A DNA stretch of 64,000 bases, taken from Spirochaetota bacterium. Its GTDB lineage: Bacteria; Spirochaetota; UBA4802; JAFGJZ01. Under the pieces are notes generated by a model that saw only the letters and a list, made by a program, of their open reading frames with translations, had not been told where the DNA came from and made no database searches. A program made the position numbers and the translations under genes. This document shows positions 1-64,000 of this stretch, one piece after another. Each line of letters opens with the position of its first letter. Within the stretch, counting starts at the first letter, position 1. The stretch covers positions 1 through 64,000 of the forward strand of contig JAKPJF010000182.1 of NCBI GenBank assembly GCA_029554345.1, given 5' to 3'.

Positions 1-1
1 G

Positions 2-109
2 ATATTCAGGTTTATAGATTTATACAACAAGTATAGACCGCATTCATCTCTCGGAGGAATGACTCCGGTTGAGTTCAGAATGAGTCAGAATGTTTACAAA
101 GAAGAATGA
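2..109 (+). CDS. IS3-type transposase (integrase core), C-terminal end only
   Basis: The reading frame enters from the left edge and ends at TGA 107-109. The 35 visible residues include the phrase YNKYRPHSSLGGMTPVEF, which is the hallmark C-terminal end of the rve integrase core of IS3-family transposases (OrfB), just after the last catalytic Glu. The catalytic residues lie outside the window, so it cannot be said whether the gene is intact. It marks the left island (1-3480) as mobile-element territory and agrees with the orfA-like remnant on the other strand at 802-947. Confidence 0.85.
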   Translation: MFRFIDLYNKYRPHSSLGGMTPVEFRMSQNVYKEE

Positions 110-201
110 TTTTACTTTACAGTTTTAGGGGTTCACTCCAAATACAAGCGGAGAGCGCGGCGCAAGTATGAAATCTTAGATGAAATTGAGGCTTTAAATA
201 A

Positions 202-717
202 TTGAAAAAGAAATTGATAATTATTTTTATTTTTATTTCCGGATTTTCTTTATGTGGATCAGCGAAGAATGAAAATGAAGAAGCAATTAAGCATAGAGTA
301 TACCGGTTTATTGATGCAATAATTGCTGGAAACACAATTTTGATAATTGAAATGTTATCTGATAAATATATATCAGTAGATGATGATTTAAGTATGTCAA
401 AGTCTGAAATCGGAAATGAGTTTAAGAAAAAAAGTTGGTTATATTTTCGTTTGTTAGATGGAGAAAACTACCAAAAATATTTGAAATCAATGGGAGCATT
501 AAGTCATAAATCGACTAGTATTAGAGATGATTTGATTGAATTGAAATCCAAAAGAATGAGGATCAAATTTGTTGGCTTTTCTGACGACCAAAAGAATCTT
601 GCTTATACAGTTTTAACATGGGAAGGAGAAGAAAAATCAAGAAATACATATCGATTTAGCTTGGTGCTTGAAAAAAATGATTGGAAAATTGATTCGTTGA
701 TAATTAGAAGTGAATAA
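202..717 (+). CDS. Secreted or lipoprotein-like small protein, NTF2-like candidate
   Basis: A 171-residue orphan protein starting at TTG 202, with a GAG motif about 11 bases upstream. Residues 1-18 form a signal peptide (KKK followed by a run of Ile, Phe and Leu) ending in FSLC-G; Cys18 could be lipidated if the lipobox is relaxed, as in spirochaetes. The body (IKHRVYRFIDAIIAGN..., later a strand-rich YTVLTWEGEE...RFSLVLEKNDWKIDSL) has the helix-then-sheet pattern and the terminal W-K-I-D-S motif of NTF2/SnoaL-like folds (DUF4440-like). That assignment is by pattern only. Function unknown. It lies between mobile-element remnants and its low-GC codon use matches the other orphan genes here. 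Confidence 0.6.
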   Translation: MKKKLIIIFIFISGFSLCGSAKNENEEAIKHRVYRFIDAIIAGNTILIIEMLSDKYISVDDDLSMSKSEIGNEFKKKSWLYFRLLDGENYQKYLKSMGALSHKSTSIRDDLIELKSKRMRIKFVGFSDDQKNLAYTVLTWEGEEKSRNTYRFSLVLEKNDWKIDSLIIRSE

Positions 718-756
718 GCACCTTTAAACTTATTACATTAGAATCATTTAATTATG

Positions 757-783
757 TGTACAATGACGGTATTCATCTGACAC
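757..783. repeat. 27-bp dispersed repeat, copy A (2 mismatches)
   Basis: This begins TGTACAATGACGGTATTCAT and ends CTGACAC. The same 27-mer, with 2 differences, occurs at 57863-57889 and 58636-58662, and a truncated copy at 57839-57862. It abuts the orfA remnant on the minus strand, so it may be an insertion-sequence end or a target of one. It gives no coding explanation. Confidence 0.85.
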
Positions 784-801
784 ATTTTTCTGAAAATAAA
801 A

Positions 802-947
802 ATTAAGCGGCTGAATTGACCTGATTCCAAGATTTGATGCCGCTTCGGAAATATTTTTCTCAGATTTTTCAGTTAATGCTACAACATCTTTTTTTTAAGT
901 GTGTATCGGAATTTCTTCTTGATTTCATCAAGACCTACCTTATCCAT
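802..947 (-). pseudogene. IS3-type OrfA (HTH) remnant, frameshifted
   Basis: Reading from ATG 945-947 on the minus strand gives MDKVGLDEIKKKFRYTLKK; after an A-run a one-base frame change restores DVVALTEKSEKNISEAASNL followed by GIRSIQPLN. The second part resembles the helix-turn-helix of transposase OrfA proteins (pattern: V-x-L-x-E-x-S-x-K-x-I-x-E-A-A-x-x-L-G-I). It is broken by the shift and loses the rest of the protein at about 802, where the 27-bp repeat begins. The forward-strand frame that covers 834-1031 is read here as a shadow of this remnant, not as the start of the next gene. Could be another HTH protein fragment. Confidence 0.5.
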
Positions 948-1031
948 TATATTTATGGATTAACTTCGTGTCCAATTTTTCAGGGGAACTTCAGTTGCTT
1001 AATGGAAAAAAATAATTTATGGATTAGTAAA

Positions 1032-1522
1032 ATGAAAAAATCAAATAATATTTTTGTAAAATATTCAAAAAGTTCATTATTTATTATTGAATTTCTGTTT
1101 GGAATTGTCGGAATTTTAATGAGTGTAATTGCTTTTAAGTTCAGAGACATTGAATCAATTATAAATGCATTATTATGGATTATACTGTGTGTGGTTATAT
1201 ATTTTATATTTAAAACTTATTGGGTTAAAGTTGAAGAAGGTTTGTTAACTTATAATTCTTTTTTGGGTAGAAAAAAATAATAAAATTAGAAGATATTGAG
1301 AAAGCATGGATTGAGGTTGGGGTATACGACGTTTATGATTTGTTTAAGCCAATGATCCGTTTAGTTGTCAAACCTAAAAGGCATATTGAAATGAAACCAT
1401 TTTATATTCATATGAAAGTATTAGAGAAAATAAATGGAGTAAGATTAATGAATATTCTACCTATCGAAAAGAAAAGTAAAATTGTCGCTTCAGATTATAG
1501 TATTTTTAAAAACCGATTTTAA
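1032..1522 (+). pseudogene. Two-TM protein with PH-like domain, split by a -1 frameshift
   Basis: The first part, from ATG 1032, has two membrane segments (IIEFLFGIVGILMSVIAF and INALLWIILCVVIYFIF) and then WVKVEEGLLTYNSFLGRKK, stopping at 1278-1280. The sequence continues in the -1 frame from about 1277 as KLEDIEKAWIEVGVYDVYDL to TTTTAA at 1522. Joined, this is a membrane-anchored bacterial PH-like (bPH) architecture, like the intact gene at 2374. The break sits exactly on A AAA AAA (1271-1277) in the zero frame, a classic slippery heptamer, followed at once by TAA. It may be a dead gene, a sequencing indel in the homopolymer, or programmed frameshifting. An ATG at 1002 could extend the N-terminus. 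Confidence 0.55.
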
Positions 1523-1732
1523 AATTTTCGGAAATATGAGTTAGAATCAAATTTATCTAAATAATCATGAGGGTTTAATACATCTTAAATCGAAAAGATA
1601 GAATAGCTTGAATTTAGTAACCGGTATCAGAAGAAGATTATATCTGAAAATTATGTGTGAAAAAGAAATATTATTCTCAAGCTAAATTTTCGGTGAAATG
1701 TGCTTTAACTATAATAATTGTGAAGGAATTTT

Positions 1733-2377
1733 ATGCAAAATATGAATAAGCAAAATCTTTTTAAAAATATGTTAATTGCCGGAATTGTAATAAACACGCT
1801 AAATATTATAATGGATATATTAAAAAATTCAAAAATATATTTTCTTACAGAGGATAAATCTCTTTTATTGAATATCTTGATTGAAGTATTCAATATGTAT
1901 ATCCTAATAATAATTCTGAAATATTATTTTAACAGCAGTAAATTTGTAAAATTACTATGGGCGAATATAGTTTATTCGCCCATAGTAATTGCTTTTATGA
2001 TAATTTTGAGAAAATATTCATTGAAAATGGATATTAATTATTTTATGATTTTGTATTATTTGAGTTTTGTAATGATATTAATAATGATCCTGATGCAATT
2101 TATAATTTATATCTATATGACTAAAAAAGATAAAATATTTGCATTCCCTCTTGTTTGTTTTGTTGTAAGTCTTTATTTGTATTTTGTTCCGATTGATCGA
2201 ATTAAAAAAATAGAATCTATTATTTATATTATATCATCTGTTTTGTCAGTTATAATTTATCTTAAATATCTAGTTAAAAGTAATAATGTTTCTTTGAAAA
2301 CAAATCCGCAAACGGTGGAAGATAATAATAACAGGGTCGATGTAATTGATGCAGATACCATTAAAAGAAAAATATGA
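1733..2377 (+). CDS. Orphan polytopic membrane protein
   Basis: 214 residues with about six hydrophobic segments (for example MLIAGIVINTLNIIMDIL, YILIIILKYYF, IVYSPIVIAFMIIL, MILYYLSFVMILIMILMQFIIYIY, FPLVCFVVSLYLYFV, IIYIISSVLSVIIYL) and a short charged C-terminus. No family recognised. Start ATG 1733 has AAGGA about 5 bases upstream; ATG 1742 is a second choice. The stop overlaps the next start (ATGATG), so it is co-transcribed and probably translationally coupled to the PH-like protein at 2374. An 18-bp perfect inverted repeat lies inside the gene. Codon use is extremely AT-rich compared with the operon at 3483. Confidence 0.65.
   Translation: MQNMNKQNLFKNMLIAGIVINTLNIIMDILKNSKIYFLTEDKSLLLNILIEVFNMYILIIILKYYFNSSKFVKLLWANIVYSPIVIAFMIILRKYSLKMDINYFMILYYLSFVMILIMILMQFIIYIYMTKKDKIFAFPLVCFVVSLYLYFVPIDRIKKIESIIYIISSVLSVIIYLKYLVKSNNVSLKTNPQTVEDNNNRVDVIDADTIKRKI
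1950..1990. repeat. 18-bp perfect inverted repeat inside a coding region
   Basis: Arms 1950-1967 and 1973-1990 are perfectly complementary around the 5-base loop TAGTT, giving a stem that includes TATGGGCGAATA. It encodes the LLWANIVYSPIVIA stretch of the membrane protein, so the frame stays open. It is much stronger than any coding hairpin seen elsewhere in this window. Confidence 0.9.
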
Positions 2378-2823
2378 TGTCTGTTCATAAAACAGTAAAG
2401 TTCAAAAAAACCTTTTTGATTTATGTTCCAATATGCTTTTTTTTCTTTTTGGTGCTAATAATCTTAACTTTTTATAACCATTCAATTGTAAATAATGTTG
2501 ATCCAATATATATGCTTCGATTTATCATACCTTATTTCATTATATTGTTTATATTTGTATTTTCTTTAAATATATTGATTTATTATAAAATCAATAAAGG
2601 AATGTTAATAATAAGTAATGATAAAATAATTATAAAAAATAAATTTTCTGAAAAAAAAATAGATATATGTGAGATTGTGAATGTTAATTATGATAAAATT
2701 AAAAAAATCGAAATTTATGTTAAAGGCGAAAAAGAGTCAGTGATAATACGAGACTACACAAAGATGAATGAAATTGTTGATACCGTCAAAAGACTATGCC
2801 ATACTAGAGAAAGCAAAATCTGA
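2374..2823 (+). CDS. Two-TM protein with C-terminal PH-like (YcxB/bPH) domain
   Basis: 149 residues: two N-terminal membrane segments (about 13-33, IYVPICFFFFLVLIILTFY, and 46-70, MLRFIIPYFIILFIFVFSLNIL) followed by about 75 cytoplasmic residues whose pattern (KGMLIISNDKIIIKNKFSEK, KKIEIYVKGEKESVIIRD) matches small bacterial PH-like domains. The fold assignment is by pattern only. Known proteins of this kind sit in membranes next to other membrane partners; here the partner would be the polytopic protein at 1733, which overlaps by four bases. Function unknown. No homolog of the neighbouring core operon. It is the intact counterpart of the split gene at 1032. Confidence 0.6.
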   Translation: MMSVHKTVKFKKTFLIYVPICFFFFLVLIILTFYNHSIVNNVDPIYMLRFIIPYFIILFIFVFSLNILIYYKINKGMLIISNDKIIIKNKFSEKKIDICEIVNVNYDKIKKIEIYVKGEKESVIIRDYTKMNEIVDTVKRLCHTRESKI

Positions 2824-2856
2824 TCAATGGAGATCTTTCCATGACATATCTCCACC

Positions 2857-3383
2857 TCCATTCGCGAAGCGGAGATCAGATGAGTGACGAACGCAGGGTT
2901 CAATGATCAGAAATTAGCATAATGAAGCAGAAAAAATTACGCGTATGCTGAGCCCGGCGAACAAACGCGTAATGAAATTATAAGATCGATGATAATTAAA
3001 ATCAAAAAAGTGCGCAAAGCACTTCAGATAAAGAAGAATGATAGAATAAAATTAAAATTTGCCGAAGGCAAATTTATCTCTGATCGGAGCGCAGGGGTTC
3101 TGTCTGAGCCGAATCCGCCGTGTTTACAAAGGCGGTTCGGCGAGTTCTGCGCGACAAAAGCCGGGTAGGGATTTCAAAAGGGACAGGGCTGGCGACTGAA
3201 GCCCTGTCCTTTTTGATCTTATCGCATGAGACCATGCGAAAACCCGGTAAAGGGCGTAGAACGCCCTTTGATATTATTGCATGACACCATGCAGACAACG
3301 GATACATAAGGCGAAGCCTTGTGCGGTCGTCCGACTCTCGGACAAAACCGGGTAAAGGGCGCGAAGCGCCTTTTAAATGACAA
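2857..3383. repeat. Dense cluster of stem-loops (palindromic intergenic elements)
   Basis: No gene is visible between 2824 and 3482. The stretch holds at least nine hairpins: around 2861-2872 (CGC-GAA-GCG), 3008-3024 (AAGTGC/GCACTT), 3055-3075 (AAATTTGCC-GAA-GGCAAATTT), 3111-3138 (CCGCC/GGCGG), 3181-3209 (terminator-like), 3222-3239 (TCGCATG/CATGCGA), 3249-3269 (AAAGGGCGT-AGA-ACGCCCTTT), 3278-3293 (TGCATG/CATGCA), 3308-3320 (AAGGC-GAA-GCCTT), 3329-3343 (GTCCGA/TCGGAC) and 3355-3374 (CGC-GAA-GCG). Several close on a GAA triloop, and the unit (C)CGGGTAAAGGGCG followed by a hairpin occurs at about 3243 and 3347. Confidence 0.85.
3181..3214 (+). terminator. Rho-independent terminator
   Basis: GGACAGGGCT (3181-3190), a 9-base loop, AGCCCTGTCC (3200-3209), then T5 (3210-3214). 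The 10-bp GC-rich stem with a U-run is the strongest intrinsic terminator in the stem-loop cluster and would stop reading from the accessory genes before the ABC operon at 3483. Confidence 0.75.
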
Positions 3384-3482
3384 CAAAAACCTTTATTGAC
3401 AAAATCTCTCAATATCTTTTTTTTGATCAGTGAAAGAATCCGCGTTTTCGCGGAAAATACTGAAATTTTATGGAGGCTTTGA

Positions 3483-4406
3483 GTGATTGAGCTGATAAAT
3501 CTGACAAAGCGGTACGGAAATTTTACCGCTGTGGATGATCTTTCACTTTCGATAGGTTCCGGCGGAATTACCGGTTTACTTGGACCTAACGGTGCGGGTA
3601 AAACCACGACAATGAGAATGATAACCGGATATTTTCCGCCGTCTGCCGGAAAAGTCATAATTGACGGCATAAATATTTCCTTCGATCCGGTTGCAGTTAA
3701 AAAAATGACAGGATATCTCCCAGAATCCGCTCCTGTTTACGGAGATATGCTGGTGTATGATTATCTGAAATATATCGCATCGGTTCACTCGATTAAAGGA
3801 AGTGAACGCATCGATGACACTTCTTCCATGTGCGGTCTTTCTACTGTAATGGGTAAAAAAATATCAAACCTTTCAAAAGGCTACAAGCAGAGAGTAGGTC
3901 TTGCCCATGCACTGATTCATGATCCGGAGATTCTGATTCTTGATGAGCCTACCAACGGATTGGATCCGAATCAGATAATTGAAATAAGAAATCTGATTAA
4001 AGAAATCGGCAAAAAAAAGACGGTTCTTCTATCAACACATATTCTTTCCGAAGTTGAGGCTTCATGCGACCGTGTGATAATTATAAATAAGGGAAAAATT
4101 GCAGCGGATGAAAAAACTGCTGATCTGTCGGCGAAATTCAAAGCAGGCAATTCCATATCTGCAGAAATTAAATATGCGGATGAGAGTAATGTAAAAAACG
4201 CGTTGAAAGCATTCTGCGGTTCCGTTGAAGTATTTTACGAATCAGAGGGAATTCTTAAAGTAAATGCTTCATCAGAACGCGATATTCGTGAAGCATTATT
4301 TAACTGTGCTAAAACTAACGGATGGGTTCTTCTTTCGCTTGAAAAAGAAAAAAACACACTCGAAAATATTTTCAAGGATCTTACAGGAGGTTCGAATAAT
4401 GCTTAA
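3483..4406 (+). CDS. ABC-2 type transporter ATPase (GldA-like)
   Basis: 307-residue ABC ATPase. Walker A GPNGAGKT at 34-41, signature SKGYKQRV at about 131-138, Walker B LILDEPTNGLDP at about 151-162, H-loop LSTHILSE, and a C-terminal domain of about 90 residues typical of the GldA/CcmA/NatA-like group. Start is GTG 3483, preceded by GGAGG at 3472-3476. It powers the permease encoded directly downstream (overlap of 8 bases). With the permease, a GldG-type auxiliary protein and a DUF4340 protein, it forms the four-gene cluster known from gliding Bacteroidetes and also from spirochaetes and others that do not glide. The substrate is unknown; the family is implicated in secretion or motility-linked surface export. 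Confidence 0.93.
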   Translation: MIELINLTKRYGNFTAVDDLSLSIGSGGITGLLGPNGAGKTTTMRMITGYFPPSAGKVIIDGINISFDPVAVKKMTGYLPESAPVYGDMLVYDYLKYIASVHSIKGSERIDDTSSMCGLSTVMGKKISNLSKGYKQRVGLAHALIHDPEILILDEPTNGLDPNQIIEIRNLIKEIGKKKTVLLSTHILSEVEASCDRVIIINKGKIAADEKTADLSAKFKAGNSISAEIKYADESNVKNALKAFCGSVEVFYESEGILKVNASSERDIREALFNCAKTNGWVLLSLEKEKNTLENIFKDLTGGSNNA

Positions 4407-5118
4407 ACAAATGTTCGGAAATCCGTTTATAATAGCGAAAAGAGAAGTTTCATCTTTCGTCTTTTCTCCGGTTGCATATATTGTTTTTACTTCTTTTATG
4501 TTTTTTTCAGGAGCTGTTTTTTTCTACAATTATTTTATGAACGGTGAGGCAAGCCTTAGAGGATATTTCGAACTTCTTCCGTGGCTGTTGTCTGTGTTCA
4601 TTCCGGCTTTGACGATGAGACTTTTTTCGGAAGAATGGAGCACCGGTTCAATTGAAATGCTTTTGACTTCTCCTTTTACTTTATGGGAAGTGATCATAGG
4701 TAAATTTTCCGCGGCACTAGTTCTGTCTATAATGATGATTGTTCCGTCTTTGCTATATCTCATAACTGTTTCACTTACCGGCGAAGTGGATTTGGGAGTT
4801 ACTTTCGGCGGTTATCTCGGCGCTTTTTTTCTGTGCGCTCTTTATTCTGCTGTCGGCATCTTTATTTCCGCCATAACATCGAGCCAGGTAATTTCTCTGA
4901 TAGTTTCGATAGCAGTTTGTTTCTTTTTCTATTTTGTATTTTTTGCTCTGCAGTTCATTCCGGGAAAGACTGCCGATATTCTTCAATTTATAAGTACTGG
5001 ATATCATTTTAGAAATTTCGCGAAAGGAATTGTTGATTCGCGTGAAATTCTGTATTTTATTTCCATGTCGGTACTTTTTCTTTTTTCCGCTAAAATCGGA
5101 ATTGATAAAAGGAGATGA
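4399..5118 (+). CDS. ABC-2 type transporter permease (GldF-like)
   Basis: 239 residues from ATG 4399, chosen because AGGAGG (4385-4390) lies 8 bases upstream; the frame is open further upstream but that overlaps the ATPase. About six membrane helices are visible, beginning with FVFSPVAYIVFTSFMFFSGA. The segment FSEEWSTGSIEMLLTSPFTLWEV is the conserved cytoplasmic coupling motif (EE..GT.E.L...P) of ABC-2 permeases of the GldF/NosY type. It forms the membrane channel for the ATPase just upstream and overlaps the GldG-like gene by ATGA. Confidence 0.93.
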   Translation: MLKQMFGNPFIIAKREVSSFVFSPVAYIVFTSFMFFSGAVFFYNYFMNGEASLRGYFELLPWLLSVFIPALTMRLFSEEWSTGSIEMLLTSPFTLWEVIIGKFSAALVLSIMMIVPSLLYLITVSLTGEVDLGVTFGGYLGAFFLCALYSAVGIFISAITSSQVISLIVSIAVCFFFYFVFFALQFIPGKTADILQFISTGYHFRNFAKGIVDSREILYFISMSVLFLFSAKIGIDKRR

Positions 5119-7232
5119 AGATGATTTGTAAAACAGATTTATTACTTTCAATAAAATCATTTCTAAAAAACGCAAAGGCTTTTTTTGTCGGCAATAAGGG
5201 GAATTATACTTTCGCAGTTATTGCTGTTATCATTCTAAACATAATTTATTCATCATTCTATTTCAAACTGGATCTTACAAAAGACAGCTCGTATTCGCTT
5301 TCAAGAGCAAGTGTTGACGCCGTTTCATCTCTTGAAGATCCCATGATAATAAAAATATATTTCAGCAATAACCTCGCATCTCCATATAATATGGTAGGTC
5401 GATATGTTGAGGATATTGTTGCAGAATATGCCGATGAATCAAACGGAATGCTTGAATACGAAATTCACAGAATGGAATCCAAAGAAGATAAAGAAGAAGC
5501 CGAAACGTACGGAATTAATCCCATGCAGATTATGGAACGCGGCGCTGATCAAGCGAAACAGAGCCTTGCTTATATGGGACTTGTTATTCTTCATGGTGAT
5601 GTTTATGAAAAAATAAATGAAATATCATACATTGAAGGACTTGAGTATAAAATAACTTCTTCAATTACTAAAATACGTTCAAAGGTTAATGCATTTGCCG
5701 GAATCAAAGATGAAATGAAAATTACACTTTATCAGTCTGTTAACATGTCTGATTTCGGAATCCGCGATTATTCAAAGCTCAATTCTGCAGTTACTGAAAT
5801 GTTTGAAAGAATCAATAAAGATAATCACGGAAAAATAAAATATTTGTATTCTCCAGTTTCAGACAGTCAAACTGCAGAAGATTTGATATCGAAATACAAT
5901 ATTCCGGGAAGCCGCTGGAAAAATGTTAAAACACCGGATGGAAGACTTATTTCAGCGGGTACGGGCGTCGCCGGTATTTTAGTAACTCTCGGAAATGAAT
6001 TCCGCGTAGTTCAAATTCCGTTTTCTAAATCTGTATTCGGTTTATCCGTAGCACTTAATAATGTTGAAAAAGATATGCGCTCTGCAATTGATTCGCTTCT
6101 TTCTAAAAATCCGATGATCGGTTATGTTTCCGGTCATGGAGAAATTCCGCTTTCCGATCAAAACGGCGAACTTCCGTTTAAGGCGATAAATTCCGATCTT
6201 TATAATTTTACCGATATAAACTTAAACAGCGAAATTGACTCTTCAGTTAAAACACTTGTGATCAATTCTCCAAAATTGCCGTTTACAAAAGATGAACTTT
6301 TCCGTCTTGACCAATTTTTAATGAAGGGCGGTTCGGTGATATTTTTTATTGATTCATTTAATGATACCGGAAACGGAATGTTTATTCCGATTGATTCGGG
6401 ATTAGACGGATTGCTTTCATCATACGGATTTAAAATTAATAAGGACTATGTTCTTGATAAGAACTGTTATGTTGCAAGAGGCCGTGATATGCCGGAGGTT
6501 CCGCTCAATTTTGTTCCGTTTATTGAGCGAGCTTCAATGAGCAGAAAGAGTTCTGTTACAAAAGATCTTAAACGAATGGCTGTTGCAAAGGTTTCTTCAA
6601 TTGAAATAAACGATGAAATGATGAAGAAGAACGGAATCAATTATGATTATATTCTTAGATCGTCTGAATCTTCGTGGACTATGAAAGATAATGTTGAATT
6701 ATCTCCGATGAGAATGCAGTCTCCGCCGCAAAATGAACTTAAGGCATATAATATCGCGGCTATTGCAGAAGGAAGATTTGAAAGTCATTTCAAAGACGGA
6801 TACAAATCTGAGAAAGAAGATAAATCAAATTTTAATTTAGCCAGCGGAATTATTTCTAAAGCCGTTTCTCCGGCTAAAATTGCATTGATATCAAGCTCGG
6901 AAATTACTACAAGAAATCTGGTAGATGCCAATATGAATTCCGCGGCGGCGCTTATGAATCCGGAAGCATTGTTTCTTTACAATAACGCAGTATTCATTCA
7001 TAATTTAACGGATTATATGAACGGAAATGAAACGTTCGCTCCAATGAGAAGCAAGGGAATGGTTTATAATCCGGTTAATATGAAAAGCGAAACTTTCCGG
7101 ACAGCTGCAAAGGTTTTCAATATTGCCGGAATTCCTCTTTTGATCGTTTCAATCGGATTTGCCGCGTTTTTCTTAAGAAAAAAACGAGCTGTTTCAATCA
7201 CTGCAAAATATTCCGGAGGCGATAACAAATGA
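5115..7232 (+). CDS. GldG-like ABC transporter auxiliary protein
   Basis: 705 residues. One membrane segment near residue 30 (YTFAVIAVIILNIIYSSFYF), a large extracytoplasmic region and a C-terminal membrane segment (VFNIAGIPLLIVSIGFAAFF) followed by a KKKR tail. The N-terminal half carries the ABC_transp_aux pattern: DLTKDSSYSLSRASVDAVSS, then IKIYFSN, later YVSGHGEIPL and VINSPKLPFTKDEL...LDQFLMKGGSVIFFID, which matches GldG (PF09822). It sits between the permease and the DUF4340 protein, the usual order. Its exact role in the exporter is not known; it likely handles cargo on the outer face of the inner membrane. Overlaps both neighbours by four bases. Confidence 0.88.
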   Translation: MKMICKTDLLLSIKSFLKNAKAFFVGNKGNYTFAVIAVIILNIIYSSFYFKLDLTKDSSYSLSRASVDAVSSLEDPMIIKIYFSNNLASPYNMVGRYVEDIVAEYADESNGMLEYEIHRMESKEDKEEAETYGINPMQIMERGADQAKQSLAYMGLVILHGDVYEKINEISYIEGLEYKITSSITKIRSKVNAFAGIKDEMKITLYQSVNMSDFGIRDYSKLNSAVTEMFERINKDNHGKIKYLYSPVSDSQTAEDLISKYNIPGSRWKNVKTPDGRLISAGTGVAGILVTLGNEFRVVQIPFSKSVFGLSVALNNVEKDMRSAIDSLLSKNPMIGYVSGHGEIPLSDQNGELPFKAINSDLYNFTDINLNSEIDSSVKTLVINSPKLPFTKDELFRLDQFLMKGGSVIFFIDSFNDTGNGMFIPIDSGLDGLLSSYGFKINKDYVLDKNCYVARGRDMPEVPLNFVPFIERASMSRKSSVTKDLKRMAVAKVSSIEINDEMMKKNGINYDYILRSSESSWTMKDNVELSPMRMQSPPQNELKAYNIAAIAEGRFESHFKDGYKSEKEDKSNFNLASGIISKAVSPAKIALISSSEITTRNLVDANMNSAAALMNPEALFLYNNAVFIHNLTDYMNGNETFAPMRSKGMVYNPVNMKSETFRTAAKVFNIAGIPLLIVSIGFAAFFLRKKRAVSITAKYSGGDNK

Positions 7233-8086
7233 ATAAAATAAAAGTATCAGTTTTGTTTCTTATATTATTACCTGCTGTTTTTATCGGTATTAAATATTTA
7301 ACATCTGAAAAATCTGTTTTAATGATAGATCAGAATATGATGATTGAACATCTTTCAATAGAATCAAAGAGCGGAATTTCTATCAAGTTTGCGCAGAAAA
7401 ACGGAGCCTGGATTCTTAACGGTAAGTACAAGGCTGATGAAATATATCTCGGTAAATTAATAGAAAATTTAAGAAAACTCAAATCGGCTAAATCGATTGC
7501 TTCATCAGGTTTCGATAGATTCGGATTATCTGAGGATAAACGTTTTTATGTAACGGCGGGCGACGCGAAGAAACAGGTTTCATTTTTTATCGGGAAAAAC
7601 TCATCCGGCAGTTATTTCATAATGAAAGAAGAAAACGGAAAAGTTTATCTTGCAGAAAACATTAAAACGAATGATTTAATAATTTCTGAAGATTCCGCAC
7701 GTGATAAACAGATTTATAAGGTTAAACCTTCTGAAGTCGCTAGGATAACAGTAACCAGATCAAAAACAGAAATTCTGTTACCTGAAGAAAAAGACGGAAG
7801 AATAATATATTCATTACAAGGCAGAAATATATCACCTGATAATATCGAAATTATCGTGAATGATATTCAGGATTTCAGGGCTGATAAGTTTATTGAGAAT
7901 AAACCGATCAGCAAATCTGCGGTATCAGTTAAACTTCTGCTTAAAAATGGAAAGGAAATAGGCTTTGATATTTTTCCTAAAGAAAGTAATAATCTTTATC
8001 CTGTAGTTTCAACTGAATCTGAATACGCTTTCTATATTTCACCGCATAGAGCGGAAAGAATAATGAATTTGGAAGTATTGAAATGA
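7229..8086 (+). CDS. DUF4340 family membrane-anchored protein
   Basis: 285 residues with one N-terminal membrane anchor (VSVLFLILLPAVFIGIKYL) and a periplasmic part showing the DUF4340 pattern: WILNGKYKADEIYLGKLIEN, SSGFDRFGLSEDKRFYVT, and repeated strand-turn units such as VSFFIGKNSSGSYFIMKEEN and GKVYLAEN. DUF4340 genes regularly follow GldG-like genes and are thought to be accessory to the same ABC-2 transporter. Overlaps both neighbours by ATGA, so its amount is probably tied to that of the transporter. Biochemical role unknown. Confidence 0.83.
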   Translation: MNKIKVSVLFLILLPAVFIGIKYLTSEKSVLMIDQNMMIEHLSIESKSGISIKFAQKNGAWILNGKYKADEIYLGKLIENLRKLKSAKSIASSGFDRFGLSEDKRFYVTAGDAKKQVSFFIGKNSSGSYFIMKEENGKVYLAENIKTNDLIISEDSARDKQIYKVKPSEVARITVTRSKTEILLPEEKDGRIIYSLQGRNISPDNIEIIVNDIQDFRADKFIENKPISKSAVSVKLLLKNGKEIGFDIFPKESNNLYPVVSTESEYAFYISPHRAERIMNLEVLK

Positions 8087-9210
8087 GAGAAGGTTTTATT
8101 ATATTCTTTTCTTTTGCGCTTTTGGTATGGATCGGAGTAAATATTTATCTATATAATTCTCTGAAGCATTTTTTCTGCAGTGATGTTTCACGTAAAATAT
8201 TCCTTGCTGTTTATATTTTTCTTTCAATGTCGTTTGTGCTCGGAAGATTTCTTGAAAAATATTCATATACTGCGTCAGTTGTTCCGATTACAGCGGGTTC
8301 TGTTTTTTTTGCGTTTGTTTTGTATGCATTTATAGGTGCAGCCGCAATAGATTCGCTAAATCTGATTTTTAAATTATCAGGCCGGGGCATTCTCTGTCCG
8401 ATAAAAATTAAGGCTGTTGCTGTTGTTATATTCTCAACTGCAGTATGTACAGCAGGTTTTATTAACTCTTTTAATTTCGCTGTCAGGGAACTCGTTATTT
8501 ATACTGAAAAAAACATTTCTGCTGATGAATTTAAAATTGCTTACGCTTCGGATCTTCATCTCGGACATATTGTCGGAAAAAGAAAATTGTCATTTCTTGT
8601 AGAAAAATTTAATGAATTTTCTCCGGATACAGTAATTCTCGGCGGAGATACTATCGACGAGGATATTGAACCTGTTAGAAGAAAACGACTTAACAGAAAA
8701 CTTTCGCAAATAAAGTCGCGTTATGGAACATTTGCGGTTCTTGGTAATCATGAGTATATCGGCGGAGTCGATGAGGCTCGCGAATATCTTAATTCCAACG
8801 GGATAAAACTTCTTGAGGATTCAATGGTTGCGCTTCCGGAAGGTGTCGTAATTGCAGGAAGAGATGACCTGATGAGAAATTCTTATACGGGTTCCAAGCG
8901 TAAAAGTATTTCTGATATTATCACTGTGCCTCAGCCTGATAAATTTACGATTCTTGTTGATCATCAGCCGAAAAATCTTGATGAAGCTGAAAAACATGCA
9001 ATTGATCTTCAGCTTTCAGGTCATACGCATCATGGTCAGATGTTTCCATTCAATTTTATAACCAGCGCGATTTATGAAGTCAGCACCGGATATGTGAAAC
9101 GCGGAAAAACTTCATACTATGTTTCATCCGGATTCGGCACATGGGGTCCTCCTGTAAGGTTATTCCGCAGACCTGAAATAGTTTTAATAAGGATTATCCC
9201 TAAAAAGTAA
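8083..9210 (+). CDS. Membrane-anchored metallophosphoesterase
   Basis: 375 residues. The first 140 contain about four membrane helices; the rest is a calcineurin-like phosphoesterase. Metal-site motifs appear in order: YASDLHLGH (D-x-H), GGDTID (GD), GNHEY (GNH), LVDHQPKN, and SGHTHHGQMFPF (GHxH). This is the YkuE/YaeI-like arrangement; relatives act on lipid-linked phosphates such as UDP-diacylglucosamine or on other phosphodiesters, but the substrate here cannot be read from sequence. The active site would lie on one face of the membrane after the last helix. Part of the ABC operon by overlap at both ends. Confidence 0.9.
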   Translation: MREGFIIFFSFALLVWIGVNIYLYNSLKHFFCSDVSRKIFLAVYIFLSMSFVLGRFLEKYSYTASVVPITAGSVFFAFVLYAFIGAAAIDSLNLIFKLSGRGILCPIKIKAVAVVIFSTAVCTAGFINSFNFAVRELVIYTEKNISADEFKIAYASDLHLGHIVGKRKLSFLVEKFNEFSPDTVILGGDTIDEDIEPVRRKRLNRKLSQIKSRYGTFAVLGNHEYIGGVDEAREYLNSNGIKLLEDSMVALPEGVVIAGRDDLMRNSYTGSKRKSISDIITVPQPDKFTILVDHQPKNLDEAEKHAIDLQLSGHTHHGQMFPFNFITSAIYEVSTGYVKRGKTSYYVSSGFGTWGPPVRLFRRPEIVLIRIIPKK

Positions 9211-10139
9211 TGAACGTTTTTTATTCAATAGAAGAAGCCCGGGGGAAATTCGATCGTACTGTTTGTGCCGTTGGAAATTTTGACGGCGTCCACCTCGGTC
9301 ATACCGGTATTTTCAAAAAAATGAAAGAAGAATCTGATAAACGAGGTGCGGAGACTCTGATTATCACATTCAAAAGTCACCCCCGCTCTTCGCTGTATCC
9401 TTCAGAGAGTATTAAGATGCTGACTCTTGAAGATGAAAAAATAAACGCTATTCTTTCCTGCGGAATTGATAATGTTCTTATCATGGATTTTTCAAAAGAA
9501 ACATCACAGATGTCACCCGGATATTTCATCAACAATATACTTATTCCTTCATTTAATGTAGTAGCCATAATCGCCGGATATGATCATGCCCTTGGCAAAA
9601 ACCGTGAAGGTAATATCGATCATATAAAAAATATTACTCATGGTAAACTTGATGTTATTGAAGTTCAGCCTTTTTCTATCGGAGGTCATCCCGTTTCTTC
9701 TTCAAAAATACGATCATTTATAACAGACGGAGAAATTGAGTCAGCTTCCAAGTTTCTCGGAAGGAACTATTCGATGTCCGGAAAAATTATTAAAGGTTTC
9801 GGCCGCGGACGTCAAATCGGTTTTCCGACTGCAAATCTTTCAATAGATGATTCTAAGATCATTCCGCTTGATGGAGTTTACGCCGTTTATGCCGGTTATA
9901 ACGGTAGAACCTATAAAGCAGTATTAAATATTGGAAGCAATCCGACTTTCGGAAATCAAAGCAGAACAATTGAACTGCACATATTAAAATTTTCAAAAGA
10001 TATTTATGATGAAGTTATTTCCGTTCATTTTGTTTCGCGAATACGCGCAGAAATTAAATTTTCATCAGTTGACGCTCTGATAACTCAGATAAATGATGAC
10101 ATAGCAAAAGCCGTTGAACTTCTTTCGGAGGAAAATTGA
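9210..10139 (+). CDS. ribF: Bifunctional riboflavin kinase / FAD synthetase
   Basis: 309 residues, the usual RibF length. The N-terminal FAD synthetase shows the nucleotidyltransferase motif GNFDGVHLGH at about 22-31 and SSSKIRSF (the ISSTxIR-like motif); the C-terminal riboflavin kinase begins GRGRQIGFPTANL with the PTAN motif. It phosphorylates riboflavin to FMN and adenylylates FMN to FAD in the cytoplasm. Start ATG overlaps the previous stop (TAATG) and the stop overlaps the next start (TGATG). Confidence 0.95.
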   Translation: MNVFYSIEEARGKFDRTVCAVGNFDGVHLGHTGIFKKMKEESDKRGAETLIITFKSHPRSSLYPSESIKMLTLEDEKINAILSCGIDNVLIMDFSKETSQMSPGYFINNILIPSFNVVAIIAGYDHALGKNREGNIDHIKNITHGKLDVIEVQPFSIGGHPVSSSKIRSFITDGEIESASKFLGRNYSMSGKIIKGFGRGRQIGFPTANLSIDDSKIIPLDGVYAVYAGYNGRTYKAVLNIGSNPTFGNQSRTIELHILKFSKDIYDEVISVHFVSRIRAEIKFSSVDALITQINDDIAKAVELLSEEN

Positions 10140-12697
10140 TGAAGAGACTGTTTGTTTTATCCGCGATCGCCTTTATTCCGGTATATGCCGCGGCATTTCC
10201 ATTCAGTTCTGCAGAATCCGCCGGAAGAGGAGGAATATATTCTTCTGAATATAAGGACATCCTGCAGAATCCGTCACTTGCCGGAATGAATAAAGAATAT
10301 TCGATTGATGCAGAGTATCTTTATACAGAAAATTACTCATCTCCTTTTATTACGCTTTCAATTCCCTTTGCTTGGGGTGTCTGGGGAAATTCTTTCAGAT
10401 ACTTGTCGGGAGATGCTGATAAAAGTATGTTATTCTCCACGGCATTGAGCAGAGAAATATATCCATTTTTTAATCTCGGTATTTCATTTGACTACATGAA
10501 AGTGTCGGAGCCTTCAAATAATTATTTTGCCGGCGGATCTTTCGGCTTTTCTTATTTTCCGGCTGTTTATTTCCGCACTTCAAGTAATTTCGGATTTATT
10601 GAACCTCAGTTTTCGGCTTCCTTGCGTACAGGTTATGCTTCAGGTGATGATAAGAAAGAATATGATTTAACAAGCTATAACGGCGTATTTGCTTTTTCTT
10701 TTTATAAAGATTCTGTTTCAAAATTTTCTTTATACCAGAAGGCAGAATATTTAAAAACAGAAAAAACACTGCCTCTTTCAAGCGGATTAGAATATAATTT
10801 TAAAAATTATTTTTCAATAAGGACAGGATTGCTTTTTGAAGATAAGTTCAAGTATTCAGGATGGAGTACCGGAGCCGGAATAGATGCCGGAATTGTTAAA
10901 GGCGATTATGCTTTTTCTAAAACTGATCAGAAAAGTCACTATATTTCCTTATCTCTTAACATTGCGAGTGTAGATGTTAATCCGCCATTGGTAGAAATGA
11001 AAGCTCTTCCTGCTTTTATATCTCCGAATTATGACGGACAGAATGATTATTCAGTTATTTCACTATCAGTGTCGGACAGAAGTGAAATTAAGGGATGGAT
11101 TTTTCAAATTAATTCAGATGACGGCAAGCCGATAAAGGAATATAGATCTGATGACAGAAGTTTTGATGAAAAATTTTCTTTTGGGATTTTATTTAAACGG
11201 ATTTTCGGTTCTAAAGCTGTTCTAAAAATACCTCAGAATATACTTTGGGATGGATCCGATTTAAGCGGAGCCAAACTAAAAGACGGTGCTTATTCATACT
11301 CTTTTATTTGCTGGGATGAATTCGATAATTATTCAGAAAAAAAGACCGGTTACATAGTAATTGATAATCAGCCGCCGTCTATGGAATTAACTGCTGATAG
11401 TTATCTTTTTTCACCTAATGGTGACGGAAAAAAAGATAATGTAGCCATTGTGCAGAAAGTTACCGGCGATAATGCCGATGTCTGGAAGGGCTCGATAGTC
11501 GATTCTCTCGGAATCGAAATACGTTCTTTTTCATGGAATACATCATCTGTTCCGTCTGTTTTAAAATGGGATGGGAAAAATCAGAACGGCGAAGATGTTC
11601 CTGAAGGATTATATTCATATAAATTAAAAGCTTCCGATCTTTCGGGCAATTCATCTGTTAGGGAAATAAAAGAAATCACTTTAACAAGGGGATATGAAAC
11701 CGCGGATATTACTTCATCAATCAGATATTATTCTTATAACAGCGGTGTGCCTGTTCTTTTCAGCACTTTTCTTTCAAAAACTGCCGGTTTGCGAAAATGG
11801 AAAATTGCAGTCCTTTCCGATGGAGACAAAATTATTCGGACTTATGAGGGTGCGAATTCGCTTCCGGGCGGTGTTGAATGGGATGGTCTTGACAGTTTCG
11901 GTAAAAAAATTTCTGACGGAAAATATTATTATCTTTTCAGTGCGGAATTCGATAGCGGAAATACTCCGGTATCATTCAAAAAAGAAATCATCATAGATTC
12001 AAGTGCTCCTAAAATATCGCTTAAATGTGAACCTCTTCCGTTTTCTCCTGACGGAGACGGGGAAAATGATGTTTTGAAAATAATGCTTTCAGCTGATGAA
12101 TTTTCGGGTGTGGCTGAATGGTCAGTTTCAATTTATAATCCTACAGGAATTATGTTTAAGAAATTTTCCGGCAAAGAGAATGTCCCGTCAGAAATTATAT
12201 GGGACGGCAGAGGCGCTTCCGGAGAACTGGTTGAAAGTGCTGATGATTATTCAGCTGTTTTTACTGCAGTTGATAATGCCGGAAACATAGTATCTTCTAA
12301 ACCTCTAAAAATACCGGTTGATATTCTTGTTGTTGTAACAGAAAGGGGTCTTAAAATTAAAATCAGCAGTATCGAGTTTGCTTTCGGTTCCGATAAACTG
12401 AATCAAAAAGGATGGCAGATTCTAAGCCGGGTATCGGATATTCTTAAGAAGTATTCTTTGTATTCTGTAGTCATTGAAGGGCATACAGATGATGTCGGTG
12501 ATGATAATTTTAATCTTAAACTTTCTGAAATGCGTGCTAAAGTTGTTTATGATTATCTTATATCTGAAGGCGTTTCGCAGGAAAGATTATCTTTTAGAGG
12601 TATGGGCGAAACGATGCCTTATCTGCCGAATAAAGATGAAGAGGCAAGAAGGAAAAACAGACGAGTTGAATTCCTTCTTGAAAAGAAAAGGGAGTAA
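10139..12697 (+). CDS. Large OmpA-family protein with FlgD/gliding-type Ig repeats
   Basis: 852 residues from ATG 10139 (GGAGG 7 bases upstream). Signal peptide about 1-20, then an N-terminal beta-rich region of about 270 residues resembling PorV/OMP-like barrels (alternating aromatic strands, ending SHYISLSLNIASV). Three repeats follow, each starting SPNYDGQND, SPNGDGKKD or SPDGDGEND and ending in a W-D-G-x-x-x-G-x-x-x-x-D-G-x-Y motif (FlgD-like Ig / gliding C-terminal type). The last 110 residues are an OmpA peptidoglycan-binding domain (FGSDKLNQKGWQILSRV, IEGHTDD, SEMRAKVVYDYL, RRKNRRVEFLL). It probably links outer membrane and cell wall. Last gene of the ABC operon. Confidence 0.88.
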   Translation: MKRLFVLSAIAFIPVYAAAFPFSSAESAGRGGIYSSEYKDILQNPSLAGMNKEYSIDAEYLYTENYSSPFITLSIPFAWGVWGNSFRYLSGDADKSMLFSTALSREIYPFFNLGISFDYMKVSEPSNNYFAGGSFGFSYFPAVYFRTSSNFGFIEPQFSASLRTGYASGDDKKEYDLTSYNGVFAFSFYKDSVSKFSLYQKAEYLKTEKTLPLSSGLEYNFKNYFSIRTGLLFEDKFKYSGWSTGAGIDAGIVKGDYAFSKTDQKSHYISLSLNIASVDVNPPLVEMKALPAFISPNYDGQNDYSVISLSVSDRSEIKGWIFQINSDDGKPIKEYRSDDRSFDEKFSFGILFKRIFGSKAVLKIPQNILWDGSDLSGAKLKDGAYSYSFICWDEFDNYSEKKTGYIVIDNQPPSMELTADSYLFSPNGDGKKDNVAIVQKVTGDNADVWKGSIVDSLGIEIRSFSWNTSSVPSVLKWDGKNQNGEDVPEGLYSYKLKASDLSGNSSVREIKEITLTRGYETADITSSIRYYSYNSGVPVLFSTFLSKTAGLRKWKIAVLSDGDKIIRTYEGANSLPGGVEWDGLDSFGKKISDGKYYYLFSAEFDSGNTPVSFKKEIIIDSSAPKISLKCEPLPFSPDGDGENDVLKIMLSADEFSGVAEWSVSIYNPTGIMFKKFSGKENVPSEIIWDGRGASGELVESADDYSAVFTAVDNAGNIVSSKPLKIPVDILVVVTERGLKIKISSIEFAFGSDKLNQKGWQILSRVSDILKKYSLYSVVIEGHTDDVGDDNFNLKLSEMRAKVVYDYLISEGVSQERLSFRGMGETMPYLPNKDEEARRKNRRVEFLLEKKRE

Positions 12698-12710
12698 TTA
12701 TTCTCCCTTT
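12687..12710. terminator. Shared terminator for convergent genes
   Basis: AAAGGGAG (12687-12694) and CTCCCTTT (12703-12710) pair around an 8-base loop, with A-rich and T-rich flanks. It overlaps the end of the OmpA-family gene and the end of the small minus-strand gene, so it can stop transcription from both sides. Confidence 0.7.
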
Positions 12711-12838
12711 ATTACATTTGAATCAACATATTTATCAAATTCTTCTTTTGACATCTTATCTTCATAAAGCGGCCAAAGGCTGTTTTTTAGATCGTCAATA
12801 GAAGAGAATTTTGCGCCGTCAAGTTTGAAAGTGGACAT
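12698..12838 (-). CDS. 46-residue acidic small protein
   Basis: Minus-strand frame from ATG (12838) to TAA (12698), preceded by CCGGAGGGATTTCT, a strong ribosome binding site 6 bases away. It encodes 46 residues beginning MSTFKLDGAKFSSIDDLKNS and continuing LWPLYEDKMSKEEFDKYVDS. No family recognised; the arrangement (a beta-hairpin start, then acidic helices with ED, EEFDKY) is like a small soluble helical protein. It is convergent with the OmpA gene and shares its terminator. The good binding site and balanced composition argue that it is real. Confidence 0.6.
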   Translation of the reverse strand: MSTFKLDGAKFSSIDDLKNSLWPLYEDKMSKEEFDKYVDSNVIKGE

Positions 12839-12969
12839 AGAAATCCCTCCGGTATATACTTAACCATTTATTTTTCGAGTTGCATACCCGTCAATAAAAA
12901 ACCCTGAAAAATAAAATTATTGCACAAAAAACAAGGATGAGTAATTTGACTGAAACTCGGAGTTATTAC

Positions 12970-13449
12970 ATGAATAATTTTTTGAATCTTTTGAGAGAAA
13001 TAGTTCGTTTTGCACTGGATGCATGTATTTTCTTTCTTGGCCTAGCCAAGCATCTTTTTTTTGCAGCAAAGGAATGGTTTTTATATATTCCGGTATCAGA
13101 AAAAATTATTGTTTTAAATCTTATTCCGTCTTTTTTTGCCGCATCGATGGATTCTGCTTCATTTATAATAGCAGATTTTGAAAAGGGAGTCACTAATCCT
13201 TATGCAGCATATCTTGTTGGAATCGCTCTTTTTATGATAATTTCTTCATTCTACAGAAATAAATTTACTTTTGCAGGCAGAATAATTTTTAATGCCGTTT
13301 ACCTGATTGCATTTGTTTATCTCAATATAAGCGGAACAATAACAAAACCTGAGAATTTTGAGTATTCGGTTTTCTTCTATTTTAATTATTTTGTTGCGTT
13401 ATTGAATATCGCCGGTGCTCTGCTTTCCCGATTCGTTTATTACAGATAG
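12970..13449 (+). CDS. Four-TM membrane protein of unknown function
   Basis: 159 residues from ATG 12970, preferred because GGAG (12959-12962) is 7 bases upstream; the upstream ATG at 12937 has AAGG directly touching it, too close to serve. Four hydrophobic stretches are visible (LDACIFFLGLAKHLFFAA, IIVLNLIPSFFAASMDSASFIIA, YLVGIALFMIISSFY, IIFNAVYLIAFVYLNI) plus a fifth near the end (FVALLNIAGALLSRF). No family recognised. It stands alone between the small protein and the hybrid kinase. Confidence 0.65.
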   Translation: MNNFLNLLREIVRFALDACIFFLGLAKHLFFAAKEWFLYIPVSEKIIVLNLIPSFFAASMDSASFIIADFEKGVTNPYAAYLVGIALFMIISSFYRNKFTFAGRIIFNAVYLIAFVYLNISGTITKPENFEYSVFFYFNYFVALLNIAGALLSRFVYYR

Positions 13450-13472
13450 CATATCAAAAAATATTTTATTTG

Positions 13473-13495
13473 ATGCGGTACATCACGTGCCGCAT
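13473..13495 (+). terminator. Possible weak terminator or hairpin
   Basis: ATGCGG (13473-13478) pairs with CCGCAT (13490-13495), extended by one wobble and one A-T pair. There is no T-run after it, so termination would be inefficient or factor-dependent. Confidence 0.35.
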
Positions 13496-13553
13496 TCTAC
13501 TAACTGTAAAATAAAAAACTTTATTTATTTAATTCGGTGAATTATAATGCATT

Positions 13554-15071
13554 ATGATGAATTTTACCGAAAATGATTTTGTCGATGGGCACTTCACTGA
13601 AATGCTTCCTTATCCGGTATATTTAAAAAATCTTACCGGTGAAGTTATGTATACTAACAGAAAATTTTTGGAATTTTTTCATGTTCCTGAAAATGTCAGC
13701 ATGGTCGGAAAAAAAATAATAGATTTGTATTCCGGCACGGATTTCAGCCTTCATGAATACTATGATAAAGAACTCCTCGATTCTGACAATGATGAAATAG
13801 AGTATACCGCTAATTTTGAGATTGAAAAAAAAGGGATTCGTGATATCAGGATAAATAAGTCTAAAATTTATAAAAATAAAAAACTGTATGCGATTCTATG
13901 TGTTTTTTCTGATGTAACAGATATAATGTCTTTGGAAAAGAAGCTTGCTGCTTCATTAGCTGAAGTTTCGAAACTTTCCGAAAAACGGAAAAATTTTGCA
14001 TCATTCTTAAGTCATGAACTTAAGAATTCTCTGGGTTCTATTGCAATAATTTCCGATAACGCGCTGATGACAGAAAGCGATTTGATCAGAACTGATAATC
14101 TGATAAGCATACGTCAGATTGTTGAATATATGAATACTCTTGTCAGTGAAGTTTTAATTTTATCCAGAGAGGAAGAAGGCCGTGTTTATATTAAGTATGA
14201 AGATACGAGCATAGATGCGATACTTTCTTTTATCCGGGACATGTTTTCTTATCAGATTGAAAGCTTGGGTTTGAAATTTGAGATAATCAACGAATTAAGT
14301 ATTAAGTATTTCAAATCAGATCCGTCCAAGATTAAACAGGTGCTGATAAATCTCATTGGGAATTCTCTTAAGTATACCGAAAGAGGTTCCATTATACTTA
14401 AAATAAATGAGAATTTATCAGAAAATAAAATTATATTTTCTGTTGCAGACACCGGAATGGGAATTCCTGATGATAAAACTGATAAAATATTTGAGCCATT
14501 TTATACAATAGTTAATAACAGAAAAAGAAGTTTTGGAACCGGTATCGGTCTGGCAGTTTGCGCGAATACTGCAAAGGTTTTAGGCGGCAGTATTAATTGC
14601 AAAAGCAGTTACGGTTCAGGATCGGAATTTATATTTGAAATTCCTTATATGCCGTCTTCTAAAGTTCCGGACGAAATCAAGAAAACATTTTCAAGAAAAG
14701 TTCTCACCATACTTCTTCTCGATGATTCTCCGATTAATATTTATATGGAAAAAATGATTCTTGAAAAACTCGGTCACAGGGTTTTTGCCGCGAATTCCGC
14801 TGAAGAAGGTTTGATAATTATTGATAAAGAAAATATCGACTGCATAATAACTGATATAAACATGCCTGATATGAGCGGTATTGAATTTGCTGAGAATCTG
14901 CGTACAGGCAAACACAAAAATAAATGTCTTATCGGATTAAGCGGATACGACAGGGATGAATATTATCATCATGTAGAATCAGGTTTGTTTGATGATATTA
15001 TAACAAAGCCTATGAAAATTGAAACTATCAATGAAATTATTCATAATGCTCACTCTAAAATATTTTCTTGA
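13554..15071 (+). CDS. Soluble PAS hybrid histidine kinase with receiver
   Basis: 505 residues and no membrane segment. A PAS domain (about 15-125; LPYPVYLKNLTGEVMYTN) feeds a HisKA domain with the phospho-acceptor His154 in SHELKNSLGSIAII. The HATPase domain has N-box INLIGNSLKYTERG (His/Asn-type), G1 DTGMGIPDD and G2 GTGIGLAV. A C-terminal receiver has the acidic pair (LLDDSP), phospho-acceptor Asp434 (TDINMPDMSG) and Lys in TKPMK. So signal input is cytoplasmic and phosphate passes internally from His to Asp. No output domain is attached; a phosphotransfer protein or the downstream che genes could be partners, but nothing here shows this. Confidence 0.9.
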   Translation: MMNFTENDFVDGHFTEMLPYPVYLKNLTGEVMYTNRKFLEFFHVPENVSMVGKKIIDLYSGTDFSLHEYYDKELLDSDNDEIEYTANFEIEKKGIRDIRINKSKIYKNKKLYAILCVFSDVTDIMSLEKKLAASLAEVSKLSEKRKNFASFLSHELKNSLGSIAIISDNALMTESDLIRTDNLISIRQIVEYMNTLVSEVLILSREEEGRVYIKYEDTSIDAILSFIRDMFSYQIESLGLKFEIINELSIKYFKSDPSKIKQVLINLIGNSLKYTERGSIILKINENLSENKIIFSVADTGMGIPDDKTDKIFEPFYTIVNNRKRSFGTGIGLAVCANTAKVLGGSINCKSSYGSGSEFIFEIPYMPSSKVPDEIKKTFSRKVLTILLLDDSPINIYMEKMILEKLGHRVFAANSAEEGLIIIDKENIDCIITDINMPDMSGIEFAENLRTGKHKNKCLIGLSGYDRDEYYHHVESGLFDDIITKPMKIETINEIIHNAHSKIFS

Positions 15072-15161
15072 ATTAAACACTCTAAGGTGAGTATACTTTT
15101 AACAGAATTTGAATAGTATAACTACATTTTAAATATCAGCTTTTTGCCGGAGGAGGTAATG

Positions 15162-16907
15162 ATGAAATGGTTTAATAATCTCGGGGTTTCGTTCAAGGTT
15201 TTAATCTGCTGTCTGGTATTTCTTTCTATCATATCAGTGCTTGCGGTTCAGTCGTATATGAATTCCAAGGCTGCATCAGAACATTTTAAGACATTCTACG
15301 ATACACGATTTGATACAGTAAAAGAACTTAATATTAATATGAAGAATATTTTACAGCGCCGTATCAATATGATTCAAATTGTTGATGCATTAAAGGTAAA
15401 AAATGATGCCGAGGTAAAAGCCCGTGTTGAAGATTCTGAAAAGCTTGGAGCAACTAATGAAAAAATATGGACTAAGTATATTGAATCGAGCATGAGCGAT
15501 GAAGAGAAAAAACTGGCAATGGATTACAGAGCTGATGTGGATGCCGCTTTGGATTCTGCAAAAAAATTCTACGCGGCAGTTGACAATAAAGATATACTTG
15601 AAGCCGAAAAACAGTTTGATATCTGGACAGATTATTATCGGAAGTTCCGTGATAAAATGGAAGTTCTGATTGAATATCAGGCAAAGCAGGCTCATTTAAT
15701 TCTTGAAGAACAGAATCATGAATCTGAACAGACATCCCGGATTATACTGATTGCATGGGTAGTATCAGTTTTGGTCGGTATTATTATAACAATTCTTCTT
15801 GCATATTCCGTAAAGAAACCGGTTCAGAAAGGTCTTATTTTCGCGCAGAAGCTTTCAGATGGTGATTTTAGAGAAAGAATTGAACTTGATCAAAAAGACG
15901 AGCTTGGAGTTCTTGCCAAAGCGTTAAATAAAACCGCTGATAATCTTGAGAAACTAATCGCGGATATTATTACCGCAGCGCAGAATCTTACTCAGGCTGT
16001 TAATGAAATATCGAGCGGAAATCAGAACCTTTCACAGCGAACAAGTGAACAGGCATCAAGTCTTGAAGAAATTGCTTCTACTATTGAAGAAACAACAGCA
16101 ACGATAAATCAGAATGCGGATAATTCAACACAGGCGGATAAACTTTCAAAAACAACAACAACTGAAGCGGAAGACGGAGGTCGTGTTGTTTATGAAGCTG
16201 TAGCGGCGATTAATGATATCAGTGAATCAAGTAAAAAAATTGAAGATATAATTAATGTAATAAATGAAATATCATTTCAGACAAATCTTCTTGCTCTTAA
16301 TGCGGCAGTTGAAGCTGCAAGAGCCGGAGAGCAGGGTCGCGGTTTTGCTGTAGTTGCAGGTGAAGTGCGAAATCTCGCTCAGAGATCAGGTACAGCGGCG
16401 AAAGAAATTGCTGAACTGATTAAAGATTCAAGAAATAAGGTTTCTAAAGGAACCGAGCTTGCTAATAAGAGCGGTGAAGCTTTGAAGATGATTGTCGAAA
16501 GCGTCAGAAGCGTCGGCAAATATGTCAGTGAAATAGCTGCGGCAAGTGAAGAGCAAAGACAGGGTGTAAGTCAGATAAATGTTGCCGTTGAAGAACTTGA
16601 TTCGATGACTCAGCAGAATGCAGGGCTTGTTGAAGAAACAGCTTCAGCATCGGAAGAAATGGCAAATCAGGCTCAGGAATTGCTGGCTATGATGGAAAAA
16701 TTCAAGATCAGAGATGAACTTAAGACTGAAACATATGCAGCAAAGCACAAGGAACTCCATCTCAAGTCTGCCCAGGCTAAAAAGACTGCGCCTGATGTAA
16801 AGAAAGATAAATCGCATGCTGATATATCAGACAAGAGAATGCAGGATAAAGCTCAGAAAGGAAGTATAGAAGAAATTCTTACAAACGAGGGATTTGAAGA
16901 GTTTTAA
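15162..16907 (+). CDS. Methyl-accepting chemotaxis protein
   Basis: 581 residues from ATG 15162, five bases after AGGAGG (15151-15156). TM1 is about 12-31, the periplasmic sensor about 32-192 is a helical four-helix-bundle type (4HB_MCP-like), TM2 about 193-214, HAMP 216-270, then the coiled-coil signalling domain with the universal hairpin tip [20 protein letters not shown] and [19 protein letters not shown]. The C-terminus is a flexible Lys/Asp-rich tail ending GFEEF, which fits the aromatic-acidic-x-aromatic pentapeptide that tethers CheR and CheB in other bacteria. First gene of the che operon; signals to the CheA encoded 20 bases downstream. Confidence 0.95.
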
Positions 16908-16926
16908 ATATTTTTGGGAGTGAGTT

Positions 16927-19011
16927 ATGTCAGAATCGGGAATTATTGAGATATTTCAGAACGAGGCCCGTGAGATTCTTGACAATATCGAGAATGATCT
17001 TGTTGTACTTGAAGAGACAAAATCAAGTGAAGTAGTAAACAGACTTTTCAGATATTATCATACTTTAAAAGGCAGTTCCGGTATTGCTGGTTTTACATCT
17101 ATCAGCGAGTTCACTCACTCTCTGGAGTCGTGTCTTGATCTTGTCCGTTCCGGAAAAATTTCTATAACAGAAGATCTTATCAGCATTCTTCTTCAAAGTA
17201 CAGACTGGATCAGAGGAACTCTTTTTGAAGGCGGAATCGGTGAAAAGTATGATACTATTAAGAATGATATTTTCACAAGATTGGAAGTAATACGAAGCGG
17301 TGAGGCATTACCCGTTTCGGTTGTTGCAGATAAAATCAGATACTATAGAATAAAAGCCGCTTTTGCCGAGAATATTTTTGAATTCGGGATTGATCCTTTA
17401 ATTGTAATGGAAGATCTTTTTGAAAGCGGGGAAGTTGTTGAAAATTTCGTCGACAGACGAAAACTTTCAATGCTTTCCAAGCTTGATCCTGAAAAATGCT
17501 ATTTTTCTTGGCGTGTTGTTGTAAAAACCGCAAAGTCAATAGATAAGATCAAAGAGGTTTTCCTTTTCGTTTTAGATAATAATGAAATTATAATTGAAGA
17601 TATTACTTCCGAATATGTTGAAAATCTTGATGAAAAACGCGGTGAAAAAAAATTAGGCGATATTCTCGTTAATAAGGGTATTGTAACTGAAAGAGAACTT
17701 GAAGATGTTTTAAACGAACAGCAGAAAGAGAATAAAAAGATCGGCGAGATAATTGTCGAGAAAGGATTTGCCACTCCAAAAGATTTGAATACAGCTCTTG
17801 GGATTCAGGATGATATAAAGAAAAAAATCGAATCTAATACGGTTCGAGTCGATACCATGAAGCTTGATAATCTTATGAATCTACTCGGAGAGATTGTTAT
17901 AGGTCAGGCCTCTTTAAACAGAATATCTGAAGCTCTCGATGAAGAACAGGGTTACAGACTTAAAAATGCTCTTTACGGTCTTGACCGCATAACTAGAGAG
18001 TTTCAGGAACAGATTATGTCAATACGGATGATTCCGATAGGTCCGACATTTGACCAATTTAAACGTTTTGTACGTGATATGTCAAAACAGATTGGAAAAG
18101 ACATTCGTCTCGATATAAACGGCAAGGATACCGAGCTTGATAAAACAGTTATTGAACGGATAAGCGATCCTCTTAAGCATATGATTAGAAATTCCATCGA
18201 CCATGGAATTGAAACTTCCGAGGAAAGAATGAATTGCGGAAAAGATTCGCAAAGCGTAATTTCACTTAATGCTTATCATCAGGAAGGAAGTGTTTTCATC
18301 GAAATAAAAGATGACGGAAGAGGATTGAATTACGAAAAAATAAGAGCGAAAGCTATTGCAAAAAATATAATTTCGAAAGATGATGAAGTTTCGGAAGAAA
18401 AGCTGAAATCTTTTATATTCCTTCCTGCATTTTCAACATCAGATTCGGTTTCTGATCTTTCCGGTCGCGGAGTCGGAATGGATGTTGTAAAAAGCAATAT
18501 TGATGCGCTCCGCGGAACTATCGAAATTGATTCAATTAAAGGAAAAGGAACAACAGTCCGTATTAAACTTCCGCTCACTCTGGCTATTATAGACGGTATG
18601 CTTTTCAGAGTCGGCAATTCAACCTATATAGTTCCTTTGCTGTCAATTGTTGAGTCAATCCAGCCGAAAAAGGATGATGTAAAAACCATTAAAGGAAAAG
18701 GAGAAGTCGTTCTTGTAAGAGGAGAATATGTTTCATTAATACGGCTTTATGACTTTTTTTCAACATCAGCAGATCATACAAATCCATGGGAATCATTGTT
18801 GATAATAGTTGAAACCAACGGTGAACGTCTTGCGCTTATGATCGATGATCTTATCGGTCAGCAGCAGATAGTTATTAAAAGTCTGGATTCTTATATAACT
18901 CAAAGCAGCGCTATTTCGGGTGCGACAATACTCGGAGACGGTTCTGTTGCTTTGATAATTGATATTCACGGACTAATGAGCGGATTGAAGAACGAAAAGG
19001 TGATTGAATGA
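16927..19011 (+). CDS. cheA: Chemotaxis histidine kinase CheA
   Basis: 694 residues. P1 (Hpt) with phospho-acceptor His45 in YYHTLKGSSG; a P2-like region about 135-230; dimerisation P3 from about 305 (VDTMKLDNLMNLLGEIVIGQ); catalytic P4 with LKHMIRNSIDHGIE, DDGRGL and GRGVGMDVV; CheW-like P5 from about 555. Between P2 and P3, residues about 240-300 (KKLGDILVNKGIVTERELED and KKIGEIIVEKGFATPKDLNT) look like two MshEN/GspE-N-type motifs, a domain that binds cyclic di-GMP in some proteins. It phosphorylates CheY and CheB from the same operon. Stop overlaps the STAS gene by ATGA. Confidence 0.96.
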   Translation: MSESGIIEIFQNEAREILDNIENDLVVLEETKSSEVVNRLFRYYHTLKGSSGIAGFTSISEFTHSLESCLDLVRSGKISITEDLISILLQSTDWIRGTLFEGGIGEKYDTIKNDIFTRLEVIRSGEALPVSVVADKIRYYRIKAAFAENIFEFGIDPLIVMEDLFESGEVVENFVDRRKLSMLSKLDPEKCYFSWRVVVKTAKSIDKIKEVFLFVLDNNEIIIEDITSEYVENLDEKRGEKKLGDILVNKGIVTERELEDVLNEQQKENKKIGEIIVEKGFATPKDLNTALGIQDDIKKKIESNTVRVDTMKLDNLMNLLGEIVIGQASLNRISEALDEEQGYRLKNALYGLDRITREFQEQIMSIRMIPIGPTFDQFKRFVRDMSKQIGKDIRLDINGKDTELDKTVIERISDPLKHMIRNSIDHGIETSEERMNCGKDSQSVISLNAYHQEGSVFIEIKDDGRGLNYEKIRAKAIAKNIISKDDEVSEEKLKSFIFLPAFSTSDSVSDLSGRGVGMDVVKSNIDALRGTIEIDSIKGKGTTVRIKLPLTLAIIDGMLFRVGNSTYIVPLLSIVESIQPKKDDVKTIKGKGEVVLVRGEYVSLIRLYDFFSTSADHTNPWESLLIIVETNGERLALMIDDLIGQQQIVIKSLDSYITQSSAISGATILGDGSVALIIDIHGLMSGLKNEKVIE

Positions 19012-19277
19012 AAGAATTATTTTTTTCCAAAGACGCAGGTATTAAAAATATCAAACAGCTTAAAAATGATATTCTGAGCGCTATTGAAGAAGATTCCGAA
19101 GTTATTCTTAATCTTTCAAATCAGCGGAGACTTGATTTGTCCTCTGTTCAGGTCATATGTTCTGCAAGGATTGAGGCTAAACAAAGAAAGAAAATATTCA
19201 AGGTATCGGGAATGAATAATGAAATTATTAAACAATTTGAAATATGCGGGTATATGAAAAAGGGAGGAGAAAAATGA
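19008..19277 (+). CDS. STAS-domain protein in the che operon
   Basis: 89 residues with a STAS (anti-sigma antagonist-like) pattern: EEDSEVILNLSNQRRLDLSS followed by VQVICSARIEAKQRKKIFKV, with Ser residues at the position normally phosphorylated. It overlaps both cheA and cheY by ATGA, so it is made in step with them. Single STAS proteins occur in che operons of several phyla, but their role there is not settled; they may connect chemotaxis with a phosphatase or kinase switch, or act as a scaffold. Confidence 0.8.
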   Translation: MKELFFSKDAGIKNIKQLKNDILSAIEEDSEVILNLSNQRRLDLSSVQVICSARIEAKQRKKIFKVSGMNNEIIKQFEICGYMKKGGEK

Positions 19278-19645
19278 AAACAATACTTGTAATAGATGAT
19301 TCGCCTACAATCCGGGCCAGTGTGGAATTTGCTGTTAAGCCGATCGGCATGGAAGTAAAGCAGGCTGAAAACGGCAAAAAGGGGCTTGAAGCCTTCTCTT
19401 CGCTTAATTCATCAGGCGCAGAACTGGGGCTTGTAATAGTTGATGTAAACATGCCTGAAATGGATGGAATAACATTTATAAAAGAATTCCGCAAATCGGA
19501 TAAATTTACACCTGTTCTGGTTTTAACTACCGAATCAGAAGAAGACAAAATAAAAGAAGGAAAATGTGTAGGCGCCTCAGGTTGGATGATTAAACCGTTT
19601 AAACCTGCTGATTTGGTAGCCGTGGTTGAAAAACTGGTTAGATAG
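19274..19645 (+). CDS. cheY: Chemotaxis response regulator CheY
   Basis: 123-residue stand-alone receiver. Start ATG 19274 is chosen because GGGAGGAG lies 5 bases upstream and the start overlaps the STAS stop; a longer frame opens at 19244 but would overlap the STAS gene heavily. Acidic pair Asp8/Asp9 (VIDDSPTIRASVEFA), phospho-acceptor Asp57 (VDVNMPEMDG), Thr85 region (VLTTESEE) and Lys107 (MIKPFKP). It carries the signal from CheA to the flagellar switch. Confidence 0.93.
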   Translation: MKTILVIDDSPTIRASVEFAVKPIGMEVKQAENGKKGLEAFSSLNSSGAELGLVIVDVNMPEMDGITFIKEFRKSDKFTPVLVLTTESEEDKIKEGKCVGASGWMIKPFKPADLVAVVEKLVR

Positions 19646-19657
19646 GAGGAATGAGAA

Positions 19658-20149
19658 ATGGACAAGGACAATAAAGAAAAAATTTCACTTGGAGAAGAAA
19701 ATCAGTTTGTTACATTTATGATAGGATCAGAAACCTATGGCGTAGAGGTTTTAAAAGTAAAGGAAATTCTTGGCATGACAGAGATTACCCATGTGCCGAA
19801 TTCTCTTTCTTTTATGCGCGGAGTAATAAATCTTAGAGGTGCAGTTGTTCCTGTTGTAGATATGAGACTGAAGTTTCAGCTTCAGGAAAAAGAATATGAT
19901 ACCTTTACTGTTATAATAATTGTTGAAGTGCGTGAACGTCTGATCGGAATGATTGTAGATACAGTTTCTGATGTTGCGTCTATTCCTGTAAGTACCATTC
20001 AGAATACACCGCATTTTACTTCAAAAATTGAAACTGATTTTATAAAAGGGATCGGACAAATCGAATCTCTTCTTGTTATAATTCTGGATGTTGATAAAAT
20101 TCTTAATCATGAAGAATTTAAAAAAATTGAAGAAGACAAAACAGCCTGA
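19658..20149 (+). CDS. cheW: Chemotaxis coupling protein CheW
   Basis: 163 residues, all one CheW domain: FVTFMIGSETYGVEVLKVKE, then MTEITHVPNSLSFMRGVINL and RGAVVPVVDMR. CheW bridges the MCP hairpin tip and CheA P5. AGGAGG lies just upstream. The stop overlaps the following CheD start. Confidence 0.95.
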   Translation: MDKDNKEKISLGEENQFVTFMIGSETYGVEVLKVKEILGMTEITHVPNSLSFMRGVINLRGAVVPVVDMRLKFQLQEKEYDTFTVIIIVEVRERLIGMIVDTVSDVASIPVSTIQNTPHFTSKIETDFIKGIGQIESLLVIILDVDKILNHEEFKKIEEDKTA

Positions 20150-20733
20150 TGATTAAGACGGACAATTATAGAGAGGGTCTTCCTCTTTATGTCATTTATC
20201 CGGGTGAGCATTTTTTTACAGATCAAAGGTGCTATTTTAATACTGTTTCGGGCTCCTGTCTCGTGATATGTCTTTATGATCCAGATTTGAAAATAGGCGG
20301 TATGGGACATTTCATTGTTCCGGGTACTCTGGGTACGGAAGGAATTTATGCCGATGAAATCGCTGAACATGGAATATATAACATAGAACTTCTCGTTGCG
20401 AATTTTGTTAAAAGAGGTGTAGACCGGCGTTCTCTTAAAGCGAAAATATTCGGAGCCGGATATGTTTCGGGTGGAGCAGTAAGCGGAGTCGTTAAGAGTA
20501 ATATCCGTTTTATTCATGAATATCTTCAGCGTGAATCCATTGAATTAATGGCTGAAGATCTTGGCGGAAATTTCAGAAGATATCTGCTTTTTAAGCCGCA
20601 CACGGGTGAGGCTTTCCGTAAAACACTGATCAATAATGATTCCAATTCGGAGTTTGTCAGATTGGAAAAAGAATATATAGATTCGGCATTCAGAAATAAA
20701 GAAATTAAAACTAATTATTTGCTGTTTGAGTGA
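20149..20733 (+). CDS. cheD: CheD-type receptor glutamine deamidase, copy 1
   Basis: 194 residues. The CheD core (NTVSGSCLVICLYDPDLKIG then GMGHFIVPG) keeps the catalytic triad seen in CheD of Thermotoga: Thr32, Cys37 and His54. CheD deamidates receptor glutamines and can bind CheC or CheY-P; no CheC is seen in this window. About 25 residues longer at the C-terminus than copy 2 (21582), ending EYIDSAFRNKEIKTNYLLFE. Start overlaps the cheW stop (TGATG). Confidence 0.9.
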   Translation: MIKTDNYREGLPLYVIYPGEHFFTDQRCYFNTVSGSCLVICLYDPDLKIGGMGHFIVPGTLGTEGIYADEIAEHGIYNIELLVANFVKRGVDRRSLKAKIFGAGYVSGGAVSGVVKSNIRFIHEYLQRESIELMAEDLGGNFRRYLLFKPHTGEAFRKTLINNDSNSEFVRLEKEYIDSAFRNKEIKTNYLLFE

Positions 20734-20735
20734 TT

Positions 20736-21551
20736 ATGAGTTTAATTTACGAATTAACAGAAGATCAGTTTGAATTTTTAAGTGAAATTGTGTTTCGTGA
20801 AAGCAGAATCAAGCTTTCAATGAATAAAAAAGCGCTTCTTCAGTCCAGAGTGATGAGGAGAATGCGCATTCTTAATTTATCTAATTATAATGAATATATT
20901 GATTACCTGAATTCTAATTATAAAACAGAAATAGTTGAATTTATTAATGCTGTTACCACTAACAAAACTGAATTTTTCAGAGAAGGATTTCACTTCGATT
21001 ATTTAAGAGATATTGTTTTTCCGTCTTTAGAATTTTCGGATGAGATACGAATTTGGAGCGCAGGATGTTCGACTGGCGAGGAGCCGTATTCTATCGCGAT
21101 TACAGCTTGCGAATATTTTGAAGGAAGAGTTAATCCGGTAAAAATACTTGCTACAGATATTGATACAAATGTTTTATCAACAGCTTCTGAAGGAATATAT
21201 AAAGCAGATCAGGTTGCTGTAATGGAAACAGAACTGCTTAAAAAGTACTTTCTACGCGGAAAAAATGATAATAAAAATCTTTTTAAAGCTAAAGATAGTC
21301 TTAAAAAAATGATACATTTTGCAAGATTAAATCTTCTTGATGAAATATATCCGATGAAAAAAAAATTTCATGTCATTTTCTGCCGAAATGTCGTGATATA
21401 TTTTGATAAAGAAACCCAGAAAATATTATTTCAGAAGTTTTACAATTATATTGCAGATTCAGGCTATTTGTTCATCGGTCATTCTGAAAATATAACAAAT
21501 TTCAATTTACGTTTCAGTAATATCGGAAGGACTCTGTATAAAAAAGATTGA
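20736..21551 (+). CDS. cheR: Chemotaxis methyltransferase CheR
   Basis: 271 residues from ATG 20736; a GTG at 20730 overlapping the cheD stop is an alternative. All-helical N-terminal domain, then the SAM-binding domain: NKTEFFREGFHFDYL, IWSAGCSTGEEPYSIAI, ILATDIDTNVLSTA, VIFCRNVVIYF, LFIGHSE. It methylates receptor glutamates; the GFEEF tail of the MCP could dock its beta-subdomain. Confidence 0.95.
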   Translation: MSLIYELTEDQFEFLSEIVFRESRIKLSMNKKALLQSRVMRRMRILNLSNYNEYIDYLNSNYKTEIVEFINAVTTNKTEFFREGFHFDYLRDIVFPSLEFSDEIRIWSAGCSTGEEPYSIAITACEYFEGRVNPVKILATDIDTNVLSTASEGIYKADQVAVMETELLKKYFLRGKNDNKNLFKAKDSLKKMIHFARLNLLDEIYPMKKKFHVIFCRNVVIYFDKETQKILFQKFYNYIADSGYLFIGHSENITNFNLRFSNIGRTLYKKD

Positions 21552-21581
21552 ATATTTTTGAATTCGGAAGTATTGTAAAAC

Positions 21582-22100
21582 ATGCACGAAGGAAGAAAAT
21601 ACGGAAAACCCATGATGATAATTTATCCAGGGGAATTTTATGTCAGCACGAAAGACGAATATATTGCGACTGTATTAGGATCGTGTATTTCTGTTTGCCT
21701 ACATGACTCAGAAACTAGAATTTCAGGAATGAATCATTTTATGCTTCCCGGAAAAATAACCGAGAAAGACCGTTTTATCAAAGATGAAATATCTTCACGT
21801 TACGGTATCAGTGCAATAAAAAACTTAATAGAATCAATGTACCGTAACGGTGCTATGAAAAAAAATCTAAAAGCCAAAATTTTCGGCGGCGGAAATGTTA
21901 TTGATTTAAACAGACCTCAAGGTCCAGTCGCCGAAGGAAACATACGTCTTGCGAGAATAATGGTGGAACTTGAAGATATTCCGATTGTTCTTGAAGATAT
22001 AGGCGGAAAAGCAACAAGAAAGATAATAATGGAGGCTCAGACCGGCAAGGTCTTTTTAAGAAGAATGGGGAAAAATGAAAAAGGGGATGAGGACTTATGA
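21582..22100 (+). CDS. cheD: CheD-type receptor glutamine deamidase, copy 2
   Basis: 172 residues. Core ATVLGSCISVCLHDSETRIS and GMNHFMLPG with intact Thr30, Cys35 and His52. It is clearly a paralog of the gene at 20149, which lies on the other side of cheR, but diverged (for example FGGGNVIDL against FGAGYVSGG). Both copies keep the triad, so both can be deamidases. Stop overlaps cheB by ATGA. Confidence 0.9.
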   Translation: MHEGRKYGKPMMIIYPGEFYVSTKDEYIATVLGSCISVCLHDSETRISGMNHFMLPGKITEKDRFIKDEISSRYGISAIKNLIESMYRNGAMKKNLKAKIFGGGNVIDLNRPQGPVAEGNIRLARIMVELEDIPIVLEDIGGKATRKIIMEAQTGKVFLRRMGKNEKGDEDL

Positions 22101-23134
22101 GCAAAACAAAAGTTCTGATTGTAGATGATTCTGCTGTTGTAAGAAAATTTATGACAGATGCCCTTAAGGATGTTCCAGATATTGAGGTTGTCGGTACTGC
22201 AATGGATCCTTTTATAGCAGCCGATAAAATAAAGACTTTGCAGCCTGATGTTATAACGCTTGATATTGAAATGCCACGTATGGATGGGCTTACATTTCTT
22301 CAGAAACTAATGATGATTAAACCTATGCCAGTAATCATGGTGAGTTCTCTTACAGACAGAGGAGCAAGTGAAACAATACGTGCATTAGAATACGGTGCAA
22401 TTGATTTTGTCTTGAAACCAAAAGCAGAAGAAACAGGAAAGTCATGGGATGATTTCAGAGAGAGGTTAATAGAGAAAATTGAAACAGCAAAACATCTTTC
22501 AATTAAACAGCGGAAAGTTAAAGAAAGAACAGTTGTTTCAAAAGACAATGCTCAATCTCTTCTGGAAAATAGTAATTCCGTATATGTGATAGGTGCTTCA
22601 ACCGGAGGAACCGAGGTTATTGAAGAAATTCTAACCAGCATGAATTCTGATTTTCCAGGTATAGTTGTAACTCAGCACATGCCGCCTAAATTTACCGAAG
22701 CATTTGCAAACAGAATGAATTCATTCGCTGAAATATTCATAAAGGAGGCATCCGACGGTGATCGTGTAAAAAAAGGCAGTGCGCTAATCGCTCCTGGCGG
22801 TATGCAGATGCTCCTCAGAAAAGATTCTTCAGGATATTTCGTTGAAGTTAATGATGATCCGCCGAAAAATAGACATAAACCTTCCGTTGATATTCTTTTT
22901 TCATCAGCTGCAGCTGCTGCGGGAGAAAATGCAACCGGAATAATCCTTACCGGAATGGGAGCTGATGGTGCATCTGGACTTCTTGAGATGATGCAGGCGG
23001 GTGCTGATACTATAGCTCAGGATGAAGCGTCCTGTGTTGTTTTCGGTATGCCAAGAGAAGCCATCCGGCTAGGCGGAGTACAGAGAATAATGAATATTGA
23101 AAGTATAATAAGCTACATGAAGGGAAAAGAATAA
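22097..23134 (+). CDS. cheB: Chemotaxis response regulator methylesterase CheB
   Basis: 345 residues: receiver with Asp56 (TLDIEMPRMDG) and a C-terminal methylesterase with Ser168 (GASTGG), His194 (TQHMPPKFT) and Asp290 (GMGADGASG). The spacing between these three is the same as in Salmonella CheB (26 and 96). It removes methyl groups from the receptor when phosphorylated by CheA. Last gene of the operon; the stop touches the stop of a convergent STAS gene. Confidence 0.96.
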   Translation: MSKTKVLIVDDSAVVRKFMTDALKDVPDIEVVGTAMDPFIAADKIKTLQPDVITLDIEMPRMDGLTFLQKLMMIKPMPVIMVSSLTDRGASETIRALEYGAIDFVLKPKAEETGKSWDDFRERLIEKIETAKHLSIKQRKVKERTVVSKDNAQSLLENSNSVYVIGASTGGTEVIEEILTSMNSDFPGIVVTQHMPPKFTEAFANRMNSFAEIFIKEASDGDRVKKGSALIAPGGMQMLLRKDSSGYFVEVNDDPPKNRHKPSVDILFSSAAAAAGENATGIILTGMGADGASGLLEMMQAGADTIAQDEASCVVFGMPREAIRLGGVQRIMNIESIISYMKGKE

Positions 23135-23446
23135 TCATTCAGTAACTTCAGTATTTATATCAATTTCAAAAAATTGTGAAAGCATTGCATTATCAAATAT
23201 TTTTTTTAGAGAAGAATTTATAGCCGAAATCTTAAAGTCAATTTTTATATCGACCAGTTCTTTCTTCTTCCACATCATAAAGCCCATCATCTCGGAAGGA
23301 AGATAAACGGTTTTACTAAGGTCAATGCTGATACTTTTTGTACCGGATTGAATAAGAGTAATGACAGCTCTTTCGAAGTGCATTTTATCATCAAGAGTGG
23401 CTCTTTTACTGTCTACGATGATTATGTTCCCGTTAAGAATTATCAT
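23135..23446 (-). CDS. STAS-like domain protein, minus strand
   Basis: 103 residues. The core (KSISIDLSKTVYLPSEMMGF then MMWKKKELVDIKIDFKI) follows the STAS pattern with Ser at the usual phosphorylation position. It is convergent with cheB, stop to stop with no spacer, and its 5' end faces a 198-base gap before the gene at 23645. A similar protein, also alone on the minus strand, lies at 42946. Likely part of a partner-switch or regulatory circuit; target unknown. Confidence 0.65.
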   Translation of the reverse strand: MIILNGNIIIVDSKRATLDDKMHFERAVITLIQSGTKSISIDLSKTVYLPSEMMGFMMWKKKELVDIKIDFKISAINSSLKKIFDNAMLSQFFEIDINTEVTE

Positions 23447-23581
23447 TCAGCTCTCCTGTTATAGTCGAAATCAAAATCACATAATTGTCAATTAAAATTG
23501 AAACTTTATTGTTTAACCTGCGGTAACAATCATATTAATTAATGTTTATTGTTTCCCGGAAGTTGATGAATTAAAATTCGT

Positions 23582-23609
23582 TTGACTTATAGCGTATAAG
23601 TGTTAGAAT
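23582..23609 (+). promoter_or_regulatory. Sigma70-type promoter
   Basis: TTGACT (23582-23587), 16-base spacer, TAGAAT (23604-23609), 36 bases before the start of the outer-membrane protein gene at 23645. Confidence 0.6.
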
Positions 23610-23644
23610 AATCATCCGATTACATTGTCCGAGAGGGTTGTTTT

Positions 23645-24226
23645 ATGAAAAGATATTTTTTGATACTTTTGATGATTTTTCCGGTATCTGCATACTCACG
23701 TTGGAGTCTTAACCCGGAAATTGCTTATATTTCAACCGGAGATTCTCTTTCTCCTTTTATGCTTGGAGCTTCAATTGAAACAGATTTAATGAAAAATTTA
23801 TCTCTCGGATACAGGTTCGGTAAGGCTTCAGAAACCAAAAATGCGGAAACGCCTAATGAAGAAAAGATTGATTTTATGATAAACATGTTCTACGTGCAGT
23901 ACAGACATCAGATTAAAAATTTACCTCTTTACGGCTACGGTGAATTCGGAGCTGGTTATTCGAATGCAAAAGTCACTGATCGATGGAGTTCGACTGATAC
24001 AGCTTCTTATGAAAAAAAAGACCGTGGTCCTATACTTTCATTAAGAGCCGGTACTGTATATGATTTCTCTCAGAATATTTCCCTTTTTGCGGGTTTGGGA
24101 TGGCATAAGTCAATATATTCAGGAAGTCTTGATGCGACAGGAAAATCAATAAGCGGATATCAGCTGTTTTTTGGCGTAAAATTTAATATTTTCGGTTCCA
24201 ATAACGAGATGGAGTCAAGATACTGA
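23645..24226 (+). CDS. Outer-membrane beta-barrel protein
   Basis: 193 residues. Signal peptide about 1-18 (YFLILLMIFPVSAYS). The mature part alternates polar and aromatic residues in about eight strands (for example ASIETDLMKNLSLGYRFGK, INMFYVQYRHQIKNLPLYGY, GEFGAGYSNAKVTD, LSLRAGTVYDFSQNISLFAGLGW, GYQLFFGVKFNIFG), typical of OmpW/OmpX-like small barrels. No specific family recognised. It has its own promoter and no tight partner downstream. Confidence 0.7.
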   Translation: MKRYFLILLMIFPVSAYSRWSLNPEIAYISTGDSLSPFMLGASIETDLMKNLSLGYRFGKASETKNAETPNEEKIDFMINMFYVQYRHQIKNLPLYGYGEFGAGYSNAKVTDRWSSTDTASYEKKDRGPILSLRAGTVYDFSQNISLFAGLGWHKSIYSGSLDATGKSISGYQLFFGVKFNIFGSNNEMESRY

Positions 24227-24323
24227 TTTATTGATCATGGCTTATTCATCTACAGTTTTAATTTAAAATTTTCTTTACACTGCAGTCACGTTAATAATTC
24301 TGTCATTAAGCGGAGTTTTTTTA

Positions 24324-24782
24324 ATGTTAGACGGCAAATATGTTTTTTCAGATATTCTGGAAAAGAGAGTTAAGCGCGGCGGAAAAATATTTATTCTTAT
24401 AGCAATTCTAGGAGCAGTTAATTCATTTATTGTTAATTATACCGACGGTTATGCAAACCTCTTCATCGGATTGGGTTTTGTTCAATTATCAGATGGGCTC
24501 AGTCAGCATCTTAAGTATTATTATAACGGTGTACTTCCTCTTTCGATAACATTTAATATTCTGTTCATTTCAATTTTTTTAATAATTGCAGTACGTGTAA
24601 TGAACCATAGTTTCCGCTTTTTTATATTCGGTATGATTCTTTATTTCGTTGATTCCGTGATATTTCTTGCATACCTTGAAGGGAAAAGCTTTTTCTTTCA
24701 TATGCTGATAATGTCATTTCTCCTATATTATGGTTTTTGGCTTTTTCAATTGAAAAGAAAGGAAAAAGAAATTACAAAATGA
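24324..24782 (+). CDS. Membrane protein upstream of bioB
   Basis: 152 residues with about four helices (GKIFILIAILGAVNSFIVNY, LPLSITFNILFISIFLIIAV, FFIFGMILYFVDSVIFLAYL, FFFHMLIMSFLLYYGFWLFQL) and a charged KRKEKEITK tail. No family recognised. Its stop overlaps the bioB start (ATGA), so it is co-translated with bioB. A biotin-related transport or salvage role is possible by position alone; the sequence does not show it. Confidence 0.6.
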   Translation: MLDGKYVFSDILEKRVKRGGKIFILIAILGAVNSFIVNYTDGYANLFIGLGFVQLSDGLSQHLKYYYNGVLPLSITFNILFISIFLIIAVRVMNHSFRFFIFGMILYFVDSVIFLAYLEGKSFFFHMLIMSFLLYYGFWLFQLKRKEKEITK

Positions 24783-25762
24783 GCAATTCTTCTATCGTAA
24801 ATGAGCTTGAACTAAAAGTTATTTCAGGAGAAGAGATTAACTTTGAAGAAGCGATGGCTCTTACAAAGGAAAATTACTATTCATTAGCACGTTCTGCCGA
24901 CAGAATAAGACGTCATTTTTCCGGTAATGAAATGGTTCTTTGTTCAATAATAAATGCCAAATCCGGGAAATGCCCTGAGGATTGCCGTTATTGCGCTCAG
25001 TCTTCACATTATTCCACAAATATTAGCGAATATCCATTAATTTCTTATGAGGAAATACTTCCACAAGCTTTAAAGATGCGATCGTTAGGTGTTGAACGGT
25101 TTTCTATTGTAACAAGCGGACGCGCGCTTAATGATGAAGAATTTAAATCTGTCTGCAATATTGTATCATCTCTTGTTCGAGATACCGGAATGACTATCTG
25201 TGCTTCAATCGGTTTTATGTCAATGGAAAGAGCGGTCAAATTAAAAAACTCAGGTCTTTCTCTTTATCACCATAATCTTGAAACGAATAATTCATATTTT
25301 TCAAAAATATGTTCAACTCATTCTCATAAAGAAAAGCTGGAAACTATAAATAATATTCGATCGGCGGGCATTGAACTATGTATCGGCGGAATAATAGGTC
25401 TCGGTGAGACTTGGAGTGACCGTGCCTCATTTGCATTTGAAATTAAATCGCTTGATCCGCAATCAGTTCCAATCAATATTCTTTCTCCGATTGAAGGGAC
25501 ACCGTTATTTGGAATAAATCCTATATCTCCGGAAGACATCATCAAGACAACTTCTCTTTTTCGTTTCATCATGCCGCGGACAAATATCCGTTATGCCGGC
25601 GGAAGAATGAATCTTGGCAGTCTCCATGATCAAGGAATACTCTCCGGAATTAATGGTTTAATGATAGGTGATTTTCTGACTACTCAAGGCAGATCCGTAA
25701 ATGATGATATTTCCATGCTTGAATCAATGGGCTTTATATACAAGAGTCCTCAAGAAACCTGA
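24779..25762 (+). CDS. bioB: Biotin synthase
   Basis: 327 residues from ATG 24779. The frame is open upstream but this start overlaps the preceding stop. Radical SAM motif CPEDCRYC with Cys65, Cys69 and Cys72; [2Fe-2S] ligand regions follow (FSIVTSGR, LYHHNLETN, ICIGGIIGLGET-like segment). It inserts sulfur into dethiobiotin. No other biotin gene is in the window. Confidence 0.94.
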   Translation: MSNSSIVNELELKVISGEEINFEEAMALTKENYYSLARSADRIRRHFSGNEMVLCSIINAKSGKCPEDCRYCAQSSHYSTNISEYPLISYEEILPQALKMRSLGVERFSIVTSGRALNDEEFKSVCNIVSSLVRDTGMTICASIGFMSMERAVKLKNSGLSLYHHNLETNNSYFSKICSTHSHKEKLETINNIRSAGIELCIGGIIGLGETWSDRASFAFEIKSLDPQSVPINILSPIEGTPLFGINPISPEDIIKTTSLFRFIMPRTNIRYAGGRMNLGSLHDQGILSGINGLMIGDFLTTQGRSVNDDISMLESMGFIYKSPQET

Positions 25763-25783
25763 GAAAGCAGTATCTTAAGATAA

Positions 25784-26128
25784 TCAGGCAAGCAGAGGGC
25801 CCAGGGATGTCTTGTCAGATAGAAGATGGAGGTGAGTATGATAAACTTCCTGCATCGAACAGCCGCCGCTATTTATGATTATTCTATATCCGTCTTTTGC
25901 AAAACCCTGTAAATCGGCAATTTCTTTTGCAGCAAGAAAGAGATCGGCGAAAATGTGTGAATTATCGGCTGTTGTTGATGATACATTTTCCGTATGGGTT
26001 CTATGAATGAGGAGAAGATGTACTGCAGCCTGCGGACGTATGTCTTTAAAAGCTACGACATTGGCATTCTCGTAAACTATTTCTGATTTTATTTCTTTTG
26101 AAGCAATTTTGCAGAATAAGCAGTCCAT
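25784..26128 (-). CDS. HIT-family protein (Hint/PKCI type)
   Basis: 114 residues. FCKIASKEIKSEIVYEN at the start, AFKDIRPQAAVHLLLIHRTH, and the histidine triad HTHLHLL near the end with NSGGCSMQEVYH before it. HIT proteins of this type hydrolyse purine nucleoside phosphoramidates and AMP conjugates. The N-terminal Cys pair of many HINT proteins is partly kept (CLFC). Convergent with bioB, divergent from 26194. Confidence 0.88.
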   Translation of the reverse strand: MDCLFCKIASKEIKSEIVYENANVVAFKDIRPQAAVHLLLIHRTHTENVSSTTADNSHIFADLFLAAKEIADLQGFAKDGYRIIINSGGCSMQEVYHTHLHLLSDKTSLGPLLA

Positions 26129-26193
26129 GAATCCTCCGAAAAAATAATTGCCAAAATAAGCCGAGTTAGATTGAATCCAATAAAAGGGTTGTT

Positions 26194-26631
26194 ATGAAGC
26201 TTTGTAAAGCAATAAAAATTCCGGTTATTGCAGTGTTTTTTCTGTCGGTTTTTTCAACCGGATTTCTTGCGAGAAAAATTATGCCGGAAGGAATTGTTTA
26301 TATACTTCGCAATGGAAGTTCTGAAATTGCTTCTATATCGAATAAGCTTTATTCAAGTGATCCATTGGATAGAGTTGCCGGATATGCTGCATTATCCGAA
26401 ATCGGTGCGGATACAGGTAATTTTTTAGATAAAAGAATTTCCATTGAACATGATGTTTATATGAAACGTATTCTTATCATGTGCAGAATCTCAGCTATGA
26501 GTGATGAGTCAGCATTAAAGTATCTTGACACTTTGGATGCTGATATTGAATTAAAAAATGAAATTGAATCTATAAAAAAGAACATTTCACGCGGAAGAAT
26601 TAATTTCACTGAAATGAAAATAAGGCTGTAA
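26194..26631 (+). CDS. Exported HEAT-like small protein
   Basis: 145 residues: an N-terminal signal or anchor (IPVIAVFFLSVFSTGFLA), then helical segments (SEIASISNKLYSSDPLDRVA, YAALSEIGADTGNFLDKRIS, ALKYLDTLDADIELKNEIES) that resemble HEAT repeats. No family recognised. Stop and the proA start are one base apart, so it belongs to the proA operon. Confidence 0.55.
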   Translation: MKLCKAIKIPVIAVFFLSVFSTGFLARKIMPEGIVYILRNGSSEIASISNKLYSSDPLDRVAGYAALSEIGADTGNFLDKRISIEHDVYMKRILIMCRISAMSDESALKYLDTLDADIELKNEIESIKKNISRGRINFTEMKIRL

Positions 26632-26632
26632 T

Positions 26633-27880
26633 ATGGATAAAACTTCTTATGTATCGGATATCTGCTCAAGGGCAAAAAAATCTTCACGGGAAATATCACT
26701 GTTAGCTGAAAAAAAGAAAAACGAAATGCTAATGTCGCTATCTTCAGCTTTGAGGAAAGAAAAAGATTTCATTATAGAAGAAAATTCTAAGGATTTGATT
26801 TTTGCCAAAGATTCGGGTCTGTCATCGGCAATGATAGACAGACTTTCTCTTGATGAAAAGAGAATTGATTCATTGGCGAAATCAGTAGAATTTATTGCTT
26901 CACTTGCGAATCCTGTCGGATCTGTTGAAAACATGAAAATAATGCCAAGCGGCATACGTGTCGGTCAGATGAGAGTACCTGTTGGAGTAGTGATGGTAAT
27001 ATATGAGGCAAGACCGAATGTTACCGTGGATATAGCTTCTCTTTGTCTGAAAAGCGGAAACGTCGCAATTTTACGCGGAGGCAAAGAGGCAATTAATTCT
27101 AATAAGGTATTGTATTCCATTGCGAAAAAAGTTTTTTCACAATATGTATCGTCTGAACCGTTATTTCTTGTTGATGATCTTGATTACGCAGTTGTAGATA
27201 TTCTTTTGAAGCAGAATATGAATATTGACATTGTTATTCCCCGCGGCGGTGAAAAGCTCATTAAAACTGTTTCAGAAAAATCTTTGATACCGGTTATTAA
27301 ACATGATAAGGGTCTTTGTCATTTGTTTATTGACGAAAGTGCTGAAAAGCAGATGGCGATTGATATAGTCGTAAACGGAAAAGTTCAGCGTCCGGGAGTC
27401 TGCAATGCTGTAGAAACTATATTGGTCCACCGTAATTTTCCTTGCATAGCAGAACTTCTGTCTGCTTTGAAAGATAATAATGTCGAGATACGAGGAGATG
27501 AATATCTCCGTTCAATAGACTCCGGCGTCAAACTTGCTTCTTCGGAAGACTATAACACTGAATATCTTGATTTGATTTGTTCGGCCAAAACAGTTGATTC
27601 CATAGACGAAGCGATTGAACATATTGCTTTGCATTCTTCTAATCATTCGGAAGCGATTGTAACAACAAATTATTTCAACGCGGAAAGATTTATTGCTGAA
27701 GTTGATTCTTCGGCCGTTCTGGTAAACGCATCAACGCGTTTTCACGACGGAGGCGAATTCGGTCTAGGTGCAGAGGTCGGAATATCGACGCAAAAACTTC
27801 ATGCCCGCGGGGCAATGGGAATGCAGGGACTTACGTGTCTCAAATACATTGTTTACGGAACGGGGCAGATTAGATCTTGA
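26633..27880 (+). CDS. proA: Gamma-glutamyl phosphate reductase
   Basis: 415 residues. Family motifs: VMVIYEARPNVTVDIASLCL, LRGGKEAINSN and the catalytic Cys in QRPGVCNAVETILV. It reduces gamma-glutamyl phosphate to glutamate semialdehyde in proline synthesis. proB is not in the window. The stop overlaps the nadD TTG start; proA-nadD-(lytR)-rsfS is a widespread gene order. Confidence 0.95.
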   Translation: MDKTSYVSDICSRAKKSSREISLLAEKKKNEMLMSLSSALRKEKDFIIEENSKDLIFAKDSGLSSAMIDRLSLDEKRIDSLAKSVEFIASLANPVGSVENMKIMPSGIRVGQMRVPVGVVMVIYEARPNVTVDIASLCLKSGNVAILRGGKEAINSNKVLYSIAKKVFSQYVSSEPLFLVDDLDYAVVDILLKQNMNIDIVIPRGGEKLIKTVSEKSLIPVIKHDKGLCHLFIDESAEKQMAIDIVVNGKVQRPGVCNAVETILVHRNFPCIAELLSALKDNNVEIRGDEYLRSIDSGVKLASSEDYNTEYLDLICSAKTVDSIDEAIEHIALHSSNHSEAIVTTNYFNAERFIAEVDSSAVLVNASTRFHDGGEFGLGAEVGISTQKLHARGAMGMQGLTCLKYIVYGTGQIRS

Positions 27881-28446
27881 AAATAGGAATTTTCGGCGGT
27901 TCGTTTGATCCCGTTCACAAAGCTCATGTAAAGGCCGCTCTGGAAGTCAAAGAAGAATTCGGACTTGATAGGATAATTTTTGTTCCGCTGAAAAAACCTG
28001 TCCATAAGTCTGAATGTTCTGCATCACCTGATGACAGGGTTAAAATGCTTTCCCTTGCTATCGGCAGTTATCCTTTTTTTTCTATTAGCCTTGACGAAAT
28101 ACAAAGGGAAACTTCATCATATACAGTTGAAACACTTTCACATTATCATGTTAAATACAGTGATAGTGAATTGTATTTCATAACAGGCAGTGACTCTTTT
28201 AATACATTTGACAGCTGGCGGAATCCTGAACGGATAGTTCAGCTGGCTAATATTATAGTTTTAAACAGACCCGGATTTGAAATAGACGAAAAACTTGTTA
28301 TCAAGTATGGAAAAGTTTATAAGGCAAAAAATAGTTTTATTGAAATCAGTTCTTCGCTGATAAGAAGCGGCGACGGACACAATTATCTAGATGAAAATGT
28401 TTACGAATATATAAAGATGAAGGGGTTGTACAAAATTGGGAGCTAA
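27877..28446 (+). CDS. nadD: Nicotinate-nucleotide adenylyltransferase
   Basis: 189 residues, starting at TTG 27877 overlapping the proA stop. GIFGGSFDPVHKAHVKAA (GGSFDPxHxxH) and ISSSLIR (the SSTxIR-like motif) define the NadD family. It forms deamido-NAD from nicotinate mononucleotide and ATP. Length is typical. Confidence 0.95.
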   Translation: MKIGIFGGSFDPVHKAHVKAALEVKEEFGLDRIIFVPLKKPVHKSECSASPDDRVKMLSLAIGSYPFFSISLDEIQRETSSYTVETLSHYHVKYSDSELYFITGSDSFNTFDSWRNPERIVQLANIIVLNRPGFEIDEKLVIKYGKVYKAKNSFIEISSSLIRSGDGHNYLDENVYEYIKMKGLYKIGS

Positions 28447-29527
28447 AAGAGCAGTAGTATTAATAATTCTTATAGTAGCCGTTATTATTGGTTTTTGCAG
28501 TTACAGAAGAAGTTCACGTAATGCCGTTGATAAAATATTATCTGAAAAGCAACTGGTAAGCATTCTTATATGCGGTGGGAATAAATTTAATGATAATAAA
28601 CACCGTTTTAACTGTGTACTTACAATAAATACTGAAACAAAACGCGCAGGAATTGTTTTTCTTCCTCCGAATTTTGCCATAGATATAGATGATGACGGAA
28701 ACGCCGTCAAGCTTGAAGACGTTGATGTACGTGATTTCTCGGATATGAGCAGGGCTTTTTATAAATCGTTTAAAATTAAACCCCAGTTTTATGCCGTTTT
28801 TTATGCGCCGGATGCGCGTAAAATCACTAACATTGTTGAAGGTATAGACATATTTTTACCGGAAAGTTCTGCCGCAGTTCATTCCTCTGTATATGGAATG
28901 AATTATCTTGATGGTGAGAAAATAATGAATTTCATCAATATGAATGATTCTATTTATTCAAAGTATGACAGGCTTCAGGATATTTTTCTGACTCTTTTTG
29001 AAAAAAGAGAAATGTATATGAAGTTTATGAATAAATATACTGCAAATGAAATCAGAAAATCAATCGTAACAAATCTGCAGAATAATGAAATAATTTCAAT
29101 CGCAGATATTCTTTCTTCGTGCGAAGAGCTGAATTGCATTAATCTTCCGGGAAGAGTTTCTGATGACGGTATGTTTTCTGCAGATGAAATATCCTTTAAG
29201 ATGTATGAAGATACTTTTTTACGCTGGCTTATTGTCAAAGAAAAAAATGCTCCGAATATTCGTGTAAAGATTTTAAACGCAACCGATATCCCGGGACTTG
29301 CCAAAAGGGTTCGGAGTGCTCTGATGCGGGAAGGAATCAGTGTAATTGAATTCGGAACTCATCAGATGAATAATCTGGAAGAATCTGTTATAATTAGCAA
29401 TAAGGGCAACAATAATGATATAAAACTTGTTTCTGAGTTAACCGGAATTAAAAAAGTATATCATTCAGTTGACAGCACTCAGGTATATGATCTTACAATT
29501 TTGGTCGGCAAAGATATGGTGAAATAA
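28436..29527 (+). CDS. LytR-CpsA-Psr family protein with C-terminal LytR_C domain
   Basis: 363 residues from TTG 28436, overlapping nadD by 11 bases. One N-terminal anchor (VVLIILIVAVIIGFCSY), then an LCP domain (LVSILICGG, NCVLTINTETKRAGIVFLPP, YGMNYLDGEKIMNFI) and a C-terminal LytR_C domain (NIRVKILNATDIPGLAKRVR, LYDLTILVG-like end). LCP proteins attach polymers such as glycans to the cell wall in Gram-positives; in diderms the role is less clear. The LCP core here is shorter and less conserved than usual (only part of the D-RD-type motif is visible as SKYDRLQDI). Confidence 0.8.
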   Translation: MGAKRAVVLIILIVAVIIGFCSYRRSSRNAVDKILSEKQLVSILICGGNKFNDNKHRFNCVLTINTETKRAGIVFLPPNFAIDIDDDGNAVKLEDVDVRDFSDMSRAFYKSFKIKPQFYAVFYAPDARKITNIVEGIDIFLPESSAAVHSSVYGMNYLDGEKIMNFINMNDSIYSKYDRLQDIFLTLFEKREMYMKFMNKYTANEIRKSIVTNLQNNEIISIADILSSCEELNCINLPGRVSDDGMFSADEISFKMYEDTFLRWLIVKEKNAPNIRVKILNATDIPGLAKRVRSALMREGISVIEFGTHQMNNLEESVIISNKGNNNDIKLVSELTGIKKVYHSVDSTQVYDLTILVGKDMVK

Positions 29528-29529
29528 TA

Positions 29530-29862
29530 ATGCTTGATACGTTTTCAATTGCAGAAAAGTGCAAATCAGTACTTATAGATAAAAAATCATCTGATGTACT
29601 TCTTCTTGATGTCAGGAAGATTAATTCTTATCTTGATTATCTTGTCATTGCAACGTCAAGTTCAAAGCTTCATTCGAGAGCTCTTGCCCGTGAAATAAGA
29701 TCAACTCTTGCAGAATATGAAACCGTTAAACCTCGTCATTTTGACGATGAATCAGAATGGATTCTTATCGATTTCGGTTTTGTTACAGTCAATATTTTTA
29801 CTTACGAAGCCAGAGAGTTTTATTCACTTGAAAAACTTTGGGGTGATGCCGCAAAATTATGA
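29530..29862 (+). CDS. rsfS: Ribosome silencing factor (Iojap/RsfS)
   Basis: 110 residues. Pattern KKSSDVLLLDVRKINSYLDY, LVIATSSSKLHSRALAREIR, ESEWILIDFGFVTVNIF and FYSLEKLWGDA is the RsfS fold. It binds ribosomal protein uL14 and blocks subunit joining under starvation. Usual position downstream of nadD. Stop overlaps the next start (ATGA). Confidence 0.93.
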   Translation: MLDTFSIAEKCKSVLIDKKSSDVLLLDVRKINSYLDYLVIATSSSKLHSRALAREIRSTLAEYETVKPRHFDDESEWILIDFGFVTVNIFTYEAREFYSLEKLWGDAAKL

Positions 29863-31244
29863 ATATGCGGAGAAAAATTCTTATCGCTGATGATGACCGC
29901 GGTGTAAGAGAAATACTTAAACATGTTCTTTCTGATAATTATTCCGTACATGATGTTTCGTGCGGAGAGGATGCTGTAAAAGAACTAACAACCGGTGCGT
30001 ATGAAATACTATTTCTTGATTTGTCCATGCCGGGCATGGACGGACTGGATGTTCTTAATTCACTTAAGCAGAATAATATTGAAGTCGACGCGGTGATAAT
30101 ATCGGCCTCAAATGATCTAGAAAAAGCCGTTCAGGCAATGAAGTTAGGTGCATATGATTATATTGCAAAGCCGATTGACGTTGAAAAAATAAAACTGATT
30201 GCCAGAAATATTTCTGATAAGCTCAGCCTGAAAAATGAAGTTTTCGAACTCAGAAAAAAAGTAAGTGACGGATTCAGATTTTCATCAGTCATTTCCGTTT
30301 CACCAGCAATGAAGAAATTATTTTCTCTATTAAACAGAGTAATTGATACAGATATCACAATTCTTATTTCCGGCGAAAGCGGAACCGGAAAAGGCTTACT
30401 TGCCGATGCGGTTCATTTTAATAGCAATAGGTCGCTTTTTCCTTTCAGAAGTCTTGACTGCAGCACAATTCCAAAGGATTTAATTGAAAGCGAACTTTTC
30501 GGCCATGAAAAAGGCGCTTTTACAGGGGCTCATTCGCGTAAAATAGGGAAGTTTGAACTTGCAGACAAAGGGACGCTTTTTCTTGACGAAGTCGGCAATT
30601 TATCTTTTGATGTTCAGGCAAAACTTCTAAAAGTGCTTCAGGAAAAACGTTTTGAAAGGCTTGGCGGAAACGAAGTTGTTGAAGTTAATACAAGGATAAT
30701 TTCAGCATCCAATAAAAATTTAAAAACGCTCGTATCAGAAGGTAAATTCCGCGAGGATTTATATTACCGATTAAATGTTTTTCCGGTAGAAATTCCTCCG
30801 CTCAGACAACGCCGCGAGGATATTCCTGTACTGATAAATTATTTTCTAACCAAATTTAATTCAGAATACGGGCGTGATGTTGTTTTCTCAGATAAAGCTG
30901 TAGATTTTTTCTGTAAATATGAATGGCCTGGAAATGTCAGAGAACTAGAGAACGCGATGCGAAGAATTGTTTTAATTTCCGTCGGAAAAGAAATATCAGC
31001 AGAATATATTAAAAGTATTTTTGACCATATTTCACAGGATAATATTGATATTCCGCAAGCAAATATTAAATCAAATTATCAAACTCTTGATGAAGTGGAA
31101 AAAAAGGCAATTCTAGAGTCTTTGAGGTTAAATTCTTTTAATATAAGTAAAACTTCATCAGTATTAGGAATATCAAGAAAAACCCTTCATAATAAGCTTA
31201 GAGCATACGGTATTTCTGTGGAGAAAAAAATTGCAGAAGAATAA
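29859..31244 (+). CDS. Sigma54-dependent response regulator (NtrC type)
   Basis: 461 residues: receiver with Asp54 (LDLSMPGMDG), AAA+ domain with Walker A GESGTGKG (172-179), sigma54-contacting loop GAFTGA (219-224), Walker B TLFLDEVGN and arginine-finger region, and a Fis-type HTH (NISKTSSVLGISRKTLHNKL). It activates sigma54 promoters once phosphorylated. No histidine kinase or rpoN is adjacent, so its partner and targets are unknown. Overlaps rsfS by four bases. Confidence 0.95.
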   Translation: MNMRRKILIADDDRGVREILKHVLSDNYSVHDVSCGEDAVKELTTGAYEILFLDLSMPGMDGLDVLNSLKQNNIEVDAVIISASNDLEKAVQAMKLGAYDYIAKPIDVEKIKLIARNISDKLSLKNEVFELRKKVSDGFRFSSVISVSPAMKKLFSLLNRVIDTDITILISGESGTGKGLLADAVHFNSNRSLFPFRSLDCSTIPKDLIESELFGHEKGAFTGAHSRKIGKFELADKGTLFLDEVGNLSFDVQAKLLKVLQEKRFERLGGNEVVEVNTRIISASNKNLKTLVSEGKFREDLYYRLNVFPVEIPPLRQRREDIPVLINYFLTKFNSEYGRDVVFSDKAVDFFCKYEWPGNVRELENAMRRIVLISVGKEISAEYIKSIFDHISQDNIDIPQANIKSNYQTLDEVEKKAILESLRLNSFNISKTSSVLGISRKTLHNKLRAYGISVEKKIAEE

Positions 31245-31385
31245 TTATTTCCTGAGAAGTTCCTTTATCTCATTTATTCCATTAATTATAACTTTATATT
31301 CTTTTGAAGATTCATCAAAATAATTTAAATGCTTATAGAAATATTTAAGTTGTTCATCGATTAATAGTTTTTGTTTTGAGCTCAT
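31245..31385 (-). CDS. 46-residue small helical protein
   Basis: Minus-strand frame from ATG (31385) to TAA (31245), with CGGAG 6-10 bases upstream of the start. It begins MSSKQKLLIDEQLKYFYKHL and ends INGINEIKELLRK: two amphipathic helices, charged, no membrane segment. Stop abuts the stop of the sigma54 regulator. Not recognised as any family; it could be an antitoxin-like or regulator-binding micro-protein, but nothing shows this. Confidence 0.5.
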   Translation of the reverse strand: MSSKQKLLIDEQLKYFYKHLNYFDESSKEYKVIINGINEIKELLRK

Positions 31386-31499
31386 GATTTCTCCGTCAGA
31401 TTAGCTGCTACGATTATTTATCGGCAATATGCTTGATAATATAATCAGGTTTTTACTGTTTAATAATTTTTACTTGACGAAAAATAATATACTATACAT

Positions 31500-32654
31500 A
31501 TGTGCTGTATGGGGCTTAATGTTTTACATGCGGATATTGACTCTTTTTTTGCATCAGTTGAGCAAGTAGAAAATCCTTCATATCGCAATCGACCTGTTAT
31601 TGTCGGAGCTGACCCTATGGGTGGGGCGGGACGCGGTGTTGTAAGTACCGCTTCATATGAAGCGCGCAAATTCGGAATAAGATCTGCTATGCCTATATCA
31701 AAAGCATATTATATCTGCCCTAACGGAATATTTGTCAGACCAAATATGAATCTGTATTCAGCATATTCTGAGCGCGTGATGAATATTTTTAGAAAATATT
31801 CCCCGTCAATTGAACAGATAAGTGTAGACGAGGCTTTTATTGACGTATCGGGAGTTTCAAAGTTGTTCGGCAATGCTGTTTCAATTGCTCAAAAAATACG
31901 AGATGATGTAAAAAATGAAACCTCGCTAACAGTTTCAATCGGCATCGCGTCAAACAAGGCATGTGCGAAAATTGCCTCAGATATAAATAAGCCGGACGGA
32001 CTTACGGTATGTCCTTTGGGTATGGAAAGAGATTTTATATCAGATCTTGATATTACAAGACTTTGGGGTGTAGGCAAGAAGTGTGCTGATAAACTTAGAA
32101 ATATAGGGATTAATAAAATAGGTGAAATAGCAAACAGAAGATGTGAAGAGTTTGTATCGATATTCGGCAGTAACGGTTATCGCATCTGGATGCTTTCTAA
32201 TGGAATAGACGGAGAATCCGTTTCTGAATGTGATGAAATTAAATCAATAAGCAAAGAACACACTTTCCAGGCAGATACTGATTCAACTGAATTATTAACA
32301 TCGACAATTAGAAGTATGGCTGATTATGTAACAAGGGATGCCAGAAAAAATTTATTAAAATATAAAACAGTTTCAATAAAATTGCGTTTCTCTGATTTTA
32401 CGACCATTACCAGATCAGAAACTTTTAGCGATTATTTTGATGATTATGCGACCGCTAAGAGCAGTGCGGAAAAACTTCTACGGGCAAATATTTCATCCAG
32501 AAAAATAAGACTTATAGGATTATCAATATCAAATTTTTCAGAAGATATTCAGAATACACTTTTTGAAAATACGGAAAATATATTAAAAACCGATATGTTG
32601 ATTGATAAGCTCAAAATAAAATATGGGGAAAAAATAGGAAGATGCGGAGTTTGA
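31500..32654 (+). CDS. dinB: DNA polymerase IV (Y family)
   Basis: 384 residues if started at ATG 31500; ATG 31509 gives the more usual N-terminus (GLNVLHADIDSFFASVEQ). Catalytic motifs: DIDSFFASVE and YSPSIEQISVDEAFIDVSG; the little-finger domain follows (LWGVGKKCADKLRNIG helix-hairpin-helix). Error-prone translesion polymerase. No clear Shine-Dalgarno is visible; the AT-rich block 31470-31500 (TTTACTTGACGAAAAATAAT) may hold its promoter. The C-terminus shows no obvious clamp-binding motif. Confidence 0.93.
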   Translation: MCCMGLNVLHADIDSFFASVEQVENPSYRNRPVIVGADPMGGAGRGVVSTASYEARKFGIRSAMPISKAYYICPNGIFVRPNMNLYSAYSERVMNIFRKYSPSIEQISVDEAFIDVSGVSKLFGNAVSIAQKIRDDVKNETSLTVSIGIASNKACAKIASDINKPDGLTVCPLGMERDFISDLDITRLWGVGKKCADKLRNIGINKIGEIANRRCEEFVSIFGSNGYRIWMLSNGIDGESVSECDEIKSISKEHTFQADTDSTELLTSTIRSMADYVTRDARKNLLKYKTVSIKLRFSDFTTITRSETFSDYFDDYATAKSSAEKLLRANISSRKIRLIGLSISNFSEDIQNTLFENTENILKTDMLIDKLKIKYGEKIGRCGV

Positions 32655-32664
32655 AAATTTTCCG

Positions 32665-32693
32665 TTGACTATATATACAAAAAATATTATTCT
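32665..32693 (+). promoter_or_regulatory. Sigma70-type promoter for ferredoxin
   Basis: TTGACT (32665-32670), 17-base spacer, TATTCT (32688-32693), 36 bases before the ferredoxin start. A short inverted repeat TTGCGC/GCGCAA follows in the leader. Confidence 0.6.
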
Positions 32694-32728
32694 TTTATTG
32701 CGCTTTTTTCTGCGCAAACGGAGGCTTT

Positions 32729-32902
32729 ATGGCATATTTCATCACGGAACAATGTGTTAATTGCGGAGTCTGTGAACCTGAGTGTCCTGTTAATGCTATT
32801 AGGGAAAATGCAGACAAGAGGATTATTGATTCTGATAAGTGTACTGAATGCGGAATATGCGCGTCAGTATGTCCTGTTCAGGCGATTGAACCTCCAAAAT
32901 AA
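32729..32902 (+). CDS. 2[4Fe-4S] ferredoxin
   Basis: 57 residues, ATG 32729 to TAA 32902, with GGAGG 5-9 bases upstream. Two CxxCxxCxxxCP motifs: CVNCGVCEPECPVNAI and CTECGICASVCPVQAI. Small clostridial-type electron carrier; its presence suggests low-potential, anaerobe-style electron transfer (radical SAM enzymes here could be clients). It is flanked by its own promoter and that of rpsU. Confidence 0.93.
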   Translation: MAYFITEQCVNCGVCEPECPVNAIRENADKRIIDSDKCTECGICASVCPVQAIEPPK

Positions 32903-32905
32903 AGT

Positions 32906-32933
32906 TTGACAATAGAATATACGATTTTAGGTT
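32906..32933 (+). promoter_or_regulatory. Sigma70-type promoter for rpsU
   Basis: Consensus TTGACA (32906-32911), 16-base spacer, TAGGTT (32928-32933), 22 bases before the rpsU start. The -35 is perfect, the -10 weak. Confidence 0.55.
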
Positions 32934-32955
32934 TAACCAAAAGGATGTGATAAAA

Positions 32956-33231
32956 ATGCCAAGTCCGTTATTAGTTAACGTGATCGAAGGCGATCTCGAA
33001 AAAGCGTTCAAAAATCTAAAGAAAAAAATGGCTCTCGAAGGTATCTTCAAAGAACTCAAAAGAAGAAGATATTACGAGAAACCGTCTGAAGAGAAAAAAC
33101 GCAAAAGAGAAGAAGCTGAGAGAAGAAGACTTAAAAAAATGCGCCGCATGGCGGTGCAGGGAAAAGTCAAGAAATTCTCAGGGCCTGCGGGTAAATCTTT
33201 CGGCAGAGGTTCTGCCGACAAAGGGGAATAG
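32956..33231 (+). CDS. rpsU: Ribosomal protein bS21
   Basis: 91 residues from ATG 32956 (AAGGA about 10 bases upstream; GTG 32947 is less likely). Core VIEGDLEKAFKNLKKKMALE and KELKRRRYYEKPSEEKKRKR is bS21. It is longer than the usual 58-71 residues by a basic, Gly/Ser-rich tail (MAVQGKVKKFSGPAGKSFGR). It stands apart from dnaG-rpoD, 3.3 kb upstream of them and with its own promoter and terminator, rather than leading a single macromolecular-synthesis operon. Confidence 0.93.
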   Translation: MPSPLLVNVIEGDLEKAFKNLKKKMALEGIFKELKRRRYYEKPSEEKKRKREEAERRRLKKMRRMAVQGKVKKFSGPAGKSFGRGSADKGE

Positions 33232-33240
33232 TCCCGACTG

Positions 33241-33267
33241 GAGTCATACCGAGAGGTATGACTCTTT
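33241..33267 (+). terminator. Rho-independent terminator after rpsU
   Basis: GAGTCATACC (33241-33250), loop GAGA, GGTATGACTC (33255-33264), then TTT. A 10-bp perfect stem with a GNRA-type tetraloop. Confidence 0.85.
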
Positions 33268-33290
33268 AATAAATACCACAGGCAGAAATT

Positions 33291-34580
33291 ATGCAGAATC
33301 TTTTTCATGACAGCAGGCTAATACCGCTTGCAGAAAGAATCCGGCCAAAAACAATTTCAGAATATTTCGGACAGGAAGAGCTAACCGGCGAAGGTCGTGT
33401 TGTGCGGATGATGATAGAGAAAAATCTTCCGTTTTCAATGATCTTATGGGGTGAACCTGGCTGCGGCAAAACGACACTTGCAGGTATTATCGCAGAGAGT
33501 CTGGATATCGAATTTCATTTTTTAAGCGCTATAAGCTGCGGAGTATCAGAAGTAAGAAACGTCATCCAGCTTGGGAAAAAAAATAAAGCTGCAGGATCTA
33601 AGACTTTACTGTTTCTTGATGAAATTCACCGCTTTAATAAATCACAGCAGGATTCAGTTCTTTCTGCCGTAGAAAACGGCGATATTATACTTATCGGCGC
33701 AACAACGGAAAATCCTTCATTCAGTGTTATTTCTCCTCTTTTGTCAAGAACCCGTGTAATTAAGCTTAAAAAACACAGTAGAGATTCACTCAAAAAAATT
33801 CTAAATAAAGCAATAACTGAAGATGAAATAATATCAAAGATTAAAATAGAATTCAACGGAGCTGAAGATGAATTGATTGATTCATCAAACGGCGACGCAA
33901 GACGAATGCTTAATATTCTTGAAACAGCGGCGTTGACCTCAAAGGATTCTATTATAACATCAGAAATTCTTAAAGAAGCTGTGAAGGAAGTTTATTCCAT
34001 TTATGACAAAAAAGGAGATAATCACTATGATTCCATATCGGCTTTTATTAAATCAATGAGAGGTTCGGATCCCGATGCAGCCGTGTTGTATTTGGCAAAA
34101 ATGATATCGGCAGGCGAGGATCCTATGTTCATTGCACGTCGAATGGTAATTTTTGCATCTGAAGATATCGGAAATGCCAGCCCCACAGCGCTTTCAATAG
34201 CTCTTTCCGCATTAAATGCTGTTGAAAAGATAGGCATGCCGGAAAGCCGTATAATTCTTTCTCAGTGTGCATGCTTTCTTGCTTCGTCCCCGAAAAGTAA
34301 TGCTTCTTATGCTGCAATAAACAAGGCGCTTGAAATCGTCGAATCAAATAATGTTGAAATACCGTATCACCTAAGAAATGCACCGACTTCATTGATGCGT
34401 GAAATGGGTAATTCTATAGGTTATAAATACCCGCATGACTATCCGGGTTCTTTTGTTAAAGAAAAATACTTGCCCGATAGTGTGTCTGATTTAGTTTTGT
34501 ATAATCCGACTGAAAACGGTTCGGAAAAAAATATAAAAGAACGGCTCAGAGTTTTGTGGCCGGAAAGGTTTGAGAGGTAA
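33291..34580 (+). CDS. rarA: Replication-associated recombination AAA ATPase RarA
   Basis: 429 residues. Walker A GEPGCGKTT (54-62), Walker B LLFLDEIHRFNKSQQD, sensor 1 IGATTENPSF, and the C-terminal tetramerisation region (FIARRMVIFASEDIGNASPT, ALNAVEKIGMPESRIILSQC). RarA (MgsA) acts at stalled forks with SSB. No strong ribosome binding site is visible upstream of 33291. Confidence 0.95.
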   Translation: MQNLFHDSRLIPLAERIRPKTISEYFGQEELTGEGRVVRMMIEKNLPFSMILWGEPGCGKTTLAGIIAESLDIEFHFLSAISCGVSEVRNVIQLGKKNKAAGSKTLLFLDEIHRFNKSQQDSVLSAVENGDIILIGATTENPSFSVISPLLSRTRVIKLKKHSRDSLKKILNKAITEDEIISKIKIEFNGAEDELIDSSNGDARRMLNILETAALTSKDSIITSEILKEAVKEVYSIYDKKGDNHYDSISAFIKSMRGSDPDAAVLYLAKMISAGEDPMFIARRMVIFASEDIGNASPTALSIALSALNAVEKIGMPESRIILSQCACFLASSPKSNASYAAINKALEIVESNNVEIPYHLRNAPTSLMREMGNSIGYKYPHDYPGSFVKEKYLPDSVSDLVLYNPTENGSEKNIKERLRVLWPERFER

Positions 34581-34581
34581 T

Positions 34582-35130
34582 ATGTCTGTTTCAGAACAGT
34601 TGTTTGAAATTATTAAGGAAAAAAGTTTTAAGTATTCCGAAACCGCTGAATTTAAGCTTGCTTCAGGACAAATGAGCAATTACTACTTTGATTGCAAAAT
34701 GACTCTCCTCGATCCGGCAGGACTCCGTTTGATCGGAAAAGCCGTTTATGAAAAGATTAAAAATATTGATGCAGACGGTATCGGAGGCTTGACTCTTGGT
34801 GCTGATCCTATTGCAATTTCTACATCTTTGGCTGCGCTTGAGGATGGAAGAATACTTTATCCTCTTATTGTGCGCAAAGAGCCAAAGGGACATGGAACGC
34901 AAAAATATATAGAAGGGCATGTTTCTAAAGTAAAAAATGCTATTGTACTTGATGATGTAATTACGACAGGTGCTTCAACAATTAAGGCAATTGAGCGAAT
35001 GAGAGCAGAAGGAATAGATATAAAAATTGCTTGCGTTATTATTGATAGAGAGGAAAATGATGGTAAAAGTAATATAGTAAACATGGGTGTGGATGTAATT
35101 CCGCTTTTTAAAAAAACGGATTTTAAATAA
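34582..35130 (+). CDS. pyrE: Orotate phosphoribosyltransferase
   Basis: 182 residues from ATG 34582 (GAGAGG upstream; an in-frame TTG 34570 overlaps rarA). Motifs: LASGQMSNYYFDCKM, GLTLGADPIA, and the PRPP-binding loop IVLDDVITTGASTIKAI. It makes OMP from orotate and PRPP. One base separates it from rarA, so they are co-transcribed. Confidence 0.95.
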   Translation: MSVSEQLFEIIKEKSFKYSETAEFKLASGQMSNYYFDCKMTLLDPAGLRLIGKAVYEKIKNIDADGIGGLTLGADPIAISTSLAALEDGRILYPLIVRKEPKGHGTQKYIEGHVSKVKNAIVLDDVITTGASTIKAIERMRAEGIDIKIACVIIDREENDGKSNIVNMGVDVIPLFKKTDFK

Positions 35131-35148
35131 AAAAAGGAGAAACAACGG

Positions 35149-35931
35149 ATGAAAAAAGTTTTTTTTATTGTTGGAGCATTTTTAGTAGCTGGCGGGGTTC
35201 TTTCTGCATCTCCGTTCAAAAGTCCAAGCCTGAACGGTTCAACCGGACTTATTTCTACACCGACTGCAAACACTGGATGGGAAGATTCCCAGTTCGGTTT
35301 TGATGTAGGTGCAAGATATCTTGAAGACGACAATGATGATACTTATGTTGGTACTGCAACTTTTCAGCTTTTCAGAAAGCTTGAACTCGGTGTTGCATAT
35401 GACATGCAGGATGAGCGCGGTGATGACACGATTCTAAATGCAAAATTTAATTTCTACGGTTCTGGAAGTTCTGCTCTTGCTGTTGGCGGGAATTATCAGA
35501 TGATTGAATTTTTTGATAAAGATGACAGTCATGATTTCTATCAGCTTTATCTTGCTGCAACTTACGGCGGTCAGTTTTTCGGGATGCCTGCTGAAACTAC
35601 AATAGTTTTCGGCAAAACTTTTGCCCGTGAAAGTGAATATAAAGCAAGATTCAAAAAAGCTTTTGATTTTTCAATGGGATTCGATCTTGATCTCCTTCCA
35701 AATATTTTCAAAGGTTATGTTCATTTTATAAACGATTTTTCTAATTATTCTTACAGTGTTGATCCGATAGGTCCTGATGCTTTCGAAAGAGGATGTTTTA
35801 ATACTGGAGCTAGAATCTGCGTTTTGAAAGACAGCAGAAGATTTAAGCTTAATATTGATGCACTTCTAGTAGATGTTCTTGATAGAAACAGAACTTTTAG
35901 TCTTGGTGCTGCTTTCGGTATGGCATTCTAA
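35149..35931 (+). CDS. YjbH-like outer-membrane beta-barrel protein
   Basis: 260 residues: signal peptide (about 1-20, FFIVGAFLVAGGVLSASP) and a barrel ending in aromatic GAAFGMAF, the terminal Phe typical of BAM substrates. The segment PSLNGSTGLISTPTANTGWE resembles the start of YjbH and related exopolysaccharide porins. GGAG sits just upstream. A perfect terminator overlaps its stop, so it ends the rarA-pyrE-omp unit and is probably well expressed. Confidence 0.7.
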   Translation: MKKVFFIVGAFLVAGGVLSASPFKSPSLNGSTGLISTPTANTGWEDSQFGFDVGARYLEDDNDDTYVGTATFQLFRKLELGVAYDMQDERGDDTILNAKFNFYGSGSSALAVGGNYQMIEFFDKDDSHDFYQLYLAATYGGQFFGMPAETTIVFGKTFARESEYKARFKKAFDFSMGFDLDLLPNIFKGYVHFINDFSNYSYSVDPIGPDAFERGCFNTGARICVLKDSRRFKLNIDALLVDVLDRNRTFSLGAAFGMAF

Positions 35932-35969
35932 TTAAATAATACGGCGGTTTTACCGCCGTATTATTTAAT
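35931..35969. terminator. 18-bp bidirectional terminator
   Basis: Arms 35931-35948 and 35952-35969 pair perfectly over 18 bp around loop TTT, with an AT-rich base and GC core (ACGGCGGT/ACCGCCGT). It overlaps the last base of the preceding stop. Confidence 0.88.
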
Positions 35970-36030
35970 AATTATTTCTTTTCCGCATTTTTATATCCGA
36001 CTTTGTTTTTTGAAAATCTCATTATTTAAC

Positions 36031-36058
36031 TTGACGATAATATTATTGAAGATATCTT
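36031..36058 (+). promoter_or_regulatory. Sigma70-type promoter for yqeY-dnaG-rpoD
   Basis: TTGACG (36031-36036), 16-base spacer, TATCTT (36053-36058), 51 bases before the YqeY-type gene. Confidence 0.55.
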
Positions 36059-36108
36059 TGACTGTGGATTTTTCTTTCAATTTTTTTGTTTTCCGTTTGG
36101 AGTGCTGA

Positions 36109-36555
36109 ATGAGTCTTTTCAAGAAAATTGAGTCCGATCTGCAGGATTCATTAAAAAGCGGTAACGAATTACGACTTAGTGTTTTACGCATGCTTAAATC
36201 CGACATTATGTATGAAAAAAACAAGACAGGGAAAGATCTTCCGGAAGATAAAATCTTGGAGACTGTTTCGCGTGCGGCAAAAAGAAGAAAAGAATCTATA
36301 ACTGAATTCGATAAAGCCGGTAGAACGGATCTTTCAGATAAAGAAAAGAAAGAACTTCTCATTATTGAAGAATATCTTCCTAAACAGATGACAGAAACTG
36401 AGATTTCTGCTTTCGTAGAAGACTTTATTTCTAAAAATGGAAAACCTCAATCAAGTGAAACTGGCAGGTTTATCGGAATGATAATGAAAGATTTGAAAGG
36501 CCGTGCCGATGGCAGTTTGGTAAAAGAAATAGTTTCAAAGAAAATATCAAATTAG
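36109..36555 (+). CDS. GatB/YqeY domain protein
   Basis: 148 residues of the YqeY family: LFKKIESDLQDSLKSGNELR, LSVLRMLKSDIMYEKN, RRKESITEFDKAGRTDL, IIEEYLPKQMTE and GRFIGMIMKDLKGRADG. The tail domain resembles that of GatB, but free-standing YqeY has no confirmed reaction; it is often found between rpsU and dnaG. Here it leads a dnaG-rpoD operon. Confidence 0.9.
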   Translation: MSLFKKIESDLQDSLKSGNELRLSVLRMLKSDIMYEKNKTGKDLPEDKILETVSRAAKRRKESITEFDKAGRTDLSDKEKKELLIIEEYLPKQMTETEISAFVEDFISKNGKPQSSETGRFIGMIMKDLKGRADGSLVKEIVSKKISN

Positions 36556-36563
36556 GATTTGAT

Positions 36564-38336
36564 GTGGGAATTCCCAACGGCTTAATTGATCAAATAAGGC
36601 TTCGTGCTAGAATCGAAGATATAGTAGCTAGATATGTTCCAACCCTGAAAAAAAAGGGTAATAATTTCACAGGATTGTGTCCTTTTCATAAAGAGAAGAC
36701 ACCGTCTTTTATTGTTTCGCCGGATAAGCAGATATTTCATTGCTTTGGCTGTCATGCAGGTGGAAATGTTTTTACTTTTGTATCAAAGGTAGAGAATCTA
36801 TCCTTTCCTGAATCAGTCAAAATGATCGGGAAACTCGTTGGTATTGATGTATCTGAGGGAGAAAATACTTCCGATGATGAGTATTATCGCATAAATGATT
36901 TTGCGATGAGACTTTATAATAAATTTCTTTATGACGATGCAGGACTAAGTGCACTGAATTATTTGACTGAAAGAGGTGTAAGCGAAGAAAGCATTAAAAA
37001 TTTTCGTTTGGGCTATGCTCCTGATAGATGGGATTTTTTAAAATCGGCCTTATTTAAAAAGAAAGCCGATCTAGATAAGGCTTCTGAAATTTCTGTATTA
37101 GTAAAGAAAACAAGAGATGATGGAAGCATTCATTATTTTGATTTTTTTAGAAATCGTGTAATTTTTCCTATAACTGACCGTTATGGGAAAGTTTCCGCTT
37201 TCGGCGGCAGAGTAATTGGTGAAGGTGATCCGAAGTATTTAAATTCACCTGAAACAGTAATTTACCGAAAAAGAGAAATGCTTTACGGTTATGAGCAGGC
37301 AAAAAATGAGATTAGCAGTTTAAAGCGTGCTATAATTGTTGAAGGTTATCTAGACGTGATAGGATGCCATCAAGTGGGCATAAAGAATGTTGTTGCCCCT
37401 TTGGGAACGGCACTAACCGAAGAACAGGTTAGATTTCTCTCTAAGAGTGCAGAGGAAATTGTTTTGCTTTTTGACGCGGATTCCGCAGGATTTAATGCAT
37501 CTTTACGTTCGATAGGTGTTGCCAAAGATGTCAATGTTAGAGTAAAAGTTGCATTATTGTCCGAGGGTGATCCTTTTGATTTTGCTGTAAAAAAAGGAAT
37601 GAGGGAATTGCTTCTTCTAATTGATTCTGCTTTGGATAAAGATGACTTCAGCATTGCTTATGCTGTAAAGGATATAAAAACCAAAGGTGTTAAGCATTCT
37701 GTTTCCAGTATCTTTGAAATAGCTAAAAACATAAGTTATGATACGGAAAGAGAAAGTTTTTTTAAAAAAGCAGCTCCATTTTTGGGTACAGATTATATTT
37801 CTTTGATAAGAGATTTTTCAAAAACAAACACTGTATCACGGCCTAAAGCAGTTGCTGTTGAAAAAGAGGAAATTGCTTATATCGACAGGTGTTATAAAGA
37901 CCTGGATGAACTATTGGTAAATTGTCCGGCTTTGATTGCAAAAGCAGCTTTTGACTTTTCGGAAAACAAACCGGATTCAGTGTATGGAAGTATTTTTGAA
38001 AAGCTTGTTCATATTTTTTCAGAAAATGAAGGTATAGAACCGGCTGATTTTTTTAATTATTTCGAAGGTGAAGAATTAAATTATATTTCTAAATTTATAT
38101 CTAAAAAAATTGTTAATGAAGACTATGATAGAAGTTATAATGAGATATATTTGTCCATGAGGACATTTATTATAAGAAAAAAAATTGATTATTATATCAG
38201 ACTTCTCGCGAAAGATCCGTCTGAAGAGGCTAGACTTGAACTTGAATCGTGGAAGAGGGAAGAAAGAAAACTTGACGATTATCTCGAAAAAATAAGGGGA
38301 ACTCAGCCCAAGAGTGAAGTACTCGGGGCTTTTTGA
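36564..38336 (+). CDS. dnaG: DNA primase
   Basis: 590 residues from GTG 36564 (AGGA 6 bases upstream). CHC2 zinc site Cys39-His42-Cys60-Cys63 (LCPFHKEKTPSFI, FHCFGCHAGGNV); catalytic core with TOPRIM motifs (IIVEGYLDVIG, LLFDADSAG); C-terminal helicase-binding domain. It makes RNA primers for replication. Length is typical. Confidence 0.96.
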   Translation: MGIPNGLIDQIRLRARIEDIVARYVPTLKKKGNNFTGLCPFHKEKTPSFIVSPDKQIFHCFGCHAGGNVFTFVSKVENLSFPESVKMIGKLVGIDVSEGENTSDDEYYRINDFAMRLYNKFLYDDAGLSALNYLTERGVSEESIKNFRLGYAPDRWDFLKSALFKKKADLDKASEISVLVKKTRDDGSIHYFDFFRNRVIFPITDRYGKVSAFGGRVIGEGDPKYLNSPETVIYRKREMLYGYEQAKNEISSLKRAIIVEGYLDVIGCHQVGIKNVVAPLGTALTEEQVRFLSKSAEEIVLLFDADSAGFNASLRSIGVAKDVNVRVKVALLSEGDPFDFAVKKGMRELLLLIDSALDKDDFSIAYAVKDIKTKGVKHSVSSIFEIAKNISYDTERESFFKKAAPFLGTDYISLIRDFSKTNTVSRPKAVAVEKEEIAYIDRCYKDLDELLVNCPALIAKAAFDFSENKPDSVYGSIFEKLVHIFSENEGIEPADFFNYFEGEELNYISKFISKKIVNEDYDRSYNEIYLSMRTFIIRKKIDYYIRLLAKDPSEEARLELESWKREERKLDDYLEKIRGTQPKSEVLGAF

Positions 38337-38360
38337 TATAAAGAAAGTGAGGTTTATTAT

Positions 38361-40178
38361 ATGAGTAAAGCGGAAATTTCGCTTGAGTCGATTCCGGAAA
38401 TTCAAAAGCTTATTACAATAGGCAAGATAAACGGAGAAATTACTTATGACGAAATAAATGAAATTCTTCCGGATAAGCTTCTTAATTCCGATAAGATTGA
38501 CGATATTTTTATTCTCATAAATCAGCTTGGAATCGAAGTAGTTGAAGAATCAACGCGAAAAGGAAGCATGCTTGCAGGCATGAGAACACCTTTCGGCGAA
38601 GATCAGTTTTATACCGATGACACGATACCCCAGGCACCTCCGACAAAAAAAGGTGCAAAATCACCCAAGAAAAAAGATGATAGCGGCGGAATTGATGATC
38701 CAATCAGATTGTACCTTCGCGATATAGGAAAAGTTTCACTTCTTTCCGGTGAACAGGAAGTTGATCTTGCAAAAAAGATAGAAGACGGCGAACTTATGGT
38801 TGAAAATGCCGTACTTGGCTCTTCTCTCCTTTTGAATGATCTGCTTCGTAATCATGACAAGGTTAAAAAAGGTAAGATTAAACTTACTGATGTTCTTAGA
38901 ACAAATGCCCTTTATTATTTTTCTTCAGTTGATATGAAGGACATGGAAAAGCGTTATGATAAATATATGAAACTTATTCAGGAAGAAGATAAAAAATTTC
39001 TTCAGCTTCAGACAAAATTGAAAAAACTGGAAGAAGATTCCCCTAAATATGCAGAGATGAAAGCACAAATCGACGCAGTTTGCGAAAATATTAAAAAACA
39101 TATTACTGATATGGGAATCAATCAGCTTGAAATAATTAAGCTGTCTCAGAAAATACAGTCTATGGTTTCAAGAATTAAAGAAACGAATGTGTTTTTTAAG
39201 GATATCGAAAAGAGATTTAAGAAAGATCTTAAAGATATAAAACATTATGCCAGAAAAGCCGAAAAAGATGAAGATGTAGATTTGATTGTAAAAGAACTAA
39301 AACTTAAAAATAAGACTATTCTTCTTGAGCTGGTAAAGGATATAAGAAACAACGAAAGAAAAATCAGGCGTATTGAACAGGAAGCAGGAGCTTCAGCCGA
39401 GGATATTCTTTCATGCGGAAGTCAGATTTCTCAAGGTCAGAGAAAAATCAGCATCGCTAAAAAACAGCTTGTTAATGCAAATCTAAGACTTGTAGTTTCA
39501 ATTGCGAAAAAATATGCAAACCGCGGAATGCATTTTTTTGATCTTATTCAGGAAGGAAATATCGGACTGATTAAGGCTGTAGATAAGTTCGAATACCGTA
39601 AAGGATATAAATTTTCAACATATGCAACATGGTGGATACGTCAGGCAATAACAAGAGCAATATCCGATCAGGCCAGAACAATCAGGGTTCCCGTTCATAT
39701 GATTGAACAGATAAACAAAGTAACGAGAGAGACAAGACTCTTCCAGCAGGAATTCGGACGTGAACCTTCACCTGAAGAATTGGCAGAGAGACTCGGATGG
39801 CCTGTTGCCAGGGTAAAAGGGGTTAAAAATGTTGCCCGCGAACCGATATCTTTGGAAACTCCTGTCGGAGAAGAAGAAGATTCATTGCTCGGAGATTTTA
39901 TCGAAGATAAAGATGTTGATTCTCCGGCTGTGGCAGCTGCTGATAGAATGCTTGCAGAACAGATAAGCGGAGTATTGAGCACGCTTCCTCAGCGTGAACA
40001 GAGAGTCATTCGTATGCGTTTCGGTCTTGATGACGGATATGCGCATACTCTCGAAGAAGTCGGTTATGTTTTTCATGTAACAAGAGAGCGTATACGTCAG
40101 ATTGAAGCAAAAGCTTTAAGGCGTCTGCGCCATCCGTCTAGAGCACGTAAACTAAAAGATTATTTGGAATATTCTTGA
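38361..40178 (+). CDS. rpoD: Primary RNA polymerase sigma factor (sigma70)
   Basis: 605 residues. Region 1.1-like start ([20 protein letters not shown]), region 1.2 ([20 protein letters not shown]), a non-conserved insert, regions 2.1-2.4 ([39 protein letters not shown]), 3 and 4 ([20 protein letters not shown]). It directs transcription from promoters like those at 23582, 32665, 32906 and 36031. Ribosome binding site GTGAGG. Ends in a strong terminator. Confidence 0.97.
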
Positions 40179-40182
40179 TCTT

Positions 40183-40223
40183 CAAATAAAAAAACCGTCT
40201 TTAAAAGACGGTTTTTTTATTTG
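40183..40223. terminator. Terminator after rpoD
   Basis: Arms 40183-40201 and 40205-40223 (19 bp, core AACCGTCTT/AAGACGGTT) around a 3-base loop, with A7 before and T7 after. Confidence 0.92.
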
Positions 40224-40264
40224 ATTACTGATTAGAACTATGATATAAAAATGTTGGAGTTGTT

Positions 40265-41122
40265 ATGAAACCTAATATTTTACGTTCACAGGGAATGATC
40301 GGTTTATTTCTTTTCTTATTTTTTATAAATTCCTCGATACTTTTTATATCATATAGAAGCAGTGAAAAAAAAATTCTCCAGGCAACGCGTGAGAGACTTG
40401 AAAGCGTTGCTGAAATGTCGGCAAAACTTCTGGATATAAAAGCATACTCCGCCATAAATGACAAAATCTCAGCTCTTGGCTATTATGATCAAATTGATTC
40501 AAAATCCGAACTTCTTTTCGAAGAGAATGAAGTTGATTTGATTGAAAATTCAGATGAATTTAAGAAAATTTCAGATCAACTTAATATAATACGCGAGGCT
40601 GAGAAAGATATTATTCTGTATGCATATATGATTATTCCAACTTCAGATATAAATAAAGCAAGATTCACGGTAGATGCAGATTTATTGGAAGATAAGAAAT
40701 CCGGTGCAGATGAAATGGTATCAAGATTTTCATTAATATATAATATTTCCGATTTAGATATAATAAAAAAAGCTTTTAAAGAAAAGAAAACAGTTTCCGA
40801 TTCAACGTTTAAATATGATAAAGATTATGATATTTGGGCGCTCATGTGCTTTTCGCCTGTTTATAATGAGCAGGGAAGATTTTGCGGTCTATTGGGACTT
40901 GATATATCTGATTTGAAATACAGTGAAAGTATATCTGATTTAAAGAAAACGTACTATATAAGTTCAATAATAGTTCTGATTATATCAATACTCGGTTCTA
41001 TTTCTGTAATTTCTTTTACGAGAGCTCTTTATTCTCAAAACTTGAAACTCAAAGAAAGTTTGGAGAAAAAAACAAGAGAATTAAACGATGCAAATGCGGA
41101 TTTAATGGATTCCCATGACTAA
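40265..41122 (+). CDS. Cache-like membrane sensor lacking an output domain
   Basis: 285 residues with GGAG upstream. TM1 about 11-29 (MIGLFLFLFFINSSILFIS), an extracytoplasmic region of about 200 residues ending in LMCFSPVYNEQGRFCGLLGL followed by DISDLK, which is the Cache (PAS-like) signature, TM2 about 235-257 (YISSIIVLIISILGSISVISF), then a coiled coil (LKLKESLEKKTRELNDANAD). The protein stops there. In full proteins this architecture leads to a kinase, cyclase or MCP domain. It may be truncated, or it may signal through a separate partner. No downstream gene continues it. Confidence 0.7.
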   Translation: MKPNILRSQGMIGLFLFLFFINSSILFISYRSSEKKILQATRERLESVAEMSAKLLDIKAYSAINDKISALGYYDQIDSKSELLFEENEVDLIENSDEFKKISDQLNIIREAEKDIILYAYMIIPTSDINKARFTVDADLLEDKKSGADEMVSRFSLIYNISDLDIIKKAFKEKKTVSDSTFKYDKDYDIWALMCFSPVYNEQGRFCGLLGLDISDLKYSESISDLKKTYYISSIIVLIISILGSISVISFTRALYSQNLKLKESLEKKTRELNDANADLMDSHD

Positions 41123-41216
41123 ATTCTTTCAAATAATCATTTGACAGCATAACCCCATAATAATTATCAATTATATTGCAGTCTAATAAGACTTAATTAA
41201 TCTGATCGGATATTAT

Positions 41217-42122
41217 ATGGAAGCTGTTTGCAAAGATTTATCTAAAATTGGGAAAATTTACCCAAATGCCTTATTGTCTGATTATACGACTTTTAAGTCG
41301 GGCGGACCTGCTGATGTACTTTTTGCCCCCTATGATTATGAGAAAGCTGCTGAAACAGTAAAATATTGTCATAAAGAGGGTATACCTTTAACTGTGATAG
41401 GTGCAGGATCCAATCTTGTTGTCGGAGACAGGGGGATTCGCGGCATTGTTATGCGGATAAGTTCGGATGTTATGCCGGAGCCTATAATCGAAAAACGTAA
41501 TGGAATGATTTTTTCCGAAGCTGCTGTAATGAAAGATGATTTTATAAAATTTGCTGTGGCAAATTCTTTTTCAGGCATTGAATTTATGGCCGGAATTCCG
41601 GGATCAGTCGGAGGCGGCATAGTGATGAATGCAGGAACATTTATGGGTACTTTTATTGACTGGTTGAAGGAAATTACTTATATTGATAAAAAAGGCGCAT
41701 TTCATACTGTTAAATCAGAGTCTTTGATGGCTCATTACAGAGGAATAAATATTGAGAGTTGCGCTGTTGTAGTTTCAGGGTCTTTTGAATTTCCTGAAGG
41801 CGATCCTTCTATGACTCAGAAAAAAATAGATGATATTATATCTGACAGAAAGATGAAACATCCATGGACATTTCCGAGCGCGGGATCAGTTTTTAAAAAT
41901 CCGGAAGGAAGTTTTGCTTGGAAACTTGTCAATGACTCGGGTTTAAAAGGCTATAAAATAGGCGGGGCACAGGTTTCTGAGCTTCATACAAATTTTATAG
42001 TAAATTCCGGAAAGGCAACTTCTTCGGATATAAGAAGTTTGGTATCACATGTTCAAAAAACTGTTTTTGGAAAATTCGGAATCGAACTGCATACTGAAAT
42101 CAAAATGATTGGTGAGTTTTAA
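41217..42122 (+). CDS. murB: UDP-N-acetylenolpyruvoylglucosamine reductase
   Basis: 301 residues, type IIa-like MurB. FAD-binding motifs: TTFKSGGPADVLFAP, VIGAGSNLVVGDRGIRGIV, GIEFMAGIPGSVGGGIVMNA, and the C-terminal catalytic region PSAGSVFKNPEGSFAWKLV (Ser) and VSELHTNFIVN (Glu-His). It reduces UDP-GlcNAc-enolpyruvate to UDP-MurNAc. Stop overlaps the next start (TAATG). Confidence 0.95.
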   Translation: MEAVCKDLSKIGKIYPNALLSDYTTFKSGGPADVLFAPYDYEKAAETVKYCHKEGIPLTVIGAGSNLVVGDRGIRGIVMRISSDVMPEPIIEKRNGMIFSEAAVMKDDFIKFAVANSFSGIEFMAGIPGSVGGGIVMNAGTFMGTFIDWLKEITYIDKKGAFHTVKSESLMAHYRGINIESCAVVVSGSFEFPEGDPSMTQKKIDDIISDRKMKHPWTFPSAGSVFKNPEGSFAWKLVNDSGLKGYKIGGAQVSELHTNFIVNSGKATSSDIRSLVSHVQKTVFGKFGIELHTEIKMIGEF

Positions 42123-42949
42123 TGGAGGAATTGCATTATCTTGATGCAAAATTGAAAGATTCTGTTTTCTGCGCAATTGATCTTGAAACGACAGGGATTA
42201 ATCCTTTTACTGAGAAGATAATCGAAATCGGTGCAGTGAAATTCAATCTTGATGGTCAAATAGATTCTTTTGAAAGAATGATTGATCCTTGCATGCCGAT
42301 ACCTCAAGAAAGCATCAGGATTCACGGTATTTCTGATGAAATGGTTTCCGGATGTGATAAGATTTCTGATATTATTCAGGATTTTAATACTTTTTTATCC
42401 GATTCAATTCTTGTTATTCAAAACCCGGCTTTTGATCTTTCTTTTCTTGAAATGGAATACAGAAGATGCGGAAAACGTTTCCGTTTTATTAGTGCATATG
42501 ATACCGTAAGTCTTTCGCGCAGAGCTTTTCCAGGACTTGAGAATTATAAACTTGATACAGTTTGTACTCATCTTGGGATTGAATTAAAGCATCATCGTGC
42601 ATTTTCGGATGCCAGTGCATGTATGAATGTTTTTCTTCGTGCTATTCAAAAAGATAAAAGTCACAGCAAATGGTATATTGATGATCTGGAATATTATGCA
42701 GGACCCTCATTTCGTGATGCTCTTATAAAAGAATTACGTTCAAAAAAATGCAGGGGATCTACTATAATACCGGGACGAGAATTTATGATTGATTATATCG
42801 ACAGTACCGGTAATGAAACGAGGAGAAAGATTTCTGCTAAGGGTATTTTTCAAAGAGGAAAGCAGACTATTATACATGCATATTGTCATCTGCGTCATGA
42901 AGAAAGATTTTTTATTTCATCAAGAATAAAAATGTCATATTCACTTTAA
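42122..42949 (+). CDS. DnaQ-type DEDDh exonuclease fused to a WYL-like domain
   Basis: 275 residues. Residues about 12-175 are a DnaQ 3'-5' exonuclease: Asp20/Glu22 in AIDLETTGINPF, FERMIDPCMPIPQESIRIHG then ISDEM, and HHRAFSDASACMNVFLRAI with the DEDDh His and Asp. The last about 75 residues (about 200-275: PGREFMIDYIDSTGNETRRK, then FQRGKQTIIHAYCHLRHEER, FFISSRI) resemble a WYL domain, including AYCHLR-x-E-x-R-x-F and the following R-I. WYL domains bind nucleic acid or nucleotide ligands in phage-defence regulators and DNA repair. Overlaps murB by one base; no polC context is visible. Confidence 0.78.
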   Translation: MEELHYLDAKLKDSVFCAIDLETTGINPFTEKIIEIGAVKFNLDGQIDSFERMIDPCMPIPQESIRIHGISDEMVSGCDKISDIIQDFNTFLSDSILVIQNPAFDLSFLEMEYRRCGKRFRFISAYDTVSLSRRAFPGLENYKLDTVCTHLGIELKHHRAFSDASACMNVFLRAIQKDKSHSKWYIDDLEYYAGPSFRDALIKELRSKKCRGSTIIPGREFMIDYIDSTGNETRRKISAKGIFQRGKQTIIHAYCHLRHEERFFISSRIKMSYSL

Positions 42950-43221
42950 TCTTTAAAATAATCACCAATATTTAATAGTGAAAACAATTTGTTCATTTCA
43001 TCTGAAAGTTCAAGTTTAAGTTCACCGCCTTTTCTTTCGGCTTCATTTTTCGCAATGATCAGAAAACCTACAAATGACGAATGAATAGTATGAGTATTGC
43101 TGAGATCAAAAAAGATATTATTGTCAAAACGAACCCTGCTTAACTGTTCAGAATAATGATGTATGTCATTTATTTCAATTTTTTCAGGAAAAATCCAGCT
43201 TCCGTTCTGGCTTAGTGTCAT
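42946..43221 (-). CDS. STAS-domain protein, minus strand
   Basis: 91 residues. NIFFDLSNTHTIHSSFVGFL followed by IIAKNEAERKGGELKLELSD is a good STAS pattern with the phosphorylatable Ser pair. Stop overlaps the stop of the exonuclease by 4 bases (convergent). Its 5' end faces the decarboxylase gene across 112 bases. Together with 19008 and 23135 this is the third STAS protein in the window. Confidence 0.75.
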   Translation of the reverse strand: MTLSQNGSWIFPEKIEINDIHHYSEQLSRVRFDNNIFFDLSNTHTIHSSFVGFLIIAKNEAERKGGELKLELSDEMNKLFSLLNIGDYFKD

Positions 43222-43354
43222 GTTATCCCCCCGTAACGTTAGTATCGGAATTATTTGTTAAAAAGTTGAAATAATTTTATGAAAAAAAACATTAATATAA
43301 AAAATGATTTTTATTTTTAAGCATTATTAGATAATGGTATTATTGGAATTAATA

Positions 43355-45061
43355 ATGACAAAACAAGTTAAAGCCGATTTTGATCACCTGAAAAAGCTGT
43401 TTATTCTACCGGATTCTCAGGATAAGTTTGTTGAGTATGGCAATATGCTTCTTGATATGCTTCATAAGTATTTTGCTGAAAAAGGCGGACTTCATAGTGA
43501 AATATCCATTGCTGATCTCGGTAAAATGTTTTCTCAGGAAGATATCCCCAGAAATCCTTCACTTCTGAAAATAATATTTCCGGAAATCCATGAAAAAATA
43601 ATTTCCCATTCTGTAAAGGTCGGTTCACCTTATTATATCGGTCATATGACAAGTCCTGTTCCGTGGTTTGCTGTCTTAGTTGAAATGATAATAGCTTCAT
43701 TGAATCAGAATCAGGTAAAAATTGAAACGGCAAAAGCATCTACTTTTGTAGAGCGTGAATTTATCGCATGGATTCACAGGCTTGTTTATTCTAAGAATTC
43801 ATCTTATTATAAAAAAAACATTCAGAATCATTCAGTTTCTCTTGGTGCGGTAACTGTAGACGGGACACTTGCTAATTTAACTGCTTTATTTGTCGCAAGA
43901 AATAAATTATTTAAGCCTCAAGGTTCTTTTGGCGGTGTTTCCAAAGAAGGAATACGCGAGGCGATGAATTACTATAATTGTGAAAAAGCCTTAATAATTG
44001 TATCGCAGAGAGGGCATTATTCAATAGATAAGATTGCTTCAATTATAGGCATTGGGGAAGATTCAGTAATAAAAATCCCTGTAGATTCAAATAATAAAAT
44101 GAAAATTGATTCTCTTGTAAATGAATGCCGTCTTATAAATGATTATAATTCGTCACATGATAAAAAGATAATGGTTATTGCGATTGTAGGCATTGGCGGG
44201 ACGACTGAAACAGGAAATATTGATGATCTAAATGCTATTAGAAAATGTGCGGATTCTGTCGGCGCTCATTTTCACGTAGATGCTGCATGGGGCGGTCCTG
44301 TTCTTTTTGTAGATTCATACAGACATCTTTTTAGCGGAATAGAATCGGCAGATTCGGTTACTTTCGACTGTCACAAATTGCTATTTTCACCGAACTCAAT
44401 GGGCATGGTTCTTTTTAAAAATGAAAGAGATCTCGAAAACATTAAACGCAATTCAACTTATATTTTAAGACCTGATTCAGTCGATCTTGGAAGATTTACG
44501 GTAGAAGGATCCAGGCCATTTACGGTTTTGAGGCCATGGAGTGCCATGAAAGTATTCGGTTCGGAAGGATTCAGGTTATTGTTTGAATATGCTTTCGAAC
44601 TAACATCTATATACAGATCTATGATTGAAACGCATATAAATTTTGAACTTCTCAATTATCCAGAACTTTTTATAATAAACTACCGTTTCATACCTGAAAA
44701 GATCAGGGAAAGACTTTCTGAACTCAAATTAAAAGGAGGAGATGATGCTGAAGCCCGTCTGTTTAATCTAAATCTTTTAATAAATTCACTGAATATTGAA
44801 CTCCACAGGTCAATTCGGGATGCTGATAATTCTTTTGTGTCAAGGACAGTGTTAGAATCGACTAAATATTCTCCGCAGAAGATTTCAGTTTTGAGAGCTG
44901 TAACTGTTAATCCCCTTACAGATAAAACAATTCTGAAAGAGATACTTGAAGAGCATAATAAGCTTGGAATTAAACTTTATAATTCAACGTATGAGTCACT
45001 GATAAAGAAAGCATCTGATGGTAAAAAAATAAGAACTCCCCTTGAAGGAGAGTTCTTATAA
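43355..45061 (+). CDS. PLP-dependent decarboxylase (group II, PanP-like)
   Basis: 568 residues from ATG 43355 (GGA motif about 9 bases upstream); ATG 43334 would add seven. Fold-type I decarboxylase: SLGAVTVDGTLANLTALFVA, HFHVDAAWGGPVLF (PLP ring Asp) and the PLP lysine in SVTFDCHKLLFSPNSMG (Lys341). It resembles the glutamate/aspartate-type decarboxylases; the length and the GT-x-ANLTAL-x-VARN pattern recall the PanP-type aspartate 1-decarboxylase that supplies beta-alanine for pantothenate in bacteria lacking PanD. Substrate not proven by sequence. Confidence 0.85.
   Translation: MTKQVKADFDHLKKLFILPDSQDKFVEYGNMLLDMLHKYFAEKGGLHSEISIADLGKMFSQEDIPRNPSLLKIIFPEIHEKIISHSVKVGSPYYIGHMTSPVPWFAVLVEMIIASLNQNQVKIETAKASTFVEREFIAWIHRLVYSKNSSYYKKNIQNHSVSLGAVTVDGTLANLTALFVARNKLFKPQGSFGGVSKEGIREAMNYYNCEKALIIVSQRGHYSIDKIASIIGIGEDSVIKIPVDSNNKMKIDSLVNECRLINDYNSSHDKKIMVIAIVGIGGTTETGNIDDLNAIRKCADSVGAHFHVDAAWGGPVLFVDSYRHLFSGIESADSVTFDCHKLLFSPNSMGMVLFKNERDLENIKRNSTYILRPDSVDLGRFTVEGSRPFTVLRPWSAMKVFGSEGFRLLFEYAFELTSIYRSMIETHINFELLNYPELFIINYRFIPEKIRERLSELKLKGGDDAEARLFNLNLLINSLNIELHRSIRDADNSFVSRTVLESTKYSPQKISVLRAVTVNPLTDKTILKEILEEHNKLGIKLYNSTYESLIKKASDGKKIRTPLEGEFL
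45031..45057. terminator. Hairpin at the end of the decarboxylase gene
   Basis: AAGAACTC (45031-45038) and GAGTTCTT (45050-45057) pair, with inner CCTT/AAGG. It lies in the last codons of the decarboxylase, just before the convergent gene at 45083; likely serves as a shared terminator. Confidence 0.65.
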
Positions 45062-45082
45062 ATTCTTATATAGAAACGGGTA

Positions 45083-45952
45083 TTATCTGAAATCGTTAAT
45101 TGATGCGCTCTTTTTCTCATCAAGTTCAACAGTCTCTTTGAGATGTTTATACTGAGGAGTATCGATTCCGTACTTAAGCTCCGCAGCTGTAAGAAGAGAT
45201 CTGTTCTTTTTCTGTTTCCATTTGAGCTTTTCTTCTTCGCTAATAATTCTGCTCTTTGCAGTTGAAGCTTCCATAAACCCGTAACAGCTTGCCATATAGT
45301 TATAGGCCCAAACGTCGTTTTTGGTTTTTTCATTTATCTGCACATATCGTTCAAGAACAGGAATGCAAGGAAGAAGGTTCTGTATATCATACTGCGTAGA
45401 AACATAAGCCTGGAAAAGTTTAATCTGAGCATTTGTATATGCAGTATCGGCTTTAATTTTAACCGACTGTATATCGTCCATATGATTGATTGCTCTGGTA
45501 AAATAAGTTATTGATTTAACTTTTGCTTCATATTTTAAATAAGAAATCTGGCGTTTTTCCTGGTTTTTTCTGTCAATTTCCTGCCAGTACCATCTTTCAT
45601 TTAAATTATTTTTCTTGGCAAAAACTGCTTTTAACTTATTAACTTCAACTTCCATATCGCTAAGGATGTCAAGACCGGTAGAATATTCATCAATTGCCAT
45701 TTTCAAAAGATTTTCAGAATATTCATCACTGAGTTTTTCCAGTTCAGCAAGTGCTTTAATATAAGGTTGAAAATCAGTAACTCGCCAACCTGTCATGTCG
45801 GAAGGTGAATCTTCGTCTGATTTTGCAACTGCTTCCTTTTTTTCTGCATCAGATGCAGCAGCTGTTGCTTCCTGCGAATGCAATGAAACGGAAAAAAAAG
45901 CAAATAATGCCATAAACGCGCAAACAGCTTTTTTTGATTGAATAAATTTCAT
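45083..45952 (-). CDS. Periplasmic helical (TPR-like) protein
   Basis: 289 residues from ATG 45952 (AAGGGG upstream; an in-frame ATG at 45979 lacks a site). Signal peptide about 1-27 (AVCAFMALFAFFSVSLHSQE), a disordered Ala/Lys/Glu stretch, then long helices: FQPYIKALAELEKLSDEYSE, NLLKMAIDEYSTGLDIL, LNERWYWQEIDRKNQEKRQI, and TPR-like pairs (AIKLFQAYVSTQYDIQNLLP-like, LERYVQINEKTKNDVWAYNY). From memory this pattern resembles leptospiral flagellar coiling protein FcpA, which would fit a spirochaete, but I cannot verify it. Not next to flagellar genes. Confidence 0.55.
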   Translation of the reverse strand: MKFIQSKKAVCAFMALFAFFSVSLHSQEATAAASDAEKKEAVAKSDEDSPSDMTGWRVTDFQPYIKALAELEKLSDEYSENLLKMAIDEYSTGLDILSDMEVEVNKLKAVFAKKNNLNERWYWQEIDRKNQEKRQISYLKYEAKVKSITYFTRAINHMDDIQSVKIKADTAYTNAQIKLFQAYVSTQYDIQNLLPCIPVLERYVQINEKTKNDVWAYNYMASCYGFMEASTAKSRIISEEEKLKWKQKKNRSLLTAAELKYGIDTPQYKHLKETVELDEKKSASINDFR

Positions 45953-46009
45953 AATAAACCCCTTAAAGTCAAAATACATCCCTTACTCCAATTGTTCCGG
46001 GGATAGACA

Positions 46010-46029
46010 GGATATTTTATAAAATATCC
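46010..46029. promoter_or_regulatory. 20-bp perfect palindrome in a divergent intergenic region
   Basis: GGATATTTTATAAAATATCC is a perfect 20-bp palindrome in the 212-base gap between the periplasmic protein (start 45952) and the Mla permease (start 46165). Its symmetry and position suit an operator for a dimeric regulator, though no regulator is near. Confidence 0.55.
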
Positions 46030-46164
46030 ATAGTCAATATAATGTATCGGCAAAAATTCTGCAAATATTTAAAAAAAATGATCATAACTTTAGATGCGTC
46101 TTTTATTTCTATTAAGAATGACATATTTGTTTGACATTGTTAGAGCCGGGAAGTAGAAGGAGCC

Positions 46165-46968
46165 ATGAGATTGTGGGGTAAAATCGAAAATTTTCTTGCT
46201 CTTACCGGTAGAAAGGTAATTGCATTTTTTTCCGGATATATTGAATTTCAGCATTATCTAAAATCAATCTTTAATTCTTTTAAGTCCCTTAAGTATCTTA
46301 GATTGCGTTCACTTTATTCTACGGTTCTTCTTCAGACAAAGTACACCGGTCTTGATGCTGTTTTTTTAATATCAGTTGTTGCTCTTATGCTTGGGGCAAC
46401 AGTAATTATTCAGGCATCGCAAAAATTTCCTAAATTCGGAATTGATTCATTTATTGGGGATCTTCTTGTTTTAATCATAATACGTGAAATCGGACCTCTC
46501 GCTACAGCGATGATTGTCACAAGCCGGAGCGGTTCTGCTATTTCCGCAGAAATTGCTACACAAAAGCAGAATCACGAAATACGTTCTCTGGAACTTCTGG
46601 GGATAGACACCAAGCTGTATATTGTATTTCCAAGAATCATTGCAAGTATTCTTTCAATTATATCTCTCGTTATTCTTTTTGATGTTGTTGCTCTTGCCGG
46701 CGGTTATTTGATTTCGAGACTATTTATTTTTATTCCTCCTCAGCAATTTCTAGCTACAATAATTAATGCTTTTTCTTTTGAGGATCTTCTTATAACTTTT
46801 CTAAAGAGTCTTATGTACGGTATTCTTATTCCTTTGATATGCTGTTATTACGGATTCCGTCCTTCAACTGCATTTCAAATTCCAATTTATGTTTCAAGAG
46901 CCGTAGTTCGCACTCTTCTCTCTGTTTTTATTGTAAATGCCTTGATTTCATTTCTTTTTTATTTATGA
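46165..46968 (+). CDS. mlaE: MlaE-family ABC transporter permease
   Basis: 267 residues with GGAG upstream. Permease pattern: LDAVFLISVVALMLGATVII, LVLIIIREIGPLATAMIVTS, RSGSAISAEIATQKQNHEIR, SLELLGIDTKLYIVFPRIIA, and ISFLFYL at the end. MlaE with an MCE protein moves phospholipids between membranes. Next in line is the ATPase gene. A TTGACA is visible at about 46132 in the leader. Confidence 0.9.
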   Translation: MRLWGKIENFLALTGRKVIAFFSGYIEFQHYLKSIFNSFKSLKYLRLRSLYSTVLLQTKYTGLDAVFLISVVALMLGATVIIQASQKFPKFGIDSFIGDLLVLIIIREIGPLATAMIVTSRSGSAISAEIATQKQNHEIRSLELLGIDTKLYIVFPRIIASILSIISLVILFDVVALAGGYLISRLFIFIPPQQFLATIINAFSFEDLLITFLKSLMYGILIPLICCYYGFRPSTAFQIPIYVSRAVVRTLLSVFIVNALISFLFYL

Positions 46969-46987
46969 TAGGTTTATAGTAGAGGAT

Positions 46988-47743
46988 ATGGAAAACAGTT
47001 TTTTATCGGTTAGAAATATGTCTTATATGCTCGATATACATTCGACTCTCCGAGGCATAACTTTTGATCTCAAACAGGGTGAAAACATTATTTTTTTCGG
47101 GCTTGAAAACTCGGGAATTGATAAAATATGTCCTTTCATATCATGCGCAATTGATGACTTTGAAGGTGAAGTTTTTTTTAAAGGGCATGATGTTAAAAAT
47201 GCTTCTTATTATGAGCGTAATATCATAAGAAAGGATATGGTGTATCTCCAGCGTGGTTATGGTCTTATTACCAATATGACCGTTTATGAAAATATAGCGC
47301 TTCCACTCAAATACCACTCTAATATGACTTCAGATGAAATAGATTTCAGAGTTAATCAGCTTATTGACGAAATGGAAATAGATCTTTCAAGGGATATGCG
47401 TCCGGTCGACATCTACCAATCAGAAAGACTTAAAACCGCATTCGCAAGAGCAATTGTCCTTAATCCGGATCTTCTACTTGCGGAACATCCTCTTGAAGCA
47501 CAATGCGTACTGAATGTTATGTCTGTTATGCGTTCTCTTAAAAAATGGGCGGATTCACCGCTTAAATCTGTTATTATAGTCGCATATAATCCTGCAGTTT
47601 TTTCAGATATTGCAAACCGTTTTATAATGCTTTACCGTGGTGAAGTTGTTTTTGACGGCACGCGTGAAGAATTTTTGTCGACAACTAATGAATATGTGGT
47701 TCAATATATGACATTCTCTCCGAAGGGACCAATGTTGGTGTGA
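46988..47743 (+). CDS. MlaF-like ABC ATPase with degenerate catalytic motifs
   Basis: 251 residues, in the position of mlaF. The ABC fold is recognisable (DLKQGENIIFFGLENSG, MVYLQRGYGLITNMTVYENI with Q-loop Gln88, VFDGTREEF) but the catalytic features are missing. Walker A reads GLENSGIDKI (38-47): the Lys is Ile44 and the Ser/Thr is Asp45. The signature LSGGQ is IYQSER (142-147). At the Walker B, LLLAEHP (162-168) puts His167 where the catalytic Glu should be and Glu166 for Asp. The H-loop His is Tyr200. It is probably unable to hydrolyse ATP, or only structural. Neighbours MlaE and MlaD are normal. Confidence 0.82.
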   Translation: MENSFLSVRNMSYMLDIHSTLRGITFDLKQGENIIFFGLENSGIDKICPFISCAIDDFEGEVFFKGHDVKNASYYERNIIRKDMVYLQRGYGLITNMTVYENIALPLKYHSNMTSDEIDFRVNQLIDEMEIDLSRDMRPVDIYQSERLKTAFARAIVLNPDLLLAEHPLEAQCVLNVMSVMRSLKKWADSPLKSVIIVAYNPAVFSDIANRFIMLYRGEVVFDGTREEFLSTTNEYVVQYMTFSPKGPMLV

Positions 47744-47750
47744 GGCTGAA

Positions 47751-48428
47751 ATGGCAAAACGTGTTTTTGAAATAAAAGTAGGTCTTTTTTTTATAATACC
47801 CATTGTATTGATGATAGTGTTTGTCGTTCTTAAACTCGGATATTCGCTCAGTACTGACACAATCGATGTCTATCTTAAAATTGACAATATCAAAATGATA
47901 AAAGACGGCACAGCCGTTAAAGTAAAAGGTTATGATATCGGAAGGGTTGTTTCTATTGAGCCGGTTTATCAGCCTGAGCTTCATTTTCTGGTTACTTTGA
48001 GAATTTCCGATCAAATATTTCTAAATGAAGACTGTGTAGCGGTTATTCAAAATCAAAATGTAATTGGTGATGCTATTATTGAATTAAGAAATCCTGTTAA
48101 AAAAGGTAAACCTCTTCAACCCGGAGATGTTGTTGAAGGTATAGAATATGTCAGCATTGAAGCATTGTTGGGTGATGTTCATAAACTTCTTGTTTCTGTA
48201 ACTGACACTGTAAATATAATAAAGGATATTTCTAGCGACAGTAAACAGGATATACGTAAATTTCTGGGAGAACTTTCCGCTTCAAGCTCAACACTCAGCA
48301 ATATTCTTGATGATTCCCAGGCAGATGTCGTAAAAACCATGGGGACATTAAGACAGACAAGTGAAACTATAAAAGAGATTTCTGATGAGCTTAAAAAGCG
48401 TCCGCTCAAATTTCTTCTCAAGGAATAA
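47751..48428 (+). CDS. mlaD: MCE-domain protein (MlaD-like)
   Basis: 225 residues: N-terminal anchor (VGLFFIIPIVLMIVFVVLKL), MCE domain (IDVYLKIDNIKMIKDGTAVK, VKGYDIGRVVSIEPV, AVIQNQNVIGDAIIELRNP) and a helical C-terminal tail (about 140-225). It forms the periplasmic lipid-carrying ring. It overlaps the following glycosyltransferase start by 44 bases. Confidence 0.9.
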   Translation: MAKRVFEIKVGLFFIIPIVLMIVFVVLKLGYSLSTDTIDVYLKIDNIKMIKDGTAVKVKGYDIGRVVSIEPVYQPELHFLVTLRISDQIFLNEDCVAVIQNQNVIGDAIIELRNPVKKGKPLQPGDVVEGIEYVSIEALLGDVHKLLVSVTDTVNIIKDISSDSKQDIRKFLGELSASSSTLSNILDDSQADVVKTMGTLRQTSETIKEISDELKKRPLKFLLKE

Positions 48429-49290
48429 GCCGTTTTTTTCTGTTATTATTCCGGTATTTAACAGAAAAGAGTTTATTGAAAGGGCGGTGAATTCTGTTTT
48501 ATCGCAGGATTTACAAGATTATGAATTAATTATTGTCGATGACGGTTCGACTGACGGTTTAGATAATGTTATCTTCCGCTCAGATATCATCGTAATTAGA
48601 AAGGAAAATGGAGGAGTGAGTTCGGCCCGTAATGCCGGCATCAGAAAGGCTTCCGGTGAATATATTGCTTTTTTGGATTCTGACGATGAGTGGAAGAGTA
48701 ATAAATTATCTCTCCAGCAAAAATTTATAGTTGAGAATCCCGAAATAAGAATATTTCAGTCAGATGAAGAGTGGATCCGGCGCGGTGAAAAAGTAAATCC
48801 GAAAAACATCCATCAAAAAATCTTCGGAGATATTTTTTACAATTCATTAAAACTATGTTTGGTTTCTCCTTCTGCTGTTGTTGTTCGAAATGATATTTTT
48901 GATCAATATGGTTTATTTGATGAAAAAATGCCGGTTTGTGAAGATTATGATCTTTGGCTGAGAATATCTGCAAGAGAGCCCTTCGGTCTGTTAAATGAAA
49001 AATTGATTATTAAATATGGCGGGGCGCATGATCAGCTTTCTTCATCCAAATGGGGTATGGATAGATATAGAATTTATTCGATGATAAAATTTTTAGATGG
49101 TACATACGAAAGGCTTTCATCGCATAAAGAATATAAACTTAAAGAAGAACTCTTTCGAAAGATAGAAGTTCTTTTAAAAGGATGCATCAAACACGGCCGA
49201 ATTGATTTTGCACTGCATCTCGAAAATCTTCGTGATTCTATCGGGAATAACTTAAACAGTACAGATTCGACGTTCCTCTTGCAAGAATAA
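48385..49290 (+). CDS. Family 2 glycosyltransferase
   Basis: 301 residues. GT-A fold: FFSVIIPVFNRKEFIERAVN, IIVDDGSTDG (DDGSTDG), SSARNAGIRKASGEYIAFLD and DSDDEW, with metal-binding DxD. Then a region with CEDYDLWLRISARE (the ED motif). It adds a sugar to a cell-surface glycan; donor and acceptor unknown. Start ATG 48385 lies inside mlaD; no other good start is visible. Confidence 0.88.
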   Translation: MSLKSVRSNFFSRNKPFFSVIIPVFNRKEFIERAVNSVLSQDLQDYELIIVDDGSTDGLDNVIFRSDIIVIRKENGGVSSARNAGIRKASGEYIAFLDSDDEWKSNKLSLQQKFIVENPEIRIFQSDEEWIRRGEKVNPKNIHQKIFGDIFYNSLKLCLVSPSAVVVRNDIFDQYGLFDEKMPVCEDYDLWLRISAREPFGLLNEKLIIKYGGAHDQLSSSKWGMDRYRIYSMIKFLDGTYERLSSHKEYKLKEELFRKIEVLLKGCIKHGRIDFALHLENLRDSIGNNLNSTDSTFLLQE

Positions 49291-50302
49291 CGTTTCCTGA
49301 ATTTTTAAGTTCTATTGCTTTGTCAGGGAAATTTCTGTTGTAAAGCAATCCGTTTTCAAGACTAAACATGAAAACAGTAGAACCTGTGTTGTTCATGCAT
49401 GAAAGTACTGCGAAATCTCCGGTTATTAAAGCGGATGTGTGGCCAGTTCTTATCTCCGGAATTTTATATGCGGCAATAGTTTTGCATTTTTTAGAGAAAA
49501 AGATAATCTGATCTCCGCTGATAATTACTGAATTTCCGTCATTATTAATATCAACAGCCGTTTTTGTAACGCTTACATTCGGCAGTTGTGAAATAAATTC
49601 TTTGGACTTTTTAATATCTATTATCTTGAGATAATCTTTTTTTTCATTTCCAAAATGAACTGCAAGAAAAGATCCGTTTATGTTAACTGAAGCTGTTTTT
49701 ACTGGAAGATTATCGACAGTTTTTCCAGAGTGAATAGTTTTACCGTCTTCATCAATCAGGTAATATGATCCATCCAGAAATCCAATCACGGCATAATCCG
49801 TTTCTTTTGAAAAGGAAATATTTGTGCAGAATCTGCCCGCAATTCTGTTTTCAAGCTGATTCCCATTCTTGTCGAGAATTTTGACTTCACTGTGATCTGC
49901 AACCAGAAGCAGTACAATTTTACCATTATGTGAAATTAATGGATACTGTTCGGATTTTTTTTGCCAAAATCTTGCTGATGTAATATCGTAGAAATCGACA
50001 GATTCGCCGATCTTCTGGTATAGTGCGAAATATTGTCCATTTCCGCTTGTTGAGGCTATATATCCTTCAGGCACAGGAGCCGATGAAGATATTCCGCTTG
50101 TCTTCAGAGAATATACATCAGATGGGATTTTTACTGAAAAAGAGGCTCTACCGTCTTTTATATACGGCGAGGCTTGAATTTTAAGAGACGGATTGAAGGA
50201 GCCTTCCCATTCCGGAAGGATGATTTCGGGTTCATCAAATCTGATCATTGGAATTGCGGATAATAGAGCACCGGCAAGAAGTCCGAGAATTATATTTTTC
50301 AT
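49238..50302 (-). CDS. Membrane-anchored beta-propeller-like protein
   Basis: 354 residues: signal or anchor (NIILGLLAGALLSAIPMI), then strand-rich repeats (KIVLLLVADHSEVKILDKNG, DYAVIGFLDGSYYLIDEDGK, SFLAVHFGNEKKDYLKIIDI, SVIISGDQIIFFSKK, FAVLSCMNNTGSTVFMFSLE) like WD40/PQQ-type blades. No family recognised. Its 3' end overlaps the glycosyltransferase by 53 bases in opposite orientation. Confidence 0.62.
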   Translation of the reverse strand: MKNIILGLLAGALLSAIPMIRFDEPEIILPEWEGSFNPSLKIQASPYIKDGRASFSVKIPSDVYSLKTSGISSSAPVPEGYIASTSGNGQYFALYQKIGESVDFYDITSARFWQKKSEQYPLISHNGKIVLLLVADHSEVKILDKNGNQLENRIAGRFCTNISFSKETDYAVIGFLDGSYYLIDEDGKTIHSGKTVDNLPVKTASVNINGSFLAVHFGNEKKDYLKIIDIKKSKEFISQLPNVSVTKTAVDINNDGNSVIISGDQIIFFSKKCKTIAAYKIPEIRTGHTSALITGDFAVLSCMNNTGSTVFMFSLENGLLYNRNFPDKAIELKNSGNVILARGTSNLYCLSYSR

Positions 50303-50416
50303 TAAATGCCTGTTTTAGTATTTATTATGGGAACTAAAAAGGTTAGGCAGTATGATGTCAAACAAAATTATCTTGAAAGTTTTGTGCAATGTGCTTATGT
50401 GAGTCAATGGTGAACA

Positions 50417-52066
50417 ATGAAGATAATGCTTGTATATTTATGCGATCATGAAGACAGAAATGATTACTATATATCTCTGCTTCCGGTAGGTCTATTTTCA
50501 ATCGCATCATTTCTTGAGTCAAAAGGACATGATATCGTGCTTGCTAATTATTCTCATGTCGGCAGTACAAAAGCGCATGATGAAATATTAAAATTTAAAC
50601 CTGATATTCTCGGAATTTCAGTTTTTACCCATAATAAGAACGAATCCAATAAACTTATAAAACTTTTCGAAGGAAGAAAAAAATTTCATCTTACTATCGG
50701 GGGAGTTCATGCTTCATTTTTGGCAGAGCAATATCTTAAACGTTTTCCGTCGGTTGATTCTATAATTAAAGGTGAAGGAGAAAACGCATTTCTTGATCTT
50801 ATTGACGATCTAAAAGCAGGTAAAAAAGAAAAAAAAATATACGAATGCCGAAGACTTGAAGATCTTTCGGAAGTAAAGCTTTCGTCAAAGTTTTCAGGAA
50901 TATCAATCGGAATTAATCCCAATGAGCAGTTTAAATATATTATTACATCAAGAGGCTGCCCTAACTCATGCACTTACTGTTCATCACCGGCATACTGGAC
51001 ACGTAAGGTTACTTATTCTTCTGTCGATGATATTATTGCAGAGATAAAATTTCTTCAAAACCGTTACGGAATTATTTATTTCGGAATCAGAGATGATAAT
51101 TTCACATTAAAGAAAACCCGTGTAATGGAATTTTGCGACAAACTTATTAAAAACAAAATATATATTATGTGGAACTGTCAGAGCAGGGTCGATACTATCG
51201 ATTTTGAAATGCTTACCGCGATGAAACTATCGGGATTGGAACATATTCAGTTCGGAGTTGAATCGGGTTCTGAAAAAATACTTTCATTATATGATAAAAA
51301 AATAACCCCGCAAAAAATAATTTCGGCATCTGAAATGGTACGGCGTGCCGGAGTATATCTTTCCGTCTATCTGATGTGCGGAGTTTTTGACGAGACAAAA
51401 GCTGATGTCCGTAAAACAAAAGAACTCATTGGGAAGATTCTTCCGGGTGATGTTCTAGTATCTCCTGTTGCATATTATCCGGGAACTGCATTATATAATC
51501 AAGCGGTAAAAAAAGGACTTATTTCTGACTCGGAATGGTTTAAAAAAACAAGAGGAATTTATCTCCGTAATGATGATGAATCAAATGATATGATTGATGA
51601 TATTTTAAATTGCGCATCCATCATAAGAGAAAAGGCATGGTATAGGGATAAGGATTTTGATTTTCACAGAAAAAATATCGGAGCGGATTCGTGGGTTACT
51701 GAAATTTTACATGGAGACTTTAAGCTTGATTGTGATAAAATGTCTCAAGCTAGATCTTTTTATGCAAAGGCCGCAAAGATTGCTCCCTTAAATCCATGGC
51801 CGTATCTACGAAACGGCAAGGCTTTTTTCTTTGAAGGTGATTTTGAATCCGCTTTAAAAAGCTACATTCAGGTTACTGATCTAGTTCCTAATTATTACGG
51901 GGGATGGCTTAAATCGGCAGAAAGTGCGATTGCTTCAGGACGGCTTGAACTTGCTGAAGAATGCGTAAAAAAAGCAAAAGAGCTTAATTCCTATGATCAG
52001 AGGATTGACGGTGTACTTAGTACTTTGAACAAAAATATTAAAAATCGATACTCATGTAAAAATTAA
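50417..52066 (+). CDS. B12-binding radical SAM protein with C-terminal TPR
   Basis: 549 residues. N-terminal cobalamin-binding-like domain (about 1-130, LANYSHVG, PDILGISVFTHNKN, TIGGVHASF); radical SAM domain with Cys181, Cys185 and Cys188 in RGCPNSCTYC, then IYFGIRDDNFTLKK and GLEHIQFGVESGSEKIL; C-terminal TPR-like repeats (LNPWPYLRNGKAFFFEGDFE, YYGGWLKSAESAIASGRLEL). Such proteins methylate or rearrange unreactive carbons, often in lipid or cofactor synthesis. The canonical DxHxxG of cobalamin binding is not obvious, so cobalamin binding is uncertain. Confidence 0.88.
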   Translation: MKIMLVYLCDHEDRNDYYISLLPVGLFSIASFLESKGHDIVLANYSHVGSTKAHDEILKFKPDILGISVFTHNKNESNKLIKLFEGRKKFHLTIGGVHASFLAEQYLKRFPSVDSIIKGEGENAFLDLIDDLKAGKKEKKIYECRRLEDLSEVKLSSKFSGISIGINPNEQFKYIITSRGCPNSCTYCSSPAYWTRKVTYSSVDDIIAEIKFLQNRYGIIYFGIRDDNFTLKKTRVMEFCDKLIKNKIYIMWNCQSRVDTIDFEMLTAMKLSGLEHIQFGVESGSEKILSLYDKKITPQKIISASEMVRRAGVYLSVYLMCGVFDETKADVRKTKELIGKILPGDVLVSPVAYYPGTALYNQAVKKGLISDSEWFKKTRGIYLRNDDESNDMIDDILNCASIIREKAWYRDKDFDFHRKNIGADSWVTEILHGDFKLDCDKMSQARSFYAKAAKIAPLNPWPYLRNGKAFFFEGDFESALKSYIQVTDLVPNYYGGWLKSAESAIASGRLELAEECVKKAKELNSYDQRIDGVLSTLNKNIKNRYSCKN

Positions 52067-52370
52067 AAGTATTAAAGGCTTTTTTTTCATCTTTTCCGAA
52101 ACGGTTTGTCTGCTGCTCGCGGTATTCTGTGTAAAGCGGATCTATCTCGATGCCGTTTAGAAAATCAGTTTTCTGTTTAAAGTACATTACATAACGTGGA
52201 TCTCCATACCAGAAGATAAGTGTAACATTTGTCGGATAGTCTGTTTTATATGGATTACGGGTATGAAAAAACATAGGAGCTGCACATGATGATAATGCAC
52301 AGGCAGTAACTAACGAAAATAATACTTTAAATCCGCTTTTTTTTGCGGCAGAGGAATCTTTACCGGACAT
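52038..52370 (-). CDS. Small lipoprotein of unknown function
   Basis: 110 residues with a lipobox LSSC (residues about 26-29, after FKVLFSLVTACA). The mature part (TRNPYKTDYPTNVTLIFWYG, DPRYVMYFKQKTDFLNGIEI) has no recognised family. Its 3' end overlaps the radical SAM gene by 29 bases on the opposite strand. Confidence 0.6.
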   Translation of the reverse strand: MSGKDSSAAKKSGFKVLFSLVTACALSSCAAPMFFHTRNPYKTDYPTNVTLIFWYGDPRYVMYFKQKTDFLNGIEIDPLYTEYREQQTNRFGKDEKKAFNTFNFYMSIDF

Positions 52371-52452
52371 AATTTATTGATTGACGCTTTTCCCTTTGAT
52401 AAAAGATTAATTTCGACGGGAAAATTATCAAGACAATTTCCTGTTTTCTTGA

Positions 52453-54090
<1,638 letters not shown>

Positions 54091-54095
54091 TTTCT

Positions 54096-54427
54096 ACAGG
54101 ATGTAGAAACATTGCCCGCGAGGCGGACGAAGTCCGCAGCGGGACAACGCAAGCAATACCTCGGAGATTGAGGCGTTAAATTGATTTAAGGTTGTATTCG
54201 GAGCGAACAGGAAGTTCGCGGAGATAACGAATCATTTTATTGATATCATTAGCAAATTTGCACAGGATGTAGAAACATTGCCCGCGAGGCGGACGAAGTC
54301 CGCAGCGGGACAACGCTAGCAATACCTCGGAGATTGAGGCGTTAAATTGATTTAAGGTTGCATTCGGAGCGAACAGGAAGTTCGCGGAGATAACGAATTA
54401 TTTTATTGATATCATTAGCAAATTTGC
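54096..54427. repeat. Two tandem 166-bp structured repeats
   Basis: Copy 1 (54096-54261) and copy 2 (54262-54427) differ at only three positions seen by eye (for example CGCAAGC/CGCTAGC, GTTGTATT/GTTGCATT, GAATCATT/GAATTATT). Each carries a stem CCCGC...GCGGG enclosing GCGGAC-GAA-GTCCGC, a CCTC/GAGG hairpin, GCGAAC/GTTCGC and GCAAATTTGC (perfect palindrome). Together with the insert and copy 3 this fills the gap 54091-54771, with no gene. GTTTCTACA/TGTAGAAAC (54090-54110) overlaps the pgi end and may act as its terminator. Confidence 0.92.
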
Positions 54428-54445
54428 ACGGAGGCGGAAACTGAA

Positions 54446-54570
54446 GAGACGCTTTCGTGCGAACTTTGAGCCATCACGATGATGGCAACGAGACTTTGTG
54501 CCAGGGATGGCACAAAAAAAGTCGAGCAGTCGCATATTGAAGCGTCTCGTATGTCGGGATCGTTCCGACA
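54446..54570. other. Cloverleaf-like structured element between repeat copies
   Basis: Closing stem GAGACGCTT (54446-54454) with AAGCGTCTC (54540-54548); second stem TGCGA (54458-54462) with TCGCA (54530-54534); hairpin GCCATC/GATGGC (54470-54486); hairpin TTTGTGCCA/TGGCACAAA with a GGGA tetraloop (54495-54516), extended by GAC/GTC over an A bulge; then an outside hairpin TGTCGG/CCGACA (54552-54570). All pairs are exact. It could be a structured RNA on either strand or a mobile palindromic DNA element. Not matched to any family I know. Confidence 0.6.
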
Positions 54571-54680
54571 GTCCGCGAGGCGGACGAAGTCCGCAGCGGG
54601 AGAACGCAAGCAATGCCTCGGAGATTGAGGCGTTAAATTGACTTAAGGTTGCATTCGAAGCGAACATGTATATCGCACAG
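54571..54680. repeat. Third, diverged partial copy of the 166-bp repeat
   Basis: Starts with the GCGAGGCGGACGAAGTCCGC core at 54575, then GAGATTGAGGCGTTAAATTG, and closes with ACAGGATGTG near 54686. It is shorter and more diverged than copies 1 and 2, and offset by 291 bases from copy 2 because of the insert. Confidence 0.85.
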
Positions 54681-54771
54681 GATGTGAACACCATTTTGTT
54701 TTGTTACGTCGTACATTACCATTGGGAAATGCTTTATTACCGAAGTCCTTTTGATACCATCGGAGTAAAAT

Positions 54772-56697
54772 ATGAATAAATTTATTTCTGCATTTTTATC
54801 CGGTCTTCTTTTTTTTACAACAGCATGTACCGGCAAATATCTTTCAAAAGATGATTATTCATTGAGTATGCGAAGTATGTGTGAAGGTAATCCTGCAATT
54901 GCCTTGGAGCATTTTCCTTCAGGAGAATCAAATTCGTTTATTGTTGCGATGGAAAAAACCTATCTTAATATTTTATCAGGCAATTATGATATTTCACTAC
55001 TTTTTAAATATAGAAAACATATCGATAATCAAATAAAATACCAGATCTCCCGTGAAGCAAAATCTTTTTTCTATCTGCATACTCCGGAAGGATATTATGC
55101 ATCAGAACATGAAATTATAATGATGCATATTCTTTTATCATGGGGTTTTTCGGGTCAGAAAAAATATGAAGAAGCTGAAGTTGAAGCAAGAAAAGCTGCA
55201 GCTTTGTTTTCCAAAGAATTGAACGATAAAGGTAAATTTGACGATCCTCTCATTCGTATCATGCTCGCATATGTTTGGACTCTTTGCGGAAACTGGGATG
55301 AAGCTAGAGTTGATTTTCGAGCAGCTTTTAAGCTTAATAAAACTCTCGTTTGGGCTAACAAGCTCTCAGAAATGGAAAAACAACCGAAAAACCTTTTTTT
55401 TGTTATCGGAGGACCTGGTGTTGAGCCGGAATGGGATAAAAAAGCAAATGAAGAAATTATTTCCGGAATGAAAGGTATAAGTTTTAATTCCAGAACTAAA
55501 CGCAGCTCACTTATGATTTACGACACTTACCAGAAAAATATCCCATTATTTATCAGTCCCGATTCTTCCGCATGGTATAAACGTCATATTGAAAGAAACA
55601 ATTCCATACAAGAATTTGTTCAGGATCTGCATTACGGTAAGACTGTAACTACTCAGGGAACATTAAGTACCATACAAGTTCTCGGAGCAGTTTCTGTCGG
55701 GCTTTTAGTGATAACGACTGGATTAGCTGCCGGGGTTGGTATAATTTATTTAGGTGCATTAGCTGAAAGCGGTGAGCTGATGGCGGTAGGCTGCATTCCG
55801 ATAATTTCAGGCTATAAAATCGGAAAAGGTATAATGGTAGACGGTTATAATGATGCATCAGAAAATTATAATAAAAATGTAGATCCTTCAAATTATTACA
55901 GATATGTCCGTTTTCTTCCGGAATATATGTGGATCGGATGGACTGACAAAAATGTCAAATATCCATTACAAATCAAAAAAAATAATGAAATAATAAAAGT
56001 GATGGAATCTGAAACTTTTTTAACAGAAGATAAAAATGCAATCACCAGTGTTTATTATGCTGATATCGACACTAAATATCTTAATTCATTTAATAATGAT
56101 CATGCCGAATCTAACGCGAATCTTCTTCATAAGGCGGTTTCAGACGGTAATAATCAAAGAATTATTGATTTACTTCTGAAGGGTGAGCTTAAAGAAAGAC
56201 GTGATAAAAACGGGTTTACTCCTCTTCAATTGGCTTTCAATTTGAAAAAAATTGATGCATTTAGAATTCTACTAAAGAACGGGGCCGATCCTTACGTTGA
56301 ATATGAAGATGGAGAGACTCTCCTTGTTAAAGCTGCAAGAAACATGGATAATGTTTATCTTTCCGCAATGATTGAAAGTGGTATTGACTGCAATTCTTAT
56401 GATATAAATGGGAAAACACCGCTGATCTGCGCTGTTGAAGAATTTTCGGAAAACTCTGTAAAAACACTTCTTAGTTCCGGGGCTTTGGTTGATTTGTCTT
56501 CAAAAAAAGATAAGAAAACACCACTTCATTTTGCGGTAATACGAAATAATAAGGCTATTGTAATTCAATTATTAGAATACAATGCTGACGTCTCATTAAA
56601 GGATGCGCAAGGCATGACCCCGGCTGATTATGCTAATAGGCTCGGTTTTGAAGAAATTTATGATTTATTTCAAAATATGAATAAAAAAAGCCGGTAA
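54772..56697 (+). CDS. Lipoprotein with TPR-like N-terminus and ankyrin C-terminus
   Basis: 641 residues with CGGAG upstream. Lipobox TTAC (Cys19). Residues about 30-215 are helical with a TPR-like look (YYASEHEIIMMHILLSWGFS, YEEAEVEARKAAALFSKELN, YVWTLCGNWDEARVDFRAAF), recalling the exported COG3014-like family. A hydrophobic stretch lies at about 305-350 (GAVSVGLLVITTGLAAGVGI). About 455-640 holds at least four ankyrin repeats (NGFTPLQLAFNLKKIDAFRI, GKTPLICAVEEFSENSVKTL, KKTPLHFAVIRNNKAIVIQL, GMTPADYANRLGFEEIYDLF). A surface or periplasmic protein-binding role is likely; partner unknown. Confidence 0.78.
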   Translation: MNKFISAFLSGLLFFTTACTGKYLSKDDYSLSMRSMCEGNPAIALEHFPSGESNSFIVAMEKTYLNILSGNYDISLLFKYRKHIDNQIKYQISREAKSFFYLHTPEGYYASEHEIIMMHILLSWGFSGQKKYEEAEVEARKAAALFSKELNDKGKFDDPLIRIMLAYVWTLCGNWDEARVDFRAAFKLNKTLVWANKLSEMEKQPKNLFFVIGGPGVEPEWDKKANEEIISGMKGISFNSRTKRSSLMIYDTYQKNIPLFISPDSSAWYKRHIERNNSIQEFVQDLHYGKTVTTQGTLSTIQVLGAVSVGLLVITTGLAAGVGIIYLGALAESGELMAVGCIPIISGYKIGKGIMVDGYNDASENYNKNVDPSNYYRYVRFLPEYMWIGWTDKNVKYPLQIKKNNEIIKVMESETFLTEDKNAITSVYYADIDTKYLNSFNNDHAESNANLLHKAVSDGNNQRIIDLLLKGELKERRDKNGFTPLQLAFNLKKIDAFRILLKNGADPYVEYEDGETLLVKAARNMDNVYLSAMIESGIDCNSYDINGKTPLICAVEEFSENSVKTLLSSGALVDLSSKKDKKTPLHFAVIRNNKAIVIQLLEYNADVSLKDAQGMTPADYANRLGFEEIYDLFQNMNKKSR

Positions 56698-56784
56698 GAC
56701 CGTTTAAATGTATTAAATTGGATATTATTTTTATTCTGGCATTGATTCGGAGGCAATAAATAAACTTATAGGAGAAAAAACTAA

Positions 56785-57198
56785 ATGAAAAATAGAGTTA
56801 TATTGATACTGTTGATATCTATATTTAGTTTGAATTATTGTAGTCAGCGACCAGTATTGGAAAATGATTTAATATTGGAAAAAGGATCGGATACCATCAT
56901 CATTAAGTTTAATAAGCCTCGAATAGTAATTGATATTACTGTTGGACAAGGAAATGCTTTATTTATAACATGTGAGTATGATCATAAAGTTCAAGTTGAA
57001 AGTATTGAAATTACTTCATTTTATGGTTCACTTGAATATTATTCTAATAAGAAATACTCATATTCTCTCCGTACATCAAGTGGAACATATTATGGTGGCT
57101 TTAGATTACTAGATAAAACTGATCCAGCTGTTGTTAAAAGAGTAGATTTTAAAGATCCTAATATAGAAATTATGATTGATAATGATATTGAAGAATAG
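56785..57198 (+). CDS. Small lipoprotein-like orphan
   Basis: 137 residues with GGAG upstream. Signal sequence with Cys19 (LISIFSLNYC), a relaxed lipobox. The mature part is beta-rich (IVIDITVGQGNALFITCEYD, VESIEITSFYGSLEYYSNK). No family recognised. Very AT-rich, like the neighbouring orphans and unlike the flanking core genes, which suggests acquired DNA. Confidence 0.58.
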   Translation: MKNRVILILLISIFSLNYCSQRPVLENDLILEKGSDTIIIKFNKPRIVIDITVGQGNALFITCEYDHKVQVESIEITSFYGSLEYYSNKKYSYSLRTSSGTYYGGFRLLDKTDPAVVKRVDFKDPNIEIMIDNDIEE

Positions 57199-57391
57199 AT
57201 CAATTATTGAAGCAGGTTTGTAAAGAGTTGCGTTAGAGGTGGGAAATAGAAACAAATTCGAAGCATTTGCAACAACATGTAGTAATATTTTAATAGTGAT
57301 TAAGTCTCCATATTCAGGATTGAAGGTATATAAGATAGAAAAAGAATCATATCCAAAAAGCTTGACGATTAAAAAAGCTCAAGGAGATAAG

Positions 57392-57832
57392 ATGAAATAT
57401 AAAAAAAGTATTACAATAGCTATTTTTCTATTGATTATCATCGCAAATCTTTTTATATACAATTATAATAAAGAAAAATCGGTAAATAAATCAATTAGAA
57501 TATCAAATGAAGAAGAATTGATTGAAATACATGTTGATGCTCTTAGTAATGATGATTTACAAAAATATTATGGGAAAGAAGTTGAAATATTTCTTAAGAG
57601 TATAAATGAGAAATATCTTTCATACAATTTTATGGATGAGCCTCCTGGTAAAATCAATGGTTGTTTATTTACTTATGATAAAAGACAAATATACATTTAT
57701 ATAAATACTAAAGAGCGAGAACTTTATAGAATATTTAAAATACCTGATAAATCAAATTGGAAAATTGAAAAATTTTTAAAATTGAAAGTAGAAAAAATAG
57801 AAATATTCGAGTTAGATAAAAAGAAGCAATAA
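57392..57832 (+). CDS. Orphan single-TM protein
   Basis: 146 residues from ATG 57392, with AAGGAG five bases upstream. A longer frame opens at GTG 57239, but the good site favours 57392. One N-terminal anchor (SITIAIFLLIIIANLFIYNY), then a soluble part (RIEELIEIHVDALSNDDLQK-like, GKINGCLFTYDKRQIYIYIN). No family recognised. The gene ends seven bases before the 27-bp repeats. Confidence 0.58.
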   Translation: MKYKKSITIAIFLLIIIANLFIYNYNKEKSVNKSIRISNEEELIEIHVDALSNDDLQKYYGKEVEIFLKSINEKYLSYNFMDEPPGKINGCLFTYDKRQIYIYINTKERELYRIFKIPDKSNWKIEKFLKLKVEKIEIFELDKKKQ

Positions 57833-57838
57833 ATAAAT

Positions 57839-57889
57839 TGTACCAAAATGGTATTCACCTGATGTACAATGATGGTATTCACCTGACAC
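57839..57889. repeat. 27-bp dispersed repeat, truncated copy plus full copy in tandem
   Basis: 57839-57862 (TGTACCAAAATGGTATTCAC...) is a diverged 24-base version; 57863-57889 is a full copy identical to the one at 58636-58662. GCGAAGC minihairpin motif follows at 57906, as in the 2.9-3.4 kb cluster. Confidence 0.88.
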
Positions 57890-58055
57890 CTTTCTGCTTC
57901 CATCCGCGAAGCAGAGATGAATTGAATGCCAGCTTTGCTGTGAACAGAATTGACCATCGACAGGCTTACGGGATTAAATGATAATAAACATATTAAATAT
58001 AAAAGGTTAAAAATATTGTTTATTATTTTCAATTAGAAAATGATTTGGTGGGACA

Positions 58056-58568
58056 ATGAAAAGCTACATAATGATAATCTTTTTGCTTACTTTTTTTATT
58101 AGTTGTACTGAAAATATTTCTAATAGAAATATAGCCGAATATTACTCTTCCATTTACATGAAAATGAATAATAATGATTCTTTAATAACATGGCCTTTTT
58201 TAAAGAATTCTTTAAGTGAAAATAATAAAAATGATTATGGTCATTTCGGTTTAAGAAAATCAATATTTAATGATACTTTTGTTTATTCTAATTGTATTAG
58301 TATACCTATTGAAAATGATCGAATAATAGTCGCACCGTTTGATTCAAAAATTATAACATACAATTTCAATAAAGGCGGGACAATATATTTTGAAAAAGGT
58401 GATGTCACTGTAATTTATGAAAATATAAAACTTTCAAATGAATTTAAAGTGGGTGATAAAGTAAATAGAGGTCAAATTGTCGGAAATGCTAATAATAATA
58501 TGCATAATATAAATTTATTTTTAAAGCATAATAATAAATACTTAAATCCTGAGTTTTTTTTTAAGTAA
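58056..58568 (+). CDS. Lipoprotein with degenerate M23 (LytM-like) domain
   Basis: 170 residues. Lipobox FISC (Cys17). The C-terminal about 100 residues follow the LytM/M23 pattern: DYGHFGLRKS, IPIENDRIIVAPFDSKIITY, VTVIYENIKLSNEFKVGDKV, NRGQIVGNA and HNINLFLKHNNKYLNPEFFF (NP end). The metal residues are largely gone: the usual H-L-S is Y-E-N, and H-x-H is H-N-I. So it is probably a non-catalytic, EnvC/NlpD-like protein or a remnant. It lies between two identical 27-bp repeats. Confidence 0.6.
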   Translation: MKSYIMIIFLLTFFISCTENISNRNIAEYYSSIYMKMNNNDSLITWPFLKNSLSENNKNDYGHFGLRKSIFNDTFVYSNCISIPIENDRIIVAPFDSKIITYNFNKGGTIYFEKGDVTVIYENIKLSNEFKVGDKVNRGQIVGNANNNMHNINLFLKHNNKYLNPEFFFK

Positions 58569-58635
58569 TATTTTTTGATTTTTTAAGAAAGGCTGGTTAA
58601 TACTAACACATTACAAAATAGTTAAAAGGAAAATA

Positions 58636-58662
58636 TGTACAATGATGGTATTCACCTGACAC
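58636..58662. repeat. 27-bp dispersed repeat, copy C
   Basis: Identical over 27 bases and in the same orientation as 57863-57889, so the two bracket a 746-bp segment carrying the lipoprotein gene at 58056. Confidence 0.9.
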
Positions 58663-58690
58663 ATAAAGTTAAATTTATTCTGATTTAGAA

Positions 58691-58731
58691 TGTAATAAAA
58701 AAAGCCGGTAGAACCGGCTTTTTTTATTACA
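58691..58731. terminator. 19-bp terminator downstream of argG
   Basis: Arms 58691-58709 and 58713-58731 (core AAAAGCCGGT/ACCGGCTTTT) around a 3-base loop, with A- and T-runs on both sides. It terminates the minus-strand arginine operon and may also stop plus-strand reading. Confidence 0.92.
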
Positions 58732-58743
58732 AACAATCTAAAA

Positions 58744-59943
58744 TTATTTTTTTCTAAGAAGAGCTTCAACTTTTGTCTGAAGACCAAAAAGATTAAGAAA
58801 ACCGGATGCGTCTGTCTGATCATAAAGCTCGCTTTTCTCGAAAGATGCAATATTTTCACTATAAAGCGAATATTGAGATTTTCTTCCGACAACCATAGCA
58901 TGTCCTTTGTAAAGTTTAACCTTGACAGTCCCGGTAACAAATCTCTGTGTTTCGTCAATTAGAGCATCCATTGCTTCTCTTTTTCTCGCAAACCACAATC
59001 CGTAATAGATTAATCGTGCATATTCCGCTGCAAGAGAATCTTTCAGATGCTGAGTGTCTTTATCGAGACATATTGATTCAAGATCCCGGTGAGCGGCAAG
59101 AAGAACTGTTCCTGCAGGAGTTTCATACACTCCGCGGGATTTAATTCCGACAAGTCTGTTTTCTACAATATCAACACGTCCGACGCCATGATTACCAGCG
59201 ATTTTATTGAGCTTTTTCATGAGATTTGCGGCAGATAGTTTTTCACCGTTGATTGCAACAGGAATACCTTCTACAAAATCTATTTCGATATATTCCGGTT
59301 TGTCCGGAGCTTTTTCAGCTGATTTAGTCAATATGAACATTTCTTCATCTGCTTCATTATAAGGGTCTTCAAGAATTCCGCCCTCATAAGAAATATGCAT
59401 GAGGTTTCTGTCCATGCTGTAAGGTTTTTTCTTGCTTCCTGGTACCGGAATTCCGTTTTTATCGGCATAATCATAAAGAAGTGATCTCGAATGTAAATCC
59501 CATTCTCTCCATGGAGCAATAATCTTAAGATTCGGGGCGAGAGCCTTGAATGTCATTTCAAAACGAACCTGGTCGTTTCCTTTTCCTGTAGCGCCGTGAC
59601 ATACTGCATCAGCGCCTTCTTTCAACGCGATTTCAACCTGTTTCTTTGCAATAACAGGACGTGCAAGTGATGTTCCGAGAAGATATCTGTCTTCATAAAT
59701 AGCATTTGCTTTGATAGCTTTGAAAACATAATCACGTGCGAATTCTTCCTGAAGATCCTCAATATAGCATTTGCTTGCACCGGTTTTCTTTGCTTTTTCA
59801 TCAAGTCCGTCAAGTTCCTCTTCCTGTCCGACATCGGCTGCGAAGCAAACAACTTCACATTTATAGTTTTCAAGAAGCCATTTCACTATAACCGAAGTGT
59901 CAAGCCCGCCGGAATAGGCGAGGACTACTTTTTTCGCTTCCAT
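58744..59943 (-). CDS. argG: Argininosuccinate synthase
   Basis: 399 residues. PP-loop [18 protein letters not shown], then [15 protein letters not shown] and [15 protein letters not shown]. It joins citrulline and aspartate to make argininosuccinate. Lies downstream of argF by 10 bases, so the pathway order is kept. Confidence 0.96.
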
Positions 59944-59953
59944 AAAAATCTCC

Positions 59954-60904
59954 TTATTTATTCATAAGAGCGCATATCAGCGCTTTTTGTAAGTGCATTC
60001 TATTTTCTGCTTCTCTGAATACAATCGATTTTTGACTTTCGATTACATCTTCGTCGATTTCTTCACCGCGGTGAGCTGGAAGGCAATGCATGACGGAAGC
60101 CTTTGGAGCGCATTTGTCGATGAGCTTCATTGATATTTTGTATTTTGCAAAAGCTTTTTTGCGTTTTGCTGCGTCTTTCTCCTGACCCATGCTCGCCCAG
60201 ACATCTGTGTAAAGATAATCGGATTTTTCTGCAGCTTCTTCTATGTCGCTTGTAACGAGAACGGTTGAACCGTTTTCAGACGCCAGTTTCTCAGCAGTTT
60301 TTACAACTTTCGGATCAGGAAAATAATTTTTAGGGCACGCTACAGCAACATTAACTCCGAGATTAGCACCTGTAAGAAGAAGTGAATTTGCAACATTGTT
60401 TCCGTCGCCGATAAAGCAGAGTTTCTTGCCGGCAATATTTTTATCATCTTCATACATAGTAAAATAATCAGTAAGAGCCTGACAAGGATGATATGAATCT
60501 GTAAGTCCGTTTATAACCGGAATTGATGCATATTCTGCAAGAGTTTCAACTTTTTCCTGACCGAATGTTCTCACCATTATGCAGTCAAGATAACCTGAAA
60601 GCACGCGTGCTGTATCGGACAAAGGTTCTCCTCTTCCGAGTTGGATATCAGCGGATGATAGAAATAGTCCGCTTCCTCCGAGCTGATACATTCCGGCCTC
60701 AAAAGATACGCGTGTTCTTGTTGAAGATTTTTCAAAAATCATTCCAAGAGTTTTTCCAGGAAGATAGTGATGTTTTTTTCCGGTTTTCTGCATACCCTTT
60801 AGATATGCGGCGAATTCAAAAAGAGATAATACTTCCTCTCTGGACAGATCTGTATCCACAAGAAGATCATTTGTTTTAATAGAAGGTATACTTTTTAGAA
60901 ACAT
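59954..60904 (-). CDS. argF: Ornithine carbamoyltransferase
   Basis: 316 residues from ATG 60904, one base past the argD stop (AGGA upstream). Carbamoyl-phosphate loop [18 protein letters not shown], then HPCQALTD, and the ornithine-site [11 protein letters not shown]. It converts ornithine and carbamoyl phosphate to citrulline. Frame opens to 60949 but that lies inside argD. Confidence 0.95.
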
Positions 60905-60905
60905 A

Positions 60906-62102
60906 TCAGTCCTCGCTGAATGATTTAAGAGTTTTTTCGAAAATATCAAGTCCTTCAGAGACTTCTTCTTCTGTAATATTCAGAGCCGGAACAAATCTGA
61001 TGATATTTTCAGAAGTACAATTCATCAAAAGACCGTTTTCAAGAGCTTTTAGAACAAGAGGTCTTCCTTTAAAAGACATTTCAATTCCAATCAAAAGACC
61101 CATGCCCCGGATTGATTTTATTCTCGGTTCACTTTTCATGATGTTTTGAATTCTTGAAACAATAATGTCTGAAATTTTATTTATATGTTTCAGAAGAGAG
61201 CTGTCCAGCCTTGAAAGAACGGATTTTGCACCTGCGCTTGCAAGATGGTTTCCGCCGAATGTTGTTCCATGAGCTCCGCCCGGGAAATGCTGAACAAGTT
61301 CATCTTTTGCATGAATCGCTCCGATAGGCACTCCTCCGGCCAAACCTTTTGCAAGAGTGATTATATCAGGCTCAATGACGTAATGCTGGTAGGCGAATGC
61401 TTTTCCAGTTCTTCCGATACCGGTCTGTATCTCATCAACAATCATGATAATCTTTTTATCAGAGCAGATTTTTCTTATTTTTTTAACGAATGTTTCATCA
61501 GCTTTTATTATGCCGCCTTCACCCTGAATCATTTCAATAATTACGGCACAGGTATTATCATCCGCCTCTTTTTCAAAGGCCTCAATATCATTAAAGGGAA
61601 TATGTTTAAAGCCCGGAACTAATGGCCCGAAACCATTATATATTTTCGCCTGAGCAGTCGCTGTCATGCTTCCGAAAGTTCTTCCGTGAAAAGATTTATC
61701 GAAACTGATAATTTTATATTTTTCTGGGTTTATCGAAGTTCCATATCTTCTGGAAAGCTTTATTGCAGCTTCATTAGCTTCAGTTCCGCTGTTTACAAAA
61801 AGTGTTTTCCCTTTAAAAGATTTTTCGTTTAAAAGTTTTGCGGCTTCAATTTGTTCAAGATTATACAAATGATTCGACGAATGAATTATCTTTTCAACCT
61901 GTGACTTTAAAGTTTCTGAGAGTATTGGATCATTATAGCCGAAAGTGTTTACGGCGATTCCGGCGAGAAAATCTATATACTTTTTCCCTTCGTAATCATA
62001 AGCTGTAGAGCCTTCACCGTATTTAAAACATACTGGAAGCTTCTCTCCGTAATTTTGAAAAAGATATTTATTGTCTAAGTCTTTTATTTCATTAATTTTC
62101 AT
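60906..62102 (-). CDS. argD: Acetylornithine aminotransferase
   Basis: 398 residues. Class III aminotransferase with GTEANEAAIKLSRRYG, IVDEIQTGIGRTGK and PLP lysine Lys252 in TLAKGLAGGVPIG. It converts N-acetylglutamate semialdehyde to acetylornithine. Start overlaps the upstream coiled-coil gene (ATGA). Confidence 0.92.
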   Translation of the reverse strand: MKINEIKDLDNKYLFQNYGEKLPVCFKYGEGSTAYDYEGKKYIDFLAGIAVNTFGYNDPILSETLKSQVEKIIHSSNHLYNLEQIEAAKLLNEKSFKGKTLFVNSGTEANEAAIKLSRRYGTSINPEKYKIISFDKSFHGRTFGSMTATAQAKIYNGFGPLVPGFKHIPFNDIEAFEKEADDNTCAVIIEMIQGEGGIIKADETFVKKIRKICSDKKIIMIVDEIQTGIGRTGKAFAYQHYVIEPDIITLAKGLAGGVPIGAIHAKDELVQHFPGGAHGTTFGGNHLASAGAKSVLSRLDSSLLKHINKISDIIVSRIQNIMKSEPRIKSIRGMGLLIGIEMSFKGRPLVLKALENGLLMNCTSENIIRFVPALNITEEEVSEGLDIFEKTLKSFSED

Positions 62103-62539
62103 GATTTTGCTCCGTCTGATTTTCTGAAAATTTTGTTCATTTTTTCATGTTCTTTGTCAGATCGTCGCTTCATTAAACTTATTTTTGCCTGAGAGCGGTA
62201 AAAAGGCTGAATAGCCTCCTGTACTCTAATGCCGAATTCTTCTATAAGATGCTGAAACTCTGCAGAAAGATCATCAAGATTCTTTTCTCTTAACCGCAAA
62301 GCCTGATATTCTTTATGCTTTTTGTCAATTTCGCTTTTCAGATAATCTACTTCTTTAGATTTTTCTTTCAGAGTGAGTGCAAAATTTTTATTGAGAAGTT
62401 TTATCTTCTCTTCATATGTTTTTACGAGAGCTGAAGTTTTTTTCTTCAGTTCTTCCTGTGATTTCTTAAGACATTCAGCCCTTTCTTTGGCTCTTTCTTT
62501 TTTTATCACACTTGATATTTTGCTCTTCATTATAAGCAT
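62099..62539 (-). CDS. Coiled-coil protein upstream of argD
   Basis: 146 residues, mostly a long coiled coil (ECLKKSQEELKKKTSALVKT, EKIKLLNKNFALTLKEKSKE, EVDYLKSEIDKKHKEYQALR). No signal peptide and no family recognised. ATG 62539 is used; ATG 62530 is possible. Overlap with argD by ATGA makes it the first gene of this arginine operon. Its role is unknown. Confidence 0.55.
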   Translation of the reverse strand: MLIMKSKISSVIKKERAKERAECLKKSQEELKKKTSALVKTYEEKIKLLNKNFALTLKEKSKEVDYLKSEIDKKHKEYQALRLREKNLDDLSAEFQHLIEEFGIRVQEAIQPFYRSQAKISLMKRRSDKEHEKMNKIFRKSDGAKS

Positions 62540-62786
62540 AATTCACCGGATGCTTCGAAAAATAAAGGACTAATATTTTCCCGCTTTGTCTTTTGTCAAT
62601 ACTAATAAATCGGAAATTAATTCTGATCGAAAAAGAATCTTTTTTTAACACCATGTTAATAATTAAAAAAGATTTAAAAAAGTCCTTGCAAAGCTAAGCA
62701 TTTTTTAAAAGATAGAAAAAAACGTTTCGCGGGAACCAATGTCTAACCGGTCATACCTCGGCGTTAATAAAATATAGATCTTTACA

Positions 62787-64000
62787 ATGAATTTTACGTC
62801 GGTTGCAAATATTGCGGGCGGCATCGGACTTTTCCTTCTTGGAATGTTCATGTCTACCGAAGGTTTAAGGATGCTTGCGGGTGATTCTCTGCGGAGAATT
62901 TTGTCGCGCTTTACCGGCGGTTCTCTGCGCTCAATTTCCCTTGGTGCAGTCCTAACAGTACTTGTCCAGTCTTCACATGTTACAACTATCGCAACAATAG
63001 GTTTTGTAAGCGCCGGCTTAATCACTTTTCAGCAATCACTTGGTATAATTTTTGGAGCAAACCTCGGCAAAACTTCAATCGGCTGGATAATATCTTTACT
63101 CGGATTTAAACTTAAAATCGGACTTATAGCAATGATTGCACTTGCTGTCGGCGCCACAATGAAGATTGCTTTTAAAAATTATCTTTCAAAGCTCGGATTT
63201 GTCATTGCCGGATTCGGTTTGATATTTATAGGCATTGATTTTCTACAGAACGGAATGAATGATTTCGGATCTCTTTTTTCAATTTCAAACTATATTGATG
63301 ATTCAATATTTACACGATTTAAACTTCTCGGAATCGGTGTTATAATGACTGTAATTGCCCAGTCCAGCGGTGCCGCTTTGACTATTACCTTAGCAGCAGT
63401 ACATCTTGGACAGATTTCAGTAGAGCATGCCGCGGCAATGGTAATAGGTCAGAATATCGGTTCAACGTTAACTGCGGCTTTTGCAGCTTTCGGTGCAAGT
63501 TCATCAGCAAAAAAAACCGCGTTAGCACATATTTTTTTCAACCTGTTCACGGGAATTATTCTTTTTATTCTTCTTCACCCATTTATAGTATTTATTTCCG
63601 GGATATTTTCTTCTGTAATACACGGGGAAGAAGTAATTGCCGTATCACTTTTTCATACATCTTTTAATTTTGTCGGAATTATATTATTTTTACCGTTTAT
63701 AAAATATTTTTCATCATTTTTATCTTATCTTATTCCGTCAAAAAAATCTTTTACGGAACATCTTGATAAAAACGTTGAAACTCTTCCTGCGGTTGCTGTT
63801 GAATCAGCCAGAAGATCAGCACTTGAAATTGTTTCGCATCTATGCACAAAATGTACTCAGATTCTGCGCACGAATGAAATGAGTTTTAATTCATCTGAAA
63901 TTAAAAATTCTACAGCAAAAATCGCCGAGTTTATGAGCAGAGTGCGGATGCATCAGGGGATCGATTATGAACGAAAACGAAAAATTTCACTGCTTCATGC
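62787..64000 (+). CDS. Na/Pi cotransporter family protein (3' end beyond the window)
   Basis: 404 codons are visible; the frame is open at 64000. Repeated transporter signatures: VLTVLVQSSHVTTIATIGFV and VIAQSSGAALTITLAAV (QSS motifs in both halves), GANLGKTSIGW and GQNIGSTLTAAF. About eight helices, then a soluble helical part (VESARRSALEIVSHLCTKCT, MSRVRMHQGIDYERKRK) that looks like a PhoU-type tail. It moves phosphate with sodium. The gap before it (62540-62786) shows only AT-rich promoter-like sequence and no riboswitch I can name. No clear ribosome binding site. Confidence 0.9.
   Translation, partial: MNFTSVANIAGGIGLFLLGMFMSTEGLRMLAGDSLRRILSRFTGGSLRSISLGAVLTVLVQSSHVTTIATIGFVSAGLITFQQSLGIIFGANLGKTSIGWIISLLGFKLKIGLIAMIALAVGATMKIAFKNYLSKLGFVIAGFGLIFIGIDFLQNGMNDFGSLFSISNYIDDSIFTRFKLLGIGVIMTVIAQSSGAALTITLAAVHLGQISVEHAAAMVIGQNIGSTLTAAFAAFGASSSAKKTALAHIFFNLFTGIILFILLHPFIVFISGIFSSVIHGEEVIAVSLFHTSFNFVGIILFLPFIKYFSSFLSYLIPSKKSFTEHLDKNVETLPAVAVESARRSALEIVSHLCTKCTQILRTNEMSFNSSEIKNSTAKIAEFMSRVRMHQGIDYERKRKISLLH

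Follow-up and report, generated by a model that had tools for sequence, protein, structure and literature searches.

A genus-restricted family of modular palindromic repeats, sampled downstream of pgi in a Spirochaetota bacterium, with covariation that supports a maintained fold

The window analysed here is a stretch of 64,000 nucleotides from a Spirochaetota bacterium (assembly GCA_029554345.1, contig JAKPJF010000182.1), in which pgi is followed by three copies of a structured repeat, here called unit A, with hairpins HP1, HP2, HP4 and HP5 and a module I. The features of the locus are as follows:

54090–54256, + strand: unit A, copy 1; begins at the pgi stop codon; covariance-model match at 54092–54226, 135 bits
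54090–54110, + strand: HP1 of copy 1, GTTTCTACA-GGA-TGTAGAAAC; covariation across copies
54115–54143, + strand: HP2 of copy 1, CCCGC / bulge GAG / GCGGAC - GAA - GTCCGC / A / GCGGG, with a C(GNA)G apex
54199–54223, + strand: HP4 of copy 1, CGGA-GCGAAC-AGGAA-GTTCGC-GGAG; tandem G.A-type flank, loop AGGA
54257–54422, + strand: unit A, copy 2; covariance-model match, 120 bits
54423–54441, + strand: HP1-like start of copy 3, TTTGCACGGAGGCGGAAAC, read from the sequence
54446–54548, + strand: module I of copy 3; closing stem GAGACGCTT/AAGCGTCTC and two inner hairpins
54553–54569, + strand: HP5, the outer hairpin of module I, GTCGGGATCGTTCCGAC
54570–54692, + strand: body of unit A, copy 3; HP2 at 54572–54600, truncated HP4 at about 54656–54680; 82.7 bits for 54553–54683

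The two 166-bp copies (54091–54256 and 54257–54422) are 97–98% identical and a diverged third copy lies beyond them, just as the first-pass annotation of the window had described, with correct coordinates. In copy 2 the 5' arm of HP1 is supplied, imperfectly, by the tail of copy 1. The annotation had also placed an insert between copies 2 and 3, and all its parts were located within 54446–54569: a closing stem (54446–54454 paired with 54540–54548), two inner hairpins (54470–54486 with a CGA loop and 54495–54516 with a GGGA loop) and the outer hairpin. The element is thus real, but it belongs within copy 3 as an additional module between HP1 (54423–54441) and HP2 (54572–54600), since other copies show the same order. 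An HP1-like element such as that at 54423–54441 also opens other I-bearing units, in which HP5 occupies the place of HP1 beside HP2. The predicted fold of 54436–54552 reached -48.2 kcal/mol against a mean of -28.4 for shuffled sequences (z -6.9), and unit 1 gave z -3.8 on the + strand and z -5.1 on the - strand; hence, the shuffled controls agree with the earlier impression of more structure than chance would give.

Comparison of copies revealed a modular architecture, in which HP1 is followed by the optional module I, HP2, a variable linker and HP4. A full single unit spans about 187–188 nt from AGTTTC to a GGTGAGG end (both ends are visible in copies C154, C146, C5 and C38, and a fifth lies at a contig end), and the tandem period is 165–167. 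HP1 takes the form GTTTCCGC-AYGGAK-GCGGAAAC or GTTTCTAC-AGGAT-GTAGAAAC; HP2 consists of CCCGC, a bulge of GAG opposite A, a variable 6-bp stem and a C(GNA)G apex; and HP4 comprises CGAA or CGGA, a 6-bp stem and an AGGAN or ANGGAN loop, followed by UGAG or GGAG. Several copies end in the tail AATTCAYGCTGGGTGAGGG. Module I, situated between HP1 and HP2, contains a pair of inner hairpins in the window copy, in C34, C33 and C11 and in C324 of the related genome G001 (see below), and is reduced to a short loop in C178, C197, C114, C153 and C135. The order is therefore BOX-like, with an optional module and tandem variation. A branched two-hairpin piece also lies inside the apical loop of HP4 in C33, in C154 and in C217 of G001, as well as in other genomic hairpins. 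Such a piece, CTCGGCGGC...GCCGCCTCG plus a second hairpin, was observed in apical loops (L084:1230–1330 vs L109:5420–5500; L204 about 1500–1600 vs window about 3200), and the hairpins that bear it are simple in the other species, which suggests insertion or loss of a hairpin within a loop. In L070 and L102, GCCCTCTCCC...GGGAGAGGGC directly precedes a unit whose end bears a GGGTGAGGG-like copy, which gives the left arm two possible pairing partners.

The genome-wide search that had been recommended as a check uncovered many copies. BLAST with copy 1 found 30 places in the bacterium's own genome and BLAST with the insert found 24, while a covariance model trained on 15 copies from outside the window gave 38 matches, spread over some 25 sites of the 3.03-Mb MAG; the count of 38 is approximate, because arrays break the assembly and many matches lie near contig ends, some of which may be ends of one locus. 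The same model gave 10 matches in Spirochaetes bacterium UR.bin167 (G001), the sole other genome of the genus, and none in 37 other members of the order or family; BLAST found no match in 57 other relatives, nor did the repeat match any entry in collections of phages, plasmids and viral contigs. In an exact-match scan of genomes the only real matches were those in G001; 20-base matches in five others (including Verrucomicrobia, Clostridia, Prevotellaceae and Homoserinimonas) were dismissed as chance-like, since the surrounding unit is absent there. The repeat is, hence, a genus-restricted intergenic family, and its dispersal, along with the covariation described below, rules out a purely local duplication, the outcome that would have emptied the first-pass reading. 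Two other kinds of repeats were also noticed. A second, commoner family of short chained hairpins (AAAGGCTTCGCCTTT, GCATGGATCATGC, AAAGGGCGTTCCACGCCCTTT and others) comprises 66 pieces in the bacterium's own genome, with members at window 3048–3302 (- strand) and L007:1300–1500; it often lies directly downstream of A units, and other repeated pieces flank A units upstream. At window 57839–57937 a 24-bp unit occurs twice, and 57863–57937 (minus strand) matches repeats on other contigs.

Covariance modelling, which had likewise been suggested, revealed strong covariation of the stems. RNAalifold, applied to a MAFFT alignment of 39 copies, predicted 16 pairs, 11 of which show double changes; 95.5% of cells are paired compared with 31–44% when partners are slid, double-change cells number 104, whereas shuffling leaves a mean of 32.7 and sliding no more than 26, and the covariation score is 0.487 versus at most 0.127 in slid versions, although the lead over slid versions is partly built in, as the tested structure was derived from the same alignment. 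A model-based alignment of 45 copies, which is biased towards the structure to which it was fitted, gave double changes in 16 of 24 pairs (169 cells), with 95.2% of cells paired and a score of 0.462. The apical stem of HP2 exists in 14 distinct versions, nearly all of them paired, and one HP2 pair was seen as U-A, A-U, C-G and G-C. Moreover, the loops are steadier than the stems: GGA is kept in 25/26 HP1 and 31/39 HP4 loops and the HP2 apex is mostly C(GNA)G. Outside the loops, conservation extends to the GAG/A bulge of HP2 and to the flank CGAA/UGAG of HP4. In seven copies of module I the fold is kept with a few double changes and no net covariation support in energy. A long-range helix closing around HP4 was rejected, since pairing within a unit's own copy was no better than permuted pairing (61% of permutations were as good). 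Given this strong covariation, the comparison of copies supports a maintained single-strand fold.

Sites common to the two genomes are usually occupied in both, with a different unit order or subfamily. At the adh site (C168/C203; flank 90%) the copies resemble different subfamilies and immediately follow a terminator-like hairpin with its T-run; only the congener has a toxin-antitoxin-like gene pair downstream (genes named by eye). At the locus of an MFS gene (C81+C178/C324; flank 80%) the order is HP1-I-A in one genome and HP1-A-I in the other, and at the greA site (C135/C311; flank 98%) units with and without I face each other. Near window 3385, which corresponds to C4 of G001, the congener carries a unit, whereas the window has only other hairpin modules. 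Two flank searches (C146 and C34b) found no clean empty site, one flank being repetitive and the other ending at a contig edge. This altered content at shared sites indicates that the sites endure even as their units appear, disappear or are exchanged, and together with tandem amplification and assembly breaks at the arrays it supports the earlier suggestion that the repeat is recombination-prone. The pgi site is also occupied in both genomes, the congener contig stopping inside the repeat, and the copy there is identical at 167 of 168 positions. Selection on the repeat was discarded as the cause of this identity, because pgi itself is 100% identical between the two species over its 3' two thirds: over window 52462–54258 (vs G001 C231, L082) identity climbs from about 93% to 100% towards the 3' end, and the 2 kb upstream stand at about 87%. 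The tract may reflect either recent recombination or shared assembly, reaching into the repeat.

The genes adjoining the units (assigned with Pfam) are mostly ordinary or housekeeping ones (AIRC, S-AdoMet synthetase, L13, SpoVG, GreA, RtcB, MFS, nitroreductase), and a few are of toxin type (PIN, HepT/nucleotidyltransferase) or encode a group II intron reverse transcriptase. A sequence resembling a group II intron 5' start closely follows one unit and interrupts HP4 of another (L149:1700–1809; L113:1–140). Inspection by eye of seven elements, the first 30 nt against the reverse complement of the last 30 nt, disclosed no terminal inverted repeats; the comparable 25-nt flanks show no target duplication, sharing words of at most 4–6 nt away from the ends, whose exact positions are partly uncertain; and the 96%-complete genome has no match to PF01797, the Y1 transposase (RAYT), while controls match. 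The family was therefore filed neither as a MITE, which would need the terminal repeats or target duplications, nor as a RAYT-driven REP/BIME. Thus, of the miniature mobile element raised in the first-pass annotation, the scattered copies stand, but its expected ends, duplications and RAYT-type transposase were not found. An integron cassette array was also set aside, as attC core sites (RYYYAAC...GTTRRRY) are not conserved (GTTRRRY occurs in some copies only; alignment by eye) and the neighbours are mostly housekeeping genes.

Whether the fold is maintained as RNA or as DNA is a matter on which the mismatched pairs bear. Among non-Watson-Crick stem pairs G-T exceeds A-C by 12:3 over distinct stems and by 19:4 in a second tally (nominal p 0.0013), as expected for RNA of this strand. 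However, the copies are related to each other, most of the excess is at the ends of helices, and three G-T stand against three A-C in the apical stem of HP2, so that one-step template switching on DNA could also create the paired changes. Units could then be functionless, neutral quasi-palindromes kept perfect by replication template switching; HP2 with its many full pair flips (A-U to U-A) and few intermediates fits such a process, which alone would not conserve the CGAA/UGAG flank, the GAG/A bulge or the loops, and we regard it as an improbable account of the family. We are similarly doubtful that the units are DNA hairpins of a REP/RAYT-like or attC-like kind, which a transposase or integrase would recognise in single-stranded form: structure is kept while sequence turns over, apical extensions are variable and branched, and group II intron and toxin-antitoxin-type genes adjoin some copies, but the missing Y1_Tnp, the unconserved core sites and the largely housekeeping flanks all speak against it. 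On balance, maintenance as RNA of the GGA-loop strand seems more likely than maintenance as DNA. Of the structured RNA proposed at first pass, the maintained single-strand structure is supported by covariation, with RNA as its more likely form. A crude survey of flanking ORFs found units in mixed orientation to them, and a strand-specific role as a 3' or 5' UTR element was rejected on these crude calls.

The persistence of GGA in loops whose stems turn over also recalls CsrA-binding RNAs. Both A(N)GGA in hairpin loops and a csrA gene are present: a canonical-looking CsrA is encoded once in the genome and adjoins a FliW-type gene (identified by eye), so that the A(N)GGA loops of HP1 and HP4 merit a test. 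Array transcripts might titrate CsrA in the manner of CsrB/RsmZ, or local mRNAs might be CsrA-controlled. Rfam gave no family at threshold; matches to the CsrB clan are sub-threshold (TwoAYGGAY 24.3 vs 43 bits, the sole match at the locus and on the insert; CsrB 16.5 vs 71) and hence not significant, though TwoAYGGAY has been proposed to bind CsrA (PMC4333381). Moreover, some loops read CGA, AGA or GTA, ACGAT is found in the main inner hairpin of module I, and the mixed orientation to genes is unfavourable. In bacteria with FliW, a protein already serves as the antagonist of CsrA. Dispersed CsrA-binding RNA is, hence, a long shot, and it would be quite surprising if these tens of CsrA-type GGA hairpins amounted to a CsrA sponge spread over the genome, or to a CsrA regulon carried by repeats, in a CsrA-FliW lineage.

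We therefore favour, with a probability of roughly 70%, a genus-restricted intergenic family of modular palindromic repeats, whose hairpin-chain units, single or in tandem, turn over by recombination while their fold is maintained. The family is dispersed and modular, grows in tandem, keeps its structure through paired changes and places differing units at orthologous sites. Units would spread and exchange by recombination between dispersed copies, perhaps aided by a mobilising enzyme, and the single-strand fold would be maintained, probably as RNA of the GGA-loop strand rather than as DNA. If co-transcribed, units would affect the adjoining transcripts as structured spacers or as elements for processing or stability, roles already reported or proposed for repeats of the ERIC, BOX and bcr kinds. 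Small palindromic repeats are common in bacteria, yet maintained structure has seldom been demonstrated. In the about 45 paralogous copies the paired changes are unusually clear, the loops are conserved and some hairpins sit within the loops of others, so that selection on RNA, on ssDNA or on neither becomes testable in one genus.

In kind, the family looks like the non-autonomous palindromic repeats of the BOX/ERIC/YPAL type, selfish or structural. Streptococcus BOX elements (PMC3049150) are likewise composite and intergenic, with end modules and an optional middle module of variable number, would form stem-loops if transcribed, and differ in length between strains. Unlike BOX, to which no related sequence was found, the spirochaete repeat lacks detectable terminal inverted repeats, is repeated as whole 166-bp units and carries its optional module between HP1 and HP2. 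The enterobacterial YPAL/RU-2 (about 168 bp) and ERIC/RU-1 (PMC2229807) are similar in size, intergenic and highly base-paired, and YPAL has internal inverted repeats; they belong to a different phylum and have reported target duplications, none of which was seen here, whereas the spirochaete repeat is a multi-hairpin chain that forms tandem arrays. TwoAYGGAY RNA (RF01731, CsrB clan), of which the repeat is not a member, the sub-threshold match being confined to module I, shares AYGGAY-like hairpin loops and a described tandem G.A stem (PMC4333381). By description, the family also resembles bcr1–bcr18 of the Bacillus cereus group, lineage-restricted intergenic repeats of which 40–51% of copies are transcribed within an mRNA (PMC3446304).
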